Numbered from the stretch's first letter, positions 1 to 64,000 are shown. The stretch: DNA of 64,000 bases from Nocardioides sp. 1609 (GCF_004522105.1 NZ_SPUJ01000001.1:806001-870000), one strand, 5' to 3'. Notes: generated by a model not told the origin, from the sequence alone. Program-made: numbers and translations.

Positions 1-302
1 CAACACCACGTGACGGATACCCACCACCCCTTGGGTCGGACACATCAACTCCTCCGTCCGCCCTTGGGGCGCCCCCATCTGGATGTGCTTGGCAGATTGA
101 CGCCTACGCATATCGCAGCGAAGCGGTTCAGCTCAGAAGGAGTCGGTCGTTCAGCCATCAGCCAACAACCGACCCTGATGCAAGGCGCCACCTTCGGCCT
201 GTCAGTCCGCCCCACCGTTCCCAGAACTGTGCAGTGTGCCGACGTTCAGGTGAGAGGCTTCGGCGCATGCCACTGTCCCCTTCCACGCAACCGGGCGACC
301 CG
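1..302. other. no gene identified upstream of the OLD-type gene
   Basis: Open frames here are short and arginine/proline rich, as expected of GC-rich noncoding DNA. The upstream neighbour of the OLD-type gene, if any, lies outside the window. Confidence 0.4.
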
Positions 303-2003
303 ATGCTGCTCGGCTATGCGCTGACCGGCTTCGGCGGCGTCCGGGGCGAGCATCTGGCCTACGTCGGACCGCTGGGAAGGATGAACTTCCTCGTGGGCCG
401 CAACAACCACGGCAAGTCGACCGTCATGCGTGCCGCGAAGGCCTGGGTCGTGTCCGAGCGCCGAAACACTGAGTCGCAGATCGGGCGGGAACCTGGCCAG
501 GTGCGCGCCACCCTCGTCCCGTTCCAGCGTGCTGATATCAGCGACTTTGTGCGTCATGCCAGCTATGCAACTCCAGCCGATCGACGCACGTTGGTCGACC
601 AGATAGTCGTGCCGCTCGACGACGATCAGGAGCGAGTCGGGATCTGGCTGAAGACGACCGGAGGCGACCTCAACAACGCAAGGAATGTCGCGCTCGCCGT
701 CTTGACGGAAGCGATCGGTGATCCTCACAGGCGAGCGTCCACGAGCATGCTCACCCCTGGCCCTCATGTGCCGAACAACGCCATCATCATTCCGGCCTTT
801 CGAGAGATGCGGGTTTCGGGTGAGTCCGTCGGCACGTCAGACCTCGCAAGCGGCGAGAACCTCGTGCGGCAGCTCGATGCCTGGCAACACCCGCAGAACC
901 CGTCGACGCCTGCGTACGTCGAGGCAAAGGCCCGCTGGTCACGACTGCGAGACTTCCTACGCGACGTCCTGGAAGACCCCAACGCCGAGCTCGAGGTCGC
1001 TGGCGGGCGGGACCTGCACGTTCACCTCGCACAGGCCAACACCATGCTGAGGATTCAGGATCTCGGCGACGGCATCAAGCAGGTCCTCATGATCGCTGCC
1101 GCGTGCATCCATTACGAGGGATGCCTCATCTTGCTCGAAGAGCCCGAGATCCATCTGCACGCAGGTCTGCAGCGCAAGCTCATGGGCTTCCTGCACGAGC
1201 AAACCACGAGCCAATACATCGTTGCGACTCACTCGGCCCACGTACTTGACCTGCCCGGCGCACGCATATTCCACATCACACACGATGGCACCAGTACGCT
1301 GGTGTCGTCAGCGGTGCGTGCCAGCCAGGTACGCAAGGTGTGTCAGGACCTCGGCTACATGGCCTCTGATTTGCTGCAGGCCAACTACACGGTGTGGGTC
1401 GAGGGACCCTCAGACCGGATCTACTGGCGACGTTGGCTTCAACTCCTTGATCCTGATCTGCAGGAGGGCGTGCATTTTGCCGTGATGACGTACGGCGGAT
1501 ATCTCGTCGACGGCATGGACATCCGTGGTGACGAGGAGGACCGCGACATCGACTTGGACCTCATCGCTCTACTGCGGCTGGGGCGGTCGTGCACTCTAAT
1601 CGCGGACAGCGACAAGAAGACCGCGGACGAGGCTCCACGGGCCACGCTGGCCCGCCTGGCCCGAGAATCCGCCGTTGAAGGCAGCGGCACCCTTGTGGTC
1701 TGCGAATGGGTAAGCACAGTCGAAAACCTCATTCCGCGGCCGGTCTTTCGAGCGGCCGTCAATACGTTGCATCCGGTCGCGGGAAAGAAGCTAAAGACGC
1801 CAGCAACGCACGGCCCGTTCGACAACCCTTTCAAGGGCATGAAGTCCTACTCCAAGGTGAAGGTCGCCAGGGCCGTCGCCGACGAGCTGACCCTCGGTCA
1901 TATCGACGAGAAGCTGCGCGAGCAGGTCCTCGCCCTGGCTGACCGAATCCGTGCCGCCAACGGGCTAGTGGCGGGTTCGGCCGCGACGGGGGCCAGCACG
2001 TAG
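303..2003 (+). CDS. OLD-family ATP-dependent endonuclease (ABC-type ATPase plus TOPRIM)
   Basis: A 566-aa protein with an SMC/ABC-type ATPase fused to a C-terminal TOPRIM nuclease domain. I chose the ATG at 303 because homology-like sequence (LLGYALTGFGG) begins there; in-frame ATGs at 234 and 267 add only low-complexity residues. The Walker A motif GRNNHGKST is at about residues 32-40. A Walker B with signature-type sequence (LILLEEPEIHLHAG, about 274-288) is followed by the H-loop region IVATHSAHVLD. The TOPRIM acidic motifs are WVEGPSD (about 366) and IADSDKK (about 434). Proteins of this family act as antiphage nucleases, alone (P2 Old) or with a UvrD helicase (Gabija). No helicase follows here, so it is either a solitary class 1 OLD protein or has a partner upstream of the window. 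Confidence 0.85.
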   Translation: MLLGYALTGFGGVRGEHLAYVGPLGRMNFLVGRNNHGKSTVMRAAKAWVVSERRNTESQIGREPGQVRATLVPFQRADISDFVRHASYATPADRRTLVDQIVVPLDDDQERVGIWLKTTGGDLNNARNVALAVLTEAIGDPHRRASTSMLTPGPHVPNNAIIIPAFREMRVSGESVGTSDLASGENLVRQLDAWQHPQNPSTPAYVEAKARWSRLRDFLRDVLEDPNAELEVAGGRDLHVHLAQANTMLRIQDLGDGIKQVLMIAAACIHYEGCLILLEEPEIHLHAGLQRKLMGFLHEQTTSQYIVATHSAHVLDLPGARIFHITHDGTSTLVSSAVRASQVRKVCQDLGYMASDLLQANYTVWVEGPSDRIYWRRWLQLLDPDLQEGVHFAVMTYGGYLVDGMDIRGDEEDRDIDLDLIALLRLGRSCTLIADSDKKTADEAPRATLARLARESAVEGSGTLVVCEWVSTVENLIPRPVFRAAVNTLHPVAGKKLKTPATHGPFDNPFKGMKSYSKVKVARAVADELTLGHIDEKLREQVLALADRIRAANGLVAGSAATGAST

Positions 2004-2452
2004 AGATGAGTTCGGCGTTGATGAATGCAGGGGGAAGCAGGGGATCAAGTACCAGCACAGCATCTCGCCCCGCGATGCCAAGCGCGATCAGAAGTCTGTC
2101 CGCCCCAGATCGGACCTGAGTAGTGGTGCTGATCGGCAACGATCCTGACACCCCGGTTGGCCCCGCCGGAGGAAGCGAATGTAGACAGAACGCATCGATG
2201 CAGCAGATCGGACCGCGTGTTCCGGGTTCATCCCCTAGTCGGACATGGAGCCCACGTGCGTGTCGGCGACGCCAGCGCTGTGATGGTCGGTCGGCAGCAC
2301 GGTCGGTAGATGGTCGGCCGGCGGGTTAGTCGGATCGGGTCGGACCTTCGGCGACGCCTGCCTCTATCTCGCGGCAGATGCTGCTCGAGGTAGCCAGGCG
2401 CTGACACCTTCGCGGTCGGTCGTCCGCTACCTCGTCAGGCCGAGGATCCTGA
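2004..2452. other. intergenic, no supported gene
   Basis: About 450 bases between the OLD-type gene and a fragment of a secreted protein. I see no convincing reading frame, RNA gene or strong hairpin. Confidence 0.4.
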
Positions 2453-2752
2453 TCGGTTCTCTACACGCTGGGCCAGTACCCGGGTGCCGAAGTTGGCGAG
2501 ACGATGGTGCAGCGCGTCGACACGTGGGAAGCAGACGGCCGCGCAGTCATCTGCCGACGCCTTCAGGCTTATACGAACTTCAATCGCGACACCATCACAT
2601 TCGACGTACCCCGATCTTGTCTCGGCCGGCCGTCTGCTGTCCGCTGGTCCGGATACGTCGGGACCGTCACGCGCAGCGACGAAGACACTCTCTACGGAAA
2701 ATGGGACGACTTCCCTGCGCTCAATACCTTCCCGGACCGCTGGGTTGCCTAA
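2453..2752 (+). pseudogene. C-terminal fragment of a secreted hypothetical protein
   Basis: The frame is open from just after a stop at 2450-2452 to the stop at 2752; the first ATG is at 2504. It encodes the pattern VDTWEADGRAVICRR followed by DTITFDVPRSCLGRP, which I recognise as the C-terminal half of small exported proteins common in Nocardioides-type genomes (charged beta strands ending in a VPRSCLG motif). There is no signal peptide or N-terminal half in frame upstream, so I read it as a truncated remnant rather than a complete gene. Function unknown. Confidence 0.4.
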
Positions 2753-2987
2753 CCGCAGCCGGGCCGATCGAGGTTGAAGCACTAGCGCAGAAGCGAGCAA
2801 CCACGAGATCGCGGTGTGCCGAGTCAGCTAGTTCTACCGGGCTGCTAGACGTACCCCAGGTCAGAAATCCCTGCAACGCGGTGCGCCAGCTCGACCTCGG
2901 AGCAACCTCGTAGAGGTCGGCGGGCGACGATGTCCGACACGTTCCTTGCTCCCGTCCTTGGCGGCCCGTCCTCTCCGTCGAGCCGTC

Positions 2988-3559
2988 TCAGCGCTTCTTG
3001 CGGAGTTGAACCACGGGTGGTCCTCCAACAATTCCAGCCCAACCGCCGGGTGCCGCCTTGTACGCGGCGTGCAGCTTCTCGATGAAGGCACCGAGCTCAT
3101 TGTCTTGGCCGGTCGAGAGCGTCACCTGGCGATCTCTGAAGTGGCCGGTCAGGCCACGTAGTCCGAGCACCTGCAGCGAGTGCAGTTCGGATTCAGTAGT
3201 CGTAGCGAGCACATAGTGGACGGCTTCTTTGTCGGTCGGTTTGACGTTCGTGGCTGGTCTTCGGTTGGTGGGCAGGTCGAACTCGCCATCGGCGGACCTC
3301 GGACACCTCGGAACCTCCAGCGAGAGCAGGGACGTCGTCGCGCCGGGTCGCAGCGCCCCTAGGAGCACACGCTCTCCGCCCATCGTCCGCGGCCCATCCA
3401 GGCCGCCGGTGAACTGACCGATGAGTAGACCCTTCTGAGCTTGTTGTGACGGCTGGTGCCGTGTATGTCCTCTCGGTATCGCCTGAACGACGTGGCTTTG
3501 TCGGTGTTGATCGGCACGGTGGCAGCGACCGTGGTGAAGTCCGAGCTTGGGTCGCACAT
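2988..3559 (-). pseudogene. hypothetical protein gene broken by a frameshift
   Basis: Two overlapping minus-strand frames look like parts of one protein. The first reads from a Met at 3559 (MCDPSSDFTTVAATVPINTD then FRRYREDIHGTSRH). Around 3430-3450 plausible coding moves to the neighbouring frame (GLLIGQFTGGLDGPRTMGG, then ERVLLGALRPGA) and runs to the stop at 2988. The composition of both parts is protein-like while the alternatives are not. I do not recognise the family. A one-base frameshift, real or a sequencing error, would explain the pattern. Confidence 0.35.
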
Positions 3560-3655
3560 GTCGGGGTCCAAGGGTGGCCATCTTTCGACAAAGCACGCCG
3601 ATAACGCTGAGTGACCATCCATTCGCCCCTCACCACCCCGAAGGACCACTGTCTC

Positions 3656-3973
3656 GTGAACCCTGCAACCCCCACCCCTGAAGACTTCGACAATCCCGCA
3701 ACCGCGACTCTCCTCGGCGGAATCGCCGTGATTCGTGACCTAGAGTTGTACGCGCTCGGCGAGCTTTATGTGTCGTTGGTGTTCTATTCCGTCCAGCAAC
3801 GCGCCGCAGACCCGACTGTCGCGTCTCTGGTCGAAGGCGCCATCGAGACCTTCTTCGAGCTCATCAACGCCGCAGACGAAGTCGGTTTGCACGACGTCAT
3901 CCTGGGTTTCAACGACGCCGTCCACGACGCTGCAGAGGGCCGTAGGGTCCCGATCGGCAGATTGGTCCAGTAG
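3656..3973 (+). CDS. small hypothetical protein
   Basis: A 105-aa protein from a GTG at 3656 (VNPATPTPEDFDNP), preferred over the in-frame ATG at 3611 because the upstream extension is not protein-like. The body is predicted helical: IRDLELYALGELYVSLVF, then SLVEGAIETFFELINAADEV. No signal peptide, cysteines or known motif. It stands alone between decayed sequence, with no apparent operon partner. Function unknown. Confidence 0.45.
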   Translation: MNPATPTPEDFDNPATATLLGGIAVIRDLELYALGELYVSLVFYSVQQRAADPTVASLVEGAIETFFELINAADEVGLHDVILGFNDAVHDAAEGRRVPIGRLVQ

Positions 3974-4596
3974 AGGCATGAGTAAGGCCACCAGGCCGAT
4001 CAGCGACGGTGCGGCGCCTGCGGCTTCGGTGCCGTTGGCGTAGTAGACGTCGACAGGCTGCTGCTCGTCTTGAGCGTCCAGGGCTCGGTGCTCTGGCGCT
4101 GAATTGTGCGTGCCTGACGGGCTTCTTCGCGTGCCTAGGCCCGCCGTTCGAGGCGTCTTCGGCGGCGGACTTGCGACGGCCGGCTGCTTCGTTGTCGGCC
4201 ACCCGCCGATTCGGCGTCTCCGCCAGGCAGCGTCGTCGAGACCCACAGCGCGACCTGCGTCGCGGACGCGTCGCTTCATCCCTTGGGAATGGACGGCCTG
4301 GAGCTTCTGTGCGCACCATCGGATGGACGGTCCGCCGCGCACGCCGCTGTCTGCCACGAACCTCAGATTGAACGTGCGCCTCCAGCCTGATGTCCAGGTA
4401 GAGGTCCACCGACGGAACCTCGTGAACTGAACCTGGCTGCGACGCTGGCTCAACAGTCGGCCGCCGCCGACTGTTGAACGGGTAGTCCTGGCTCACAGGC
4501 CGCATTGAGGACTGCCTGAGCCCCCCGTCCCCCGCCCCGTTCAGTGCTCTTTCGGGTTCTGCTGACAGGAGCTAGTTGGGGACCTAGGTTCGCCCG

Positions 4597-5382
4597 GTGA
4601 CTTCCCACCAAACGACCTCGACAACTATTCGTGCCGTGACGGTGGCCGCCATCGTCGGCTTCCTCGCGCTCGCCGGTCTCAGTCTCGCTTCGCCGTCGTC
4701 GGCTGCTCCTGTTCAGGGCGCTCGACAGGCCACTACCCAGATGGCTGACCGTGACTGCGGCGACTTCGCTACCCAGGCCGCTGCCCAACGGTTCTACGTC
4801 TCCCAGGGCGGGCCGCAGTCGGACCCGCACCGCCTCGATGACGACGGCGATGGCGTCGCGTGTGAGTCGAACCCGTGCCCCTGTTCGACGTCCACCGACG
4901 GTGGCGACGGAGGCGGTGACGGCGGGGATGGTGGTTCCGGTGGCGGCGGTGGCCGCCCGGACCGTGTCGTCGAGAAGGCGACCGTCATTCGGGTCATCGA
5001 CGGCGACACCGTCAAGGTTCGCCTCGCACGTGGTGCGGTCGAGGACGTCCGGCTCATCGGCATTGATACTCCCGAGGTTCACGGTGGTACCGAGTGCTGG
5101 GGTCCGCAGGCGTCGCGGTTCACCAAGCGGGTCCTGCCGCGCGGCACGAAGGTGGTCTTGACCTCGGACCGGACCCAGGACCGCAAAGACCGTTACGGGC
5201 GTCTCCTGCGCTACGTGAAGAAGGTCAACGGCGGGGTGGAGGTCAACCGGCTCCTCGTCGGGCGCGGCCACGCAACGGTCTACGTCTACGACGGGAAGCC
5301 GTTCGAGAGGGTCCGTCCCTTCAAGGCTGCCCAGGCAGTCGCGAAACGTGCCGACCGTGGCCTGTGGAGCGCCTGCCGCTAA
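4597..5382 (+). CDS. secreted thermonuclease (SNase) with Excalibur calcium-binding domain
   Basis: A 261-aa exported nuclease. A start near 4597 (GTG) gives a signal peptide (hydrophobic AVTVAAIVGFLALAGLSLA, Ala-rich cleavage region near residue 36). An Excalibur domain follows at about 50-95, with DRDCGDF at its start and the calcium loop DDDGDGVACE. A Gly/Asp-rich linker (about 100-118) leads to the SNase domain (about 122-261). Catalytic residues expected for the staphylococcal nuclease fold are visible: Arg and Glu in VRLIGIDTPE and Arg in DRYGRLLRYV. It probably degrades extracellular nucleic acid in a calcium-dependent way. A stable hairpin lies 16 bases downstream. A 512-aa open frame on the opposite strand is a shadow. 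Confidence 0.92.
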   Translation: MTSHQTTSTTIRAVTVAAIVGFLALAGLSLASPSSAAPVQGARQATTQMADRDCGDFATQAAAQRFYVSQGGPQSDPHRLDDDGDGVACESNPCPCSTSTDGGDGGGDGGDGGSGGGGGRPDRVVEKATVIRVIDGDTVKVRLARGAVEDVRLIGIDTPEVHGGTECWGPQASRFTKRVLPRGTKVVLTSDRTQDRKDRYGRLLRYVKKVNGGVEVNRLLVGRGHATVYVYDGKPFERVRPFKAAQAVAKRADRGLWSACR

Positions 5383-5398
5383 CCCCCCCCCGGTCCAC

Positions 5399-5434
5399 TG
5401 AGGCCCTGCACCTGTTCGCTGGTGCGGGGCCTCA
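5399..5434 (+). terminator. hairpin terminator after the thermonuclease gene
   Basis: Two arms of 14 bases (TGAGGCCCTGCACC and GGTGCGGGGCCTCA) pair with a single G-T wobble around an 8-base loop, 16 bases after the stop codon. There is no T-tract, as is common in high-GC actinobacteria. Confidence 0.65.
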
Positions 5435-5751
5435 GTGCGTCCGCCCACGTCAATGATCCGACGCCCACCTGTGATGACAACCCGCTGCCGCAAGCCCCGC
5501 ACCTCGCGCGACGCATGATGGAAGCGCGACGTCGGTCCGGTCCCCGAGTGTGCCGCCGCTTCCGCATCACCCGGTCTTCGCCACGACATTGCCCAAGCCG
5601 GGGGCCGAATGGGCACAGGTCGCTGGAATCGCGGACTAGCTGTGATGCCCAGGCACGATGTGCGATTGGGTACGGCGCGTCCGTAGATAGGTGAGGGCCT
5701 CCCGCGGTGGAGTGGAGCTGTCTGGGAACCGCTTAACCTCATAGCGCTTTC
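5435..5751. other. intergenic, no supported gene
   Basis: I find no credible coding frame on either strand here. The sequence runs into the IS481 fragment. Confidence 0.35.
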
Positions 5752-5904
5752 ATGGAAACTAGTCATGTCGATGCCGCACTGACCCCTCGACGCCGTCTTC
5801 GGTTGGCTAAGTTGATCGTCGAGGACGGCTGGCCTGCCCCGCGGCGCGCGGAGGCCGTCGCGCGGCAAGCCGAGAATCGACCGAGCCGCCCGAACTGCAC
5901 GTGA
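5752..5904 (+). pseudogene. IS481-family transposase N-terminal remnant
   Basis: The 50-codon frame from ATG 5752 reads METSHVDAALTPRRRLRLAK followed by LIVEDGWPAPRRAEAVA. This is the conserved start of IS481-family transposases (typically SHxNAxLTPRxRLRLAxLIVEDGWPxxRAAE). Similarity fades after about 36 residues and a stop follows at 5902-5904. The helix-turn-helix remainder and the DDE domain are absent, so only the 5' end of an old insertion is left. Confidence 0.65.
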
Positions 5905-5923
5905 ACCGGCCGATACACCTGGC

Positions 5924-6367
5924 ATGCCCCAACTCCCCCGCGATGTCTCTGACTCTGCCGACTCCGACGCCGACGCTCGACGCGTCAACGCTCGTGCGAG
6001 CGAGAGCGCAACGTCCCGGGAGCCTCGGTTCTATTGGGAGGAGACAGACCCCGCGGCGCTCCCCGCTCAATTAGTCGTCGTTCACCAGGATGAGGAATTC
6101 CTCGCTTGCGAGCTGAACTTTGGCGCCGAACTGTTGGCTGTGCGACCCGTCCTTGCAGCACGTCCGCCTCTCAAGGTTCTTCCTGCATCTGATACCCCAG
6201 AGGAGGCGTACTCAGACCGGATTGCAGCAATCTTGCAAATTGCTGCTTGGCATGGACTCGACACAGACGAGATCGTCCGACGCGGTCTTGGAGCGCAGGC
6301 CCGATTGTTAGACGACGCGAGTCAGGCGGCCGCGCATCGCAACCAACCGGCCCGTGCCAGTAAGTGA
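5924..6367 (+). CDS. hypothetical protein
   Basis: A 147-aa frame from ATG 5924. The first 35 residues are Ser/Asp/Ala rich and the rest looks structured (LVVVHQDEEFLACELNFGAE, then SDRIAAILQIAAWHGLDTDE). No signal peptide or familiar domain. The start lies 20 bases after the IS481 remnant, so the true N-terminus may have been altered by insertion. The frame on the opposite strand is less protein-like. Function unknown; moderate doubt that it is expressed. Confidence 0.4.
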   Translation: MPQLPRDVSDSADSDADARRVNARASESATSREPRFYWEETDPAALPAQLVVVHQDEEFLACELNFGAELLAVRPVLAARPPLKVLPASDTPEEAYSDRIAAILQIAAWHGLDTDEIVRRGLGAQARLLDDASQAAAHRNQPARASK

Positions 6368-6545
6368 CGTGTTCGTGACCTGTCCGTCTGCCAGAGCAGA
6401 CTCGGCCCTCACGCCATCGCCTTGTAAGTACCAGAACACCATGGATTAGCGTCGGTTCAGTTGAACATCGGCAACACGATCCCTTGACAACCACGTATCT
6501 GCGCTACCCGTTACGACCCCTCCGGCGGCTGGAGTGCCGCACGAG

Positions 6546-7286
6546 CTACTTGCAGATGGACGGGTCACTGGCGTGGCGGGCACCGTTCTTCGTCCGCACC
6601 CAGTACGGGCGGGCCGGGAGTGTCCGTTCGAGGTAGCCGGCGGCGCTGTCGAAGAGTCCCGGTCCGGCTATCGGGTTGGGTAGCCGCACCTTTCGGATCC
6701 GAAGAGTGTTGGTGATTGCTCTCTGGTGAGTGCCTGACCAGCAGCCGGACACGAGCCGGCTCCTAAGCGGGTAGGACGGTGCGATATGCGAATCAGGGCG
6801 ACGGCCCTTGAAACCGGTGACCACGACCATCGGGTACCCGCCCTGGGCAATCTCGTCGAACGGCGCATACACCAAGAAGGCCATGCTCTTGGTCCTATTT
6901 GTCGGCACGACCCAACGGACCTCTCCGGCGTCGACCTGGACCTGATCGGTGGCGTAGGTGAGGTCGCCGCGTCGGTTCTGCACTGCTTGGACCAGGCATC
7001 GGTCGCAGCCTCGCACCCTCAACGTGATGGTGGTTCGTGCCACTGACCTGATGGGCTTCCGGAGCACCGGCCTTGGATGGAATGCGCGCACCACCTGGGT
7101 AGAGGTCATTCCCTGTCGCACGGCGCGGAACTCTGTGCGGGTCACCGTGCCGGCGGCTTCGATGCGGGGTGCCACAGCATCAGGGCCTTGCCGAGTGGGG
7201 TCGCTTCCATGCGCACCGGCTGGGGACGCTAACGAAACTGACAGCAACAGGAGGCACAGCGGCAGGACCGAGACTAGGGAACGCAT
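6546..7286 (-). CDS. secreted hypothetical protein
   Basis: A 246-aa protein with a clear signal peptide (hydrophobic VLPLCLLLLSVSLA, Ala-X-Ala cleavage at about residue 25). Residues about 49-68 (TRTEFRAVRQGMTSTQVVRA) resemble the SmpA/BamE or BLIP-like motif in which Tyr/Phe-x-x-Val/Ile-x-x-Gly-Met-Thr precedes a small alpha-beta repeat. A Cys-x-x-Cys pair follows (RGCDRC), and then beta-rich sequence. It is probably released to the cell surface or medium. No operon partner; role unknown. Confidence 0.7.
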   Translation of the reverse strand: MRSLVSVLPLCLLLLSVSLASPAGAHGSDPTRQGPDAVAPRIEAAGTVTRTEFRAVRQGMTSTQVVRAFHPRPVLRKPIRSVARTTITLRVRGCDRCLVQAVQNRRGDLTYATDQVQVDAGEVRWVVPTNRTKSMAFLVYAPFDEIAQGGYPMVVVTGFKGRRPDSHIAPSYPLRSRLVSGCWSGTHQRAITNTLRIRKVRLPNPIAGPGLFDSAAGYLERTLPARPYWVRTKNGARHASDPSICK

Positions 7287-7599
7287 GCGCCCAGTGTGCG
7301 TCCGCGCTCAGGCCCCCGTCCCGGGAACGGTCGCGGTGAACCCGACATAGATCGCACCATCCAGACATGTCCTGGGCCGAGGTCGTCTAACTCCCATAGG
7401 TGGAGCCGGCCCCCGACCCGATCAGCCAAACCCGAGACGCTGGCAGGTTCTAGAACCATAGGGACGGGCCCGGAGCGTTTCGGTTCCGGCTGAAGGCTGG
7501 CAACGGCGAGGTTGCGCCGCCGATGAGTCCTATTCCGCGCTCGCCGGGGCGAAAGGGAATCGAGGCCGTGCAGCGTGCCGCGGATGGCGCCAAGGTGGT

Positions 7600-7830
7600 C
7601 GAGCTCGGCTAGAAGCCGAGACACTCGACTGGGCTTTCTACTGGCCGTCTCGCGACCGCCTGCCCGCGAGTTCGTGGACCACGGCGGCGATCGGCTGGTC
7701 GTGGCACCGGCAACGGGCCGGATAGAAGCGAGTATCGAGGTCGCTGTATACGCCCTGCAGACGCTACGGTCGCATGATGGTCGAGGAGGCCATCGACATC
7801 TACTGCGAGCCACCGAAATCGGCGTGCTCA
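7600..7830 (+). pseudogene. decayed SnoaL-like gene fragment
   Basis: Pieces of a SnoaL/NTF2-like fold appear in two plus-strand frames. EFVDHGGDRLVVAPATGRIE and then ALQTLRSHDGR occur in one frame; MVEEAIDIYCEPP continues in the next. In intact SnoaL proteins this order is a Gly-Asp-Arg beta strand, a Leu-Arg-Asp-Gly-Arg strand, then Ile-x-x-Tyr. A frameshift near 7775 separates the pieces and nothing recognisable precedes 7600. The limits are approximate. Confidence 0.35.
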
Positions 7831-8183
7831 ACGTCCTCTCGGATATCAGCGGAGCCGTCTACAGCGCCGCATGGGCCGATGGGTCCGGCTTGGCGAACTG
7901 GCCCAATAGGCCTTGAGCGCGGGCAGCCAGCCGTCCCGCCGGACCAGCCCGTATCCACTACCGTTGTACGGCCACATGGACCGCTGGTCACCCGTGGGGC
8001 CACCCGACGGCCCCGGAAACCCCGGTCCGGACCGTCCTGGGGCCCGTGGGAGGGCCCGAACATCCCAGTACGGTAAACGTTTCGATACATCGCGACTTCG
8101 GAAGACTTTCGGCCGCCGGATCGCGTAGCGTGACCGACCGCGCTGCACCCACTCCGGGGGCAGGAGATCTGGAGGCACCACGT

Positions 8184-9269
8184 ATGAAGATCAGGAAGTC
8201 CGTCCTCGGCGGAATCTCGGCGCTCACCCTGGCCAGCGCGCTCGTCGCGTGCGGCGATGCCCCCGACGACTCGGCCGGCGACGACGAGGCGAAGACCGAC
8301 TTCCTCCCGTGCATCGTCTCCGACGCCGGAGGCTTCGACGACAAGTCCTTCAACCAGCTCGGCTTCGAGGGCCTGGTCAAGGCGGCTGACGAGCTCGGCG
8401 CGGAGTACAAGGACGTGGAGTCCAACAGCGAGAACGACTACGCCCCCAACCTCACCAACCTCGTCGACCAGGGCTGCGACGCCATCGTCACGGTCGGCTT
8501 CGCCCTCTCGGCGGCCACCGTCGAGTCGGCCAAGGCCAACCCCGACATCGAGTACATCCTCATCGACGACGCGGCCGACAACGACTTCGACGGCACCAAG
8601 GACGCGGACAACATCAAGCCGCTCCTCTACGACACCGCCCAGGCCGCGTTCCTGGCCGGCTACGCCGCCGCCGACTACTCCAAGACCGGCACCGTCGGCA
8701 CCTACGGCGGCCAGCCGTTCCCGACCGTGACGATCTTCATGGACGGCTACCGCCAGGGCGTGGAGTACTACAACGAGCAGAAGGGCACCGACGTCAAGGT
8801 CGCCGGCTGGGACGGCGAGAACGGCTCGTTCACCGGTGGCTTCGAGGCCAACGAGAAGGCCACCAACACGGCCACGCAGATCCTCGGCCAGGACGTCGAC
8901 GTCATCCTGCCCGTCGGCGGCCCGATCTACGAGGGCGCGCTCACCGCGATCGCCGACTCGGGCTCCGACGCCGTCATGATCGGCACCGACGCCGACGTCT
9001 TCGAGAGCGACCCGAAGACGCAGGAGGTCATCCTGACCTCGATCATGAAGAACATGGACGTCTCGACCTACGACGCCATCATGGCCGCCGGCAACGACGA
9101 GTTCGACCCCGAGGCCTACGTCGGCACCCTCGAGAACGACGGCGTCGCGATCGCCCCGTTCCACAACTTCGAGACCGAGGTCAACGAGTCGCTGCAGGGC
9201 GAGCTCGACACGATCAAGGAGGGCATCATCGACGGCTCCATCCCGGTGACGTCGTACCTGACCCCCTGA
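8184..9269 (+). CDS. BMP-family substrate-binding lipoprotein (nucleoside-type ABC transporter)
   Basis: A 361-aa lipoprotein of the BmpA/Med/PnrA family, which binds nucleosides or related ligands for an ABC importer. ATG 8184 is chosen because a GGAG/GGAGG ribosome site lies just upstream and a lipobox follows (LVAC, Cys 23); an in-frame extension to 8046 lacks these. Family landmarks are SDAGGFDDKSFNQLGFEG, then ILIDDAAD, AAFLAGYAAA, GTYGGQPFP and MIGTDADVF. Codon use is strongly biased to C in third positions, stronger than in its neighbours. Permease and ATPase genes normally follow; here only a remnant of an ATPase is present, so the binding protein is orphaned or works with a distant transporter. 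Confidence 0.88.
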   Translation: MKIRKSVLGGISALTLASALVACGDAPDDSAGDDEAKTDFLPCIVSDAGGFDDKSFNQLGFEGLVKAADELGAEYKDVESNSENDYAPNLTNLVDQGCDAIVTVGFALSAATVESAKANPDIEYILIDDAADNDFDGTKDADNIKPLLYDTAQAAFLAGYAAADYSKTGTVGTYGGQPFPTVTIFMDGYRQGVEYYNEQKGTDVKVAGWDGENGSFTGGFEANEKATNTATQILGQDVDVILPVGGPIYEGALTAIADSGSDAVMIGTDADVFESDPKTQEVILTSIMKNMDVSTYDAIMAAGNDEFDPEAYVGTLENDGVAIAPFHNFETEVNESLQGELDTIKEGIIDGSIPVTSYLTP

Positions 9270-9285
9270 TCCACCGCTGACGAGA

Positions 9286-9320
9286 AGGAGGGAGGTCCGG
9301 CCCCGGCCGGCCTCCCTCCT
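9286..9320 (+). terminator. hairpin terminator after the BMP lipoprotein gene
   Basis: AGGAGGGAGG (9286-9295) pairs perfectly with CCTCCCTCCT (9311-9320), and an inner CCGG/CCGG stem extends it. It lies 17 bases after the stop. It separates the lipoprotein gene from the ATPase remnant. Confidence 0.7.
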
Positions 9321-9360
9321 GGCTTTCCCGGAGAGGTCGCCCACCGCGCCGGTGGGCCCC

Positions 9361-9552
9361 CAGGCGTCCTTGTGCCCCCTCGAGGCCAACTGCCTGCTCG
9401 GGGAGAACGGCGCCGGCAAGTTAACCCTGATGAGCGTCCTCTAAAGCCTCTACCAGGCCGACGAAAGCCGGCCGGAGCTCGTCTGATCTGACGGCGTTGC
9501 GGCGAAGACGCTGTTGACGGCTGGGACCACCACATCTGGCAGGACATCGCCT
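9361..9552 (+). pseudogene. remnant of the ABC transporter ATPase gene
   Basis: In one frame the DNA encodes CLLGENGAGK followed by LTLMSVL, a stop (TAA), then SLYQADE and a second stop (TGA). This is the Walker A region of nucleoside-transporter ATPases (LLGENGAGKSTLMxxLYGLYxADxGEI), with the Ser of GKST changed to Leu and a Tyr codon changed to stop. No other ATPase motif can be found after about 9480. The rest of the gene has been deleted or has decayed beyond recognition. Limits are approximate. Confidence 0.65.
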
Positions 9553-9750
9553 AAGAATGACTCAGAGGTCATTTGCGTCACTCATGACAGCAACTGCCGA
9601 CCTTGAACTTAGCCCGAACGCGAACTGTGGCATTTCCACCGACTCGGGTTCGCTGACTCCCGACCAGGTGCTGGGCAAGTCGAAGCCCCCGCGTGCTACT
9701 GCTCGCAGACCACGCACGGCTGGCACACAAGCGTCGCCCGACACCTGTGC

Positions 9751-11406
9751 TCAGGCGAGTTCGTGACGTCTCGCCCACTCCACGAGACGCTCAAGTCGGG
9801 GGTCGCAATGCTCGACCCGTACGAACCCATCCCCGGTTATGATCGGGTACGTCGGCACTCTCCCGAACTCGACGACAACTTCGGTGATGACTTGTGCGGC
9901 GACCGACGCTAATTCTTGCGCGTCGCTCGCAATCAGCGGGCTGACCGACATCGTCACCGGCGTCAAGTGCTTGCGTGAGACGCTGCCGGCGACAACTTGG
10001 TCGTTCCGCGATCCAGGCGCGCCCTGCGGTGTCTGATCACAAATGACGTGGTCACGATCGGCCGGGCTTCCGTCTTGGGAGAAGTACTTGGGCGATGTCG
10101 ACGTGATGACCCCGCACTGCAGTTCGACGTTGCCTGCCGCCCCGGTGTCTGCGAGGTGCCCGGCGACGGTGCCAATCAGGGTGAGCGCCCAGTGGGTCAG
10201 ACTGCCGATCCGGAGTCCGACGGCGTCGTCTTCGAGTTCAGGGTGGCGAGAGAGGTGGGGCAAGGACTCGACTAGGTCGAGCGTCACCGCAGCGAACGCA
10301 CGACCGTTCGTGTAGCAATGCAGTAGGTGATCTGAGACCGATCGGTCCGGCGGACTGTCACGTAACACGACACGTCCACGGCCATATGAGGCGTGGTGGC
10401 CAAGGTGTGGCCCTGGAAGGCCGTCTTGGCGAGCCCGGGTGCATTGGACGACCTCGTCGAGCAGATTGGAATCGAGCATACGAGGGATCGCAGACCGCGC
10501 AGGAACCGCGGCGACTGCGAGCCAGGCGCGTCCGAGTGTGTCCAGTTCACCGACTCCGGTATCGAAGACGTCTGCGACTGCCTTGTTGATGTCGGTGCGA
10601 CCACTAAACCGGTCGCGATACGCAATGGCGATCTGCGGTTGCGTAAGAGACCGGGTGTGGCTTCCGTCGCGGACAGCAAATCGGTATCGGTGCTGATTGG
10701 GTGCCGACTCAGCATGTGGGCCATCGACGCTAGCTGGTACGTAGATCAGCACGAACCCCTGCCCTGCCTCGGTTGGTGACGGTACGTGTCCTACCTCAAT
10801 GCCAGAAATGTAGGGCGTCGTTCGTTCGCGGATCGTGTCGAGGATCCTTGACTTGTGGGTGTCGTTGAGTGGTACTCCTGGGCCATGGTGTGCGCGACCG
10901 TTGGAGTCGACGACGCCTAGGACGATGAGTCCTCCTCCCGCGTTTGCGAAGGCGATGACGTCCTTGGCCAATTCTGCTCGCTGATTCTCGACTCGAGCGT
11001 TGACCTCGTCGCTGTCGATCTCAGACCTTGCGTCCTCCTTTGCACTGCCACCCAAGCTGGCCTCGCGGTTGCTCTTCGCCTTGGGACTGCTGTTGATCTG
11101 CTCTCGAGCGATGTGCCGCTCGATTCCGTATCGGGTCCGCTTGAAGTCGATGGCGACGTCTTCAACGACACGACGCGTGATCAGGTCAGAGATGACGTCG
11201 AAGGTGACGTCGCTGAGACGTACGCCGAGAGTGGACTCCAGCAAGGGATGCCGCTCCCAGGACGGAACATTCCAGTCAACCCGCGCGAGCCTGGAGTCCG
11301 TTGCGCTCTCCCCGACGTCGTCCGGCGCGGACCCCGAGAATGCTGACGACTCAAACGGAGCGGGTCTTGCTGATGGTCGGTCGTGATTTTCGGCGTACAC
11401 CCTCAC
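9751..11406 (-). CDS. AlbA_2 (Schlafen-type) domain protein
   Basis: A 551-aa protein with an AlbA_2-type domain, a fold found in putative DNA/RNA-binding regulators and in Schlafen-related nucleases. The characteristic elements are IDFKRTRYG (about residue 90, equivalent to the LEFKE motif) and, after a charged insertion of about 45 residues, AKDVIAFANAGGGLIVLGV (about 147-165). The region to about 270 contains the second half of the domain (PASVDGPH, then YRFAVRDGSHTRSLTQPQI). The C-terminal half has no motif I know. It stands alone. Members are often found in defence regions, but a direct role is inference. Confidence 0.7.
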   Translation of the reverse strand: MRVYAENHDRPSARPAPFESSAFSGSAPDDVGESATDSRLARVDWNVPSWERHPLLESTLGVRLSDVTFDVISDLITRRVVEDVAIDFKRTRYGIERHIAREQINSSPKAKSNREASLGGSAKEDARSEIDSDEVNARVENQRAELAKDVIAFANAGGGLIVLGVVDSNGRAHHGPGVPLNDTHKSRILDTIRERTTPYISGIEVGHVPSPTEAGQGFVLIYVPASVDGPHAESAPNQHRYRFAVRDGSHTRSLTQPQIAIAYRDRFSGRTDINKAVADVFDTGVGELDTLGRAWLAVAAVPARSAIPRMLDSNLLDEVVQCTRARQDGLPGPHLGHHASYGRGRVVLRDSPPDRSVSDHLLHCYTNGRAFAAVTLDLVESLPHLSRHPELEDDAVGLRIGSLTHWALTLIGTVAGHLADTGAAGNVELQCGVITSTSPKYFSQDGSPADRDHVICDQTPQGAPGSRNDQVVAGSVSRKHLTPVTMSVSPLIASDAQELASVAAQVITEVVVEFGRVPTYPIITGDGFVRVEHCDPRLERLVEWARRHELA

Positions 11407-11786
11407 ATTCCACAGGCCCGGCTACCGCCGCACAACCTCACCCGAGTCGGGGCTCCGCCGCTCACGACGCTGCGGCCTGCTCAGTCACAATCCCGAACCA
11501 GCCAAAAGACCAGGCGGCCAGGCGAGGGACAGGGCCTCATCCAGGACCGCCTGGGCTGTAGAGTAATCCGCCGACGCTAAGCCGTTTCAAGTGGCGCCGT
11601 AGCGAATCCACCCAATCGGCCTACGCTCGACGCATGGATCCGTTCCTCGTCTTCACACACCTGCTCGCCCCAGCTGGCGGCGGCGGCACCGTCTGAGCGA
11701 GAATGCGGGCACGTCGACCTGGCGGCCGGGCCTGGCGACGGGCGGATGCCTAGAAGCCAAGACCGTGCCGGGCTTAGCGTGAGCCC
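11407..11786. other. intergenic, no supported gene
   Basis: About 380 bases between two divergent genes. It must contain the promoters of the AlbA_2 gene and of the frameshifted isomerase-fold gene, but I cannot single out sigma-factor boxes. Confidence 0.3.
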
Positions 11787-12438
11787 ATGACGCCGTTATC
11801 GTTCGAGCACACCGAGGCGGCCGAACAGTTCGCCCACCAGGCAGCGGAGTTCGTGTCGACGGCCAGGTCGCTCTCCGACATGGAGCTGCTCGCCCCGTCC
11901 TTGTGCCACGGCTGGAGCGCGCTCGATCTTGTCGTTCACGTCCGGACGGGCCTGGAGGAGATGGTCATCGGTGCTGCCCGCACCCTCAGCGAGCCCGACC
12001 ACGATGCCGCGTCCTATTGGTCGAAGGACCCCGGCGACGAAGACACCGATCCCGTGCCACATCCTCTGGCTCCGCCGGGTCGCAGCCGCCTACGGACGAC
12101 CCTCGGGGGCCGTGAGACATCTTGAGGAAGTGAGCCGGTCGGCGACGTCTGCGGCAGCTTCGATGCCCGAAGGGGTCATCGAGTTCCAGAGCAAGCGCAT
12201 GCGTAGCGGCGACTTCGTCGCTACCTGGGTCGTCGAGCTTGCCATTCACCAGCTCGACCTCGGCATCGCCCAAGACCAACCACGTGGGCTCGGATGGACC
12301 CGGCCTCCTCTGGAGGCCATCGCGGAGGCTGAGCTCCCGCCCGGGTTAGACGCCAGGTCCGCTGCACTTGTCGGTCTCGGACGCATCCCAGCACCGGACG
12401 GCGTGCCGCTTGCTACGTCGCACCCCGTGTCCCTCTAG
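11787..12438 (+). pseudogene. maleylpyruvate isomerase-fold (DinB-like) gene with frameshift
   Basis: The N-terminal part (ATG 11787) has the mycothiol-dependent maleylpyruvate isomerase pattern, with CHGWSALDLVVHV carrying the His of the metal triad. Near 12055-12065 coding moves to another frame, which continues with WLRRVAAAYGRPSGAVRHLE, then DFVATWVVELAIHQLDLG (second metal-binding His/Asp region), and ends with a normal C-terminus at 12438. Together these give about 215 residues, the usual length for the family. In actinobacteria these proteins use mycothiol as cofactor or partner. Either the gene is inactive or the base count at the junction is wrong. Confidence 0.65.
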
Positions 12439-13216
12439 CCGTCCGCGATCTGCAGGCGGAGTCCTCGACCGGAAGGAAGGGTTCACCTTGCGCTCGGTCG
12501 AGGCCTGACCCTCAACGACCAGGCACCGGAGACGTCGTCTGCGAAGCCTCTGCGTCCGGGGATCGGGCCTTGGGTCCCGAAAACTCGAGCTTGCGGGGCC
12601 ACCCATCACGAGTGAAGTCACCCGGTGTGGTGGATCCGCGCGACAAGTGTTCCGCGCGCGGCGCACGGTGACTATGGTCTGATCGGCCGGTCTTGCCGTA
12701 CCCCGTAGGGACTAGACGGAGTAACCGATAGGGCGCCGTTGACCTGCGGCGACTCGACGTCCTCGCTCGGCACCAAGACGTACCCGTGGACAAGCCCGTA
12801 ATGGGCGCCTGAGCAAGTTCACCGACTTTCTCGCTATCGCTCAACGGCTGCGCCGAACTAGCCGCGGGTAGCAGTCGTAAGAACCTCCCTGTTGGGCTGG
12901 CGGGAAGTCCTCACCTCGGCGGGTCTGACATTCGCGGATCCTTCTCGACAGGCTGACCACATTCAGGGACAGCTCGGGTCGCGCGGGCGCGGTGGGAGCC
13001 GGAATGTGCTGCGGTTCGTGCCGCTGTGCGGCGAGTAAGCGGGCTTCAGGGTCTTACTGTTTGGTCTCGGTTGACCGTCTTGTTCGACTGCGTATCGCGT
13101 GCAGGGTTCGCAGCGTCTTCAAGCCCGATGCGGGTGAGCGTCCACGTCCTGTCTTGTGTCATCTATAGATTACACATTGCGGGAACAAGCTCGCACCCTG
13201 ACCGGAGGCACACCCC
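12439..13216. other. gene-free left edge of the defence island
   Basis: Nearly 780 bases with no supported gene on either strand. This is the left margin of the 13-28 kb island. I found no integrase, tRNA gene or clear direct repeat. Confidence 0.35.
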
Positions 13217-13516
13217 ATGAACAAGACCCCCAGGAACATCAACCAGAACTGGTTCCACCTGACCTATTCCAGGTCCGCCCCCATCGGCCTCCCGCAGATC
13301 TTCCAGGCCGAACGCGTCATGCGCTACTGCGACGAGACCGGCACCTGGATCATTGCGCTCTGGGAACGCGCCGACGCAGCCGCCGACTCAGCCGCCGGCG
13401 CGATCGCAAACTGCATCCTGCGACTCCCCGCCGAACAAGTCACCGACGTGACCCAGCACCGCAGCCTCAGCGAGGCCGGGAAGGCGTTCCGGAGCGTGAC
13501 CGAGACAACGTCGTGA
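13217..13516 (+). CDS. small hypothetical protein at the head of the GIY-YIG module
   Basis: A 99-aa protein starting at ATG 13217, with a good ribosome site (GGAGG) 8 bases upstream. Sequence such as NQNWFHLTYSRSAPIGLPQI and ETGTWIIALWERADAAADSA shows a folded, soluble protein without signal peptide. Eighty bases separate it from the 705-aa gene that follows on the same strand, so the two are probably co-transcribed. No family recognised. Confidence 0.55.
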   Translation: MNKTPRNINQNWFHLTYSRSAPIGLPQIFQAERVMRYCDETGTWIIALWERADAAADSAAGAIANCILRLPAEQVTDVTQHRSLSEAGKAFRSVTETTS

Positions 13517-13596
13517 CTCGACACAGCTCGGCCACCACAGCGACACACCCAACCACCGCGCACCCTCACCCGTCCCTCAACGACAGGAACACCACC

Positions 13597-15714
13597 ATGA
13601 CCGAGTCAAACACCCAGCACCTATATGGAGCACCGCAGTCGCGACGATTCGTCCATCTCAACCGCGACAAGATCGACATCACCCGAATGGCCCCTCCCCC
13701 GGCCCTCGAAACAGTGACGACGAGCACCGAGACCGAGTACATCGCGGCGCTCACGCACGCGTTCTCCACAGGCCTCTTGCCGCAACTGCTCCCCGACAGT
13801 TTCGGACGAGCCCTCGCCCGCACCAGCGTCGCCGAACCGGCTCTGACAATCACCCGCATCCGCACCGGCATCGTCACGGATGTGACTGACACCGCCGACA
13901 TTGCTGTTGTTCGCATGAGGTTCTCACCCATGACGATCCTGCCCGGCGAACAGCCACGGGGCGGAGCCGCAGGCGGGCGACCAACCCAGGTACGTGAACC
14001 CACCGCCGGAAACGAGCCCGTCGCCGATCGCCTCGGCCTGCGAGTGCTGAAGTTCAACGACACCGACCACCTGCGCGCCTGGTGCGCAGATGCTCTCAGC
14101 CGCTCCTTAGACAGGGCCATGAAACGCGGCCGCCCCCAAGAAATCGCCGCGACCGGAGTAAGGCGACCCGTCTCCGCAGCGATGGTGCTGTTGCAATTCG
14201 AAGACGGGACCAGTTCGCAATGGGCACCCATGCTGAGCGACGGCATCAGCCGGCTCGCAGTATGCGGTGCCGCCCTACTCGGACAACTCGACGTCGACCC
14301 AGTAAGCGCAGCCGAAGTCATCGCCAGCCACCTCGTTCCCGCCAGCGTGCTGACACCGTCAAGTCCAGCCCACGAACTCACCCGCCGAATGCGCCGCAAC
14401 CACCAGTCGTTCATCGAGCAGTACAAACGGCATGTCGACGAACACGGAGCTGACGAAGACGGCGTCAGGCTGCGCCAGTTCCTCACCATGCCCGCTGACC
14501 TCCACCTCCTCGCGACTGACCCCGAGACAGGAAACCCGCATGCGATGGAACCAGTCATGGAAGCAGTGGTGTCGGACTCTCACACTGGAGTCGATGCCTG
14601 GGACGCCGAGGACGAGTCACGCCATACCGCATTCCGCGCGCTCAAGAAACTTGCCGCAAACGCCGCGATCAGCACCGAGCTCTATGACCTCTGCGCGAAC
14701 CGCAGCGACCCACGGGACACCGGCATCCTCAGGACCAGGCTGGCCGAATCGCACCGCCTCCCGCACGACGAAAACCCACAAGTCGTCGACCGAGACCTAG
14801 ACGTCGACCACGACCAACTTTTGCTGCGTCGCGCAGTCACCCTCATGGCAACGCTGCTAGGACCCTCCACCTACAGCCAATTCAAGACCGCACTTCGAGA
14901 CGTCAGCGGACGCCAACGGCTCACCCTGAACCAAGTCATTGACTACCTATCGCCACTTGTGTGCGAACCCTGGGGCACGCTCAAACCCATCACGCGTGCC
15001 TGGGCCTACGGTGGCCCCGTCCCCCCATCCATCGGCGAGACCACCCTCGTTCCCCTGCACCCGCCTGACTACCTCGCGCTCGTCGCCATAGCCCTCAACC
15101 CGGCAGAACCCGCCACGGCGATCACCCACGCACGACTCGAGCTCGCGCTCGCCGGCGGCACCGCCCTCATCGCCGACGGAGTCCTCACCACCACCATCGT
15201 CGGGGGATCCGGCAGCGCCCTCAGCCCCCTGCCGTTCCGAGGTCCGGTCAACGCTGCGGTGGACGCTCTCACCCACACCGAGGAAGGCCTCACCGCCCTC
15301 GCTGTTGCTGCGAATCACTTCAAACCCGGCCGCAGCCTCCGCACAGCACGACTACCGGCCATCGACATGCGCCAACCGGACCGCGTCGCCCGAGACGGGG
15401 TCGGCATCCCTATCAGAACCACCGAGACTGTCCTCGCCAACTACGCGGCCCAAGCCACCAATGTCGGCACAGAGACGCGAGGAGCGCCGCCCTCGTCGGC
15501 CCCGTCAACAACTCCGGAACCCACACCCCTCGCGAACCTGCAAGCCCGAGCCCGCCACCTCCCAACCGACACCAAAGCGCTGCTGCAAGATGTCGAACTC
15601 ACCAAGAGCCTCCACGACGAAACCGGAGGGCCCACCGGGCTCAACGAACACGAACTGGACGCAGTTCACGACTCCCTGAGCAGCGCCCTCAAGCTCGTCG
15701 GACGACTCACGTGA
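13597..15714 (+). CDS. large protein of unknown function coupled to a GIY-YIG nuclease
   Basis: A 705-aa protein from ATG 13597; an in-frame extension to 13156 overlaps the preceding gene and is not protein-like. No signal peptide or membrane segment. Residues about 148-215 (VLKFNDTDHLRAWCADAL, then AAMVLLQFEDGTSS and LSDGISRLAVC) vaguely recall the DG-x-x-R core of ParB/DGQHR-type domains, but this is weak. The C-terminal 150 residues are Pro/Thr-rich, then helical. The stop overlaps the start of the GIY-YIG gene (GTGA), which implies translational coupling and a shared task. I do not recognise the family. Confidence 0.75.
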   Translation: MTESNTQHLYGAPQSRRFVHLNRDKIDITRMAPPPALETVTTSTETEYIAALTHAFSTGLLPQLLPDSFGRALARTSVAEPALTITRIRTGIVTDVTDTADIAVVRMRFSPMTILPGEQPRGGAAGGRPTQVREPTAGNEPVADRLGLRVLKFNDTDHLRAWCADALSRSLDRAMKRGRPQEIAATGVRRPVSAAMVLLQFEDGTSSQWAPMLSDGISRLAVCGAALLGQLDVDPVSAAEVIASHLVPASVLTPSSPAHELTRRMRRNHQSFIEQYKRHVDEHGADEDGVRLRQFLTMPADLHLLATDPETGNPHAMEPVMEAVVSDSHTGVDAWDAEDESRHTAFRALKKLAANAAISTELYDLCANRSDPRDTGILRTRLAESHRLPHDENPQVVDRDLDVDHDQLLLRRAVTLMATLLGPSTYSQFKTALRDVSGRQRLTLNQVIDYLSPLVCEPWGTLKPITRAWAYGGPVPPSIGETTLVPLHPPDYLALVAIALNPAEPATAITHARLELALAGGTALIADGVLTTTIVGGSGSALSPLPFRGPVNAAVDALTHTEEGLTALAVAANHFKPGRSLRTARLPAIDMRQPDRVARDGVGIPIRTTETVLANYAAQATNVGTETRGAPPSSAPSTTPEPTPLANLQARARHLPTDTKALLQDVELTKSLHDETGGPTGLNEHELDAVHDSLSSALKLVGRLT

Positions 15715-16319
15715 CGTCCCAAGACCCGTACACCGTCAGTCGCGACCTCTCGCCCGCGAGGGCCCAGCCACCAGGTCTGAGGACGACCCGAGTTGCGCCG
15801 GCCGAGGCACCGCCAATATCAGGCATGCATCCGGAGCTGGCAATCGGCCCGCTACACCCGCCTTCACCCTCCACGCAGAGTCACGGCGAACCGGCACCCC
15901 ACGCTTACCGGCAAGACCGACGACTAGATGACTGGGAGACCTGGCTAAATCTCAGCACCACAAACCCTGTCATCTCCCGCCGCGAAGCCATGGCCGTGCG
16001 GTACGTGCACGGTGGTCGCGTCCTGGACCCTGACAGTTGGCCCACCGAAGCAGTCACCCGAATCTATGTAGCCTTCGACGAAGTCAGCGCCGTCTACGTC
16101 GGACAGACGTCGCGGTCATTGCTTTCGCGAACCAAGAGACACTTCGCGAATCAGCGCACTGCAGTCCAACAACACAAAGCAGGAACGTGGCAGTTCATCG
16201 TCAACGCCGCATTCAACGACCTCGCCTCCGGCGACCTTGACCGCCTTGAACTCTCTGCCGCCCGGTGGCTCTTACCGCTCCACCATCGCACCGATCGCCG
16301 CCACCCACGCGCCGAATGA
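15711..16319 (+). CDS. GIY-YIG-type nuclease domain protein
   Basis: A 202-aa protein whose GTG start overlaps the stop of the 705-aa gene by 4 bases. The first 75 residues are Pro-rich and probably flexible. The C-terminal half matches a divergent GIY-YIG fold: TRIYVAFDEVSAVYVGQTSR (the YVGQT strand carries the second Tyr), then LLSRTKRHF (catalytic Arg, conserved His/Phe), and LDRLELSAARWLL, which supplies the expected metal-binding Glu. The first Gly-Ile-Tyr is degenerate (IYV). Family members cut DNA in homing, repair and restriction. With its coupled partner it may form a defence or mobile-element module; that is inference. Confidence 0.65.
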   Translation: MTSQDPYTVSRDLSPARAQPPGLRTTRVAPAEAPPISGMHPELAIGPLHPPSPSTQSHGEPAPHAYRQDRRLDDWETWLNLSTTNPVISRREAMAVRYVHGGRVLDPDSWPTEAVTRIYVAFDEVSAVYVGQTSRSLLSRTKRHFANQRTAVQQHKAGTWQFIVNAAFNDLASGDLDRLELSAARWLLPLHHRTDRRHPRAE

Positions 16320-16560
16320 ACCCACCCCTGCGACGGCCGTCGTCGGCACCGCCGGACGTCCACAGCCAAGACAAGGCTCAGCAGACTCAGCCGATCACTC
16401 CGACTCAGCGCCGACCTGTTAGCGAATCACAAACAGCGCCACCGCGCCCCAAACAATGACGACTTCATCTCAGCCAGAATGAGCAGGTGGCCCGCCACGA
16501 TGGCGCTGAACCCTGGCTGCGCAGCCGTCCCTGAGGTCAGTCAACCGTCGAGCCGCCGAC

Positions 16561-16899
16561 CTAAGACTGCGCGGCGTCGTACTGGTCAATGACACCCTGC
16601 GAGATACGGCCCCGCTCAGCGACCTCAATGCCGGAAGCCTTCGCCCATTCCCGGATAGCGGTCAGATCGCGACCCGAACCGGACGCCCGTGAACTACGAC
16701 GCCGCGCCGGCGCCCCTGCCCGCCGGGGTGCCTTCGTCGCCGCCTCCAGGTACGGCTTCAGCGCCTTCTCCAAGCTCGCCAGATTCTTTTTGCCGAGGTC
16801 GATTGTGTAATCGACGCCCTGGAACGAGAACGACACCTCCTGGGCATCCTTCGAACCGTCGAGGTCATCCGTAACGTGAGTGATCGTTTCCTTTGCCAT
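16561..16899 (-). CDS. lsr2: Lsr2-family nucleoid-associated protein (xenogeneic silencer)
   Basis: A 112-aa Lsr2 protein. The start is placed at ATG 16899 (MAKETITHVTDDLDGS); the 8-residue extension to 16923 is unlikely. The N-terminal dimerisation domain has the family pattern SFSFQGVDYTIDLGKKN. After a basic linker, the C-terminal DNA-binding domain ends with IREWAKASGIEVAERGRIS, where the Arg-Gly-Arg acts as an AT-hook-like minor-groove binder. Lsr2 silences AT-rich foreign DNA in actinobacteria. Carriage inside the island suggests an element-encoded copy that may manage the element's own expression. Confidence 0.93.
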   Translation of the reverse strand: MAKETITHVTDDLDGSKDAQEVSFSFQGVDYTIDLGKKNLASLEKALKPYLEAATKAPRRAGAPARRRSSRASGSGRDLTAIREWAKASGIEVAERGRISQGVIDQYDAAQS

Positions 16900-17115
16900 G
16901 GGGTCCATCATGGTCAGCGTCACTGGTTAAGTCCAGTTGAACTCTCACACCTCAATCTCGCCCCGCTCAGTCGCACGACGAAATTGCCTCACCAACGTCG
17001 CCGCCGCTCCTAAATGACAGCACCCCACAACACGCCGACAGTCCGTCCTGCGGCCCTGGTCAGACTCGACGAACGAAGCATTCATACGCGCAGAGAGAAC
17101 TACAGATCACGCCGA

Positions 17116-18306
17116 CTATGACCAACCCGCGAAGAGCCCGGGGTCTCCACCGCCTCCGAGGACCGCCCTTACCGGGTCGACCTGTCTCGCGATCCGTTGC
17201 TGAATCAACGGCAAGTAAGCAGCCTCACGTTCGACAGCAATCACCGCGAAACCCTCCAAAATTGAAGCCTCCACAGTCGTCCCGGAACCCGCGAACGGAT
17301 CAAGCACCACTCCGCCAGGCGGAGTGACGAGTCGGACAAGTTCACGCATCAGACCAAGCGGTTTGACAGTCGGATGCGCAACCCCGTTCACGACTACCCG
17401 TTCGCTCTGCCCCGGCTTCGGATGCCAGAAGAACTCCGCCACCGGGCGACCCCCAGCCTTCTCCTCGAGCACCCCCGCAGCGGTATGGCTGAGAAACACG
17501 TCCGAGGGCCATCGCCCGACCGACCCGTCCATCCCAGAGCCATCAGAGGCACGCACCCGACAGCCATCAATGTTCAGGGCACCAGTGCCGTGACGCAGCA
17601 CGTTGCTTGCCACAGTGCCCTCTAAGCTCTTGCGTGCCAAGACGATTGGTTCGTGTGCCGGCTTGAGTGTCGTTCCCCACCCCGCCCACAACGCGCCCGG
17701 CAAACCGCTCCGCTCCCCAGCACCCTGCCTCGCAGAACCCCCAATACTCTTCGACCCGTTGATAGCCGCCTCGACATTGACCCCCTTGGGAAATCCCGTC
17801 GCATAAAGCCAAGCCATCGACCCGCGAATCGTGAACTCGGCAAGTTCAATACCTCGGGCCAGCCGATGCCAAGTCGGTGTTCCACCAAACGCGACGAGGT
17901 GCCCACCCGGCTTGAGCACACGATGACACTCCGTTGCCCACAGAACACACCACGCCTCAAACACGTCCGGATCGTTGTCCACGTACCCGCGGGAGTGGGT
18001 AGCCTTCTCATCCCAGTTCTGGGACTGCATGCCAAGCATGTTCGCCTGCATCACGCCGCTTTCCGCCTCAGCGAGACAGTCGCTGCAGGTTCGGTAACCT
18101 TCCGCAGGATTGTCGTTCCCGCACTCCTGGCAGGCGCCGTCCGCCGCATCATCGCCAGAGGTCGAGGTTCGAGCAGCCGCTGAACCGATCGCGTAGGGAG
18201 GGTCCGTCACGACCGAGTCAACGGATGCGTCCGGCAATCCTCGAAGCACTTCAAGACAATCGCCGTTGAATACTTGGGTCCTGGGCACTTCGCTTGTCTT
18301 GTTCAC
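17116..18306 (-). CDS. beta-class DNA methyltransferase (N4-cytosine/N6-adenine) with zinc-ribbon-like insertion
   Basis: A 396-aa site-specific DNA methyltransferase. I start it at the GTG at 18306 (VNKTSEVPRTQVFNGDCLEV); a longer frame to 18528 is arginine-rich and not protein-like. The catalytic motif TDPPYAIGS is at about 34-42 and the SAM motif LDPFAGSGTT at about 335-344, the order of the beta class. Between them are WATECHRVLKPGGHLVAFGG and HPTVKPLGLMRELVRLV, both typical. Unusually, residues about 59-77 hold two Cys-x-x-Cys pairs (CQEC and CSDC), a probable zinc ribbon inserted next to the catalytic loop. No endonuclease is adjacent, so it may be an orphan or a phage/element-protective enzyme. 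Confidence 0.9.
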   Translation of the reverse strand: MNKTSEVPRTQVFNGDCLEVLRGLPDASVDSVVTDPPYAIGSAAARTSTSGDDAADGACQECGNDNPAEGYRTCSDCLAEAESGVMQANMLGMQSQNWDEKATHSRGYVDNDPDVFEAWCVLWATECHRVLKPGGHLVAFGGTPTWHRLARGIELAEFTIRGSMAWLYATGFPKGVNVEAAINGSKSIGGSARQGAGERSGLPGALWAGWGTTLKPAHEPIVLARKSLEGTVASNVLRHGTGALNIDGCRVRASDGSGMDGSVGRWPSDVFLSHTAAGVLEEKAGGRPVAEFFWHPKPGQSERVVVNGVAHPTVKPLGLMRELVRLVTPPGGVVLDPFAGSGTTVEASILEGFAVIAVEREAAYLPLIQQRIARQVDPVRAVLGGGGDPGLFAGWS

Positions 18307-18691
18307 CCAAGACCCATCGGCCCGATCGACGGCGTCGTGACCGACTTCGAGGATGCGCCCGCAACATCTGGGTCGGACACGGGGCTCGACACCCGTGGCC
18401 TCACGCAGGAAGAAGGTGCGTCTGGGCTCCGCGACCTTGACCAGCAACCAACTGCGACCCGTGGGCGCGCACCGGCGACCCGGCCTACAACGGCGCAACG
18501 CTCGGCCCCGCTTCACTGGCGATCGCAACTTGCTTGGGCAACCCTCTTGCTCAGCAAGAGGTAGCTCGGACGCCCCGAACGCGCCGCCCCGGACCTAGCA
18601 GTCCCCCGCACGTCCTGAGGCGGGCGAGTACGAATACCTGAGGAAGACAACAAGCTAGGCACGCTAGAGCAGACCTCATGGTGAACCAGCG

Positions 18692-19039
18692 TCAACTGGG
18701 TCTGTCGGGCCTCCGAGGCGCTGGCCGTACGGCAGCGGACTCAGCTGAGTCGTCTACGAGCGGGGGGTACGGCTGCAACGTGACGAGAAGGTCGCTGACC
18801 GTCGTCTCAAGCGCCCAAGCCAGGTGAGACAATGTGCTCATTCGAGGATTGGCAGTTCGCCCGTTCGAACCACTGCCAGCCTCGAGGGCCGCGTAGTGAG
18901 CCCGCGTGATACCAGAGCATCGGGCCACCTCGGCTTGCGTCAGCGACCGGTCCGTTCTGAGACGCTGGAGATTCATGCCGAGGCTGATCGCGTTCTCGCT
19001 ACCTGCGCTGTTCGCACTCACTCGGCAATTGTCACTCAC
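18692..19039 (-). CDS. XRE-family transcriptional regulator
   Basis: A small helix-turn-helix protein. The HTH reads LQRLRTDRSLTQAEVARCSG, then ITRAHYAALEAGSG, with a Leu-rich helix after it (MSTLSHLAWALETTVSDLL). I prefer the GTG at 19039 (115 aa), which supplies helix 1 of the domain; ATG 18976 would cut it. The larger frame to 19210 is arginine-rich. It lies 177 bases downstream of another minus-strand XRE gene. It probably regulates genes within the island. Confidence 0.65.
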   Translation of the reverse strand: MSDNCRVSANSAGSENAISLGMNLQRLRTDRSLTQAEVARCSGITRAHYAALEAGSGSNGRTANPRMSTLSHLAWALETTVSDLLVTLQPYPPLVDDSAESAAVRPAPRRPDRPS

Positions 19040-19215
19040 TCGGACGTGGCGCAACGACCTCCCCCGCGATCGCGCCGCCTTCGACCTTGACCCCGAGTTT
19101 GAGAAGCAGAAGTCGTCGCAACCGTTGCTCCACTCACGACGTGGGCGGCTGGGGTGCCGAGCCCCTACAGACACCGGCGAGGGTCCAGTCGTGACACAGA
19201 CGTACCGCACACCCC

Positions 19216-19482
19216 TCAGCCCCGCTCGTCCGTCAGACCGAGCCCAACAACCAACGCGCCGGGATCAACCTCCAACGCGGCGGCAAGCCGCAGCAGACTA
19301 CGAAGTGTCACGTTTCCCTGCCCACGCTCCACACGCGACACGAAGGACCAGTGCAGCGCACTGCCCTCCGCCAGGCTCTCTAACGACTTGCCTTGGGCTT
19401 GGCGAGCAGCCCGGACACGGTCACCGAACTCTGCTCTTGCTATCTCGAACTGCGCATCGTCGGGTCGCTGTTGCGTGGACAT
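19216..19482 (-). CDS. XRE-family transcriptional regulator
   Basis: An 88-aa cro/CI-type DNA-binding protein that is almost entirely HTH: FGDRVRAARQAQGKSLESLA, then WSFVSRVERGQGNVTLRSLL, followed by AAALEVDPGALVVGL. The ATG at 19482 has little leader before a possible minus-10 box, hinting at a leaderless message. It is divergent from the lipoprotein gene at 19637, with about 150 bases between, and may control it and itself. Confidence 0.8.
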   Translation of the reverse strand: MSTQQRPDDAQFEIARAEFGDRVRAARQAQGKSLESLAEGSALHWSFVSRVERGQGNVTLRSLLRLAAALEVDPGALVVGLGLTDERG

Positions 19483-19636
19483 AGTAAGACCACACTTGGC
19501 TCAGCCGCATCCGACCAGAGCCTAAACCGCATAGCCCGGACACACTTAGCGTTATACGTCTAATCTGTGGTTGTGCGTCAGGTCCAGATCACCCTTCGTG
19601 GCCTCCGCGGCGCCGCCAACCGAAGGCTGGACTCTC

Positions 19637-20651
19637 ATGCACTCCTCCCCCACCCATTACGACTCCGCAGTGCCCACGCACAACACGGACGTCACCGCCG
19701 CCCCCGACCTCATGGTCGACAGGCCAACCCGAAGTACTCGCCCCAACCTGTTGGTGACCTGCGCGGCGACCTGCGTGGCACTGATGACTCTCAGCGCCTG
19801 CGGCGGCTCCGCCCCCAACGACACCGAGCCCGCCTTCATCAACTCAGCCGCCCGCATCGCAAGAGCCAACGACAGCGAACACACCCAACGACGACCTGGC
19901 CTCGGACATCGAACGAATCACCGGCGGCCGAACTTACGACCTCAACATCGACACACTTCCCGCACCTCCACCCGGATTCACCAGCACAGACGTCGAAGCA
20001 TTCGCTGACCGCGCTATCGACATCATCCGGCGGGGCATGTCGCCCGAAGCAAGCACCATGGCTCCACTCGACGCGTTCAACTACACCTTCTCGAACCAGT
20101 ACCGCGCCTCAACTCGCGCCGCGCGTATCGCCACCACGGCCGCCGTCGGTGACTTCGATTGGGAATGGGCGTGGGTGTCACTGCTCGAGCCGGTGCCAAC
20201 CAAGCAACCTGAGATCCTGGCTCTCCGCTGGCAAGTGCAAAGCACCCCCGGCGAGCTCGCCGACGGCGAACCTGCACCCCAAATCGGGGTCAGCCTCTCC
20301 GTCGCCATCAAACACGAAGCGAGAGACGATGCGCCCGACGCGACGAGCGGGACAGCTGACTCAGCATCGCGACCCATTGTCGTAGAACGCACCGTCGTCG
20401 TCCGAGGCTTCAAGCCCCAAGGTGGGCCCCAGTGGTGGCCGGCCATCGGCGTCCAGACGTCGATGTACTTCGGAGGCAAGTGCGCTCCCGTCAACGGGTC
20501 GATCCTGACCCCCAGCGCCGATCCCAAGATCGTGGCCGCCGACCTCCGGGCGTTCCGCAACTTCGTCAAGAGTCCCGAGGTGATCGATCCGTCCGCCAGA
20601 AGCAACGCCGAAGACGTCGCCGACTACGTCGACAAGTACTGCGACAACTAA
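19637..20651 (+). pseudogene. lipoprotein gene with a frameshift
   Basis: The 5' frame (ATG 19637, or ATG 19712) encodes a lipoprotein signal: TCAATCVALMTLSAC with lipobox LSAC at Cys 55. It reads NDTEPAFINSAARIARAN and then loses protein character. From about 19863 the next frame continues with NTPNDDLASDIERITGGRTY and stays open to 20651 (about 260 more residues, including FRNFVKSPEVIDPSARS and DYVDKYCDN). A single-base frameshift at about 19865-19900 joins them into a protein of about 335 residues. Otherwise the gene looks well kept, so a recent mutation or a sequencing error is likely. Family unknown. Confidence 0.6.
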
Positions 20652-20966
20652 GCTGCGGAGCAGAGAGCCGGCATGCACGTTGGCCGGCGCTCAACAGATC
20701 CAGCAGTTCGCTCGCAGCCTGTCGTACAGCAAGACCCGACACGAACCGGGAGCACTCGAACACGCAGCCTGCCGAACTCGCATCGGCGAACAAAGTTGGT
20801 CAACTATGCCCAGGGGTGACCGGCAGACAGAGCACGCCACCCCTGCGCCGCAACTCCTCACTACTGTCGGTGGGCGGTGCGAACGTAGCGGCCATGAAGT
20901 TGCCGAGCAGCGCAGTCTCAACGAGTCGGCAGCCGCACGCGCATAAAAGGACGTGTCACGCCAACG
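20652..20966. other. intergenic between convergent genes
   Basis: About 315 bases between the frameshifted lipoprotein gene and the convergent XRE gene. No convincing frame or strong hairpin seen. Confidence 0.35.
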
Positions 20967-21248
20967 TCATCGGGGCGACTGCGCCACGCGCGCCAACGCA
21001 TCGTCAGGCAGCTCGAGCGCCGCCCAGATGGCGCGGACAGTGAAAAGCCCAGGATTCGCCGTACGCCCATCCTCGATCTTGCGTAGCGCGCTCTGCGACA
21101 GATCCGTAAGCCTGACGAGCGCGTCGAGCGAGACACCACGTTCGTGGCGCATCCGGCGAACGTAGGCCCCGAGGGGTTCACCAGCATCAGCGTCGAAGAC
21201 CGAGCCCATGACGTGCGCCACCACCTCTCGTACGTCCACAGCGGACAT
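20967..21248 (-). CDS. XRE-family regulator, possible controller of the adjacent restriction operon
   Basis: A 93-aa HTH protein: LGAYVRRMRHERGVSLDALV, then RLTDLSQSALRKIEDGRTAN, and FTVRAIWAALELPDDAL. It is divergent from the five-gene methyltransferase/restriction operon that starts at 21344, with 95 bases between. A perfect inverted repeat (TGTCAC, 4-base spacer, GTGACA) begins 3 bases before its start codon. This is the arrangement of controller proteins that delay endonuclease expression until methylation is complete. The regulatory role is inferred from position; the HTH itself is clear. Confidence 0.78.
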   Translation of the reverse strand: MSAVDVREVVAHVMGSVFDADAGEPLGAYVRRMRHERGVSLDALVRLTDLSQSALRKIEDGRTANPGLFTVRAIWAALELPDDALARVAQSPR

Positions 21249-21250
21249 GT

Positions 21251-21266
21251 TGTCACTTTTGTGACA
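21251..21266. promoter_or_regulatory. inverted repeat at the divergent XRE/restriction-operon promoter
   Basis: TGTCAC and GTGACA form a perfect 6-bp inverted repeat with a TTTT spacer. A candidate minus-10 box (TACTAT, 21268-21273) lies alongside. The repeat sits immediately upstream of the XRE start codon and about 80 bases before the first methyltransferase gene. It is the best candidate operator for the XRE protein. Confidence 0.5.
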
Positions 21267-21343
21267 GTACTATTAGCACACAGAGTTCGTGCCGATACCT
21301 TTGGCATGGCCTCATCACGACGGCCCGAACCCGAGGAGGACCG

Positions 21344-22705
21344 ATGACGTACGACGCAGACACGCGGTTGCGCCTCGAGCCTTGGCGACCCGTCCAGTTC
21401 CTGGGCAGCAAACTCCGAAGCCTCGACCGAATCGCAGCCGCCATCACGACCACGACCGGCACCGAACCGCAAACCGTCTGGGAACCGTTCACCGGCTCAA
21501 GCGTGGTCGCACAACGTCTCGCCGGCGACGGGCACACCATGTGGTCGTGCGACGCGATGGCCTCAAGCGTGCAATTCGCGAGCGCGCTCCTCGGGTGCGG
21601 GCGCAACGCCGGCACCGCATCCGTGACGCAAGTCGTCAAAGACGTACGGCAGGCAGCTCACCTGGATGCGCCCTCTCCGTGGGATCCATGGCTTGCGGGG
21701 GAACAGTCCGCTCTCGCCAACCGGGACGGCTTCAGCCTCCTGAGAGAGAACACCCAGCTCCCCCAGCGATGGAAGAGCATCGAGGCAGACAGCCCGCTCG
21801 CGGGCCTCTTCGCCACGGTGGACACCGCCGCGACCGACGGGCAAGTCCTCGCCGAAGGACTCCTCAGTTCTACCTACGCAGGAACCTACTTCGGGCTCAC
21901 CCAAGCCGTTCACCTCGAACGGTTGCGCGGCGCAATCGACATCGTCACGCCGGCAAGTTCTCGAGCATCTGCATGGCAGAGGTCAGTCCTACTAACTGCT
22001 CTGTGTCACGCCGCGTCAGCGGCCGTCTTCTCCGCAGGCAAACACTTCGCGCAACCCCACCGGATCCGTGAAGGCAAGGACCTTGCCTTCCACGCGCGTC
22101 GCGCTCTCAGTGACCGTTCAGTAGACGTCGTCTCGACATTCGACGCAGCCGTCAAATCCATCGACCGCGTCGCAGCGTCCATGACTGAACACCATGACGC
22201 CACCCAGACACGCGTCGAGAATGTCACCGCAGAAACCCTGAAGGACCGACACGTGACAGCCGTGTACGCCGATCCTCCGTACACCTCGCAGCAGTACAGC
22301 CGGTTCTACCACGTTCCCGAGGTCATGGTCGCCGGAGTACCCGCAGACCTGCAACACGCTCGCGGTTCAGTAACACGCGGCCTGTACCCGACAGATCGTT
22401 ACCGATCGCCATTCTCGTCGCGGACTCAAGCCCCCGGCGCATTCGCACACTTGGCAAATACCTGCGCAAGCGCTGGGGCCCAACTCTATGTCTCATATTC
22501 GGGCACCCGATCCGCCGAGACCGGAAATGCGAGGGTCGTGTCGATGCCCGACCTTGTCTCCATCATCGGAGATGCTTACGGACAGCCGAACGTGACCATC
22601 CACGAGCTCGACCTCCGCTACCGCCAGTTCAACCACACCACATCGGGCATGTCCGGGCGTGACGACCCGGAGTACCTCATCATCGGGAGAGACCATGCTC
22701 GCTAG
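21344..22705 (+). CDS. DNA adenine methyltransferase, D12 class (first of pair)
   Basis: A 453-aa alpha-class (D12/Dam-like) N6-adenine methyltransferase. A strong ribosome site (GAGGAGG) precedes ATG 21344. The SAM site is in two parts: PVQFLGSKLRSLDRIAAAI (about 16-34) and VWEPFTGSSVVAQRLAGDGH (about 46-65). The catalytic DPPY is in VYADPPYTSQQYSRFYHVPE (about 306-325), followed by QLYVSYSGTRS, the usual strand after the catalytic region. About 240 residues between the SAM motif and DPPY hold the target-recognition domain. It is the first gene of an operon of five overlapping genes, paired with a second enzyme of the same class, as expected for an asymmetric recognition sequence. Confidence 0.85.
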   Translation: MTYDADTRLRLEPWRPVQFLGSKLRSLDRIAAAITTTTGTEPQTVWEPFTGSSVVAQRLAGDGHTMWSCDAMASSVQFASALLGCGRNAGTASVTQVVKDVRQAAHLDAPSPWDPWLAGEQSALANRDGFSLLRENTQLPQRWKSIEADSPLAGLFATVDTAATDGQVLAEGLLSSTYAGTYFGLTQAVHLERLRGAIDIVTPASSRASAWQRSVLLTALCHAASAAVFSAGKHFAQPHRIREGKDLAFHARRALSDRSVDVVSTFDAAVKSIDRVAASMTEHHDATQTRVENVTAETLKDRHVTAVYADPPYTSQQYSRFYHVPEVMVAGVPADLQHARGSVTRGLYPTDRYRSPFSSRTQAPGAFAHLANTCASAGAQLYVSYSGTRSAETGNARVVSMPDLVSIIGDAYGQPNVTIHELDLRYRQFNHTTSGMSGRDDPEYLIIGRDHAR

Positions 22706-24020
22706 ATATTTGGGCAACAAGACGGCGATCCTGACACCGCTCATGGACACCATCGCTAAGTACGCCGACCCCGGCGATCACGTGGTCGACGCGTTCTCAG
22801 GATCCCTTGCGGTATCGCTCGGCCTCAAGAACAGCGGATACCGTGTCACCGCCAACGACATTAACCTTTTCTCGGCCATCTTCGGTGACGCATACCTGAT
22901 CCCCGACGAACCGCCAATCACGCCGCTAGCCGACCTCATCCCTGACCGGACCGCAACAAGTACCCGCCCCGACCTTCGCCGCGAAGCCGAGGCCATCGTC
23001 GCTAACTTGGTAGGCGCACCCGGTTTCACATTCCTCAACAAACCAGTCTGGCGCGACCGGTATGTGGACTACGTCGCCGTCCTCACCCACCTACAAACCA
23101 TGACTGCAGATGACCTCGCCCCCGAACATCGTCGCAGCCACTTCTTCGACACCTACTGCGAAGAAGGAGCCAACGCAGCGTTCGTGAGCTCGCGCGGGAC
23201 CTCCGGACGACGACGCTTCCTCATCCCACTCAACGCCGAACGCCTCGACCTCGCTATCAACCAGGTCCGAGCATGGTTCCGCGACGACCTACTCGACACA
23301 CACCTCTACTCACTCCTCCTGGCTGGCCTCGTGCGCTCGATAGAAACGGTCTCAAACACCCAGGGCACATTTCATGACTTCATCCGCACAGGCTGGGATT
23401 CACGCTCACTTCGCCCCATCCAGTTCAAGCCACTTCCCCTAGACGACACGCTGGGCGGGCCCGGCGGCCACCGGGTAGGACGCGAACAGGACACGATCGA
23501 GTTCATCAGCGACGTCGACCACCACGCTGTCCTCTACCTAGATCCCCCTTACAACTTCCGCCAGTACACCGCCTACTACTTTCTCGCGAACGTCATCTGC
23601 AGGTACCCCACCATGCCTGACCCGGACGCCTACTTCGCCGACGTCCGGTACGTCCGGGGCCAAAACCCCGCCGACGACTTCACCTCGACTCTTTGCAAGC
23701 CGCGCCGCTTCATCGACGACATGACCACACTCATCGGCAGGTCGCGCAGCGACACCGTCGTCGTCAGCTACTACACGGGGCCCAACCACTGGGGTTCCTT
23801 CGACACCGACCCCACCAACGTGGGGCGCCAGCACCTGACAGACATGCTCACCGGGGACCTGTTCGAGTCAGGGACCCTAGAGGTCGTCGAGGTACCCCGC
23901 CGCAACTACGCCTCGTACGGCGGATTCAAGGCCCGTGATGTCACCGAACTACTCATGATCGCCCGAAGACGCGACACTGGACCCCATGGCTCCCACCCCA
24001 CCGAACCAGGCCCTCACTAG
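22695..24020 (+). CDS. DNA adenine methyltransferase, D12 class (second of pair)
   Basis: A 441-aa alpha-class adenine methyltransferase. ATG 22695 follows a GGGAGAG ribosome site and overlaps the end of the first methyltransferase gene by 11 bases; a 12-residue longer frame from 22659 is less likely. The SAM-binding parts are RYLGNKTAILTPLMD (about 4-18) and HVVDAFSGSLAVSLGL. The catalytic motif is VLYLDPPYNFRQYTAYYFLA (about 279-298), and TVVVSYYTGPNHW lies in the final part. It resembles its neighbour in layout but only distantly in sequence, so the two probably modify different strands or half-sites rather than being a recent duplication. Confidence 0.85.
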   Translation: MLARYLGNKTAILTPLMDTIAKYADPGDHVVDAFSGSLAVSLGLKNSGYRVTANDINLFSAIFGDAYLIPDEPPITPLADLIPDRTATSTRPDLRREAEAIVANLVGAPGFTFLNKPVWRDRYVDYVAVLTHLQTMTADDLAPEHRRSHFFDTYCEEGANAAFVSSRGTSGRRRFLIPLNAERLDLAINQVRAWFRDDLLDTHLYSLLLAGLVRSIETVSNTQGTFHDFIRTGWDSRSLRPIQFKPLPLDDTLGGPGGHRVGREQDTIEFISDVDHHAVLYLDPPYNFRQYTAYYFLANVICRYPTMPDPDAYFADVRYVRGQNPADDFTSTLCKPRRFIDDMTTLIGRSRSDTVVVSYYTGPNHWGSFDTDPTNVGRQHLTDMLTGDLFESGTLEVVEVPRRNYASYGGFKARDVTELLMIARRRDTGPHGSHPTEPGPH

Positions 24021-24768
24021 CGGCTTCCTCCCATGGCTCGGCGCCCGCACAAAGGGGCCTGACGCTCCCCTCGATCCGTGGGGGACGTCGCTACGTAACA
24101 CGAAGCGAACCGTCGCGTGGATGACTGCCATCCGCGACGGCCAGCCAATCCCCTTGGACGCCGACCGCTCGAAAGAGCAAGCAGTCATCGACATGAAAGC
24201 CCTAGCAGGGCTCGTGTCCGGCTACCACAACAACAACCTCGCCCTCACGCCCGTGGGCACCGTAGTCCTGCAAACCTGGCAAGACGAAGGCCTGGTCGGA
24301 GAATCGGACGGCGAAGAGGTAGCTCGATGCATTCACCTCATCCGCCACGTGTTCCTCCACGGAGTCGAGGCGACCGCAGCCCTCGGCTGCAACGTCGACT
24401 ACCGCGGCATGTACGCCCGTTGGATTCGTCTACGTCAACTACAACCACCCCACTACTGGTGGCAGAGCGTCGAACACGCCCAACTACCCAGTTACCTCGA
24501 CTGGACTGACCTCAACGGCTACAACCCGTGGTCCGAGCTCGTTGAAAAGACAAGCGGCGACGTCGGGACTGTCGCACAGTGGCAGAGCTGGGCCGGCAGC
24601 GTAGTACCCGAGGCTGCCGGGGTCACAGATCTGCTCGCTCGCATCCGCGGCAACCACCGACTCGGCGGCAGCAGAGACTTCCGCCAAGCCCTCGAGTGCA
24701 TCTACCTCGCGGAGTTCGACCCCGCCTCACTTTCAGACACGCTGACCCGATGGGGAGTCCCTACATGA
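23986..24768 (+). CDS. 260-aa protein of unknown function in the restriction operon
   Basis: A 260-aa soluble protein whose start overlaps the second methyltransferase gene by 35 bases and whose stop overlaps the next start (ATGA). Residues about 70-105 (KALAGLVSGYHNNNLALTPV, GTVVLQTWQDEGL) have the look of a winged-helix segment: a helix, a basic turn, then Leu-Thr-x-x-Gly. Several Trp-rich stretches follow (PPHYWWQSVEHAQLPSYLDW). I recognise no catalytic motif. Position between the methyltransferases and the McrB-like motor suggests a restriction subunit, perhaps for site recognition, like the third restriction gene of BsuMI. That assignment is inference. Confidence 0.7.
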   Translation: MAPTPPNQALTSGFLPWLGARTKGPDAPLDPWGTSLRNTKRTVAWMTAIRDGQPIPLDADRSKEQAVIDMKALAGLVSGYHNNNLALTPVGTVVLQTWQDEGLVGESDGEEVARCIHLIRHVFLHGVEATAALGCNVDYRGMYARWIRLRQLQPPHYWWQSVEHAQLPSYLDWTDLNGYNPWSELVEKTSGDVGTVAQWQSWAGSVVPEAAGVTDLLARIRGNHRLGGSRDFRQALECIYLAEFDPASLSDTLTRWGVPT

Positions 24769-25919
24769 GCTACACCAATCCCAACGCCCACCAGCTCATC
24801 ATCCGTGCAGCAGGCGGCGAAACGACCTACGCGTGGACCCGCGACCTCACCGACGATGTGCTGCCCAACATCGACGTAGATGACCTGCTACTTCGTGTAA
24901 ACACTGAACTTGCTTCGCACCACATCGTTTACCCGAACCAGGACGCGCTCGTACGGCGATGCTTGACGGGCCTACTGGTCGGACACGTCATTCTGCAAGG
25001 TCCGCCCGGCACCGGGAAAACCACGTTGGCACGTGCTTTGGCGAACGCGTTCGAGGTCCACCTGCACCCATCCACCGCGACAAGCGAATGGTCGCCTTTC
25101 CACGTCGTCGGCGGCCTCCGCCCCACGAACGACGGCGGACTCTCACCAGCACTCGGAGTTGTTCCGTACGCCGTCTTGAACTGCGCTGAACTGACCCGAG
25201 CCCACCTTGAAGGCACCACCGGATCAGCACCCGTCGGCACCTGGCTCCTCATCGACGAGTTCAATCGAGCCGACATCGACAAGGCCATCGGATCGCTGTA
25301 CACGCTGCTGTCTTCGTGTGAACCCGCTCACCTCCGAGACACCCCGATCGATCTCTGGTTCGAGGACAACGACCCAAACCGCCAGCTCTGGGTTCCTGCG
25401 AGGTTCCGCATCATTGGCACCATGAACGACCTGGACACCGGATACGTGTCGGGGATGTCGCAGGGTCTACGACGCCGGTTCCAGTTCATAACCGTGGGAG
25501 TCTCCGATGAGGGTGCAACCGATGCCGACCCCACTACCCAGGAGCTGCAGAGCGCGCTAGCTGGTGCTCGCGCAAGCCTCGAGAACACATACGCGATGAC
25601 CATCGCTGACTCCGCCGACCTCACCCAAGCACTCCAACGGCTGCAACGCGTGGTCGACGGACTCCGGCGCCCCAAGAGCGGTGTAGCCGGGTGGCCGGTG
25701 GGAACCGCCCAAATAGTCGACGTGCTTAAGTCGTACCTGCTCAGCGGGCCAGAAAACACCCATTCCCTGGACGAAGCCGTCACTCAACGACTAGTCGGCC
25801 AAATGACCATGATCAGCCAGGGCCAGTTCGAGACATTCCAGACGCTCCTGACAAGTGAGTCACTGACTCTCGCAGCGCAAGAATTAGCTCACCTCTTTCG
25901 GCCCTACGTGGTCACGTGA
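24765..25919 (+). CDS. McrB-like AAA+ NTPase of a restriction system
   Basis: A 384-aa AAA+ motor; ATG 24765 overlaps the preceding stop by 4 bases. Walker A GPPGTGKT is at 79-86 and Walker B WLLIDEFNRADID at about 160-172, with the Asn-Arg after the acidic pair as in McrB. The McrB signature region appears as IIGTMNDLD (about 216-224), in place of MNTADRS, followed by the arginine motif QGLRRRF (233-239). In McrBC and LlaJI such proteins form a hexameric, NTP-driven translocase that activates a McrC-type nuclease. Here the nuclease candidate is encoded immediately downstream, again with a 4-base overlap. No N-terminal modified-DNA-binding domain is obvious. Confidence 0.85.
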   Translation: MSYTNPNAHQLIIRAAGGETTYAWTRDLTDDVLPNIDVDDLLLRVNTELASHHIVYPNQDALVRRCLTGLLVGHVILQGPPGTGKTTLARALANAFEVHLHPSTATSEWSPFHVVGGLRPTNDGGLSPALGVVPYAVLNCAELTRAHLEGTTGSAPVGTWLLIDEFNRADIDKAIGSLYTLLSSCEPAHLRDTPIDLWFEDNDPNRQLWVPARFRIIGTMNDLDTGYVSGMSQGLRRRFQFITVGVSDEGATDADPTTQELQSALAGARASLENTYAMTIADSADLTQALQRLQRVVDGLRRPKSGVAGWPVGTAQIVDVLKSYLLSGPENTHSLDEAVTQRLVGQMTMISQGQFETFQTLLTSESLTLAAQELAHLFRPYVVT

Positions 25920-28018
25920 CCACCACAGACGCCGGCGCCCCCGACAGCATCACTGACATCGCAGACGAAGACACCTCAAACTCGTTCGCTCCGGGCGGAG
26001 CTCTCAGCCCGGCCGGGCGAGAACATGCCATCCGACAAGCGCTGCCAATCCTCGGCCGCTACTTCCAGAAGGTCGGGTCCGCCGAACGCCTTGTCGCCCG
26101 CAATGCCCTCGACGTCGCACCCTTGCCACAAACCGACATCGACCAGCGTCTGCTCGGCGGGCTGCGCCTGCGAGCAGCCCTTGCCTCCGCCGAACCGGTC
26201 TTGGACGCCATTCGCAGTATTTGCCGCCAACCTTCGTTTCGGTACTCCCTAACCAAGAGTGAGAGCGTCGGCCACCTCGGCGGGACCCTCGACGTACCGG
26301 CATACGTGTCGCGCATGTACTTCGACGGCGGACCTACGATCTACCCCATCTCAGAAGTCGAACGATCGGTTCGAACACCCGAGAACCAGATGACGGCCTA
26401 CGCAGCCATGTGGATGATCGAGGAACTCCGAGGCAGCATCCAAGCAGCGAAAGCGCCAGCTCAATCCCCTGAAGCTCGACTCGCAACTGACCTCGAGAAT
26501 CAGTTCCGAGCAGCAATCTCAGGACCAACACTCGCGCCCTGCCGCGAAGACGCCGCCCTCGCGCTTACACGCGGTAACTACAGTGACCTTATGTCTCGAG
26601 TGGAGGCAAGGCTGAGGCGCGGCGAGATCGGCCACGGTCACCATTACCAGACTCTCCACGCTCTGCTAACGCGGTTACAGACCACTGGCCCTACCGGTCA
26701 TGAAGGTCACAACACGTGGTCGTTCTACGACGATGCATTCGACCCCCGCCTCTTTGAACTATGGTGCCTCGTCGTCGTTGCTAAGGCCTTATCGGAAGCA
26801 CTCGCTGACGACCTCCCCACCCTTGACCCCGAATGGACCGGAAGCGGCCTTGCGTTTTGCTGGGAACGTCCCGCCGGAACACTCGAAATGTATACACAGA
26901 AGTCCCTGCCTCTGATAGATCCCAAACTACCGGCGCGGTGGGTGAAGAAAGGGACCGCCCAACCCATGCGCGGCATCCCTGACATCGTCGTTCGAGGCCT
27001 TAACAGGTACTCGGGGAAAGTTCGCGTGGCGCTGCTAGACGCAAAGCTTAAGCAGCGCTCCTCGCCGCCGACCGAGGAGCTGTATAAGCTACTCGGCTAC
27101 TTCGACAACTTCGGCCTGACGAACGACCCACAAGGTGCAATCCTCTTCCACGATCCCGCCACAACCGAAACACACACCACCATCTTCACCCCAGTCGCGA
27201 TTGGAACAGTCGCTGACGAAGGACGGGGCTGCCTGATCGCCACCCCACTGAATCCTTCTGACTCGACCCAGACCACCGCATCGCTCATCGACGTAGTCGA
27301 CATGATGCTGTCGCTGCTCGATCTGCCTGCGGCGCACCGGAACTCGATCAGCACAAGCCCTGACACCGGCGACAGCGCAGGCCCGGACAGCGAGGTGACG
27401 CACGAAGCGCACGTCCACCGGATCCGAGATGAACTTCGTGCGCTACGAGTGCAAATCCACCCAAGCGACCTAGACGCGTCAAAACGACGAATGAAGACGG
27501 CACTAGGCCAAGCCACCTGGTCTCGACTGACCGAAGACGCCCAGGACATGCTCGCCACCGCCGAGAACGTCGGATTCACCATGTCCGAACAAGCCGACTT
27601 CTCAGGTCCCGTCCTAGGGGCAGTTTGCCCCCTGGAACTGGTACTCGACAGCGAGCTCGTCGCGCCCGCCAAACTTCGCCTCAACAACAGCGATGCCAAA
27701 AAGATCGGCTTCATGTTAGGACAACAGATCGAAACGATCGCTCAGGCGCTAGGCAATGGCACCGCGGCCCACCACCTAGCGATCCAGGCTGAGGCAACCG
27801 CACGAGGAATGAACCTTCTGAAACTACGGAACTGCCTTGCCCTCCTCGCCGACCTAAACCGCGATCATCGCAGGCGAGCTGCACACAAAGAGAAGCTGTC
27901 ATCAAGTGACTGGGCAGCGGTTTACCAGCGCGTCGTCACCGGCGACCGATTGCTTGTTGAACTCGTAGCTGCCCTCAATGTTCAACCCGTACTGCCCCCT
28001 TCTCCACCACTGCCCTAA
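25916..28018 (+). CDS. PD-(D/E)XK nuclease subunit, McrC/LlaJI-R2-like
   Basis: A 700-aa protein starting at the GTG that overlaps the McrB-like stop (GTGA). The central part carries a PD-(D/E)XK-type core: RGIPDIVVRG (about 352-361), RVALLDAKLKQR (about 370-381, giving Asp-x-Lys), then ELYKLLGYFDNFGL (about 388-401), the helix that normally follows. The N-terminal 340 residues may contact the motor, as in McrC and LlaJI R2. The C-terminal 250 residues form a separate region with a possible DNA-binding or dimerisation role. It is the likely cleaving subunit of the system. The family assignment rests on motif order and neighbours. Confidence 0.78.
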   Translation: MTTTDAGAPDSITDIADEDTSNSFAPGGALSPAGREHAIRQALPILGRYFQKVGSAERLVARNALDVAPLPQTDIDQRLLGGLRLRAALASAEPVLDAIRSICRQPSFRYSLTKSESVGHLGGTLDVPAYVSRMYFDGGPTIYPISEVERSVRTPENQMTAYAAMWMIEELRGSIQAAKAPAQSPEARLATDLENQFRAAISGPTLAPCREDAALALTRGNYSDLMSRVEARLRRGEIGHGHHYQTLHALLTRLQTTGPTGHEGHNTWSFYDDAFDPRLFELWCLVVVAKALSEALADDLPTLDPEWTGSGLAFCWERPAGTLEMYTQKSLPLIDPKLPARWVKKGTAQPMRGIPDIVVRGLNRYSGKVRVALLDAKLKQRSSPPTEELYKLLGYFDNFGLTNDPQGAILFHDPATTETHTTIFTPVAIGTVADEGRGCLIATPLNPSDSTQTTASLIDVVDMMLSLLDLPAAHRNSISTSPDTGDSAGPDSEVTHEAHVHRIRDELRALRVQIHPSDLDASKRRMKTALGQATWSRLTEDAQDMLATAENVGFTMSEQADFSGPVLGAVCPLELVLDSELVAPAKLRLNNSDAKKIGFMLGQQIETIAQALGNGTAAHHLAIQAEATARGMNLLKLRNCLALLADLNRDHRRRAAHKEKLSSSDWAAVYQRVVTGDRLLVELVAALNVQPVLPPSPPLP

Positions 28019-28151
28019 ATGACACGTGGCTCAAATTTCCAGGGCGGGCGAACTTAAACTGGTAAAGCCTGGATCTCAATAACGGCAAGACCTTTCGCGC
28101 ACACCGCCAGGATCGTTCGTCAACCGCACCCTCCACGAACCGGACGAGCTA

Positions 28152-28400
28152 GTGACACAGAGCCGAACTAGCACCTCAAGCCCCCACCAGCCAACGCGGC
28201 GCGACATCAACACGCTCTACGAACCGGCTTCCACCGCTGGCGCCACCGAGCAGCGCAGAACCGATGTCAGCCCAACCAAGCAGCACAGAACCGTCGTCAG
28301 CCCAACTGAGCAGCCCTATCGAACACCAACCCCTGCCAGAGTGTCGGACGTGAGAGTTAACGTTCAGGACGTTGCCAAATCAGGCGAAGACACCACGTAG
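28152..28400 (+). CDS. possible small repeat-containing protein
   Basis: An 82-codon frame from GTG 28152 with a Ser/Thr/Pro/Gln-rich, disordered product. Two 30-base repeats within it give the peptide theme SPTKQHRTVVSPTEQ. There is no clear ribosome site. It lies 133 bases downstream of the restriction operon on the same strand. Expression is doubtful. Confidence 0.25.
   Translation: MTQSRTSTSSPHQPTRRDINTLYEPASTAGATEQRRTDVSPTKQHRTVVSPTEQPYRTPTPARVSDVRVNVQDVAKSGEDTT
28248..28307 (+). repeat. tandem 30-bp direct repeat
   Basis: Two consecutive 30-base units (28248-28277 and 28278-28307), both containing CAGAACC and GTCAGCCCAAC, match at about 25 of 30 positions. A third partial unit begins at 28308 (GAGCAG). 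The period is a multiple of three, so a reading frame through it is kept. Confidence 0.6.
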
Positions 28401-28504
28401 CGGCCACCTGACGAAACGAGATTCCCGTGCGCACCTCCCGACCTTGGACCCCGCCGGACAAGCCACGGCCTTCAACGGCGTCGTCGCGGCAGTAGGACGG
28501 TCAC

Positions 28505-28714
28505 GTGCGCGTTGAGTTTCGCGACGTCGACGTCACCCCAGACGAGTACGCCCGGATGCTGATTTCGGCTGTTGAAACTCGAGTCGTAGCCGCCCTCAGT
28601 CGGTTGCCACCCGAGACCGTGCTGCGTCCGCCGGAAGCGGTCGCCGAACTAGTGGTTGCCGTGTTTGAGCGAGAGCGCGAGCGCCTCATTCGCGACGGGC
28701 GGTCCAACCACTGA
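28505..28714 (+). CDS. small hypothetical protein at the right edge of the island
   Basis: A 69-aa frame from GTG 28505: VEFRDVDVTPDEYARMLISA, then RPPEAVAELVVAVFERERER. It looks like a compact helical protein without signal peptide. Codon use is normal for the window. It is the last plausible gene before a stretch of decayed sequence. No family recognised. Confidence 0.4.
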   Translation: MRVEFRDVDVTPDEYARMLISAVETRVVAALSRLPPETVLRPPEAVAELVVAVFERERERLIRDGRSNH

Positions 28715-28950
28715 ACTCAATAGATGGTTTCATTCTCGTCTTGAGTGACGTGTTGCGTTGGCAGAGGCTCTCTTTCTGCCAAGTCGGCGGCGTCACGAAT
28801 GAGTCCCCCAAGGCAGACGAACACCCCCACCGTCGGCTCCAGCGGGGGTCATGTGAGTCTCGGCCAGCGTTCGGGCGGCATCCCAACTACTCAGGTGTGT
28901 TAGCGGCGGAGCGCGACGAGAGTGCTTCACATCTAGTGGCACGTCGCTTC

Positions 28951-29774
28951 TCAGCAAGCGCGCTCGACAGTTCCCCCTCGTTCCAAGGAAGAGGGTCTGG
29001 GCAGCCTGGCGAAGCTCTGTTCGGCAGAGCGGTAGTAGGCGTACATTTCGACGAGCGCTCCGATCGCAGCCTTAGTTGGCGGGGCGAGAGTTGCCAGGTG
29101 ATCGCGGCCGCGTGGGGAAGCGGCGGTTGCTGCGACGGAAACTGTCGCGGCGGCAAGCAGCGCACCACTCGAGCCCGCACTCGCGAGAACAGTGCGGATC
29201 CCGGAACCTGCTGCGGTGGCAACTGCGTGAGGGAGACGGAGAGTGAAGAGGGCCGCCCAGCCGACCTCACTCATGATGAGCGCTCTGCCGGCCCCGAAGA
29301 ACGCATCGGTGTAGGCGCGGCTCGCAGTCGCGTCGAAGTCAGGCCCGTAGACGGCGCGAGCCACGAGAATGTCGTTGGTGAGTACAGGCGCTTGCAAGAT
29401 CAATGCCGCGACCGCCGTCGGAACGTCATCTGGGTCCCCGAGGGGCGCGGGCCGTGCAAGCGCGTCGACGCGCGCCTGCTCATGTTGGGTCAACAACTCG
29501 AGTGTGAATTCGACCTTGACCAGCAACGGCTCAAGGACCGAGCGCCAAGACACCAAATACTTCTCCACGGGAACCGACATTTCCTGCGCCACCGTTCAGC
29601 ATGCTCGTCAACCTCGGCGAATACGTGACCAGCGGCGTAAGGGGTCAACAATCCGATCCTGGAGAGCGTCACGAGCGAGGTGTCATGCCCTCGACGAGCC
29701 ACTGCGCCGATCTCGCCGCGGAGCACGTTTGCGTCCGACACAACTGCTCGTGTCGACCGCTCAAGAGCCGCCAT
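28951..29774 (-). pseudogene. PIN-domain protein gene with frameshift
   Basis: The upstream frame (Met 29774) gives VVSDANVLRGEIGAVARRG and YAAGHVFAEVDEHAERW, which hold the first two acidic residues of a PIN ribonuclease domain. Near 29570-29580 coding passes to another frame with MSVPVEKYLVSWRSVLEPLL, then LGDPDDVPTAVAALI and APVLTNDILVA, carrying the last acidic pair, and on to a hydrophobic C-terminus ending at 28951. The order matches a complete PIN domain plus a C-terminal extension. No antitoxin gene is next to it. Probably inactive unless the junction is a sequencing error. Confidence 0.6.
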
Positions 29775-29819
29775 CACCCGCTGCCGGCCCGCGATATCAG
29801 CGACTGGTCGCGCACCCAC

Positions 29820-31378
29820 TTGTCTAGGCGTGCATGCAGTAGCTCGTCACGACTATGCGGCTGCCTGCTCAACTTGTGGCCCTTCTCCTCATGGTCACCG
29901 CCTTCCCATCGATGACTGGCGGTTCGACACATCCGAAACGATTTAGGAAGGGACGTTGTCGGTGCCGTTCCTACTGTCTTGCTTATGACCGAGTCCGCAG
30001 TCTGGCCGTCGATGGATGGTGCCGCCTAGCAGCGGTGAATCGGCGGAGCCGGCCCTGTCGGACAACGCTGGGCTAGGGAGATGGCACAGCGGCAGATGAT
30101 GAGCAGACTCAACGCTGGCTCGGGTCGATTGACACGACTGCTTACGTGGGGGTCGCGTCACACACCGTGCCGCGTTTCGTCCTCGAGAGGTGGGCAGTCG
30201 ACACGATAAGGTGCGGATCTACGATCGCATCGAAGAGCGGCACGGCATCGAAATCATCTCGAACCTTGCGGTTCGAGACTTCTACACCGTCGTAGCCGAC
30301 GACGGAACTAGAGGCTCGGTGTTCGTTCCCTCGCGGGTCATATAGTGACCCAACGCGAAGACTTACATTGATCGGCTCAGTAATCCTTGACCCGGTCGGC
30401 GGCGCCTCAAACTGCGGTAGGCACGCTTTCACGACCGAACTAGTGGGCCGGAAACGCCAGTGGCATCGCAACCCTAGATGTCATCTACGCCCAGGCCAGC
30501 GCACACGCACCCGAACACGTCGGCATGTGGCAGGTTGCCGCAGTGCGCGGCGCCGCCGGCGGCATCGAACTCCCAAGAGCGGTAGGCATGCTCGCCTGGC
30601 TGGCGGTACGAGGGCACTCCGAAGAGCCGACTGACCAGGAACGTGCTCACGGCCTCCAACGTGCCCGCAAGCCGCGGCCGCGCTCTCCCTCCCAGACCCC
30701 GCCCCAGCAGTGCCGGCATGGTGGCTGCGATGCAGAACTTCGGTGTGCTCCCTACTGACGACGATCTCGCTCATCGGGTGGTAGCCCTCGCAGGTTAGGT
30801 TGCTTCAGACCCACAGGCTCCGCACCCAACAACAGGAGCCATCGCCGCCAATACAAGCTCACCGATCCCCGCCAACGGCAAGGAGCAATACACGGCACTC
30901 GTTCCACTACAGACGACATCGCCAATCCACCAACGGCGACAAGCACAACCTAGAACCCTTGCTGGATCACACCAGGAGTTGTCATACGCTCGCCAGGTGA
31001 ATCAGAGCGCCATCTGCGGACGCGAGCCACATAGCGGGCGAACCGATCCAGTCTCAGTAGCGCCTCCGAAAGTCCGCGATGACCCAGCCTCCTAGAGGCG
31101 ACAAACTCGGACGCCGGGGTCTACCGCGTCGTTCTCGCCCAACAAGCCGAGGAACAAGCGGTCCAACCGCTTTGGTCTCTCATCGGTTGTGACTGCGCCG
31201 GTCATCATGAGACGAACTCGCCGGCGTTGCTCTGTTCATGCCATCGATCGACAGCCTCGCGGAGGTCGCCTACTGCGACTGTTCCGACCCGTAGTTATTC
31301 GCTGCTAGGAGTACCGGTTCGGTGAAGGACGCATAGCGCAGACGCATGGGTCTCGGTGCTGGCGCGAGTTCGACAACG
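29820..31378. other. long gene-poor stretch
   Basis: About 1.56 kb without a gene I can support. Short frames exist (for example 30368-30634 plus and 30142-30471 minus) but their products are Arg/Ala-rich or lack any motif. It separates the island and its debris from the catabolic region and probably contains old deletion scars. Confidence 0.45.
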
Positions 31379-32221
31379 TTAAGGACAAACTTCCACCCCG
31401 GCACTCGCGATAGTGTGACCGGCTCGTCGCAGGATTGATCGTGCTCGTGCACGGACTGGCTCGTCGATCATGTGACCGTCGTGCACTTGCACGCCGTCTC
31501 CAGCGGATCGGAGCACCCCGATAGCCCAGTCGACTTCATCCGTCGTTGTGCGGAAAACGTTGGCCACTACCGGCACTTGGTTCGGGTGAATGGTGAGCTT
31601 GGCAGTAAATCCTAGGTCTCGTGCATGCTGGGCGTCGTCGGCGAGCAATATTTTGTCACCGATATCGGTGGTCACGCCATCGATCGGGGGCGCAAGCCTC
31701 GCCGCTCGTGACGCCAAGACCAATTGGGAGCGGGCACCCGATAGGGCGAGGCGCGATGCCGGGTCGACGCCAAGATCTGCGGCTAAGTCAACGTTACCGA
31801 GAGCGACGCGCACGACATTGGGGGCAGCGCAGGTTTCCTGAACTGACATGACTCCCCCGGCCGTCTCGATAAGCGGAATCGCGGGCAATCCGGTTGGACC
31901 AAACTCTGTTACCTGATTGAGGTCGTCGGCACCTTCCACCTTTGGTACCACCACGGCCATTGCGTTGTTCATCGCGGCCATGTCCGCGTGGAACCATGGG
32001 GTCCTTGCAGCGTTCACTCGTACCGCTGCGCGGCCACCGGCGGCGAGCCAGGCCGAGACGTGCTCGCGGGCGGCGTCCTTTTCGTCGGGCGCGACGGAGT
32101 CTTCGAGGTCAATAATCACGACGTCAGCGCCTGAAGCGCTGGCTTTGTCGAAGCGATCGGGTCGGTTGGCTGGGACGAACAGGAAGGTCTGTGCGTCCTG
32201 CAACTGCAGGCGGTTGCTCAT
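31379..32221 (-). CDS. CitE-like CoA-ester lyase, probable (S)-citramalyl-CoA lyase
   Basis: A 280-aa HpcH/HpaI-CitE family lyase. Family landmarks are TFLFVPANRPDRFDKA (about 12-27), VVIIDLEDSVAPDEKDAARE (metal and CoA-binding Glu/Asp), AVRVNAARTPWF, VVVPKVEGADDL, IPLIETAGGVMS and ALGNVDLAADLG, with AKLTIHPNQVPVV near the C-terminus. Such enzymes split (S)-citramalyl-CoA to pyruvate and acetyl-CoA, the last step of itaconate breakdown, or related malyl-type CoA esters. It is the last gene of a four-gene operon in which each start overlaps the previous stop, here by 4 bases with the CoA-transferase. The substrate is inferred from context. Confidence 0.85.
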   Translation of the reverse strand: MSNRLQLQDAQTFLFVPANRPDRFDKASASGADVVIIDLEDSVAPDEKDAAREHVSAWLAAGGRAAVRVNAARTPWFHADMAAMNNAMAVVVPKVEGADDLNQVTEFGPTGLPAIPLIETAGGVMSVQETCAAPNVVRVALGNVDLAADLGVDPASRLALSGARSQLVLASRAARLAPPIDGVTTDIGDKILLADDAQHARDLGFTAKLTIHPNQVPVVANVFRTTTDEVDWAIGVLRSAGDGVQVHDGHMIDEPVRARARSILRRAGHTIASAGVEVCP

Positions 32222-33387
32222 GTGGTTGCCTCAGTAGGCGGCGCAAACTCGGTTCGGATTGACGAGTTGTGATCGCCTAGATCTGGAACCGCGCCCATGG
32301 CCGCTTCACGCCCGTGGACCGCAACCGGCGGCAAGAGCGCCCGGACTCGTCCGCCGGGTGTGTCAATGGTGCGCCATTTGTCGCGGGCTTCGAGTTGTGG
32401 GTGACCATAGAACTCGGCAGGTGTACGGAGCCGTGCGCAAGCAATCCCGCGGGAATCCAGCAGCTCGACGACGGCATCGGCAGACAGGAGCGCGAAGGCC
32501 TGCTCTATGAGTGGAGTGACTTCGTCGTTGTGTTCCACCCGCTCGGGGTTGCGAGCGAAACGGGGGTCGTCGATGAGGTCGGGTCGGTGCAGTACGTCGC
32601 GGCACACGATTGCCCATTCGCGGTCGCTCTGGACGCCGAGGAAGACCGACGATCCGTCACCCGTGCGGTAAGGGCCGTAAGGGGCGATGGAAGCATGGCG
32701 TGCTCCAGTGCGTCGTGCCTCGCGCTCTCCGTATACCGAGTAGTAGGTCGGTTGCATCATCCACTCCCCTAGCGCGTCGAGCATGGCGACTGTCAGGGTT
32801 GTTCCTTGGCTTGTTCGCTCCCGCTCGTAGAGCGCGGTGAGGATTCCCGTATAGGCGTACATTCCGGTTGCAACGTCGGCAATTGACACTCCTACCTTCG
32901 CTTGCTCCTCGGCCGTGCCGGTCACTGAGACGAGTCCGGTTTCGCACTGCACCAACAGGTCGTAGGCCTTCTTTGACCGATAAGGGCCGATGGACCCGTA
33001 TCCGGAGATTGAGCAGTGGATGAGTTCTGGACGCGTCGCACGCAACGTGTCGGCGTCTAAACCCAGGCGCTCGGCGGCGCCGGGGATGAGGTTCTGAATG
33101 AGCACGTCGGCTTCAGCGATGATCGCGTCCAGCACCTTGCGGTCAGTCGCGTTCTTGATGTCGAGCTCAACGCTTTCCTTGCCACGGTTGAGCCATACGA
33201 AGTAGCTCGCTTGACCGAGGACTGTGCGGTCGTAGGCTCTGGCGAAGTCGCCGACGCCGGGGCGCTCCACCTTGATGACTCGCGCTCCCAGGTCCGCGAG
33301 CTGTCGGGTCGCGAAGGGGGCTGCTACCGCCTGCTCAAGGGCAACGACAGTGATCCCCTCGAGGGGAAGCCTGGTCGCGTCACTCAT
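32218..33387 (-). CDS. class III CoA-transferase (CaiB/BaiF), probable itaconate CoA-transferase
   Basis: A 389-aa family III CoA-transferase. It begins LPLEGITVVALEQAVAAPFA, then ARVIKVERPGVGDFARAYD, NRGKESVELDIK and IQNLIPGAAERLGL. The catalytic Asp is expected in VSIADVATGMYAY (about 167-179). These enzymes move CoA between dicarboxylates; relatives use succinyl-CoA with itaconate, mesaconate or citramalate. Its start overlaps the stop of the acyl-CoA dehydrogenase gene and its stop overlaps the lyase start, so the four enzymes are made together. Confidence 0.87.
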   Translation of the reverse strand: MSDATRLPLEGITVVALEQAVAAPFATRQLADLGARVIKVERPGVGDFARAYDRTVLGQASYFVWLNRGKESVELDIKNATDRKVLDAIIAEADVLIQNLIPGAAERLGLDADTLRATRPELIHCSISGYGSIGPYRSKKAYDLLVQCETGLVSVTGTAEEQAKVGVSIADVATGMYAYTGILTALYERERTSQGTTLTVAMLDALGEWMMQPTYYSVYGEREARRTGARHASIAPYGPYRTGDGSSVFLGVQSDREWAIVCRDVLHRPDLIDDPRFARNPERVEHNDEVTPLIEQAFALLSADAVVELLDSRGIACARLRTPAEFYGHPQLEARDKWRTIDTPGGRVRALLPPVAVHGREAAMGAVPDLGDHNSSIRTEFAPPTEATT

Positions 33388-34535
33388 CTGGTGGCACTTT
33401 CGACTACTTGGCGGGCGATGACGCCCTTGAGGATCTCGTTGGTGCCCTCGCCGACGATCATCAGCGGAGCGTCGCGGAAGTAGCGTTCGACGTCGAACTC
33501 AGTGGAGTAGCCATAGCCGCCGTGGATGCGCATAGCAGTGAGGGCAATTCTCATCGCTGCTTCGGAAGCGAACAGTTTGGCCATACTTGCCTCTTTGTCT
33601 GCTCGGCCGGAGTCGTCGTAGCGACGTGCCGCGTGCAAGGTGAGCTGGCGTGCCGCTTCGAGGTCGGTGGCCATCTCGGCCAAGTAGTTTCCGATGGCTT
33701 GGTGCTTCCAGATTGGCTTGCCGAAGCTCTGTCGGTCCTGGGCGTACCGGACGGCGTCGTCAAGGGCAGCCTGGCCCACGCCGAGCGCACGGGATGCGAC
33801 CTGGATACGGCCGATCTCCAGGCCGCGCATCATCTGCGCAAAGCCCCTGCCCTCCTCGGTTCCAAGCAGCGAACCGGCTGGAGTACGGAAATTGTCGAAG
33901 GTCAGTTCGCACGCCTCCACGCCTTTGTAGCCGAGCTTGGGCAGGTCACGAGATACCTCGAAGCCTTCTCCCTTCTCCACCAGGAGAATGCTGATGCCGC
34001 GGTGGGCCGGTTCCGCGGCGGGGTTCGTCCGGCACAACAGAGCAGTCAGTTGGGAGCGCCTGGCGTTGGAGATCCACGTCTTCGAACCGTTCACGACGTA
34101 GGAATCGCAGTCGCGGACCGCAGTCGTGCGCATCGCCTGTAAGTCTGAACCGCCGCCGGGCTCGGTGAGCGCCATCGTGGCTCGAATTTCGCCCGTTGCC
34201 ATACGGGGCAGGTAAGTGTCCTTCTGCTCCTGGGTGCCGAAAGCCAGGATCAATTTTGCCACGACCGTGTGCCCGCCCATCGCGCCGGCCAGGCTCATCC
34301 AGCCCCGGGCCAGTTCGGCGGTAACGGCGGAGTAGCAGGACGCGCTAACTGAAGCCTCGCCCCAGGGCTCCGGGATGCCGAGTCCGTAGATTCCCATTTC
34401 CTTCATCTGCTCGATGAGGTCCTCGGGATAGGTATTTGCATGCTCCAGCTCTTGGACCACGGGCTTGACCTCTTGGTTGACCCAGGTGCGAACTAGGGCG
34501 ACGATGGCCGCCTCGTCTTCGTTGATTTCGAACAT
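33384..34535 (-). CDS. acyl-CoA dehydrogenase
   Basis: A 383-aa FAD-dependent acyl-CoA dehydrogenase. The true start is ATG 34535, which overlaps the hydratase stop by one base (TGATG); a longer frame reaching 35126 is an overlap artefact. It has the FAD-binding ATMALTEPGGGSDL, WISNARRSQ in place of the usual WITN, GRIQVASRALGVGQAAL, YAQDRQSFGKPI and the C-terminal RIHGGYGYSTEFDVERYFRD. The catalytic Glu is in VGEGTNEIL. An equivalent dehydrogenase sits in the P. aeruginosa itaconate cluster; its substrate is unknown, and it may handle a side product or a methylsuccinyl-type ester. Confidence 0.92.
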   Translation of the reverse strand: MFEINEDEAAIVALVRTWVNQEVKPVVQELEHANTYPEDLIEQMKEMGIYGLGIPEPWGEASVSASCYSAVTAELARGWMSLAGAMGGHTVVAKLILAFGTQEQKDTYLPRMATGEIRATMALTEPGGGSDLQAMRTTAVRDCDSYVVNGSKTWISNARRSQLTALLCRTNPAAEPAHRGISILLVEKGEGFEVSRDLPKLGYKGVEACELTFDNFRTPAGSLLGTEEGRGFAQMMRGLEIGRIQVASRALGVGQAALDDAVRYAQDRQSFGKPIWKHQAIGNYLAEMATDLEAARQLTLHAARRYDDSGRADKEASMAKLFASEAAMRIALTAMRIHGGYGYSTEFDVERYFRDAPLMIVGEGTNEILKGVIARQVVESATR

Positions 34536-35392
34536 CAAGATGTCTCCTGGTAGGTAGCAGTGGCGTCCATGACGAGCCGGCCGTCGGTGGAGGTCGCCCA
34601 CAGCGCGGATGAGCCGCTGTCGCGACGGACGTTGGTGGCGAGTTCTGCGGGTGCGAACAGCGGCGATCGGGCCCGGTAGGAGAAGGCGGCGAGGGCGCCT
34701 CCGTGCACTTGGGCAAGGTCCATCAGCAGGGTCGCCAAGAGCGGACCATGGACAACCAGGCCGCGGTAGCCCTCGACGTCGCGCGCGTAGTCGACGTCGT
34801 AGTGGATCCGGTGACCGTTGAAGGTGAGTGCCGAGTAGCGGAACAGTGCCGTGCTGTCCAGCACCCATCGCTGGGAGCTGTCGGCGTCGGTCCGGGCCTG
34901 GGGGGCTGCCTCGCTCGACGATCCGAGCTCGGCCTCTCGGTAGACGATGGTCTGCTGCTCGCGGATGCTGGACCGACCTTTCGCCTGCAGGTGGTGCTCG
35001 ACGGTGACGAAGAAGAGGGGACCCGTACGACCTCGCTTTGCAACGACCGAGGCGATGGTGCTGAAGCGGGTGAGCGTGTCGCCCAGGCACGGGGGGTGAT
35101 CGAACGTGAGCGACCCGGCCGCCCACATCCGACGCTCAAGCGGCACGGGCGGCATGGTGACCCCCGGCGCGGGGTGCCCGTCCGGCCCCAGGGCGGACGC
35201 GGCGACGAGGTCGTGAAAGTAGAGCCAGTGCCAGCCGGGGGGCAGCGGATCACCTGCGTCGAAGTCGGGAGAGCGGTCTAGGGTCACCGCCATCCGATTC
35301 GCCTGATCGGGGTCCAGCACTACGGAGGACGTTGTCGTCCGCCCCGTCCAGTTCTCCCAACCGTTTGAGGTCGCGCTGTCGTCATCGGTCAT
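34535..35392 (-). CDS. MaoC/HTD2-like hydratase, probable itaconyl-CoA (mesaconyl-C4-CoA) hydratase
   Basis: A 285-aa protein of the FAS1-like dehydratase/HTD2 group. I use ATG 35392 (MTDDDSATSNGWENWTGR). The first hot-dog half contains PPGWHWLYFHDLVAASALG and WAAGSLTFDHPPCLGDTLTR. The second has LFRYSALTFNGHRIHYDVDY and GLVVHGPLLATLLMD, the conserved hydratase-2 Asp/His region. Related enzymes hydrate mesaconyl-C4-CoA or itaconyl-CoA to citramalyl-CoA. As first gene of the operon, divergent from a LysR gene, it corresponds to Ich of the itaconate pathway. Confidence 0.82.
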   Translation of the reverse strand: MTDDDSATSNGWENWTGRTTTSSVVLDPDQANRMAVTLDRSPDFDAGDPLPPGWHWLYFHDLVAASALGPDGHPAPGVTMPPVPLERRMWAAGSLTFDHPPCLGDTLTRFSTIASVVAKRGRTGPLFFVTVEHHLQAKGRSSIREQQTIVYREAELGSSSEAAPQARTDADSSQRWVLDSTALFRYSALTFNGHRIHYDVDYARDVEGYRGLVVHGPLLATLLMDLAQVHGGALAAFSYRARSPLFAPAELATNVRRDSGSSALWATSTDGRLVMDATATYQETS

Positions 35393-35505
35393 CAGCCCAT
35401 CATGAACCGGCATCAGATTCGCCGTCGAATGCCGATCCGTTATAGAGTCATCACGGGGCGACATCGCAGGCCCGGCCGATTGAGCACCCCCCGGAGGAGG
35501 CGACG
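35393..35505. promoter_or_regulatory. divergent promoter region between hydratase and LysR genes
   Basis: A 113-base region from which the LysR gene (plus) and the four-gene operon (minus) are transcribed. TATAGA (35441-35446) is a possible minus-10 for the plus strand, and the same AT-rich patch read on the other strand gives TATAAC. LysR regulators usually bind such intervals; I could not identify a clean T-N11-A palindrome. Confidence 0.4.
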
Positions 35506-36465
35506 GTGGACTTCAAGCAGCTGCGTGCAGTCGTTACTGTCGCCGAAACCGGAAGCGTCACCCGCGCTGCGGAGTTGCTGCACACGGTGCAGCCGGCCGT
35601 GTCTCGCCAGATCGCGGGACTCGAGGCTGAGCTGGGCACCGCCCTGTTCAACCGCATCAGCCAGGGCATGCAACCGACGCCGGCCGGTGCGGCTTTCGTG
35701 GTGCGAGCCCGTCGGATCCTCTCCGAGGCCGAGCGCGCCCGCGCCGAGGCGCGGCCCAGCCTCGACGGCGTCACGGGCATCGCCGCGGTCGGCCTGCTGG
35801 GCTCGGTCGAGCGGCTGCTGGCCGGCCCCCTCGTCGAGGTCATGGGTCGCAAGCACCCCCACATCGAGCTGCACCTCATCACGGCCTACTCCGGCCATCT
35901 GCAGCAGTGGCTCGACGAGGGCGATCTCGACGTGTCGCTGCTCTACAATTTGACCACAACGCAGTCGGTGCGGGTCTTGCCGCTGCTGCGCGACCAGCTC
36001 TGGGCGGTGGCGCCGGCACAGGCCGGATTGCGGGTAGACCGTCCGATCGAGCTCGCCTCGCTCCTGCGCCAGCCATTCATCATGCCCGCCGCGGGCCAAC
36101 ACGGCATCCGACTGCTGCTCGACGAGGCGCGGGTGGGCCTCGACGTGACACCTCACGTGGTGGCCCAGGCGAACTCCATGACGCTGCAGACCGTCCTCGT
36201 CGAGTCAGGCCTCGGGTGGACCCTCCTGCCGGCCGCGGGCGTCGCGTCCCTGGTCCGCTCGGCCAGGGTCAGTGCCGCGCCACTGTGTGCGCCCGAAATC
36301 GTGCGCACCGTCGGGCTCGGCCTGCCGCGTACGGGGAGCACCTCACCCGCAGTTGAGGTGGTCGCGACCGAGCTGCTCGCCCTGGTCCGATCAACGGTGA
36401 GGTCGGGCTCGTGGACCTCGGCGCAGCTCAATCCCGACCTCGCCGCTAGCTCCGCGGACGACTAA
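35506..36465 (+). CDS. LysR-family regulator, probable activator of the itaconate operon
   Basis: A 319-aa LysR protein, GTG start at 35506 with GGAGGAGG upstream. The N-terminal winged helix reads MDFKQLRAVVTVAETGSVTR, AAELLHTVQPAVSRQI and LEAELGTALFNR. The effector domain (about 90-300) includes HPHIELHLITAYSGHLQQWL and LDVSLLYN, a pattern seen in the subgroup that includes regulators of benzoate, itaconate and related acid catabolism. Divergent placement from the hydratase gene mirrors the regulator of the P. aeruginosa itaconate cluster. The inducer is inferred, not shown. Confidence 0.9.
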   Translation: MDFKQLRAVVTVAETGSVTRAAELLHTVQPAVSRQIAGLEAELGTALFNRISQGMQPTPAGAAFVVRARRILSEAERARAEARPSLDGVTGIAAVGLLGSVERLLAGPLVEVMGRKHPHIELHLITAYSGHLQQWLDEGDLDVSLLYNLTTTQSVRVLPLLRDQLWAVAPAQAGLRVDRPIELASLLRQPFIMPAAGQHGIRLLLDEARVGLDVTPHVVAQANSMTLQTVLVESGLGWTLLPAAGVASLVRSARVSAAPLCAPEIVRTVGLGLPRTGSTSPAVEVVATELLALVRSTVRSGSWTSAQLNPDLAASSADD

Positions 36466-36488
36466 CCCTCGCGCCGCTCGTCACCCAC

Positions 36489-37826
36489 TCATTGACCGTC
36501 CGTCGCGTCGATGTCGGCGCTGCGGGTCTCAGGCATGGTGAGGTAGACCGCCAGCGCGACGAGTGCGGCGCCGGTGCAGTAGATCCACACCCAGTCCTCC
36601 CGGCCCGAGCTGCTGAGCCACGTCGTGAGGTAGGGCGCCGTGCCACCGAAGATCGCGACGGCGAGCGCGTAGGGCACTCCGATCCCGGTGGCGCGAACCT
36701 CGGGCGGGAACTGCTCGGCCATGACGGCTGCCACGTTGGCGCAGTAGCCGACGAGCAGCACGATCCCCACGATCTGTACGAGGTAGAACGAGGCCAGCGA
36801 GCCGTCGAGGATCTGGAATGCCGGCCACGAGAAGAGCACGAAACCACCCGCGAAGGCAGACATCGTCGGCTTGCGGCCGATGCGGTCCGACAGCATGCCT
36901 CCCAGTGGGAGAAGAACGATGAACAGGACCAGGGCAACCACGTTGGCGACGAGCGCGTGACTGAGCGTGAGGTCGGTGGTGATGGAGGCGTAGGTCGGGA
37001 GATAGATAATCCAGATGTTGTAGAGCACGACACCGCCGATGTTGAGGCCGATCACTCGCGCGACGGCTCGGGGGTGGTGACACACCATGCTCCACAGCGC
37101 GTTGCCGCGCCGATCCTGACGCTTAGTGCGTTCTTGTCCTGCGCGGAATGACTCGGTCTCCTCGAGATTGCGGCGCAGCCACAGGCCGACCAGGCCCAAG
37201 GAGGCGGCGACCACGAAGGCGAGGCGCCAGCCCCATGCGTCGAGAGCGTCCGCGGGGAGTACCGCGGTCAGGATGGCCCCCATGCCGGCGGCGACGAGAA
37301 TTCCGACGCTCACCGACACCTGTTGCCAGGAGCCGGCGAACGCGCGGCCGCGGGCGTGGCCAGACTCTACGAGGAAGGCCGAAGCGGACCCGAACTCGCC
37401 GCCCGCGGCAAACCCTTGAACCAGGCGCGCCAGGACCAGCACGATCGGGGCAACCACGCCGACCTGCTCGTAGGTTGGGGCCACGCCAATGGCGAACGTG
37501 GCGGCGGCCATCATGGTGATAGTGACGATCAGGACCCTGCGCCGCCCGACCCGGTCGGCGTAGACACCCATCACAGCGGCGCCAACCGGCCGGATGACGA
37601 ACCCAACGGCGAAGATAGCCAGGGTCCCCAGGAGCGCGGCCACGTCGTTCCCCGGCGGGAAGAAGTGGTGGGCGAAGACCGACGAGAACGTTGAGTAAAC
37701 GGCCCAGTCGACGAACTCAACCGCGTTGCCGACGCTGCCGGCGAGGATCGCCTTGCGACGGGTGCGACTGGCCGGGTCGGCGTCGACCGCGGTGGCGGCG
37801 GAACTCGGGCTCGCGGTCCCGGTCAT
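36489..37826 (-). CDS. MFS metabolite/H+ symporter (MHS family)
   Basis: A 445-aa, 12-segment transporter of the MHS group (ProP, KgtP, ShiA relatives). Landmarks are AGSVGNAVEFVDWAVYSTFS (the usual GNxxEWYDF start), GFVIRPVGAAVMGVYADRVG and RLVQGFAAGGEFGSASAFLV. MHS carriers import carboxylates, amino acids or osmolytes with protons. Its start overlaps the M20 peptidase stop by 4 bases, so it belongs to the M19-M20-permease operon rather than the itaconate operon, from which the LysR gene separates it. It probably imports the substrate of these hydrolases. Confidence 0.88.
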   Translation of the reverse strand: MTGTASPSSAATAVDADPASRTRRKAILAGSVGNAVEFVDWAVYSTFSSVFAHHFFPPGNDVAALLGTLAIFAVGFVIRPVGAAVMGVYADRVGRRRVLIVTITMMAAATFAIGVAPTYEQVGVVAPIVLVLARLVQGFAAGGEFGSASAFLVESGHARGRAFAGSWQQVSVSVGILVAAGMGAILTAVLPADALDAWGWRLAFVVAASLGLVGLWLRRNLEETESFRAGQERTKRQDRRGNALWSMVCHHPRAVARVIGLNIGGVVLYNIWIIYLPTYASITTDLTLSHALVANVVALVLFIVLLPLGGMLSDRIGRKPTMSAFAGGFVLFSWPAFQILDGSLASFYLVQIVGIVLLVGYCANVAAVMAEQFPPEVRATGIGVPYALAVAIFGGTAPYLTTWLSSSGREDWVWIYCTGAALVALAVYLTMPETRSADIDATDGQ

Positions 37827-39022
37827 CGCGGACTCCTCTCGTGGGCGGAACGACCTGCGGACCTGAGGCGCTGCTCGCGTTCTTGTTGGAGCCGCTGCCG
37901 TACCGAGGTCGTCTGGGCGACGTCGACGAGGGTGAGTGCCATCCCGAGCGCACCGTCGGCGACGAACCGGTCGCCTTCGGGGCCAGCAGCAGCGGCGGCG
38001 AAGGCCGCAGTGTGGGTACCGTCGCCGGACGGCAACGCGAGGGACAGCATCGGGTGGAGAGCCGGCACGACCTGTGAGACGTTGCCCATGTCGGTGGACC
38101 CGAAGAGGTTGTCGTCGTAGTTCGGGAACGTGCGACCGATCTGCTCGGCCCGGACGCGGAACAGCTCGGCAAGGTGATGATCGTGGTCGAACTCGCGGTA
38201 GAGGGAGGGCAACTGCTGCACCTCCATGGTGGTTCCGGAGGCCACTGCCCCGGCCTCAAAGCACGCCTGAACCCGGGTCCAGACCTCGTCGACCTGGTCG
38301 ATCGTGTCGGCCCGGATCATGCACTCCACGGCCGTGCGGTCGGCTATGACGTTGACCGCCCCGCCAGGTGCGGACACCACGTGGTGCACGCGGATGCGGT
38401 CCTCGAGCTGCTGGCGCAGCAGGCCGATTCCCACCTGTGCCACGACGGTCGCGTCGGCAGCGTTGCGAGCATTCCACGGCCGTGATGCGTGCCCGCCCAC
38501 TCCGGTGTAGCCCACCCGCCACGAGCGCGAGGCACGGAACTCCGGTGTGACCACGTCCTTGAGTGAGGGGTGCACCATGATCGCGGCGCTGACGTCGTCG
38601 AAGAGCCCGTGGTTGACCATGATCTCCTTGCCGGTCCCGCTCTCCTCGGCTGGCGTCCCGTAAAGACGCAAGGTGATGTCGAGGTCGTTGACGAAGGGGG
38701 CAAGGGCCAGCACGGCACCGACCCCGGCCCCCGCGATGGCGTTGTGCCCGCACCCGTGTCCGATCTCGGGGAGTGCGTCCATCTCAGCGCAAACGGCGAG
38801 GACGAGGTCGCCGGAACCGATTGAGGCAATGAAGGCAGTGGGCAGGTCGGCCACGCCGGCCTCGATGGCAAAGCCGCGCTCTTCGAGCAGTTGGCGGATG
38901 CGGGCCGAGGCGCGGTGCTCGTCGAAGGCGAGCTCGGGGTCCTCGCTCATGCGGTGTGAAAGATCGAGAACGGAGTCCAGCCGGAGACGAAGCTCCTCCC
39001 CCACGCGGGTGTCGATGCTCAT
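37823..39022 (-). CDS. M20-family amidohydrolase/peptidase
   Basis: A 399-aa metal-dependent amidohydrolase of the AbgB-like M20 group. ATG 39022 overlaps the M19 gene stop by 4 bases. The metal and catalytic residues are in LAVCAEMDALPEIGHGCGHN (about 79-98) and TPAEESGTGKEIM. The lid/dimerisation domain starts near WRVGYTGVGGHASRPWNARN (substrate-contacting His). Family members hydrolyse N-acyl amino acids, p-aminobenzoyl-glutamate or dipeptides. Sandwiched between a dipeptidase and a permease, it probably cleaves an imported amide-bonded compound. Confidence 0.9.
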   Translation of the reverse strand: MSIDTRVGEELRLRLDSVLDLSHRMSEDPELAFDEHRASARIRQLLEERGFAIEAGVADLPTAFIASIGSGDLVLAVCAEMDALPEIGHGCGHNAIAGAGVGAVLALAPFVNDLDITLRLYGTPAEESGTGKEIMVNHGLFDDVSAAIMVHPSLKDVVTPEFRASRSWRVGYTGVGGHASRPWNARNAADATVVAQVGIGLLRQQLEDRIRVHHVVSAPGGAVNVIADRTAVECMIRADTIDQVDEVWTRVQACFEAGAVASGTTMEVQQLPSLYREFDHDHHLAELFRVRAEQIGRTFPNYDDNLFGSTDMGNVSQVVPALHPMLSLALPSGDGTHTAAFAAAAAGPEGDRFVADGALGMALTLVDVAQTTSVRQRLQQEREQRLRSAGRSAHERSPR

Positions 39023-40218
39023 CTCCAGACCTCCCCGAGCAGACGCAGGATGTTGCCGCCGAGCACGGCGGTGATTTCGGCGTCGCTGTAGCCGTGCGTG
39101 ACCAGCCATTCGGCGATGTGCGCGAAGTTCTCGGTCGGGTTCTCTAAGCCGTCGACGTGATCGACGGGATCGACGTCCAACCCGCCGGGATCAAAGATGG
39201 TGGAAGAACCTATGACGTCCTTGATCGCAACCTGGAACGAGGCGTGATCGCCGTAAAGCGTGTCCGGACCGAAGGCGACGTGGTCGATACCCATGAGCTC
39301 GACCGCGTAGGTGAAGTGGTCCATTACCGATTCGATCGATTGGGCCCGGTGGTCGTGCGACAAGGTGGTGTGGGGCGCGGCTTCGATGCCGAGCACGCCC
39401 CCACGCTCGGCGAGGGCGCTCAGTACGTTGTCGGGCTTCATTCGACGGATCGGCCACACCGACCGTGCCCCTGCGTGAGTGATGGCAACTGGCACCGAGG
39501 ACTCCTCGATCGCATCTAGCGACGTCTGGTCGCTGGCGTGCGAGACGTCGATGAGGATGCCAAGTGCGTTCATTCGCCTGACAGCGCCGCGGCCCAGTTC
39601 GGTTAGCCCTGCGTCGCGCTGCTCGCGCTGCCCGGTGCCGAGGGAGTTCGAGGCCGAGTAGACGAGGCCCATTTGGCGAATTCCGAAGCCGTAGAGGACG
39701 TCGAGGCGGTCGAGGTCGTTGTCGATCATGCCCGCTGACTCGGTTCCTAGGACGAACGCGAGGTTGTCATCTCGCTTGGCGTCGAGGATGTCGGATACGT
39801 GGCGGGCTACTACGACTCCGTCCTGGTGGGCGATGTCGGCCAGCCGTAGGCCGAGGGTGGTGACCAGGTCTTCCCACCGCCACCCTGAGCGCCGTGTCGA
39901 TCCGATCACCCCGAACCAGTTGTCGAATACTGCGGTCAGGCGAGAGCGGCGCAGCTCGTCGTAAGCGGTGAACTCCCGGCGGGAGCGTAGATAGGTGTCG
40001 ACGTCCGCCATGTCGGCTGGGAGGAGTTGCGGGTGGTCGTGGAAGCTGATCATGACGTTCTCCGTAAGGAGGCGTTCGACCCGCGAGCGTTGACACTCGT
40101 CGAGGTCGGATGCGAACTCGCTACGCCGTCGCGCGGGGTCCACTAGTTCGATCGGCGAAACGTCGATCCCTGGGTCGAGGTAGGCGAACGATGCCGAGCC
40201 CGGATGGTGCCTTGTCAT
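39019..40218 (-). CDS. membrane dipeptidase, M19 family
   Basis: A 399-aa renal-dipeptidase-like zinc enzyme. ATG 40218 is preferred over an 18-residue longer frame because CGGAG lies just upstream. Visible family parts are MISFHDHPQLLPADM (the His-x-Asp/His metal site, slightly altered), FVLGTESAGMIDNDLDRLDV (bridging Glu), ILIDVSHASDQTSLDAIEES, VPVAITHAGARSVWPIRRMK and VAFGPDTLYGDHAS. M19 enzymes split dipeptides and some related amides, including D-amino acid peptides. It is the first gene of the M19-M20-permease operon, preceded by a hairpin and a motif shared with the hydrolase promoter. Confidence 0.88.
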   Translation of the reverse strand: MTRHHPGSASFAYLDPGIDVSPIELVDPARRRSEFASDLDECQRSRVERLLTENVMISFHDHPQLLPADMADVDTYLRSRREFTAYDELRRSRLTAVFDNWFGVIGSTRRSGWRWEDLVTTLGLRLADIAHQDGVVVARHVSDILDAKRDDNLAFVLGTESAGMIDNDLDRLDVLYGFGIRQMGLVYSASNSLGTGQREQRDAGLTELGRGAVRRMNALGILIDVSHASDQTSLDAIEESSVPVAITHAGARSVWPIRRMKPDNVLSALAERGGVLGIEAAPHTTLSHDHRAQSIESVMDHFTYAVELMGIDHVAFGPDTLYGDHASFQVAIKDVIGSSTIFDPGGLDVDPVDHVDGLENPTENFAHIAEWLVTHGYSDAEITAVLGGNILRLLGEVWR

Positions 40219-40233
40219 GACCACTCCGTTTCT

Positions 40234-40250
40234 GTGCCGCTTCGCGGCAC
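40234..40250 (-). promoter_or_regulatory. hairpin in the leader of the M19-M20-permease operon
   Basis: GTGCCGC and GCGGCAC form a perfect 7-bp stem around a 3-base loop, 16 bases before the M19 start codon and after the CapA-like stop. It could end CapA transcripts or influence translation of M19. There is no T-tract. Confidence 0.4.
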
Positions 40251-40253
40251 GCT

Positions 40254-40267
40254 GTGCTGTATTGCGG
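40254..40267. promoter_or_regulatory. candidate IclR-type site, copy 1
   Basis: GTGCTGTATTGCGG lies 36 bases upstream of the M19 start. Twelve of 14 positions match the second copy at 43196-43209, in front of the alpha/beta hydrolase. An IclR gene lies between the two units. The shared motif is seen; its role is inferred. Confidence 0.35.
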
Positions 40268-40297
40268 GTCACACTAGTCGGCGACCAACGTGCCGTG

Positions 40298-41428
40298 TCA
40301 AGGGCGAAGTTCGCTGTTGCGACCCTGGGTGACTACTCCGTCGTCGCCGATCGAGACCGTCGGGTCGATCTCGCGCGACACTCGTTGAAGGCCTCGCAGG
40401 ATTGACCTCCCGACAGTGGGGTCAGGGCGAACGGGCTGACTGTCGGCGTCGAGTTCGATCGGCTCGACCCTCAGCGAAGGCGCAAGCCCATGGCGAAGCC
40501 CGACCCGGAACACTGCGCTCTCAAACCACTGCCCGCGCACTAGAACGGGGCGGTAGGGGGCGTAGGGGTGGGCGTCGACTGCGGCGACCATGGACTCTGG
40601 ACTCCAACCGTCGCACCAGTCGAAGACGAAGTTGCCGGTTGAGTAGAGGATGAGACCGCGGCCATAAAATTCGACCGGGTGCAGGCAGTGCGGATGGTGT
40701 CCGACGATCAGGTCAGCTCCGGCGTCGATGAGCCGATGCGCGAGCGGACGCTGATATTCCGCGAGTGGCCCCTGAGCCTCTGGGAGATACGGGAACGGCA
40801 CGCCCCAGTGAATTGCGACGGCAACGGCATCGTGGTCTTTGCGGGCCCGGCGGATTGCTTCCTCCACGGCCACGACGTCGGGCTCATGAGCCTCGGAGTG
40901 GACGTATGGCGGGGTGCCGGGCGTCTCCTCTAGGAAGCCGGTGTCGAACTCGAACTGTTGCCGAACACGAATCGCTCCGATGCCAGCGCGGGTGGCGGTG
41001 GCATTGAACCCGAGCGGCAACGCAGAGCAGACGCTGAAGTAGGCGAGGGTCTTGCCATCCACTTCGACCACGGCCGGGCTTAGTGCCTCGGTGCGGGTTT
41101 CGCCGAATCCAGCATGTGCGATCCCGGCGGCGTCGAGGGCGCGTACGGTGTCGCGCATCCCGTCGGCGCCGTAGTCCAGCGCGTGATTCGTCGCCAGTGA
41201 CACGAGGTCGAACCCCATATCGGCCAACTCGTTGGCTCCTTCGACGGGGGTGCGCAGGGCCACGAGTTTCTCCGCTCGTTCTCCGCCTGAGGTGAGCGGC
41301 GCCTCGAGGTTGCCGATGACGAGGCCCTTACCTGCCAGCATTCCGATAGCTGAGTCACCGGGAGCCGCGCCCTCTGGCCGCCGTGGCCAGCGACTTACGA
41401 CGACGTCGCCTACTAGGGTCAGATCCAT
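40298..41428 (-). CDS. CapA-family (PGA synthesis-type) metallophosphoesterase protein
   Basis: A 376-aa protein of the CapA/PgsA fold (calcineurin-like). Signature parts are LTLVGDVVVSR near the start, LVIGNLEAPLTSGGE, DLVSLATNHALDYGADGM, GIAHAGFGET, AVAIHWGVPFPY, ADLIVGHHPHCLHPVEFYGR and LILYSTGNFVFDW. Unlike capsule-locus CapA it has no N-terminal membrane anchor or signal peptide, so it is cytoplasmic. Such soluble forms occur in catabolic clusters with amidohydrolases; their reaction is not settled. It is divergent from the IclR gene. Confidence 0.85.
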   Translation of the reverse strand: MDLTLVGDVVVSRWPRRPEGAAPGDSAIGMLAGKGLVIGNLEAPLTSGGERAEKLVALRTPVEGANELADMGFDLVSLATNHALDYGADGMRDTVRALDAAGIAHAGFGETRTEALSPAVVEVDGKTLAYFSVCSALPLGFNATATRAGIGAIRVRQQFEFDTGFLEETPGTPPYVHSEAHEPDVVAVEEAIRRARKDHDAVAVAIHWGVPFPYLPEAQGPLAEYQRPLAHRLIDAGADLIVGHHPHCLHPVEFYGRGLILYSTGNFVFDWCDGWSPESMVAAVDAHPYAPYRPVLVRGQWFESAVFRVGLRHGLAPSLRVEPIELDADSQPVRPDPTVGRSILRGLQRVSREIDPTVSIGDDGVVTQGRNSELRP

Positions 41429-41546
41429 TACTTCTCTCCTAATCGTGTGCTGCTCGGTTGGCGCCGGCTGGCGTCACCCGTTCCACCTCAACCGCGCGCG
41501 TGCCGCCGAGTGGTACGGAGCGAGGCGCGGCGGTACTGTCCGGCCG

Positions 41547-42371
41547 GTGACAACGAAGCCCCCCAGCACCCCTGATACGCCCGCGTCGGGGCCGGACGGC
41601 CGCGCACGGTCGATGAATAGCGTCCTGACTACGCTGCGCGTGTTTGAGCAGGTGTCGATCCACCAGCCGGTCGGGGTGTCAGAGTTGTCTCGCCTTACTC
41701 AGATCCCGAAGAGTTCGGTTCAGCGATGTCTTGTCACGCTGCAACAGGCTGGGTGGCTCCGAGTAGTTGATCCACGCCACGCGCAGTGGGGCGTCACACT
41801 CAAGGTGCTGGCGCTGGGCCTGCGCGGCGCCGGAGAGCAGGATCTACGCGATGTCGCATCCCCGGTGATCAAAGAGTTGGCCGGCGCCACGAGTGAGACT
41901 GTCTTCCTCGGCCTGCGCGATGCCGACAGGTTCGTCATCGTGGCGCGTGAGGAAAGTTCGCAGATGGTGCGGGTGCACCTCGACATCGGTCAAGAGCTTC
42001 CGCTCCGCGCGACCTCAGGGGGCGTTGCCGTGATGGCGCTCCTCCCGCTGGCGGAGGTAGAAGCCCTGTTGTCGACGGAGCTCGGCGACTTCACCGAGTC
42101 TCCCGTGCTGACTGCGGATGAGTTGCGCACCGAACTGACTCTCACGGCGCAACGCGGTTACTCCATGAGCATGTCAGCGTGGTACCGGCCGCATGTTCGT
42201 TCCGTGGGCGCCGCCATCGTTGACGCGACGGGGGCACCGGTAGGGGCCATTGTTCTGTCGGTCCCCGAGCAGCGATGGGACTCTGGTCACGAGACCGAAC
42301 TAGCCAATCTGACGGTCCGGGCTGCGGCTCGGGTCAGCGATCTCCTCTCGACCGGCACCTCATCGTCCTGA
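41547..42371 (+). CDS. IclR-family transcriptional regulator
   Basis: A 274-aa IclR protein. I chose the GTG at 41547 (VTTKPPSTPDTPASGPDG); ATG 41613 (MNSVLTTLRVFEQV) is the alternative that starts right at the HTH. The DNA-binding domain reads VGVSELSRLTQIPKSSVQRC and LVTLQQAGWL. The effector domain has ETVFLGLRDADRFVIVAREE and LPLRATSGGVAVMALLP, typical of IclR GAF-like folds. It lies between the divergent CapA gene and the convergent hydrolase gene and probably controls the surrounding hydrolase/permease/oxidoreductase genes. Confidence 0.9.
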   Translation: MTTKPPSTPDTPASGPDGRARSMNSVLTTLRVFEQVSIHQPVGVSELSRLTQIPKSSVQRCLVTLQQAGWLRVVDPRHAQWGVTLKVLALGLRGAGEQDLRDVASPVIKELAGATSETVFLGLRDADRFVIVAREESSQMVRVHLDIGQELPLRATSGGVAVMALLPLAEVEALLSTELGDFTESPVLTADELRTELTLTAQRGYSMSMSAWYRPHVRSVGAAIVDATGAPVGAIVLSVPEQRWDSGHETELANLTVRAAARVSDLLSTGTSSS

Positions 42372-42383
42372 CGGACCACTCCT

Positions 42384-43187
42384 CTAGGCCAGGGCAGCCA
42401 GGAGGCTGGCCGTGCCCGCAGGGTTCTCGACTCCGAAGTGGTGGCTTCCGAGGTCGACCCCGACGACCTCGACGCCTCGTTCGCGCAGGTAGGCGGCGTT
42501 CTCTTCAGTGAGTAGGGCCTCGACGGCGTAGACCGTCACTGGTTGGTCCACTTCGACGAGAGCGGACTCCATGTCCCAATCGACGAGCCCTTCGAAGGCT
42601 CGTGTGCCGGCTGGCTGTCGAACCGACACCATTTTGGCGAAGTGCGCGTCTTTGAGCGCCTCGTCTGTGCCCTCGGGCGAGCCAGCTTCGACCATCGACC
42701 TGACGAGGCCCGCGAAGTCGTCGCGCAGGGGTGTGAGCAGCCCTTCGGCGTCTGGCTGGCTCAGCTTGCCGAACAGGAACGTGTAGTGCAGTGCGTCGAG
42801 GGCGACGACCTGGCTCACCAGGGTGGGGGCTTGCCGTGCAACCTCGACCGCGACGGCACCACCTAGCGAATGGCCCACTACAACGACGCCTGATACGTCC
42901 TCTGTTTCGCACACTGCAAGGACGTCGCGTGCCAGTTCGGCGATGCTGAAATCTTCGCGCGTGGATCGTGAGTCACCGTGCTCGGCTAGATCGACCGCGA
43001 GGGCGCGGACCGATTCGGGGAGCAGCTTCGTGACCTCATCGAAGTCCGAGCGGAGACAGGCCCAGCCGTGGATCAGGACAACTGTCGTAAGCGCGTGGCC
43101 CGAGCCGCTGGACGTGTAGTGGATTTCCGTACCGTCCGGTCGTTTCGTTACCCGAGGTTCGAGCGTTCGGGTGGACTCTTCCATCAT
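42384..43187 (-). CDS. alpha/beta hydrolase
   Basis: A 267-aa alpha/beta-fold hydrolase, start ATG 43187 or 43184. It has the oxyanion-hole HGWACLRSDF, the nucleophile elbow VVVGHSLGGAVAVEVA (Ser in GHSLG), a lid region (about 150-205), an acid in the VDQPVTVYAVEALL strand region, and the catalytic His in GSHHFGVENP. Substrate unknown; esters or lactones are usual. It is convergent with the IclR gene and divergent from the Old Yellow Enzyme gene. Confidence 0.87.
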   Translation of the reverse strand: MMEESTRTLEPRVTKRPDGTEIHYTSSGSGHALTTVVLIHGWACLRSDFDEVTKLLPESVRALAVDLAEHGDSRSTREDFSIAELARDVLAVCETEDVSGVVVVGHSLGGAVAVEVARQAPTLVSQVVALDALHYTFLFGKLSQPDAEGLLTPLRDDFAGLVRSMVEAGSPEGTDEALKDAHFAKMVSVRQPAGTRAFEGLVDWDMESALVEVDQPVTVYAVEALLTEENAAYLRERGVEVVGVDLGSHHFGVENPAGTASLLAALA

Positions 43188-43195
43188 TACTCCTC

Positions 43196-43209
43196 GTGCT
43201 ACATTGCGG
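43196..43209. promoter_or_regulatory. candidate IclR-type site, copy 2
   Basis: GTGCTACATTGCGG lies 8 bases upstream of the hydrolase start in the divergent interval with the Old Yellow Enzyme gene. It matches copy 1 (40254-40267) at 12 of 14 positions, in the same orientation relative to the downstream minus-strand gene. Confidence 0.35.
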
Positions 43210-43301
43210 AACGCCATATCGTTTGGCAGTACGAAATTAGAAGTCGTCGGTCAACATGTCAATGGCCGCCGGCCCGCAGGAGGACACGGAAGTGAGACCG
43301 C

Positions 43302-44447
43302 ATGCACCTGTTCAGTCCCTTCGAGGTCCGCGGAGTCCGCGCTCGCAATCGCGTCGTGGTCTCCCCCATGTGGCAATACGCCGGTGTGAACGGCATGCCG
43401 ACCACGACCCACCTGGTTCACCTAGGCAAGCTCGCCGAAGGCGGCGCAGGCATCGTGTTCCAAGAGGGAACGACAGTGGATCGCAGCGGGCGGGGAACAA
43501 CCGGTGACGTAGGACTGTGGAACGACGACGTCATCCCTCATTACGAACGCATCGTGCAGGTCATCCGAGGCGCCGGTGCCGTTGCCGGGGTGCAACTGAT
43601 CCACGCCGGGCCGAAGGCCCGACGCCAGCCACCGTGGGAAGACTCCTCAACCCGCCCACCACATGCCGAGGATTGGCCGGTCTTAGCGCCGAGTGACCTG
43701 CCACCCTCCGGCGCCGACTGGGCGTCACCCCGAGCCATGACGCTCGAGGAGATCCGCTCAACCGTCGACGCTTGGACCCAGGCTGCCCGCCGGGCTGACG
43801 CCGCGGGCTACGAGGTCATCGACGTTCAAGCCGCGCACGGGTACCTTCTCCACGCATTTCTTTCGGACGTCACCAACCTCCGCACCGACCGGTACGGCGG
43901 CTCCGAGGAAAATCGCGAGCGCCTGTTGATGGAAGTCATCGACGGCATCCGATCGGTGTGGCCGGACCACAAGGCGCTGTTCGTTCGGCTCTCGTGTGTT
44001 GATGTGGGCTGGGACATCGAACGCACGGTGTCGCTTGTCGAGCGGCTTCACGCGCGCGGGGTAGACGTCATCGACTGCAGCACCGGCGGCCTCACCGGGA
44101 GACCTGCACCGAGCGCGCTACCGACGTCCTATGGATACCAGGTCAAGTATGCGGGTGAAGTGCGACGCCGGACTGGTGTCCCCACCATGGCCGTCGGCCT
44201 CGTCGTCCATCCGCGACTGGCCGCAGAGATCGTCGCGGGTGGGGACGCGGACCTCGTCGCTCTCGGTCGCGAATTCCTCCGCAATCCGAACTGGACCATC
44301 GATGCCGCCCTTGAGCTCGGCGTCGACGATCCGTACATCTACGCACCGTTGCGCACCGGCCACTGGCTCCGCGCCCGGGACCGGGCTACCGCCCATTTTT
44401 CTCCTTCCACGACCGGGAGCCCCGACCTCCGAGACGGAGAATCATGA
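43302..44447 (+). CDS. NADH:flavin oxidoreductase, Old Yellow Enzyme family (YqjM-like)
   Basis: A 381-aa FMN enzyme that reduces activated C=C bonds. It begins LFSPFEVRGVRARNRVVVSP. Substrate-contacting His residues are in VQLIHAGPKARR and VIDVQAAHGYLLHAFLS; TNLRTDRYGGSEENR and the C-terminal FMN-phosphate site GGDADLVALGREFLRNPNW are typical. The residue after VSPM, normally a redox-tuning Cys in YqjM-type enzymes (SPMC), is Trp here (SPMWQY). Its stop overlaps the next start (ATGA), so it is made with the quinone-reductase-like protein. Confidence 0.9.
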   Translation: MHLFSPFEVRGVRARNRVVVSPMWQYAGVNGMPTTTHLVHLGKLAEGGAGIVFQEGTTVDRSGRGTTGDVGLWNDDVIPHYERIVQVIRGAGAVAGVQLIHAGPKARRQPPWEDSSTRPPHAEDWPVLAPSDLPPSGADWASPRAMTLEEIRSTVDAWTQAARRADAAGYEVIDVQAAHGYLLHAFLSDVTNLRTDRYGGSEENRERLLMEVIDGIRSVWPDHKALFVRLSCVDVGWDIERTVSLVERLHARGVDVIDCSTGGLTGRPAPSALPTSYGYQVKYAGEVRRRTGVPTMAVGLVVHPRLAAEIVAGGDADLVALGREFLRNPNWTIDAALELGVDDPYIYAPLRTGHWLRARDRATAHFSPSTTGSPDLRDGES

Positions 44448-45469
44448 TGCGCGCCGCATGGTACGACGAGCCAGGTCCAGCCCGAGACGTGCTCCACGTA
44501 GGTGACCTACCGAAGCCGGGCGTTGGACCGGGCGAGTTGCTGATCCGTATTCACGCCTCTGGGGTGAACCCGTCAGACTTCAAGCGTCGAGGATTGACAA
44601 ATCCTGGCCACCTACCTACGACTCGCACCATCCCTCACAGCGACGGCGCGGGAGTGGTCGAGGCGGTCGCGCCTGGCGTTGACCCCGCATGGGTCGGGCG
44701 GCGCGTCTGGTTGTGGAACGCAGTGAACCGTAATGGTTACGGGTCGCCCGCCGACGGTGAGACGGGAACAGCGGCCGAGTACGTCGCCATCCCACCGGAG
44801 TTCGTTGCACCCTTGCCCGACGACACCAGCTTCGAGATTGGTGCCTGCTTGGGCGTTCCGGCGTTCACGGCATACGCGGCCGTCCTGGGCGACGGGCAAG
44901 TTGCAGACAGATGGGTACTCGTACAAGGCGGAGCCGGAGCCGTTGGCGAGCTCGCAGTACAGATCGCCGTCGATGCCGGCGCGAAGGTGATCGCCACCGT
45001 TAGCTCGCCAACCAAGGGCAAAAGGGCTCGTGCTGCAGGTGCACACCACGTGGTCGACTACCGCACTGAGGACGTAACGGCCGCAGTGCACAACCTCACC
45101 GCCAGCGGCGTCGACCAAATTGTCGAGGTGGACTTCGCAGCCAACATTCAGCGCGACGCCGACATGATCGCAAACTACGGGACCATCACGAGCTACTCGT
45201 CCACATCCGACCCTCGGCCGGTACTCCCCTACTACGACCTCCAGTTCAAGGCCGTCACCGTGCGCACCATTCAAGTGTTCACGATGCCCTCGGCGGACCG
45301 CCGCCGGGCGGCAGCTGCAATTGTGGACCTACTGGCGGCAGACCGTCTTCGCCCCACCATCGCTGCGACCTACACGCTCGGGGAGATCAGCGCGGCGCAC
45401 GAACATGCCGAGCGTGGGGCCGACGGTCAGGTTGTACTGACCATCGGCCCCGAAGGGGCGCAAAGTTGA
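44444..45469 (+). CDS. NADPH:quinone reductase-like MDR oxidoreductase
   Basis: A 341-aa zinc-independent medium-chain dehydrogenase/reductase. The N-terminal GroES-like half has GELLIRIHASGVNPSDFKRR and IPHSDGAGVVEAVAPGVD; no catalytic Cys/His zinc ligands are present. The Rossmann half has LVQGGAGAVGELAVQIAVDA (coenzyme motif GGAGAVG) and HHVVDYRTEDV. Relatives reduce quinones or enones with NADPH. It is coupled by a 4-base overlap to the Old Yellow Enzyme, so the two probably act on the same unsaturated or quinone-like compound. Confidence 0.88.
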   Translation: MMRAAWYDEPGPARDVLHVGDLPKPGVGPGELLIRIHASGVNPSDFKRRGLTNPGHLPTTRTIPHSDGAGVVEAVAPGVDPAWVGRRVWLWNAVNRNGYGSPADGETGTAAEYVAIPPEFVAPLPDDTSFEIGACLGVPAFTAYAAVLGDGQVADRWVLVQGGAGAVGELAVQIAVDAGAKVIATVSSPTKGKRARAAGAHHVVDYRTEDVTAAVHNLTASGVDQIVEVDFAANIQRDADMIANYGTITSYSSTSDPRPVLPYYDLQFKAVTVRTIQVFTMPSADRRRAAAAIVDLLAADRLRPTIAATYTLGEISAAHEHAERGADGQVVLTIGPEGAQS

Positions 45470-45497
45470 TCTGCAGCTCGCCGCCACCCGGTGCCGA

Positions 45498-46613
45498 TCA
45501 GGCCACAATGGTCTCTAGCTCAACGGACTCGATGCCGACTGCCTTGCTGACTGGGGCATTCGTGAGATGACCCGCGTGGGTATTGAGGCCAGAGGCGAGG
45601 CTGTGGTCGTCGCGCACGGCCTGCTGCCAGCCCTTGTTCGCCAGAGCCACGAGGTAGGGCAGCGTGGCGTTGGTGAGGGCGTAGGTCGAGGTGTTCGGCA
45701 CTGCGCCAGGCATGTTGGCCACGCAGTAGAAGACCGAGTCGTGCACCTCGAAGGTCGGGTCGTCATGCGTCGTAGCGTGCGAATCTTCGAAGCACCCGCC
45801 CTGGTCGATAGCGATGTCGACGAGCACCGAGCCAGGCTTCATCCGCGAGACCAACGCGTTGCTGACAAGCTTCGGTGCAGCAGCGCCAGGGATCAGGACG
45901 GCGCCGATCACCAAGTCGGCCTCCATCACCTGTTGTTCGATAGCGAGCCTGGACGAGGCCAACCCGCGAACGCGGTTGTTGTAACGCCAGTACGACATGC
46001 GCAGCTTGTCGAGGTCGGTGTCGAGCAGCGTTACGTCGGCACCCATGCCGAGGGCGATGTTGGCGGCGTTCTGTCCCGAGGCGCCGGCGCCGATGACGAC
46101 GACCTTGGCGTTTGCTACACCACCTACTCCCCCCATGAGTACGCCGCGACCGCCATTTGCCTTGAGCAGGGCGTGCGCACCAACTTGCGGGGCGAGGCAG
46201 CCTGCGACCTCCGACATCGGGTACAGCAGCGGCAGCCCGCCCGAGGGCAGTTGAACTGTCTCGTAGGCGATCGCGGTGATCTTACGTCTGATCAGTTCCT
46301 GAGTCAGGGGCCGGTTGGCAGCGAGGTGAAGGTAAGTGAAGAGGGTCTGCCCTTCACGCATCCGCGCGTACTCATCTTCAACCGGCTCCTTGACCTTCAA
46401 GATCATCTCGGCGGTTCCCCACACGTCGTCGGCAGTGTCGAGCAACTTGGCACCCGCCGAAACGAATTGCTCATCGAGGATCTGCGAGCCCTCGCCTGCT
46501 GTCTTCTCTACGAAGACCTCATGGCCGTGCTGGACAAGTTCGTGCACACCGATCGGCGTCAATGCCACGCGGTACTCGCGATTCTTGATTTCCTTGGGTA
46601 CGCCAACTCGCAT
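45498..46613 (-). CDS. ald: alanine dehydrogenase
   Basis: A 371-aa L-alanine dehydrogenase (alanine + NAD to pyruvate + ammonia). It begins MRVGVPKEIKNREYRVALTP. Catalytic residues known from the M. tuberculosis enzyme align exactly: Lys 75 (LKVKEP), His 96 (YLHLAA) and Asp 270 (VDIAIDQGG). The NAD-binding loop is VVIGAGASGQNAANIALGMG (about 173-192), with acidic Asp 198 for NAD preference. Length is the family norm. It is divergent from an Lrp/AsnC gene, the usual arrangement in actinobacteria, and probably lets the cell use alanine, perhaps released by the nearby peptidases. Confidence 0.96.
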   Translation of the reverse strand: MRVGVPKEIKNREYRVALTPIGVHELVQHGHEVFVEKTAGEGSQILDEQFVSAGAKLLDTADDVWGTAEMILKVKEPVEDEYARMREGQTLFTYLHLAANRPLTQELIRRKITAIAYETVQLPSGGLPLLYPMSEVAGCLAPQVGAHALLKANGGRGVLMGGVGGVANAKVVVIGAGASGQNAANIALGMGADVTLLDTDLDKLRMSYWRYNNRVRGLASSRLAIEQQVMEADLVIGAVLIPGAAAPKLVSNALVSRMKPGSVLVDIAIDQGGCFEDSHATTHDDPTFEVHDSVFYCVANMPGAVPNTSTYALTNATLPYLVALANKGWQQAVRDDHSLASGLNTHAGHLTNAPVSKAVGIESVELETIVA

Positions 46614-46753
46614 CTCGAATTCCTCCAGCGCTCAGTAGTTGTGTCCACCTTGTTGCTGAGAGCCTCGGTGTCGGTAGCAGGTCTGCACGTCATACGTGAT
46701 CGGCCGGATTTGTCGCATCTTCTGCAGTGTCGGTCGCCCCGAGGAGCTCGGGG
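46614..46753. promoter_or_regulatory. divergent ald/Lrp promoter region
   Basis: A 140-base interval between the alanine dehydrogenase and Lrp-type genes. In related bacteria the Lrp-type protein binds here to switch on ald in response to alanine. I do not see a clean palindrome. Confidence 0.35.
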
Positions 46754-47233
46754 ATGAAGGATGAGCGACTCAGTTACCACGGAGCACAGCTCGATGTCGT
46801 CGACCAGCAAATCCTTAGCGAGCTTTCGGCCGATGCTCGGATCCCGAATAAGTTGCTCGCCGAGCGTGTCGGTGTAGCGCCATCCACGTGCTCGATGCGT
46901 TTGCGCCGGCTGGTGCGCATCGGTGCCATTCGCGGGCACCACGCCGATGTGGATCCGGTGGCTTTGGGCAGGCCGTTGCAGGCCATCATTGCTGTACGGG
47001 TTCAGCCGGCGGCGCGGCCTCGCATCGGTGCACTGAGTGCACGGTTGGCACGCCTTCCCGGTGTCCTCAACGTCTTCTTCGTTGCCGGGGCCGAGGACTT
47101 CCTCATCCAGGTAGCAGCAGGTTCGACGGAGGAACTCCGTCACTTCGTTGCCGATAACTTGAGTGGTTCGCGGGAGTTCACATCCACTCAGACCAGCCTG
47201 GTCTTCGAGCACGTGCGTGGGCAAGACCGCTGA
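46754..47233 (+). CDS. Lrp/AsnC-family regulator of alanine dehydrogenase
   Basis: A 159-aa Lrp-type protein from ATG 46754; the frame extends to 46727 but the first residues are not conserved in the family. HTH: LDVVDQQILSELSADARIPN, KLLAERVGVAPSTCSMRLRR. The RAM effector domain follows (LQAIIAVRVQPAARPRIGAL, then GVLNVFFVAGAEDFLIQVAA). Its divergent placement next to ald fits the known AldR-type regulator of alanine catabolism. Confidence 0.92.
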   Translation: MKDERLSYHGAQLDVVDQQILSELSADARIPNKLLAERVGVAPSTCSMRLRRLVRIGAIRGHHADVDPVALGRPLQAIIAVRVQPAARPRIGALSARLARLPGVLNVFFVAGAEDFLIQVAAGSTEELRHFVADNLSGSREFTSTQTSLVFEHVRGQDR

Positions 47234-47479
47234 CAGTTGAGGACACCTGCAGATTGCATGAAGCTCGGCAGGTCGACCTAATCGTCGAAGCCGGGCACGC
47301 GCGTGGTCACCCAAGAACCCGTGGCCGTAATGCGCCACCGACCTACCCGTTGCCACGACCCACTGGTCAGATGTACGGAGCCAACGGCCGGCGCGGTCGA
47401 TGTGCTCATTGACAGCCGACGGGACGCCGGCTTGGGGTCGGCGGCGCAGCTCTGAACTCATTAGCTGAGCCAGGTGGGC
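47234..47479. other. intergenic before the insertion-sequence debris
   Basis: No supported gene. A frame on the opposite strand that runs through this region and the Lrp gene is a shadow. Confidence 0.35.
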
Positions 47480-47960
47480 GTGATTGAATCACCCTGGGTT
47501 TTCCGGAGGCTCTGGTGTGTCCTGGGTTCCACGGCGTCTGAGTTTCTGGATTCTGGTGCCTGACGCCAGGAAAAACTTGATGGGACGACAGGGCTACTCG
47601 GTCGAGTTCCGACGCAAGGTCTTGACCTGCTCGCTGCAGGACGCAGCGTCGCGCACGACCTCGATATTAGCGACCAGACGATCTACAACTGGCGACGCCA
47701 AGACCGCATCGACCGCGGCCTTCAAACGGGACTGAGCACCGCCAGGACGGGCGACACGGCGGCGCTCCCCCTGCCCCCCGGCGCGCGGGTCATCGCTGGT
47801 CAGGGCGAAGAAACGGATCCGCGAGCTCGAGACCGAGCTCGCAGTCAGCCAGCGTGCCGTCGAGCTGCTCAAGGAGGACGCCAGCCCAAAAGGCGGTACG
47901 CGGCCGTCAGGGTGATGGCCGCGGAGAAACTCCCAGTTCAGGTCGCCTGCCGCACCACAG
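47480..47960 (+). mobile_element. IS3-family insertion sequence remnant
   Basis: From ATG 47580 the frame reads MGRQGYSVEFRRKVL, then a one-base loss moves coding to the next frame with DLLAAGRSVAHDLDISDQTI and YNWRRQDRIDRG, the OrfA helix-turn-helix. Further on, RYAAVRVMAAEKLPVQVACR matches the start of OrfB. The DDE core is gone. The upstream 100 bases look like the usual leader, with the left end perhaps near 47480. A dead element. Confidence 0.65.
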
Positions 47961-48010
47961 CGAGCCCCGCGACCTCGACCGTTCCCGACGCCACTCCCAC
48001 AGGAGACCTG

Positions 48011-48320
48011 ATGACCGACATGCTCGCTGCCCGACTCCACGAGATCGGCGGGGAGATGAAACTCGAGCGCGTGCCGCGCCCCGAGCCCCGTTCCACCGAC
48101 GTCGTCGTGTAGGTCAAGGCCTGCAACATCGTCCCCAACCTCAAGAACGTCCTCGCGACCTACGCCGAGTGGTTCCCCTACCTCCCGCTGCCTCAGTTCC
48201 CCGCGATCTTCGGCCTGGACAGCGCAGGCGTCGCACCCAGGTCGGCGAGCACGTCACCGACGTGGCAGTCGGCGACCGCGTCTACGTCAACCCGGGCCTG
48301 TCGTGCGACAGTGCCGGGGC
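48011..48320 (+). pseudogene. alcohol dehydrogenase gene fragment
   Basis: The frame from ATG 48011 gives MTDMLAARLHEIGGEMKLER, VPRPEPRSTDVVV, a stop (TAG), then VKACNIVPNLKNVLATY and LPLPQFPAIFGLDSAGV. A frameshift leads to QVGEHVTDVAVGDRVYVNPG. This is the N-terminal GroES-like half of a medium-chain alcohol dehydrogenase with one nonsense and one frameshift mutation. It ends abruptly at the IS110 remnant, whose insertion or a later deletion removed the rest. Confidence 0.65.
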
Positions 48321-48830
48321 TCTCCAGAGGACGCATCCAGTGGTGCGGTGCCGGTCCATGAGGCCAAGCGGTTGCGGTCAGCGAATCGGGTGACGTCGCC
48401 GACGTCGGCCAGGATCCGGGCGGCGCCGTCCGGGCCGACGCCGTAGCGGCTCATCAACGACGACCCGCGGTCCCGTACCGCGGTGGCTTGTTCTGCCTTG
48501 ATCGCCTTGAGCCGTCGGACGGTGCTCACGAGGTCCTCGATCAGCTCGGCCACCATGCGGCGGCGGGTCTTGCCGGCGATGTCGCCGGGTCGCACGGTGG
48601 CGAGGACCTCCTTACACATGACGGGGCCTGTTGGGCGGACAGGTCCTTCTTCTTCGCCCGGGCACCAACTCGGCTAGGGAGCCGGTGGATCCGGTTCACG
48701 GTCCGTATCCGCAGACGCGAAAGCTCGTCGCGTCGGTCGCAAAGCATCCGGATCGCCTCCAGATCAGCGACTTCAGCCAGGGTGAGTAGTCCGTCACGGT
48801 GCTCGGAGCTGACCGCGACTATGCAGCTAG
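48310..48830 (-). mobile_element. IS110-family transposase remnant
   Basis: On the minus strand, a frame to 48619 gives KEVLATVRPGDIAGKTRRRM and YGVGPDGAARILADVGDVTR, then RFADRNRLASWTGTAPLDAS, the C-terminal transposase_20 domain of IS110 elements. Upstream in another frame is LCDRRDELSRLRIRTVNRIH, the middle part of the same protein. The N-terminal DEDD catalytic domain and the last residues are missing. Truncated and frameshifted. Confidence 0.7.
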
Positions 48831-48859
48831 AGCCGCGTCCAGTCGACTAGCACCTGCCG

Positions 48860-48990
48860 CCTTGGTGACCCATCTCAACCCGTCATATCTGTCCGACATG
48901 TCCACATCGAGGTTGGCACAGATCAGCGTGGCGAGACCCGGTCGCCTGGCGTTCCTTTCAGGTCAGGTCAGCGGTGCTACCGATCACGAC
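48860..48990 (+). pseudogene. possible RidA-family gene fragment
   Basis: About 35 codons (VTHLNPSYLSDMSTSRLAQI, SVARPGRLAFLSGQVS) recall the N-terminal strand pair of RidA/YjgF proteins, where a Ser-Gly-Gln follows a hydrophobic strand. Similarity stops after the Gly-Gln-Val. If right, it is another truncated gene in this debris. Confidence 0.35.
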
Positions 48991-49160
48991 ATGACTGGCT
49001 AAGGACGTTGCGAAGCACGAGGTCGTAGCCTCGACAACCCGTTCTTGCAGGAGCTGCTCGAGCGAGTCGCGGCGGGCCGTTGCCGCCCCTCGCGCAGCTC
49101 GGCCGCCAGGCGCCCACGGGCGACCGGCTACCGGATGTGACCCAGACCGACACCGGGCGC

Positions 49161-49185
49161 GGCGGCGGCTTCCCGCGCCGCCGCC
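49161..49185 (-). terminator. hairpin terminator downstream of the molybdenum hydroxylase operon
   Basis: GGCGGCGGC (49161-49169) pairs perfectly with GCCGCCGCC (49177-49185). It lies about 40 bases past the stop of the large-subunit gene on the minus strand. Very stable, no T-tract. Confidence 0.6.
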
Positions 49186-49223
49186 CCGGTGCCACCCCAC
49201 ACTGACGCGGGCGAAGCGCTCGT

Positions 49224-51491
49224 TCAGGCGTCACGCATGATGAGGTCGCGGGTGATTGGTAGATCGCGGAACCGTCGTCCGGTGGCGTGTGCAACGGCAT
49301 TAGCGATTGCGGCGGTCATGCCGGTCATGGGCGTTTCCCCGAACCCCCTTGCTCCTAGCGCAGTACTGGTTGGGTCGGGCTTGTCCAAGAACTCGATTTG
49401 CATGTTGGGGACGTCGGCGTTGACGGGCATGAGGTAGTCGGACAGGTTTGTGTTCATCATTTGTCCCAGGTTGCGGTCTACGACTGTGTGTTCCATGAGT
49501 GCGTAGCCGATTGCGAAGATGATGCCGCCGATGGCTTGGCTCCGGGCCGTCATGTGGTTGAGCACGGTCCCGGTGTCGTAGACGCCGACCACTCTGCGTA
49601 CGCGAATGCTGCCGAGGTGGGGCTCGATGCCGACTTCGACGAAGGATGCACCCACCGAGAAGCCCTCTCTCGTGGCGACAGGCTCACCGGTGATCTCGAT
49701 CGGTCGTCCGAGGGCACGCATTGCATCACGGATGGGCCATCGGCGACGGGGGTTGTCACGCGAGACGAGGGATCCCTCGACGGCCATGACACCGTCGGGT
49801 TCGAGTCCTGCGAGCGGTCCACCCGGGTAGCCCACAGCGAAGGAGATGAGCTCGTCGCGCGCTTGTCGGCAGACACGAGCCACCACACTGCCGACGCTTG
49901 GCACGGTCGCTGACTGCCCCGAGTTACCAGCCGGTGGCAATGTGGTGTCCCCGAGCTCGAAGGAGACCGATTGCATCGTGAGACCGAGCTCCTGGGCGGC
50001 GATCTGAGTCATCACCGTGTAGGTGCCGGTGCCGAGGTCCTGCGTGCCGGAGCGCACGACTGCTGTGCCGTTCCTAGAGAGCAGCACCGAGGCAGTTGAC
50101 CCCGGTCGTGCGCCCGAGGTGTGGGCAGATGTAGCCATCCCCCAGCCAAGGATCTCCGACCCGTCGCGCATCGACCCCGGGACGGGGTTACGTCGAGACC
50201 AGCCGAACAGCCGCGATCCGCGCTCGTAGCACTCGAGCAGGTAGCGACTCCCCCAGGGTTCGCCAGTCATCGGGTTGACAGCGGTCTCGTTTCGCCGGCG
50301 CAGCTCGATTGGGTCCAGGCCGAGTTCGTCGCTGAGCTCGTCCAGCGCGCACTCCAGTCCGTGGCTGGCCACGACCTCCGGCGAACGCATGAAGCACTGC
50401 GCGGGAAGGTCAAGGTCGACGACACGCTGCTGCGAAACAAGGTTCGGGATGGCGTAAGTCATCCGGGTGGCCTCGCTGCTGCTGAAAACGGCGCGAATCG
50501 GTCGGGTGGTCTGCTGCGTCGTCACGTGTTCCACCGCCACTAGTTGCCCGTCGCGCCGAGCCCCCAGCTTGATGCGCTGGGTGCTCACCGCACGGTGTCC
50601 ACTCGAGGTGTACATCTGGGCGCGGGACAGAGTCAGCTTGACCGGTCGGCCAACCTGCCGGGCGACCGCCGCCGTGAGGATCGTGTGGGGCCACACCGGC
50701 CCCTTGCTTCCAAAGCCACCCCCGAGAAACGGGCTGCGTACCCGGACGTCGTCGAGGGAGACCGATAACGCAGCAGCCAGCGCCGCCCGCGTCTGACTTA
50801 TGCTCTGCGTCGAGTCGTACACCGTGAGCCGACGACCTTCCCAAACGGCAACGGTTGACGACGGCTCCATCGGATTGTGGTGGTGCATTGGATTCGTGTA
50901 CTCGGCCTCGAGGCGGACCGCAGCCTGCGCCATCCCTGCGTCCACGTCACCGCGTCGATAGTCGTTGGGGCCGTCGAGGCCATCGGGGGGTACGACCGAT
51001 CTGTCCAGCCCTGCGAAGAAGTCGACGTCGTGTGGAAGCGGGTCGTAAGTGACCTCGACCAGGCTCGCGGCGTCCTGCGCCTGCGCGAGGGTACGAGCGA
51101 CTACCAGAGCTACCGGTTGGCCGTGGTGATGAATCTGATCGTTCTGCAATGGCAGGAAGCCCTTGATGAACAAGGTCTGCGGCGGCGGAATAGCCACTCG
51201 GGGCATGTTCAGATGGGTGAAGACGGCGATCACGCCTTCTGCGGACTCTGCAGCTGTCGTGTTCATTGCGGCGATCCGGCCACGCGGGATCGTACTCATG
51301 GTCAGAAAGCCATGCACGACACCGTTGACACGCGCATCCGCGGCGTACGTCGCCTCCCCTGTCACCTTCGCGCGACCGTCAGTCCTAGGGACGGGCTGGC
51401 CGACAATCGAGTGCCCTCGGCGGCGTAGACGGCGTCTCGCCAGAGCCTCCACGGCTCCGCTACTTTTCCCGACAACGCTCTTACCGCTCAC
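49224..51491 (-). CDS. molybdenum hydroxylase large subunit (PaoC-like, xanthine/aldehyde oxidase family)
   Basis: A 755-aa molybdopterin-cytosine-dinucleotide subunit. Early parts are VPRTDGRAKVTGEATYAADA and IVGQP. The active-site region has SPFLGGGFGSKGPVWPHTIL, LTLSRAQMYTSSGHRAVSTQ and PAQCFMRSPEVVASHGLECA. The catalytic Glu is expected in LGARGFGETPMTGMTAAIAN near the C-terminus. Organisation and sequence are closest to periplasmic aldehyde oxidoreductase PaoC (YagR). It oxidises aldehydes or N-heterocycles by hydroxylation. The start at 51491 overlaps the stop of the FAD-subunit gene by 4 bases. Confidence 0.92.
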   Translation of the reverse strand: MSGKSVVGKSSGAVEALARRRLRRRGHSIVGQPVPRTDGRAKVTGEATYAADARVNGVVHGFLTMSTIPRGRIAAMNTTAAESAEGVIAVFTHLNMPRVAIPPPQTLFIKGFLPLQNDQIHHHGQPVALVVARTLAQAQDAASLVEVTYDPLPHDVDFFAGLDRSVVPPDGLDGPNDYRRGDVDAGMAQAAVRLEAEYTNPMHHHNPMEPSSTVAVWEGRRLTVYDSTQSISQTRAALAAALSVSLDDVRVRSPFLGGGFGSKGPVWPHTILTAAVARQVGRPVKLTLSRAQMYTSSGHRAVSTQRIKLGARRDGQLVAVEHVTTQQTTRPIRAVFSSSEATRMTYAIPNLVSQQRVVDLDLPAQCFMRSPEVVASHGLECALDELSDELGLDPIELRRRNETAVNPMTGEPWGSRYLLECYERGSRLFGWSRRNPVPGSMRDGSEILGWGMATSAHTSGARPGSTASVLLSRNGTAVVRSGTQDLGTGTYTVMTQIAAQELGLTMQSVSFELGDTTLPPAGNSGQSATVPSVGSVVARVCRQARDELISFAVGYPGGPLAGLEPDGVMAVEGSLVSRDNPRRRWPIRDAMRALGRPIEITGEPVATREGFSVGASFVEVGIEPHLGSIRVRRVVGVYDTGTVLNHMTARSQAIGGIIFAIGYALMEHTVVDRNLGQMMNTNLSDYLMPVNADVPNMQIEFLDKPDPTSTALGARGFGETPMTGMTAAIANAVAHATGRRFRDLPITRDLIMRDA

Positions 51492-52471
51492 GGCCTACCT
51501 CCCAGGTTCAGCAGCGCATCGGTCAGCGCTCTTTGTACGAGTTCAACCTTGAAAGCGTTGTGCTCACGCGGCACCGCCCCCCGCACCAACTCCCGGCCGG
51601 CAGCGGCGCAACTAGCACGGGTCAAGCGCTGTCCGATGAGCTCGCGCTCGGCTGATCGCGATCGCCATGGCCGCGTGCCGACGCCGCCGAACGCCAGGCG
51701 CACGGCCTGGACCCGGTCGCCGTTCATCTGCAAGGCAACAGCAACCGAGACAGTGGCGAACTCGAATGACGCCCTCTCGCGCAACTTCAGGTACGACGAA
51801 CGAGCGGCCAGGCGGTCGGCCGGGATCTCAACCGACGTGATCAAGTCGCCAGATCGCATCACCGTTTCGCGGTTGGGAGTGTTGCCGGGCAGAAGGTAGA
51901 AGTCTTCGATTGGAACGACTCGACGCCCGTCCTTCCCCGTCACCACGACGCTTGCGTCCACGGCGAGTAGCGCGACGGCCAGGTCGGAGGGCTGAACAGC
52001 GATGCACTGGCTGCTGCCCCCGAGGACGGCGTGCATCCGGTTTTCGCCCTCGATTGCAGAACAGCCAGAACCAGGGTCGCGCTTGTTGCAGGGCGAACCG
52101 GGGTCTCGGAAGTACCAACATCTCGTTCGCTGCAGCAAGTTGCCACCAATCGTGGCCATGTGCCGGATCTGCGGCGAGGCGCTCGCTTCGAGCGCCTGGG
52201 AGACAACCGGTGCGCTGCGGCGGACCATCGTGTTGGCGGCAACATCGCTCATGCGCGCCAGCGCGCCTACCTCTAGCCGTCCTGCGCGTTGCTTGATTTC
52301 TGAGATGGGGAGTTGGCTGATATCGACGAGGCGGTCGGCACTCTCCATGCCGTCCTTGAGCAGATTCAAGATATCGGTGCCGCCAGCGATGTAGTTCCCT
52401 GCGGGCGCATCAGAGACCAAGGTCCGCGCCTCATTGACACTGCGAGCTCGCACGTACTCGAACGGCCTCAT
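51488..52471 (-). CDS. molybdenum hydroxylase FAD subunit with extra iron-sulfur cluster (PaoB-like)
   Basis: A 327-aa FAD-binding subunit starting at ATG 52471, which overlaps the iron-sulfur subunit stop. The FAD site reads GNYIAGGTDILNLLKDGMES and QIRHMATIGGNLLQRTRCWY. Between these and the C-terminal half lies the Cys-rich insertion RCWYFRDPGSPCNKRDPGSG followed by CSA, the [4Fe-4S] insertion characteristic of PaoB (YagS) and 4-hydroxybenzoyl-CoA reductase-type subunits. A long 5' frame to 52816 overlaps the neighbour and is a shadow. Confidence 0.91.
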   Translation of the reverse strand: MRPFEYVRARSVNEARTLVSDAPAGNYIAGGTDILNLLKDGMESADRLVDISQLPISEIKQRAGRLEVGALARMSDVAANTMVRRSAPVVSQALEASASPQIRHMATIGGNLLQRTRCWYFRDPGSPCNKRDPGSGCSAIEGENRMHAVLGGSSQCIAVQPSDLAVALLAVDASVVVTGKDGRRVVPIEDFYLLPGNTPNRETVMRSGDLITSVEIPADRLAARSSYLKLRERASFEFATVSVAVALQMNGDRVQAVRLAFGGVGTRPWRSRSAERELIGQRLTRASCAAAGRELVRGAVPREHNAFKVELVQRALTDALLNLGGRP

Positions 52472-53106
52472 GACATCTGCTCCGCTGCCTCGCGGATCGC
52501 GGCAACAATGTTCGGGTAGCAGCTGCAACGGCACAGGTTGCCGCTCATCCACTCGCGGATCTCCGCGTCGGAGCCTGCGTGGCCCTCCTTGATGAGACCC
52601 ACTGCACTCATCACCTGGCCGGAGGTGCAGAAACCACACTGGAGACCATCGTTTTGCACGAACGCCTCTTGTACCGGGTGCAGGCGATCGCCGGTGGCTA
52701 GACCCTCCACGGTGGTGATCTCGGCCCCGTCCTGCATTGCCGCGAGGGTCATACAGCTCTTGATGCGGCGACCGTCCGAGATGACGGTGCACGCACCGCA
52801 AGCGCCTCGGTCGCACCCCTTCTTGGTCCCGGTCAAGTTGAGATCCTCACGCAACGCGTCGAGCAGGGTGACACGCGCCTCAAGCTTTTTCCGGTGTCGC
52901 ACACCATTCACCTTCAGGACGACGTCCAAGGTCGATCGTGGACGGGAGAACACCGCGGCACTTGCTTCACCAACTGCCCGGGTCATCCCAGCACCTACGC
53001 TGCCAACTGCAGCGACCGCGCCGCCCAACTGCAGGACGGTCCGGCGCGTGAGCCGGGACCAGCGCCTCGTAGATTGACTGTCTGCGGCCATCGGTTCGTC
53101 ATGCAT
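52468..53106 (-). CDS. molybdenum hydroxylase [2Fe-2S] subunit with Tat signal (PaoA-like)
   Basis: A 212-aa subunit starting at ATG 53106 (MHDEPMAADSQSTRRWSRL). A twin-arginine signal (TRRTVLQLGGAVAAVGSVGA) predicts export of the folded heterotrimer, as for PaoA. The first cluster motif is GCDRGACGACTV with its distal Cys in KSCMTLA. The second is CGFCTSGQ, paired with NLCRCSCYPNI, where the usual Gly-Thr after Cys-Arg-Cys is Ser-Cys. First gene of the three-gene operon. Confidence 0.91.
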   Translation of the reverse strand: MHDEPMAADSQSTRRWSRLTRRTVLQLGGAVAAVGSVGAGMTRAVGEASAAVFSRPRSTLDVVLKVNGVRHRKKLEARVTLLDALREDLNLTGTKKGCDRGACGACTVISDGRRIKSCMTLAAMQDGAEITTVEGLATGDRLHPVQEAFVQNDGLQCGFCTSGQVMSAVGLIKEGHAGSDAEIREWMSGNLCRCSCYPNIVAAIREAAEQMS

Positions 53107-53484
53107 GGTGGGCTCCTCATCTGTCACGCGCAGCGATTGCGCGAGCGAAGTGGTGATCGTGATGCAGGGAACGAGATAGGGCTCTGCCTCGAAGGGATCA
53201 AGAGACTGGATCGGACCTCGACTAGTAAGGTCTCGTAGCGTCGACCATGCCTGCTGCCAGCGACCGGAAAAAGGGGACTCTGGAGGGAGGGACCAGCAGT
53301 CCCTGCCTGCGGTCGCCTTGGCCTCTGCCGCGTACGACGGCGGAGCAATGGTGTTCACCGCGTCGCCGGGCACGTCGCCCGGCCGCGGTCAGAAGCCGAT
53401 GTGGTCGGGCGCGGGCAGCAGTGCCTTGCCGCATGTCGCACAGGGCGGTGTCGAGTGTTGTGAGTGCCTGGGATTCGGGTTCGG
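53107..53484. other. upstream region of the molybdenum hydroxylase operon
   Basis: About 380 bases holding the operon promoter. Frames on both strands are not protein-like. No operator recognised. Confidence 0.35.
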
Positions 53485-53586
53485 TCACCTCGCTACGCCG
53501 GTGGTGACGTCGACGGCCGTTGCGCGTTCGGGGACGTCGAGTCCGAGGTAGCGCCGGCCCTCTGACCACTCGTCGTGCTGCTCGGC
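53485..53586 (-). mobile_element. IS256-family transposase C-terminal remnant
   Basis: Minus-strand codons give AEQHDEWSEGRRYLGLDVPE and a stop at 53485. This is the conserved C-terminal end of actinobacterial IS256 (Mutator-type) transposases. Nothing else of the element can be recognised upstream. A short relic. Confidence 0.55.
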
Positions 53587-53675
53587 AAGGGCTACGCCGC
53601 CCCCGGCGATTCTCGGATCCCGTACTTAGGGGCCGTTCGTGTCCCACACGAGCCGTGGAGCGTGCAACGACAAAG

Positions 53676-54383
53676 TCACGACCAGTCGGACTTTCGATCC
53701 CGTGACTGTCGTGCGGCGATGCCGGCCAGGACGATGTCGACACCGGCAAGGGATTGCTCGCGGTCGTCATGTGCAGACATCGATGCAGCAGTCTCTTGCA
53801 CCACAGCATCGGGGTCGCTGCCAACCAGGTCTGCAGCGAGACCAGCAAGGTAGTCCCGGCGGTCCGCTCCCTGGGGACGTCGACTCGCTGCTGTTGCGTG
53901 CGGCGATGCTGCTCCCAGCACGTAGTTGACCAGCGCCGCCCCCGCGTTCGACAGGCCGGCGCCGCGCACTCTGAGGCGCCGTAACTGCGTGCCGACGCGC
54001 TTCCAGATTAGCAAGACTGCGGGTTGCAGTGGCTCTCTGGCGAGTTGTCGCCCTACCCAGGGATGGGCGTCGATGGCATCGAAGATGCTCAGCGACAGAG
54101 CTCGCAGCATCAGCGCAGGGTCCTGCACTGTTCCGGTGGCGCTGAGGGAGTGACCGATGACGCTTTCCGTTGCCCCAGTGAGGAGTTCTCCCCTGCCTGC
54201 GACGTGGTGGTAGATCGCGCCGCGGCCGGTATCGAGGCTGGCTGTCAGCGCGCGGACAGTTGGTGCTCCTTCACCGGCAGCGTCCAGCAGCTCGATTGTC
54301 GCTGCGGTGATGCGCTCTCGCGACAGGCCTCGGACCGGCGCGAGGCGGGTTCGGTCGGTGAGACCACTTGCCCATCTTGACAC
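53676..54383 (-). CDS. TetR-family repressor
   Basis: A 235-aa TetR-type regulator. I chose the GTG at 54383 because a start at 54425 would translate through the palindromic operator. HTH: LSRERITAATIELLDAAGEG, VRALTASLDTGRGAIYHHVA. The ligand domain fits the TetR C-terminal class (LFDAIDAHPWVG-type helix: LSIFDAIDAHPWVGRQLARE, then VNYVLG). It is divergent from the TetX-like monooxygenase gene, with the operator directly between, so it most likely represses the monooxygenase-efflux-SnoaL genes and itself. Confidence 0.88.
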   Translation of the reverse strand: MSRWASGLTDRTRLAPVRGLSRERITAATIELLDAAGEGAPTVRALTASLDTGRGAIYHHVAGRGELLTGATESVIGHSLSATGTVQDPALMLRALSLSIFDAIDAHPWVGRQLAREPLQPAVLLIWKRVGTQLRRLRVRGAGLSNAGAALVNYVLGAASPHATAASRRPQGADRRDYLAGLAADLVGSDPDAVVQETAASMSAHDDREQSLAGVDIVLAGIAARQSRDRKSDWS

Positions 54384-54386
54384 GAG

Positions 54387-54424
54387 TGGACCGATGGTCC
54401 AACACTGGTTGGACCATCGGTCCA
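54387..54424. promoter_or_regulatory. double palindromic TetR operator
   Basis: Two 17-base arms (TGGACCGATGGTCCAAC at 54387-54403 and its exact reverse complement at 54408-54424) are separated by 4 bases. Each arm itself contains a palindrome of GGACC, 3 bases, GGTCC. This gives two dimer sites with centres 23 bases apart in the interval between the TetR and monooxygenase genes. Confidence 0.85.
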
Positions 54425-54445
54425 ATGTCCGTGGAAGGACACCTC

Positions 54446-55582
54446 ATGACACCCCACATCAGCGTTGTAGGCGCCGGCCTCGGCGGCCTCACCCTCGCCC
54501 GTGTCCTGCACCTGAACGACATCGGCGTGACGGTCTACGACGCAGATCCGGCACCCCATTCACGAAGCCAGGGCGGACAGCTCGACCTGCACGAGCACAA
54601 CGGCCAGCTGGCGCTCCAGAAGGCGAACCTGATGGAGGAGTTCCGGGCCATCATCCACCGAGGCGGCGGCGCTCAACGGGTACTCGCCCGCGACGGCTCA
54701 GTGCTTGCCGAGCTTCCCGACGATGGCTCGATGTCTAGCCCCGAGGCCCTCCGAGGAGACATCCGACGAATCCTGCTGGAGTCGCTACCAGAGGGAACTG
54801 TCCAGTGGGGAAAGAAGCTGGACCACGCCGCCACACTGGGCGACGGTCGGCATGAACTGACGTTCGCCGACGGCTCCACCGTCGAGTCCGACGTGCTCGT
54901 AGGGGCCGACGGGACTTGGTCCAAAGTGCGTGATCTGCTCTCCAACGAGAAGCCCACCTACGCTGGCGTCAGCTACGTCGACACGTTCCTGCACGATGTC
55001 GAGGTACGCCACCCAGCCGCCGCCGCGGCCGTCGGACCGGGTGCCATGTATGCGCTGACCCCCGGCAAGGGTTTCCTGGCGCACCGCGAGGCTGGCGATG
55101 TCATCCACACCTATGTGGTGCTGAGCCGGCCCGAGGACTGGTTCACCGACATCGACTTCTCCGAGCCGGTCGCCACCAGAGCACGCATTGCGGCCGAGTT
55201 CGACGGGTGGGCAACTGAACTGACCGCGCTTATCGCCGATGCTGACACAGCACCGGTTCTGCGAAGCATCCATCAGCTTCCCGACAGCCACCGGTGGAGC
55301 CGTACCGAGGGCGTGACGCTGCTGGGTGACGCGGCGCATGTCACTCTCCCGGGCGGAGAGGGCGCGAACATCGCCATGCTGGACGGTGCCGAGCTCGGAG
55401 AGGCGATCGCCGAGCACACGGACGACATCGAGGGCGCCCTCGCCGCATACGAGGAGGTCATGTTCGACCGAGCTGAGAACGAGGCCAAGGCGGCCCGCGA
55501 GACCATCGACCTGATCTTCGGTGACCGCGCGCCCATGGGACTCGCAAATCTCTTCAACGGCTTGGACGAGGTGGAGGAATGA
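54446..55582 (+). CDS. TetX-like FAD-dependent monooxygenase
   Basis: A 378-aa class A flavoprotein monooxygenase. ATG 54446 follows GGAAGGA; an earlier ATG at 54368 would run through the operator. The FAD site is ISVVGAGLGGLTLARVLHLN (about 5-24), then GGQLDLHEHNGQLALQKANL (about 44-63), which parallels the GGTLDLHKGSGQ region of the tetracycline-inactivating TetX. Further on are DVLVGADGTWSKVRDLL and VTLLGDAAHVTLPGGEGANI, the second FAD motif. Length is close to TetX (388). Substrate unproven: TetX relatives also act on other aromatic polyketides or rifamycins. Divergent from TetR and followed by an efflux gene. Confidence 0.87.
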   Translation: MTPHISVVGAGLGGLTLARVLHLNDIGVTVYDADPAPHSRSQGGQLDLHEHNGQLALQKANLMEEFRAIIHRGGGAQRVLARDGSVLAELPDDGSMSSPEALRGDIRRILLESLPEGTVQWGKKLDHAATLGDGRHELTFADGSTVESDVLVGADGTWSKVRDLLSNEKPTYAGVSYVDTFLHDVEVRHPAAAAAVGPGAMYALTPGKGFLAHREAGDVIHTYVVLSRPEDWFTDIDFSEPVATRARIAAEFDGWATELTALIADADTAPVLRSIHQLPDSHRWSRTEGVTLLGDAAHVTLPGGEGANIAMLDGAELGEAIAEHTDDIEGALAAYEEVMFDRAENEAKAARETIDLIFGDRAPMGLANLFNGLDEVEE

Positions 55583-55831
55583 GCAGCTACCCGCTCGCGC
55601 CCAGTTGTCGTGCTGGGCAGACATCTGTTGCCGGTCAGGAAGCCCATCACACCGTCTCGGGCATCTTCGACGAGGGACTCGACCTCGAAGCAACCGTGCC
55701 CAGGGGCGAGAAGGCCGAGGTGTGTCTCGGACAAGGACAGACGAGCGACCCCAACGTCGGCCAAACGCCTTCACGAACCCCTCGCCAATCGGACCGTACG
55801 CGGCGTCGTGCACACGAGAAGGTCGTTTCTC

Positions 55832-57262
55832 GTGGCTGACATCAAGTCCGCTGCCGACAGCGACGAGTCTCAGACGCTTTACCCACGTAAGACCTTGTGG
55901 CTCACCCTCGTCGTCGTGCTCATCGCCGACGCTTTGGACCTCATCGACGCCACCATCACCAACATCGCAGCGCCGACCGTGGCCGCCGATATCGGTGGCG
56001 GCGAATCACTGGTCAAGTGGCTCGGTGCTGCCTACGCCTTGGCCTTGGGTTCGCTCCTCGTCGTGGGTGGCCGCCTGGGCGACAAGTACGGCCAACGGCA
56101 GATGCTGCTCACAGGCATCGCAGGGTTCACGCTGGCAAGCGTCCTGGCCGGCCTCGCCTTCGACCCGGTCACCCTCATCGTTGCTCGAGCAGTCCAGGGG
56201 GCGTTCGGTGCGCTCCTGCTGCCTCAAGGCATCGCGCTGCTGACTCGGATCTTTCCCCGCGAGACCGTCCAGAAGGCGTTCGGTGCTTTCGGTCCAGCAC
56301 TCGGGGTCTTTGCCGTGGCAGGCCCCATCCTGGCTGGGTTCCTCATCGACGCCGACCTGTTCGGGCTGGGCTGGCGACCGATGTTCCTAGTCAACATCGT
56401 GCTCGGCGGGGCGGCGTTCGTGATGGCATGGAACGTTGTCCCCAACGTGTCGCGCAATCCCGACGCTCGGATCGACGTGTTGGGCTCGATCTATCTCGCA
56501 GGGACGGTATTTACGCTCCTCTACGGCCTGATCGAGGGGTCCAGTGAGGGCTGGACGGCTCTGCCGATTGCCATGTTCGTGGTCGCAGCGGCGCTCGGCG
56601 CTGCATTCGTCCGTCGGCAACTCAGCACCACGCAGCCGCTACTCGATCGGAGACTGTTCCGCAGCCGGGGCTTCGTCTCTGGGCTAGGCATGGGATTGCT
56701 GCTATTCGCTGCTTTCAACGGCGTCACCTACATGATCTCGCTCTTCCTGCAGCTCGGGCTCGGCTACTCGCCAACGAAAGCCGCAGTGGGCTTGATCCCG
56801 CTGGCAGTCGGAATCATCGTTGGCGCAGGCGCATCGATCGCGCTCATCTCAGTGCTCGGCCGTCGACTTGTAGCTATCGGACTGGTCGTCTCATTGGCCG
56901 GAGCAGCAGCGATGTTCTACGTCGTGCGCCACTCAGGCCTCGATGTTTCGGGGTGGTCGCTCGCACTCGTCGTAGGCCTAATTGGCCTTGGCGCCGGACT
57001 GTGCTTTAGCTCGGTCTTCGATGCTGCACTCGGTGACATCGAGCCCGACCTAGCTGGTTCGGCTAGCGGGTCGCTCAGTGCGGTTCAGCAGATAGCCAAC
57101 GGAATCGGATCCGCCGCGGTCACGTCGGTCTACTTCGCGGCCCTGTCAACGTCCCAGGTTCACGCCGTGAGTTTGAGTCTCGTAGTCGTGTTCTGCATGT
57201 CTGCTGTATCGCTGGCGGCTGTCCCGCTGTTGCCCCGTAGAGCGGCGTCACTCGTCCACTGA
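55832..57262 (+). CDS. DHA2-type MFS drug/H+ antiporter (14 membrane segments)
   Basis: A 476-aa MFS exporter. I start at GTG 55832 (VADIKSAADSDESQ), after GAGAAGG; a frame from 55610 adds 74 Arg-rich residues. Motifs are LDLIDATITNIAAPTVAADI (motif D1-like), LVVGGRLGDKYGQRQMLL (motif A) and GFLIDADLFGLGWRPMFLVN (motif C region). It lies 249 bases after the TetX-like gene, on the same strand, and 51 bases before a SnoaL gene. Together with the monooxygenase it would form a modify-and-export resistance pair. Confidence 0.9.
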   Translation: MADIKSAADSDESQTLYPRKTLWLTLVVVLIADALDLIDATITNIAAPTVAADIGGGESLVKWLGAAYALALGSLLVVGGRLGDKYGQRQMLLTGIAGFTLASVLAGLAFDPVTLIVARAVQGAFGALLLPQGIALLTRIFPRETVQKAFGAFGPALGVFAVAGPILAGFLIDADLFGLGWRPMFLVNIVLGGAAFVMAWNVVPNVSRNPDARIDVLGSIYLAGTVFTLLYGLIEGSSEGWTALPIAMFVVAAALGAAFVRRQLSTTQPLLDRRLFRSRGFVSGLGMGLLLFAAFNGVTYMISLFLQLGLGYSPTKAAVGLIPLAVGIIVGAGASIALISVLGRRLVAIGLVVSLAGAAAMFYVVRHSGLDVSGWSLALVVGLIGLGAGLCFSSVFDAALGDIEPDLAGSASGSLSAVQQIANGIGSAAVTSVYFAALSTSQVHAVSLSLVVVFCMSAVSLAAVPLLPRRAASLVH

Positions 57263-57313
57263 CTGCGACCACTGGCTCCGCGTCAAACCGTAGACAGATT
57301 TCAGGTAGGAGGA

Positions 57314-57736
57314 ATGACTGTGTCGATCGCTACCACTCAGGTAGAGAACTTTGTTGACTCGTTGCTGGGAGCACTGGATACCGGCGACGTGGGCGCCGCC
57401 GCTGACCACTTCACACAGAATGCACACCTCGTCCTCAATAGAGGGGAAGCAATCTTCGGCGTGGACGAGATACGCGGATTCTTCGAAACACATTTCGAGA
57501 GGGCTCGCGCAATCTCGTCCCGGGAGGTTCTACGCTCGAGGCGGCACGCTCCAGCCACGACAGTTGCACTCATCGCACTCATGTCCCGGCTGCCGACGGG
57601 CATTCAAGGCTTCCTGGTGCCCGTCACCCTCATCGACGCTGATGGTCACACCCGCTGCGCGTCGGCCTCTGCGCGGGCGATGAGCCAACGATGGACGACC
57701 GCGTACGGTGTCGCGCGCAACCCCACCTCACGCTAA
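57314..57736 (+). CDS. SnoaL-like (NTF2-fold) protein
   Basis: A 140-aa NTF2-like protein, ATG 57314 preceded by AGGAGG. Typical elements are VENFVDSLLGALDTGDVGAA, ADHFTQNAHLVLNRGEAIFG and VDEIRGFFETHFERA, followed by beta strands to the end. Such proteins bind or transform small hydrophobic molecules. The C-terminal 20 residues are atypical. It follows the efflux gene and may be part of the same unit. Confidence 0.75.
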   Translation: MTVSIATTQVENFVDSLLGALDTGDVGAAADHFTQNAHLVLNRGEAIFGVDEIRGFFETHFERARAISSREVLRSRRHAPATTVALIALMSRLPTGIQGFLVPVTLIDADGHTRCASASARAMSQRWTTAYGVARNPTSR

Positions 57737-57764
57737 GGAGGGGTCGAGCCGCACGGTCCCAGCC

Positions 57765-58072
57765 TCCACTGATTCGAACTATTCGGCCAGTGCACCCTCC
57801 GTCGAGTCGTGGCTGAGGGGCGTCGGCGTCGGCGTCGGCGTCGGCACTGCGTCCCTTCCGGATTGCTTCGTCAGCCAACTGCCGAAGGTTCGTGTCATTA
57901 GAGGCATGATGAGGAAGGTCATCAGCCCAACGAGGGTCAGGGACGCGACGAGAGTGGTGACGTAGAGGGGCACGTGCCGGGTAAGCGGTCGTCCCGCCCA
58001 GAGGATCAAGGTGATCAGCGGGTATATTGAGACCCAGTTGAGTAGTGCAAGTTTGTAGCGCGGGATGCGCAT
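57765..58072 (-). CDS. small membrane protein (two transmembrane segments)
   Basis: A protein of about 97 aa from ATG 58072 (MRIPRYKLALLNWVSIYPLI); a frame 5 residues longer exists. Two hydrophobic segments (LLNWVSIYPLITLILWAG and VTTLVASLTLVGLMTFLIMP) match the membrane module often fused to antibiotic-biosynthesis monooxygenase domains. A Pro-Thr repeat (PTPTPTPTP) follows, encoded by a hexanucleotide repeat, and the tail ends near 57779. It is divergent from an XRE/MmyB regulator 67 bases away, which probably controls it. Confidence 0.75.
57819..57845. repeat. GGCGTC hexanucleotide tandem repeat within a gene
   Basis: More than four consecutive copies of GGCGTC. Read on the minus strand they encode a Pro-Thr repeat at the cytoplasmic tail of the small membrane protein. 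Copy-number change would lengthen the tail without a frameshift. Confidence 0.8.
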
Positions 58073-58139
58073 AGAGGTTCCTCTCAAACGGAGCTGATTG
58101 CGGTTTTCGATGTGTGACTAGGGGTTAGGTGGGGGCCAC

Positions 58140-58952
58140 GTGCAGCGCAATGTCGCGCTTAGAGAATTCCTGCGCGCTCGAAGGGCTGCGATTCAACCGT
58201 CGCAGGTTGGCCTAGACCAACAAGGAATTCGCCGCGTTTCCGGTCTACGCCGCGAGGAGGTAGCAATGCTCGCCGGTGTCAGCGTCGACTACTACGCGCG
58301 TCTTGAGCAGGGACGAGACATTCAGCCATCACGCTCTGTCCTTGAGTCCATCGCAAGAGCGCTTCGTCTCACCGACGCACAGCGCTCACAGCTCTACGCG
58401 TTAATCAATCGGGATCTCCGAGTTGCGCCATCGCCACCATGTGAGATCACCCGAACAGAGGCGGGCCTCTTAGGCGCGCTAAACATTCCAGCACTCGTCG
58501 TCGGGCGCGGCACCGCCATCGTTGCGTCTAACCAACTACACCGCGCCCTCACGACGAACTTCGAGGACAAGCCACCCGAACAGCGCTACTACATTCATTG
58601 GCTGTTCAACACACCAGCCGCCCAGCTGATCCTGGTGGACTGGGCACGATCGGCACGTGAAACGGTAGGTGTCCTACGAGCCGCAATCACCCAGTTTCCC
58701 GACGACTCCGGTCTCCAGGACCTAGCGAACGACTTGCTCTCGTCGAGTGCTCAGTTCAAAGAACTGTGGGACGAACATGACGTCGAAGCCCCCTCGTCAG
58801 GCCCGAAAGGTTACCGGCACCCAGAACTCGGAGTGTTGTCATTACAGCACCAAGTTGCGCGATTGTCAGAGGAACACTGGCTTCATCTGTACTGGGCTGA
58901 GCCTGGTTCATCGACCGAGCGAGTCCTCGAGCATTTACAGTCCGAGACCTAG
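58140..58952 (+). CDS. XRE-family regulator with MmyB-like ligand domain
   Basis: A 270-aa regulator, GTG start 58140. The N-terminal HTH is LREFLRARRAAIQPSQVGLD, RVSGLRREEVAMLAGVSVDY, YARLEQGRDIQPSRSVLESI. The C-terminal domain (about 105-265) follows the MmyB-like pattern: ALVVGRGTAIVASNQLHRAL, WLFNTPAAQLILVDWARSAR, LSSSAQFKELWDEHDVEAP, KGYRHPELGVLSL. MmyB domains bind fatty-acid-like ligands. Divergent from the small membrane protein gene. Confidence 0.92.
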   Translation: MQRNVALREFLRARRAAIQPSQVGLDQQGIRRVSGLRREEVAMLAGVSVDYYARLEQGRDIQPSRSVLESIARALRLTDAQRSQLYALINRDLRVAPSPPCEITRTEAGLLGALNIPALVVGRGTAIVASNQLHRALTTNFEDKPPEQRYYIHWLFNTPAAQLILVDWARSARETVGVLRAAITQFPDDSGLQDLANDLLSSSAQFKELWDEHDVEAPSSGPKGYRHPELGVLSLQHQVARLSEEHWLHLYWAEPGSSTERVLEHLQSET

Positions 58953-58980
58953 CCCAGAGTCGGATACGAGGGATCGTGGG

Positions 58981-59391
58981 TTAAGCGGGTGACGTGAGCT
59001 CGATGATCGTCCCGGCAATGTCAGTGATGAAGGCGATCCGCTGGTTGATCTGGTCGACCTGGAAGGGTCCTGCAAACGGGACGATGCCTCTCGACTCCAA
59101 TTCGGCCAAAGTCTCGTCCATGTTCGGGACGGTCAGGCAGAAATGGTGGAGACGCTCGACATCGTGGCTGGCGATGAGGCTGTCCGGGACGCCGTTGCGG
59201 TTCTCTGCACCCGCAGAAATGAGCTCGATCTTCGTGTCTCCGTTCGTGATGAAAACAAAGGTCGATCCGTGAGCTTCGAAGCGCTGGGCGATTACGAAGT
59301 CAAGTTTGTCGGAGTACCAGTCGACCGCCTCTTCGAACTTGGTTGATGCCAGGGTGATGCCGACGTGGTCGTGCTTGACGCCGATTCTCAA
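58981..59391 (-). CDS. VOC-family (glyoxalase/bleomycin-resistance fold) protein
   Basis: A 136-aa single VOC domain. It has the two beta-alpha-beta-beta-beta modules: KHDHVGITLASTKFEEAVDW, YSDKLDFVIAQRFEAH and TKIELISAG, then LHHFCLTVPNMDETLAELES, RGIVPFAGPF and IAGTIIELTSPA. Metal ligands expected for the fold are His 9, Glu in KIEL, His in LHHF and Glu in IIELT. Reaction unknown. Confidence 0.87.
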   Translation of the reverse strand: MRIGVKHDHVGITLASTKFEEAVDWYSDKLDFVIAQRFEAHGSTFVFITNGDTKIELISAGAENRNGVPDSLIASHDVERLHHFCLTVPNMDETLAELESRGIVPFAGPFQVDQINQRIAFITDIAGTIIELTSPA

Positions 59392-59727
59392 GAGAGTTCC
59401 TATTCGCGTGGGATGGTTCGAGTTCGATGGTTATTCAACTGGCACCCGCCTAAATTAGTAAGAGGTCAGGCAGTCCTAGGTGGCAGGGACCTAGGACGCT
59501 GAGTCCTACCAGCGGTCGGTTTCACATGAGTTGCGTCCTGCGGCGTTGCTCCGGGCGGCGGCCTGAGAGTCCTGCGGTCCGCCGGGTGTCTACCCTCGCG
59601 TCGTCCGACTGCGACGGATCCTTCGTTGCAACCTGCACCTGCACCTGCACCTGCACCTGCACCTGCAGGGCTGTAGTCGCAACTCGCACGAGCAGTCGCG
59701 ATCGGCCCGTCGCGTGTCAGGACTGTC
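59392..59727. other. intergenic with hexanucleotide repeat
   Basis: About 335 bases between two minus-strand genes. It includes the upstream promoter of the VOC gene and a CTGCAC-type repeat. A 75-codon plus-strand frame is a by-product of the repeat. Confidence 0.45.
59632..59667. repeat. CCTGCA hexanucleotide tandem repeat
   Basis: About six consecutive copies of CCTGCA in the interval between the efflux gene and the VOC gene. It is outside any gene I support. Confidence 0.85.
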
Positions 59728-61215
59728 TCAATTTCGTCCAGTCCGCGCCTTAGGGAGAACCAAGGCAGTCAGCACGGCGCCGGCGTAGAAGAGTGCGGCG
59801 GTCCAGCCGAAAGCGGTTGTGTAGCTTGCCACCGTCGCCAGCGCTTCGAGGTTCGAGCCGGTGTGGTTCGCGGTGTAGGACGCGGTGGCCGCGGCAGCAA
59901 CGGTGCTGAGTACTGCGATGCCGATGGATCCGCCGATCTGTTGTGCGGCATTCACGCTGGCTGCGGCAGCGCCGGCGTCGTCGTCGTGGACACGGGCCGT
60001 GGCTGTCCCGGTGGCGGTGGCGACAACAAGACCGATCCCTGCTCCGATCAGTACGAGGCTAGGGAGCAGATGCGTCAGGTAGCTGCTGTCCACCTCGAGG
60101 CGAGTCAGCAGGAGCGGCCCCATGCCTGCAATGGCAAGCCCCAAAGGGATCACGACTCTGACGCCGAGCGCGCGGGAGAGTGCCGGACCCAGGATCGCGG
60201 CTGCCAAGACGAGCACTACGGGAACGGGCAAGAACGCAACGCCCGTCCGGATCTGGCTGAACTGCAGAGTGCTTTGAAGGTAGTAGGGCAGGAAGAGGAA
60301 GGTGGCGAACAATCCGGCCGAGGACAACAGGAGCGCGATGAGGGCCCCGCCACGGCTGCGGTCGAGGATCACGTGCAGAGGAAGTAGCGGCACAGGCACT
60401 CTGGCCTGAAGGAAGACGAACAGGGCCAGGAGAACCACAGCCGCAACGAGGGTGACGATCGTGACGGCGGAGGTCCATCCCTTTGTTTCTGCGTTTGACG
60501 TTCCGAGAACAAGCGCAAAGAGTCCCGACGTCACAGCGGTGGCGCCTCTGAGGTCCAGTTGGGTGGCAAGTCTGCGACTGGAAGGGGCTAGCAGTACGGC
60601 ACCAACGACGGCGGGCGCGGCGATGAGGACGTTGATGTACATAGTCCAGCGCCAGGAGAGAGTTTCGGTCAGGAAGCCGCCGAGGAGAAGTCCGACTGTC
60701 GTTCCGACCATCGATACCGATCCGAAGAGCCCGAAAGCCTTCGCGCGCTCACTGGGGTTGGAGAATGTGGTCGACACGATTGCCAGCGCGGCGGGGGCAA
60801 GGAGCGCCGCGAACACCCCTTGACCGATGCGGGCGCCTACCAGGAATTCGAGTGAGGGGGCGGCACCACCGATGGCTGATGCCACTGCGAACCCAGCGAG
60901 CCCGGTTATCAGGGTTTGTTTACGTCCCAGTCGGTCGGCCAGGCGCCCGCTCAGTAGTAGGAGACTCCCGAACGCAAGGGCGTAGCCAGTGACGACCCAT
61001 TGGCGTGAGTCGTTGCCGAAGCCCAGGTCGGCCTGCGCTGACGGCAACGCAATCGTGACGATCGTGGTGTCGAGGGCGATCATCAGTTGCGACAGAGCCA
61101 GAGCTGCCAGCAGCCACCAGCGGCGCGGCGATGGCGTCCCATCCAGCACGATCGACTCGTCGAGAGCGGACGTGGAATGTGGGGGCGTTCCAGCCGAGGG
61201 TTCTGGTGTTGTCAT
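59728..61215 (-). CDS. DHA2-type MFS drug/H+ antiporter (EmrB/QacA-like)
   Basis: A 495-aa, 14-segment exporter from ATG 61215 (MTTPEPSAGTPPHSTSALDE). Motifs are MIALDTTIVTIALPSAQADL, WVVTGYALAFGSLLLLSGRL, ADRLGRKQTLITGL (motif A) and MVGTTVGLLLGGFLTETLSW (motif C). The large domain between segments 13 and 14 ends with AAAASVNAAQQIGGSIGIAV. It follows the SAM methyltransferase gene by about 107 bases on the same strand and is probably co-transcribed, suggesting modification plus export of a small molecule. Confidence 0.9.
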   Translation of the reverse strand: MTTPEPSAGTPPHSTSALDESIVLDGTPSPRRWWLLAALALSQLMIALDTTIVTIALPSAQADLGFGNDSRQWVVTGYALAFGSLLLLSGRLADRLGRKQTLITGLAGFAVASAIGGAAPSLEFLVGARIGQGVFAALLAPAALAIVSTTFSNPSERAKAFGLFGSVSMVGTTVGLLLGGFLTETLSWRWTMYINVLIAAPAVVGAVLLAPSSRRLATQLDLRGATAVTSGLFALVLGTSNAETKGWTSAVTIVTLVAAVVLLALFVFLQARVPVPLLPLHVILDRSRGGALIALLLSSAGLFATFLFLPYYLQSTLQFSQIRTGVAFLPVPVVLVLAAAILGPALSRALGVRVVIPLGLAIAGMGPLLLTRLEVDSSYLTHLLPSLVLIGAGIGLVVATATGTATARVHDDDAGAAAASVNAAQQIGGSIGIAVLSTVAAAATASYTANHTGSNLEALATVASYTTAFGWTAALFYAGAVLTALVLPKARTGRN

Positions 61216-61322
61216 GGGTAGGACCACTCCTCAGTGGTGTGGCGTGGCACGGCCTCGTGAGTGGCGACGCCGCGGGGGTGGGTGGGGATGACGTGTGCTG
61301 TGCGTGATGTACCGAGGTGGGA

Positions 61323-62168
61323 TCACGCCCGACGGGCTGACCAAGCTGTCCGTGAGCCGCGAACACGTAGGCGGCCTTCGAGTTGCTCCAGACTCGTTGG
61401 ACCGTCGGGCTGAAGGAGGGCGTCCAGCGCTTCAAGGTCGGCCGCGACGAGCAGGTCAGAGACGTACGGCCGGACGCGTTCGAGATAGCGACGCGCAAAC
61501 TCGGCTGTCGAGCGTTGGTCGTCTGGCACTTGATCTACGACGAAGGTGCGGCGTTCGGTGATCGCGAACCCTGTCCGCTCTAGATGTTCGGTCCAGTCGG
61601 GGTGCGCCGCTTGGCCGGAGGGTAGTCGGCGCAAGAAAGCATGGATGCGCTTCTCCAGGGTCGGGTCGGGGAGAAAGGTAGGAGGTGTGTCCATCTCAAC
61701 GACAATGAGGACGCCTTCATCTTCGAGCGCCAGGGCGAGGCGCCCCAGAACGGCGTCGGCATCAACCTCGTGAAGCACGGACGACGCCCAAATGACGTCG
61801 AACAGGCCCAGATCTGGCCACGGCTGCTCAATGTCAACCTGGACGGCGGCAACTCGCTTGTCGAGCCCGTGTCTAGCGGCTCGTTCACGCACCTTGGCAA
61901 GCATCTCGACAGATACATCGATCGCTACCACCGACGACTCCGGAAAGGTCTCAGCCAAGGCAACGGTAGAAGCGCCGATCCCGCTGCCCACATCCGCAAC
62001 CCGTCGTGCGTCGGTGATGCTCCCGACCCATTCGGTCGCTTCCGCCAGGAAAGACTGCATGACGATTGCGTCCAGCTCGAGCAAGCGCACGAGGCCGGCG
62101 CCGTGTCCGTGATCGTGTCCGTGGGCATGTCCGGGGTGCGAGGTAGTGCGACGGTCGGCAGAGTTCAT
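61323..62168 (-). CDS. class I SAM-dependent methyltransferase with His-rich N-terminus
   Basis: A 281-aa small-molecule methyltransferase; ATG 62168 (MNSADRRTTSHPGHAHGHDH) is preferred over 62207. SAM-binding motif I is VADVGSGIGASTVALAETFP, motif II VVAIDVSVEMLAKV (acidic Asp for the ribose), and post-motif LGLFDVIWASSVLHEVD. Residues about 12-24 are a His/Gly run (HAHGHDHGHG), a likely metal-binding tag. It is divergent from an XRE-cupin regulator and upstream of an efflux gene. Confidence 0.87.
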   Translation of the reverse strand: MNSADRRTTSHPGHAHGHDHGHGAGLVRLLELDAIVMQSFLAEATEWVGSITDARRVADVGSGIGASTVALAETFPESSVVAIDVSVEMLAKVRERAARHGLDKRVAAVQVDIEQPWPDLGLFDVIWASSVLHEVDADAVLGRLALALEDEGVLIVVEMDTPPTFLPDPTLEKRIHAFLRRLPSGQAAHPDWTEHLERTGFAITERRTFVVDQVPDDQRSTAEFARRYLERVRPYVSDLLVAADLEALDALLQPDGPTSLEQLEGRLRVRGSRTAWSARRA

Positions 62169-62208
62169 ACCTTCACCGTAGTGCTGTCTTGCCAGAATGG
62201 GATACACT

Positions 62209-62225
62209 CTTGCTCATGGAGCAAG
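62209..62225. promoter_or_regulatory. inverted repeat centred on the XRE-cupin start codon
   Basis: CTTGCTC and GAGCAAG form a perfect 7-bp inverted repeat around the ATG start codon at 62216. A TACACT (62203-62208) just upstream resembles a minus-10 box. Binding here by the regulator would block its own expression; the divergent methyltransferase promoter is within 50 bases. Confidence 0.5.
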
Positions 62226-62800
62226 AAGTGGACCTGGACTCCCTCATTCGTCGTCGCATCCGTGCGCTGCGGACCAGCCGAGGTTGGACCCTGGACGCGA
62301 TGTCAACTCGCAGCTCCATCAGTCCGTCCAACCTCAGCCGGATAGAGACGGGCAATCGCCGCATCGCCGTGGATCAGCTGATCCCCATCGCGCGGGCTCT
62401 CGGAGTCACCGTTGACGACCTCGTAGCCGGCGACGACGACGAGGACGTAATCATTCGACCCGAGAAGGACCAGCAGTCGGGGCGCACCATCTGGGCTCTA
62501 GCCAGGGGCCAAGGGCCCCAAGAGATGTCGGTAGCGAAGATGCGGATCGAAGGTCCCGTGAAGTCAACCGACGACATGGGAGTCCACCCCGGCAGAGACT
62601 GGCTGCTCGTCCTCTCCGGAACCGCACTCCTACATCTGGGAGGCAGACGAATTCCCATCGAAGCAGGGAACGCAGCCGAGTTCTCCACCATGACCCCCCA
62701 TGCCATCGGCGCCCTTGATGGCCCTGTTGAAATACTCGCCATCTGGTCTAAGGACAGTCACAAGGCGCACGCTGTTCCAACGGACTCGCGGCGGCGATAG
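62216..62800 (+). CDS. XRE-family regulator with cupin domain
   Basis: A 194-aa regulator from ATG 62216. The HTH (about 10-65) reads IRRRIRALRTSRGWTLDAMS, SSISPSNLSRIETGNRRIAV, LIPIARALGVTVDDLV. A C-terminal cupin (about 115-185) has GVHPGRDWLLVLSGTALLHL and FSTMTPHAIGALDGPVEILA. Such proteins sense small molecules. It is divergent from the methyltransferase-efflux pair, which it probably controls. Confidence 0.92.
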   Translation: MEQEVDLDSLIRRRIRALRTSRGWTLDAMSTRSSISPSNLSRIETGNRRIAVDQLIPIARALGVTVDDLVAGDDDEDVIIRPEKDQQSGRTIWALARGQGPQEMSVAKMRIEGPVKSTDDMGVHPGRDWLLVLSGTALLHLGGRRIPIEAGNAAEFSTMTPHAIGALDGPVEILAIWSKDSHKAHAVPTDSRRR

Positions 62801-63179
62801 TCACTCGTTGTGCCATTCCAGGATCGACTCAAGGTCGATTTGCGGTCGCGAAACGTGCCCCTTGGCTCCCATCGGAAGGGGCCTGCGGTGCCTGACAAAT
62901 CCGACTGGCTGCAACTAGGCGATCGACCGGTACCCACTGGCATGTCCCCACATGACCTCGTTGTACGTAGTGGGGCGATTCGTTGCTTGGCAACGATCGC
63001 GCGCGGGGTCATCGTGACGTCGAGGCAACACCGAACCACTTCGCTGGATGGCTAGACCCGAGACGAAGTCGAGAAGGGTAGGACTCTGAGTCCCTGGTAG
63101 AGGACGGCCTGGCTGCCTCGGAACGCACGAGTGACACTGGTAGCGGTTACCAGGCAGGCGGACGAGAGGACGTGCGGTG
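62801..63179. other. intergenic, no supported gene
   Basis: About 380 bases between two plus-strand regulators. I see no gene or hairpin. It should contain the promoter of the last gene. Confidence 0.35.
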
Positions 63180-64000
63180 ATGCAGGAACGAAACGCGCTA
63201 GGCGAATTCTTGCGCTCTCGCCGCGAGCGCCTGCGCCCCCAAGACGTGGGCATGCCTGCGCACGGCCGCCGTCGCACGCCAGGTCTGCGACGCGAGGAGG
63301 TCGCAACTCTGGCCATGCTGTCCCCCGACTACTACTCGCGACTCGAGCAGGGCCGCGTCCGTACACCGTCGGAGTCTGCGCTGAATAGCCTGGCCCGCGC
63401 CCTGCGACTCACCGGCGACGAGGTCGAGCACTTGTTCCGCTTGTCCGGCCAGCGTCCCCCAGAGCCGCACACGCCACGGTCATATGTCGACCCCGCCATG
63501 AGTTACCTCCTCGATGTCCTCGACGGTGCCGCAGCCGGTACGCCAGCCCAGGTGGCAGACGACCTCCTCACCGTTGTCGCGCAAAACAGGACTGCGCAGG
63601 CCCTGCTCGGCACTTGGGTCGGGCTTCCTCGTTTCGAGTCCAACGTGACGTGGCGTTGGTTTGCCGACCCGTCCTCCCGAGCGCTCAACGACCCCACCGA
63701 GCACGAGGAGATTGGGCGAACCTACGCCGCCGACCTTCGCGCTGGGCTCGGTCAACGTTCGGCGCGAGACGTCCACGCTCAGGCTCTAGTCGATGACCTA
63801 CTCAAGCGCAGCGAGGAGTTTCGTCGCGTGTGGGAGGAGCAGGCGGTCGCGGCGCTCAGTTCGACGCCCAAGCTAATCCACCACCCTGTCGTCGGCGACC
63901 TGGACCTACAGTGCGACGTCGTCCTGAGCCCAGCAACGGGTCATCGATTGATCATCTTCAGGTCGCGCGTCGGTTCCGATGCCATCGACAAGCTCGGCTT
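63180..64000 (+). CDS. XRE-family regulator with MmyB-like ligand domain (runs off the window)
   Basis: ATG 63180 opens a frame with no stop before the window end, at least 273 aa. The HTH is LGEFLRSRRERLRPQDVGMP, RTPGLRREEVATLAMLSPDY, YSRLEQGRVRTPSESALNSL. The MmyB-like domain follows with LTVVAQNRTAQALLGTWVG, RWFADPSSRALND, RSEEFRRVWEEQAVAALSS, KLIHHPVVGDLDLQCDVVLS. Only the last residues are missing. It is a paralogue of the regulator at 58140, sharing the domain order but with modest identity. Confidence 0.9.
   Translation, partial: MQERNALGEFLRSRRERLRPQDVGMPAHGRRRTPGLRREEVATLAMLSPDYYSRLEQGRVRTPSESALNSLARALRLTGDEVEHLFRLSGQRPPEPHTPRSYVDPAMSYLLDVLDGAAAGTPAQVADDLLTVVAQNRTAQALLGTWVGLPRFESNVTWRWFADPSSRALNDPTEHEEIGRTYAADLRAGLGQRSARDVHAQALVDDLLKRSEEFRRVWEEQAVAALSSTPKLIHHPVVGDLDLQCDVVLSPATGHRLIIFRSRVGSDAIDKLG

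Follow-up and report, generated by a model that had tools for sequence, protein, structure and literature searches.

A five-gene operon of Nocardioides sp. 1609 is probably a Type II McrBC-like m6A restriction-modification (RM) system whose nuclease subunit carries a HEPN fail-safe, the activities of its proteins being predictions. The operon belongs to the LlaI/BsuMI/LlaJI group, a form of DNA-cutting defence known since the 1990s. Within the window analysed (64,000 nucleotides of NZ_SPUJ01000001.1, 806001-870000), the five genes lie on the + strand in the order M1-M2-X-AAA-nuclease and overlap successively by 11, 35, 4 and 4 bases, which reproduces the coordinates claimed in an earlier note on this DNA. 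The span given in that note, 20967-28018, holds for the five + strand genes, but, starting where it does, it includes a divergent - strand HTH gene (20967-21248) as well. The features, counted from the first letter of the window, are as follows.

21344..22705, + strand: M1, 453 aa, Pfam MethyltransfD12
22695..24020, + strand: M2, 441 aa from ATG, Pfam MethyltransfD12
23986..24768, + strand: X, 260 aa, without a library match
24765..25919, + strand: McrB-like AAA+ NTPase, 384 aa, AAA_5
25916..28018, + strand: McrC-like PD-(D/E)XK nuclease with a C-terminal HEPN-like domain, 700 aa, AlphaFold model
26972..27046, + strand: PD-(D/E)XK motif, nuclease residues 353-377 (GIPD...DAK), from the alignment of 11 proteins
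27401..27985, + strand: HEPN-like domain, nuclease residues ~496-690, from model superposition and invariant residues
27869-27886, + strand: R652-x4-H657 of the HEPN-like domain, from the alignment
20967..21248, - strand: divergent HTH_31 protein, 93 aa, Pfam HTH_31 at 2e-12
21251..21266, no strand: perfect inverted repeat TGTCAC-TTTT-GTGACA between the HTH gene and M1, read from the sequence

The start of M1 has a strong ribosome-binding site upstream and the ATG of M2 at 22695 a fair one, with a GTG at 22659 as an alternative start. Facing M1 across the intergenic region, the HTH_31 protein is a possible controller of the operon, and the inverted repeat is, from its sequence, a candidate operator; no relative of the HTH_31 protein was found at the related loci examined. 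The genome of Nocardioides sp. 1609 holds one copy of the operon. A survey for the same gene order, which the earlier note had proposed, recovered all five genes in order in two Sciscionella genomes (identity 55% for M1, 61% for M2, 34% for X, 54% for the AAA protein and 36% for the nuclease). With the same five-gene order kept in two further genomes, the set is not a product of chance.

M1 and M2 both match the Pfam family MethyltransfD12 (PF02086; 2e-11 and 1e-15, respectively) and contain motifs X, I and IV (DPPY) in the D12/alpha order, those of M1 reading FLGSK, EPFTGS and DPPY. Family matches and motif order agree with the earlier description of the pair as D12-class N6-adenine methyltransferases with DPPY motifs. 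According to the proposed mechanism, M1 and M2 would act on a short site, probably asymmetric, each methylating an adenine of one strand. Asymmetry is a reasonable expectation for a system with two methyltransferases, by comparison with LlaJI and its asymmetric target (GACGC/GCGTC; PMC1459862). FokI-type loci (L008, L010) were considered as relatives and set aside, since their nuclease is unrelated although the methyltransferases are of the same type.

The product of the fourth gene proved to be the McrB-like AAA+ protein that had been claimed, with matches to AAA_5 in Pfam (2e-16) and to E. coli McrB (1e-10), the Walker A motif GPPGTGKT, the Walker B motif LIDEF and the signature MNDLD (NxxD). 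As a ring, this protein would translocate DNA, spending GTP (or ATP). CoCoNuT systems are defined by an NxD GTPase signature and a long coiled-coil fused to the McrB-like protein (PMC11090510); a CoCoNuT identity was rejected for the present motor, whose AAA signature is NxxD, not NxD, and whose 384 aa include only ~70 residues before Walker A.

For the 700-aa protein, no significant sequence match was obtained in any library searched (including Pfam, PADLOC and NCBIfam), and Pfam RE_LlaJI (PF09563) matched neither this protein nor its aligned relatives. Its AlphaFold model (pLDDT 73 over the whole protein) gave as top Foldseek matches E. coli McrC (1e-5), BsuMI YdjA-YdiS (4e-5) and other McrC chains, and VIA-align superposed residues 31-465 on McrC with a Z of 9.9 over 274 residues, at an rmsd of 13 A that reflects a difference in domain positions. 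Residues P355, D356, D375 and K377 (PD-x18-DxK) are invariant in 11/11 aligned proteins. The invariant motif, together with a model closest to McrC and YdjA, upholds the assignment as a PD-(D/E)XK nuclease; the McrC-like subunit would stimulate the ring, and its PD-(D/E)XK site would cut DNA.

When genome contigs were scanned with the 700-aa protein, a single-sequence query returned nothing and an alignment-based query returned 10 loci. Loci of Arthrobacter, Paenarthrobacter, Pseudarthrobacter and Rhodococcus have the same AAA protein and nuclease, combined, where scanned, with an N6_N4-type methyltransferase pair and with an unrelated 264-aa protein, MTaX1, in place of X. In M. paragordonae and Modestobacter there is one N6_N4 methyltransferase, and X as a separate protein is replaced by a ~240-aa N-terminal extension of the AAA protein. 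Among the actinomycete relatives, motor and nuclease are therefore constant, and what varies, jointly, is the set of methyltransferases and first restriction subunit. Such joint exchange is what would be expected if the first restriction subunit reads the site protected by the methyltransferases, and it suggests this division of labour. The motor and nuclease trees are compatible with a single origin per methyltransferase class; their branches are long, and they do not give the order of the swaps.

When 96 relatives and 395 genomes of the class were searched, only the copy of Nocardioides sp. 1609 itself was recovered (a weak, partial, stop-containing match in a sister genome was left out of the count), and among 297 genomes of the Sciscionella family only the two Sciscionella carry the system. 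Because these genome searches gave so few copies, the system is rare in the sampled genomes. No relative was detected in the viral contigs searched, and a fold search of BFVD gave no significant match.

X had been listed as a 260-aa unknown, and searches of Pfam, PADLOC, NCBIfam and PDB gave nothing meaningful for it; an aminotransferase match (E 0.61) was rejected as chance. Its predicted model, built from three sequences, has a pLDDT of 42 and gives no fold assignment, and its only relatives among the sequences searched are those of the two Sciscionella operons. The gene occupies the position of the first of the three restriction genes in LlaI and BsuMI. Because methyltransferases and first restriction subunit are exchanged jointly while motor and nuclease remain constant, X is probably the DNA-recognition (specificity) subunit, which would recognize the site when unmethylated. 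This role agrees with LlaJI, in which the target is bound by the N-terminal part of the motor protein (PMC1459862), and with McrB, whose N-terminal part likewise binds it (PMC7680126).

The C-terminal domain of the 700-aa protein is a probable HEPN domain, judging from the predicted fold and the invariant residues. Residues 502-685 gave as best VIA-align match the HEPN RNase domain of RnlA (Z 11.1, rmsd 3.0 A, 142 residues), a score to be read knowing that a common arrangement of helices can give helical bundles a similar Z, and as next match Csm6, also a HEPN protein (Z 6). Nine aligned proteins all have D561, E574, N648, R652 and H657, and the N-R-x4-H pattern is conserved in 12/12 proteins having the domain. 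RnlA relatives conserve D245, E258, R318 and H323, and the spacing of D-x12-E and R-x4-H is the same as in the 700-aa protein. The hallmarks of HEPN domains are Rx4-6H where a helix ends, an acidic residue in a helix upstream of it, a polar residue, typically N, D or H, following the R, and Ex3[KR] (PMC3710099). In the model, helix 634-656 ends at R652-x4-H657 and the long helix before it contains the acidic E574, as in the first two of these; however, R652 is not followed by N, D or H, and E574 stands outside an Ex3[KR] motif. The domain is absent from the Sciscionella nucleases and from one metagenome-assembled genome (MAG), and because the Sciscionella systems do without it, it is dispensable for restriction.

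In the mechanism proposed, the HEPN-like domain would be a metal-independent RNase that is silent within the intact complex and, by analogy with PrrC and PrrI, would be released once restriction is inhibited or overwhelmed. The PrrI restriction enzyme suppresses PrrC as long as no phage inhibitor is at work, and a survey of HEPN proteins reported repeated REase-HEPN fusions in RM systems and proposed a PrrC-like fail-safe logic for them (PMC3710099). Among the literature searched we found no HEPN fusion to the McrC-like nuclease of a LlaI/BsuMI-type system, a search that does not in itself prove absence. We propose that the nuclease subunit is a DNase-RNase fusion, in which the McrC-like part would cut unmethylated DNA and a latent RnlA-like HEPN domain, once a phage blocked restriction, would be released and halt the cell, the lineage keeping this fail-safe while swapping methyltransferases and specificity subunit as a cassette; we regard the case for this full proposal as evenly balanced.

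The same RM system could instead carry a non-catalytic C-terminal domain, HEPN-like or of another helical type, that serves complex assembly or nucleic-acid binding and has no RNase or fail-safe role. Profile comparison of the domain with RnlA found no link, the residue after R652 is atypical, and non-catalytic HEPN domains exist (PMC3710099), all of which would fit a domain of this kind. Nevertheless, the R and H of the motif are invariant in our alignment, together with two acidic residues upstream of them, whereas most non-catalytic HEPN families lose Rx4-6H (PMC3710099), and the domain can be missing and is therefore not an essential part of the assembly. We consider a non-catalytic domain a possible but rather unlikely reading, and prefer an RM system that probably has a HEPN fail-safe.

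It is also conceivable that the McrBC-like part acts as a Type IV-like enzyme on foreign-modified DNA and that the two methyltransferases are mere neighbours, in keeping with the similarity of motor and nuclease to McrB and McrC. This is very improbable: the five genes overlap one another and have been conserved together as a set, the related systems found here always have methyltransferases, and unmethylated DNA is what LlaJI-type systems restrict (PMC1459862).

The earlier note had further proposed that joining a McrBC-like module to adenine methylation was new, and this part of it does not stand. Two public plasmids, from E. coli and Lactobacillus, combine D12 methyltransferases with LlaJI-type nucleases; on the E. 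coli plasmid (NZ_MW574942.1), the methyltransferases are homologous to the M1-M2 pair in the same order (26% and 30% identity) and the nuclease matches RE_LlaJI (PF09563) at 8e-31. LlaI methylates adenine, and the title of a 1991 paper, as it appears in a reference list, reportedly calls it a 'type II A methylase'. The deposited 'LlaI methylase', a phage gene, is of the D12 class and 26% identical to M2 (4e-23); it was the only part of LlaI found, the complete locus being absent from the sequence collections searched. That BsuMI has two cytosine methyltransferases counts in favour of an exchange of chemistry. Even so, an unprecedented recombination of the module with adenine in place of cytosine chemistry is scarcely credible, since the cytosine pair of LlaJI (PMC1459862) is set against the adenine precedent of LlaI, the two plasmids and the same five genes in Sciscionella. 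LlaI, BsuMI and LlaJI had already been classed together as Type II systems related to McrBC whose Type IIS methyltransferases come in pairs (PMC2614495; also PMC1459862), and a 2024 census found McrB-like GTPases associated with methyltransferases in each of their three branches, an association that is probably ancestral (PMC11090510). The adenine version of a LlaI/BsuMI/LlaJI-type system is thus not new.

The less ordinary points of the operon are the HEPN-like tail on a DNA-cutting subunit and the exchangeable specificity cassette, neither of which was mentioned in the earlier note. A subunit that joins DNA restriction to a predicted fail-safe based on RNA cutting would make a compact, testable case of two-layer defence, with the Sciscionella relatives as natural versions lacking the second layer. 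One motor-nuclease pair serves at least three different sets of methyltransferases and recognition parts, and the 260-aa, MTaX1 and N-terminal-extension proteins offer a natural set for studying how McrBC-like enzymes read unmethylated sites.

The resemblance to LlaI, BsuMI and LlaJI noted earlier is borne out by the presence of methyltransferases, McrB-like motor and PD-(D/E)XK nuclease, and three features of the McrBC-like Type II group are found: a McrB-like AAA+ protein, a McrC-like partner, and methyltransferases co-encoded with the restriction genes. Site-specific restriction of unmethylated DNA, blocked by the methyltransferases, is a predicted fourth. BsuMI of Bacillus subtilis (ydiO-ydiP-ydiR-ydiS-ydjA) is like the operon in the functional order of its genes, two for methyltransferases and three for restriction, and its YdjA (9a5m) is matched by the model of the 700-aa protein; it differs in that the YdjA chain, as modelled, is shorter, at 465 residues, and in that the BsuMI methyltransferases are cytosine-5 enzymes, unlike the D12 pair. 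LlaI is said, in titles from reference lists, to have one operon methyltransferase gene, llaIM, against two here; the llaIM product is a fused two-domain enzyme. LlaI, from the Lactococcus plasmid pTR2030, was compared by its methylase gene and its description, and shares with the operon a D12 adenine-type modification, a three-gene restriction cassette and a short McrB-like subunit, the last also found in BsuMI (PMC1459862). LlaJI, from pNP40, likewise has two methyltransferases with McrB-like and PD-(D/E)XK subunits and is Type II in behaviour, but differs in its cytosine methyltransferases, its recognition domain fused to the motor and its two restriction genes (PMC1459862). The operon is not LlaJI proper, an identity ruled out by a nuclease without a RE_LlaJI match and by two methyltransferases that are D12 rather than cytosine-5 enzymes. 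In LlaJI, the motor subunit binds the site and the nuclease subunit has the PD-(D/E)XK motif, and both are required in vivo, whereas the purified subunits showed neither GTPase activity nor cleavage in vitro (PMC1459862). The E. coli plasmid NZ_MW574942.1 (L009) differs from the operon in a two-gene, LlaJI-type restriction part on the opposite strand, and PcaI of Pectobacterium in a single Dcm-like cytosine methyltransferase. PrrC/PrrI is similar in tying a predicted HEPN RNase to an RM system as a second line of defence (PMC3710099); there, however, PrrC is not fused to its RM partner, which is of Type Ic, and has an ABC ATPase, whereas in the operon the nuclease and the HEPN-like domain form one chain.

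Taken together, a Schlafen AlbA_2 domain protein and the other items noticed in the left part of the window give this part the look of a defence island, while catabolic genes of an ordinary kind begin at about 31 kb. The features in the left part comprise:

234-2003, + strand, AAA_21/OLD-like ATPase, similar to the defence-system proteins AriA, GajA and NsnB
9751-11406, - strand, Schlafen AlbA_2 domain protein
13156-16319, + strand, two overlapping genes (852 aa and 202 aa)
17116-18528, - strand, solitary N6_N4-type DNA methyltransferase
18692-19210 and 19216-19482, two small HTH regulator genes adjoining the solitary methyltransferase

The 852-aa and 202-aa proteins each returned zero matches to Pfam and to PADLOC. 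The solitary methyltransferase lies a few kb away from the five-gene restriction-modification operon, and no nuclease was recognised among the genes adjoining it.

Two loci outside the window also drew notice:

4754-11547 of L035 (Streptococcus phage Javan105), a prophage, paired D12 methyltransferases and a third methyltransferase
6509-12337 of L009 (E. coli plasmid NZ_MW574942.1), D12 methyltransferase pair and LlaJI-type restriction genes

A further gene near the methyltransferases of the prophage carries the annotation RloC anticodon nuclease. On the plasmid, the first D12 methyltransferase carries an HTH_3 domain at its N-terminus, and the LlaJI-type restriction genes are encoded on the opposite strand, convergent with the D12 pair.
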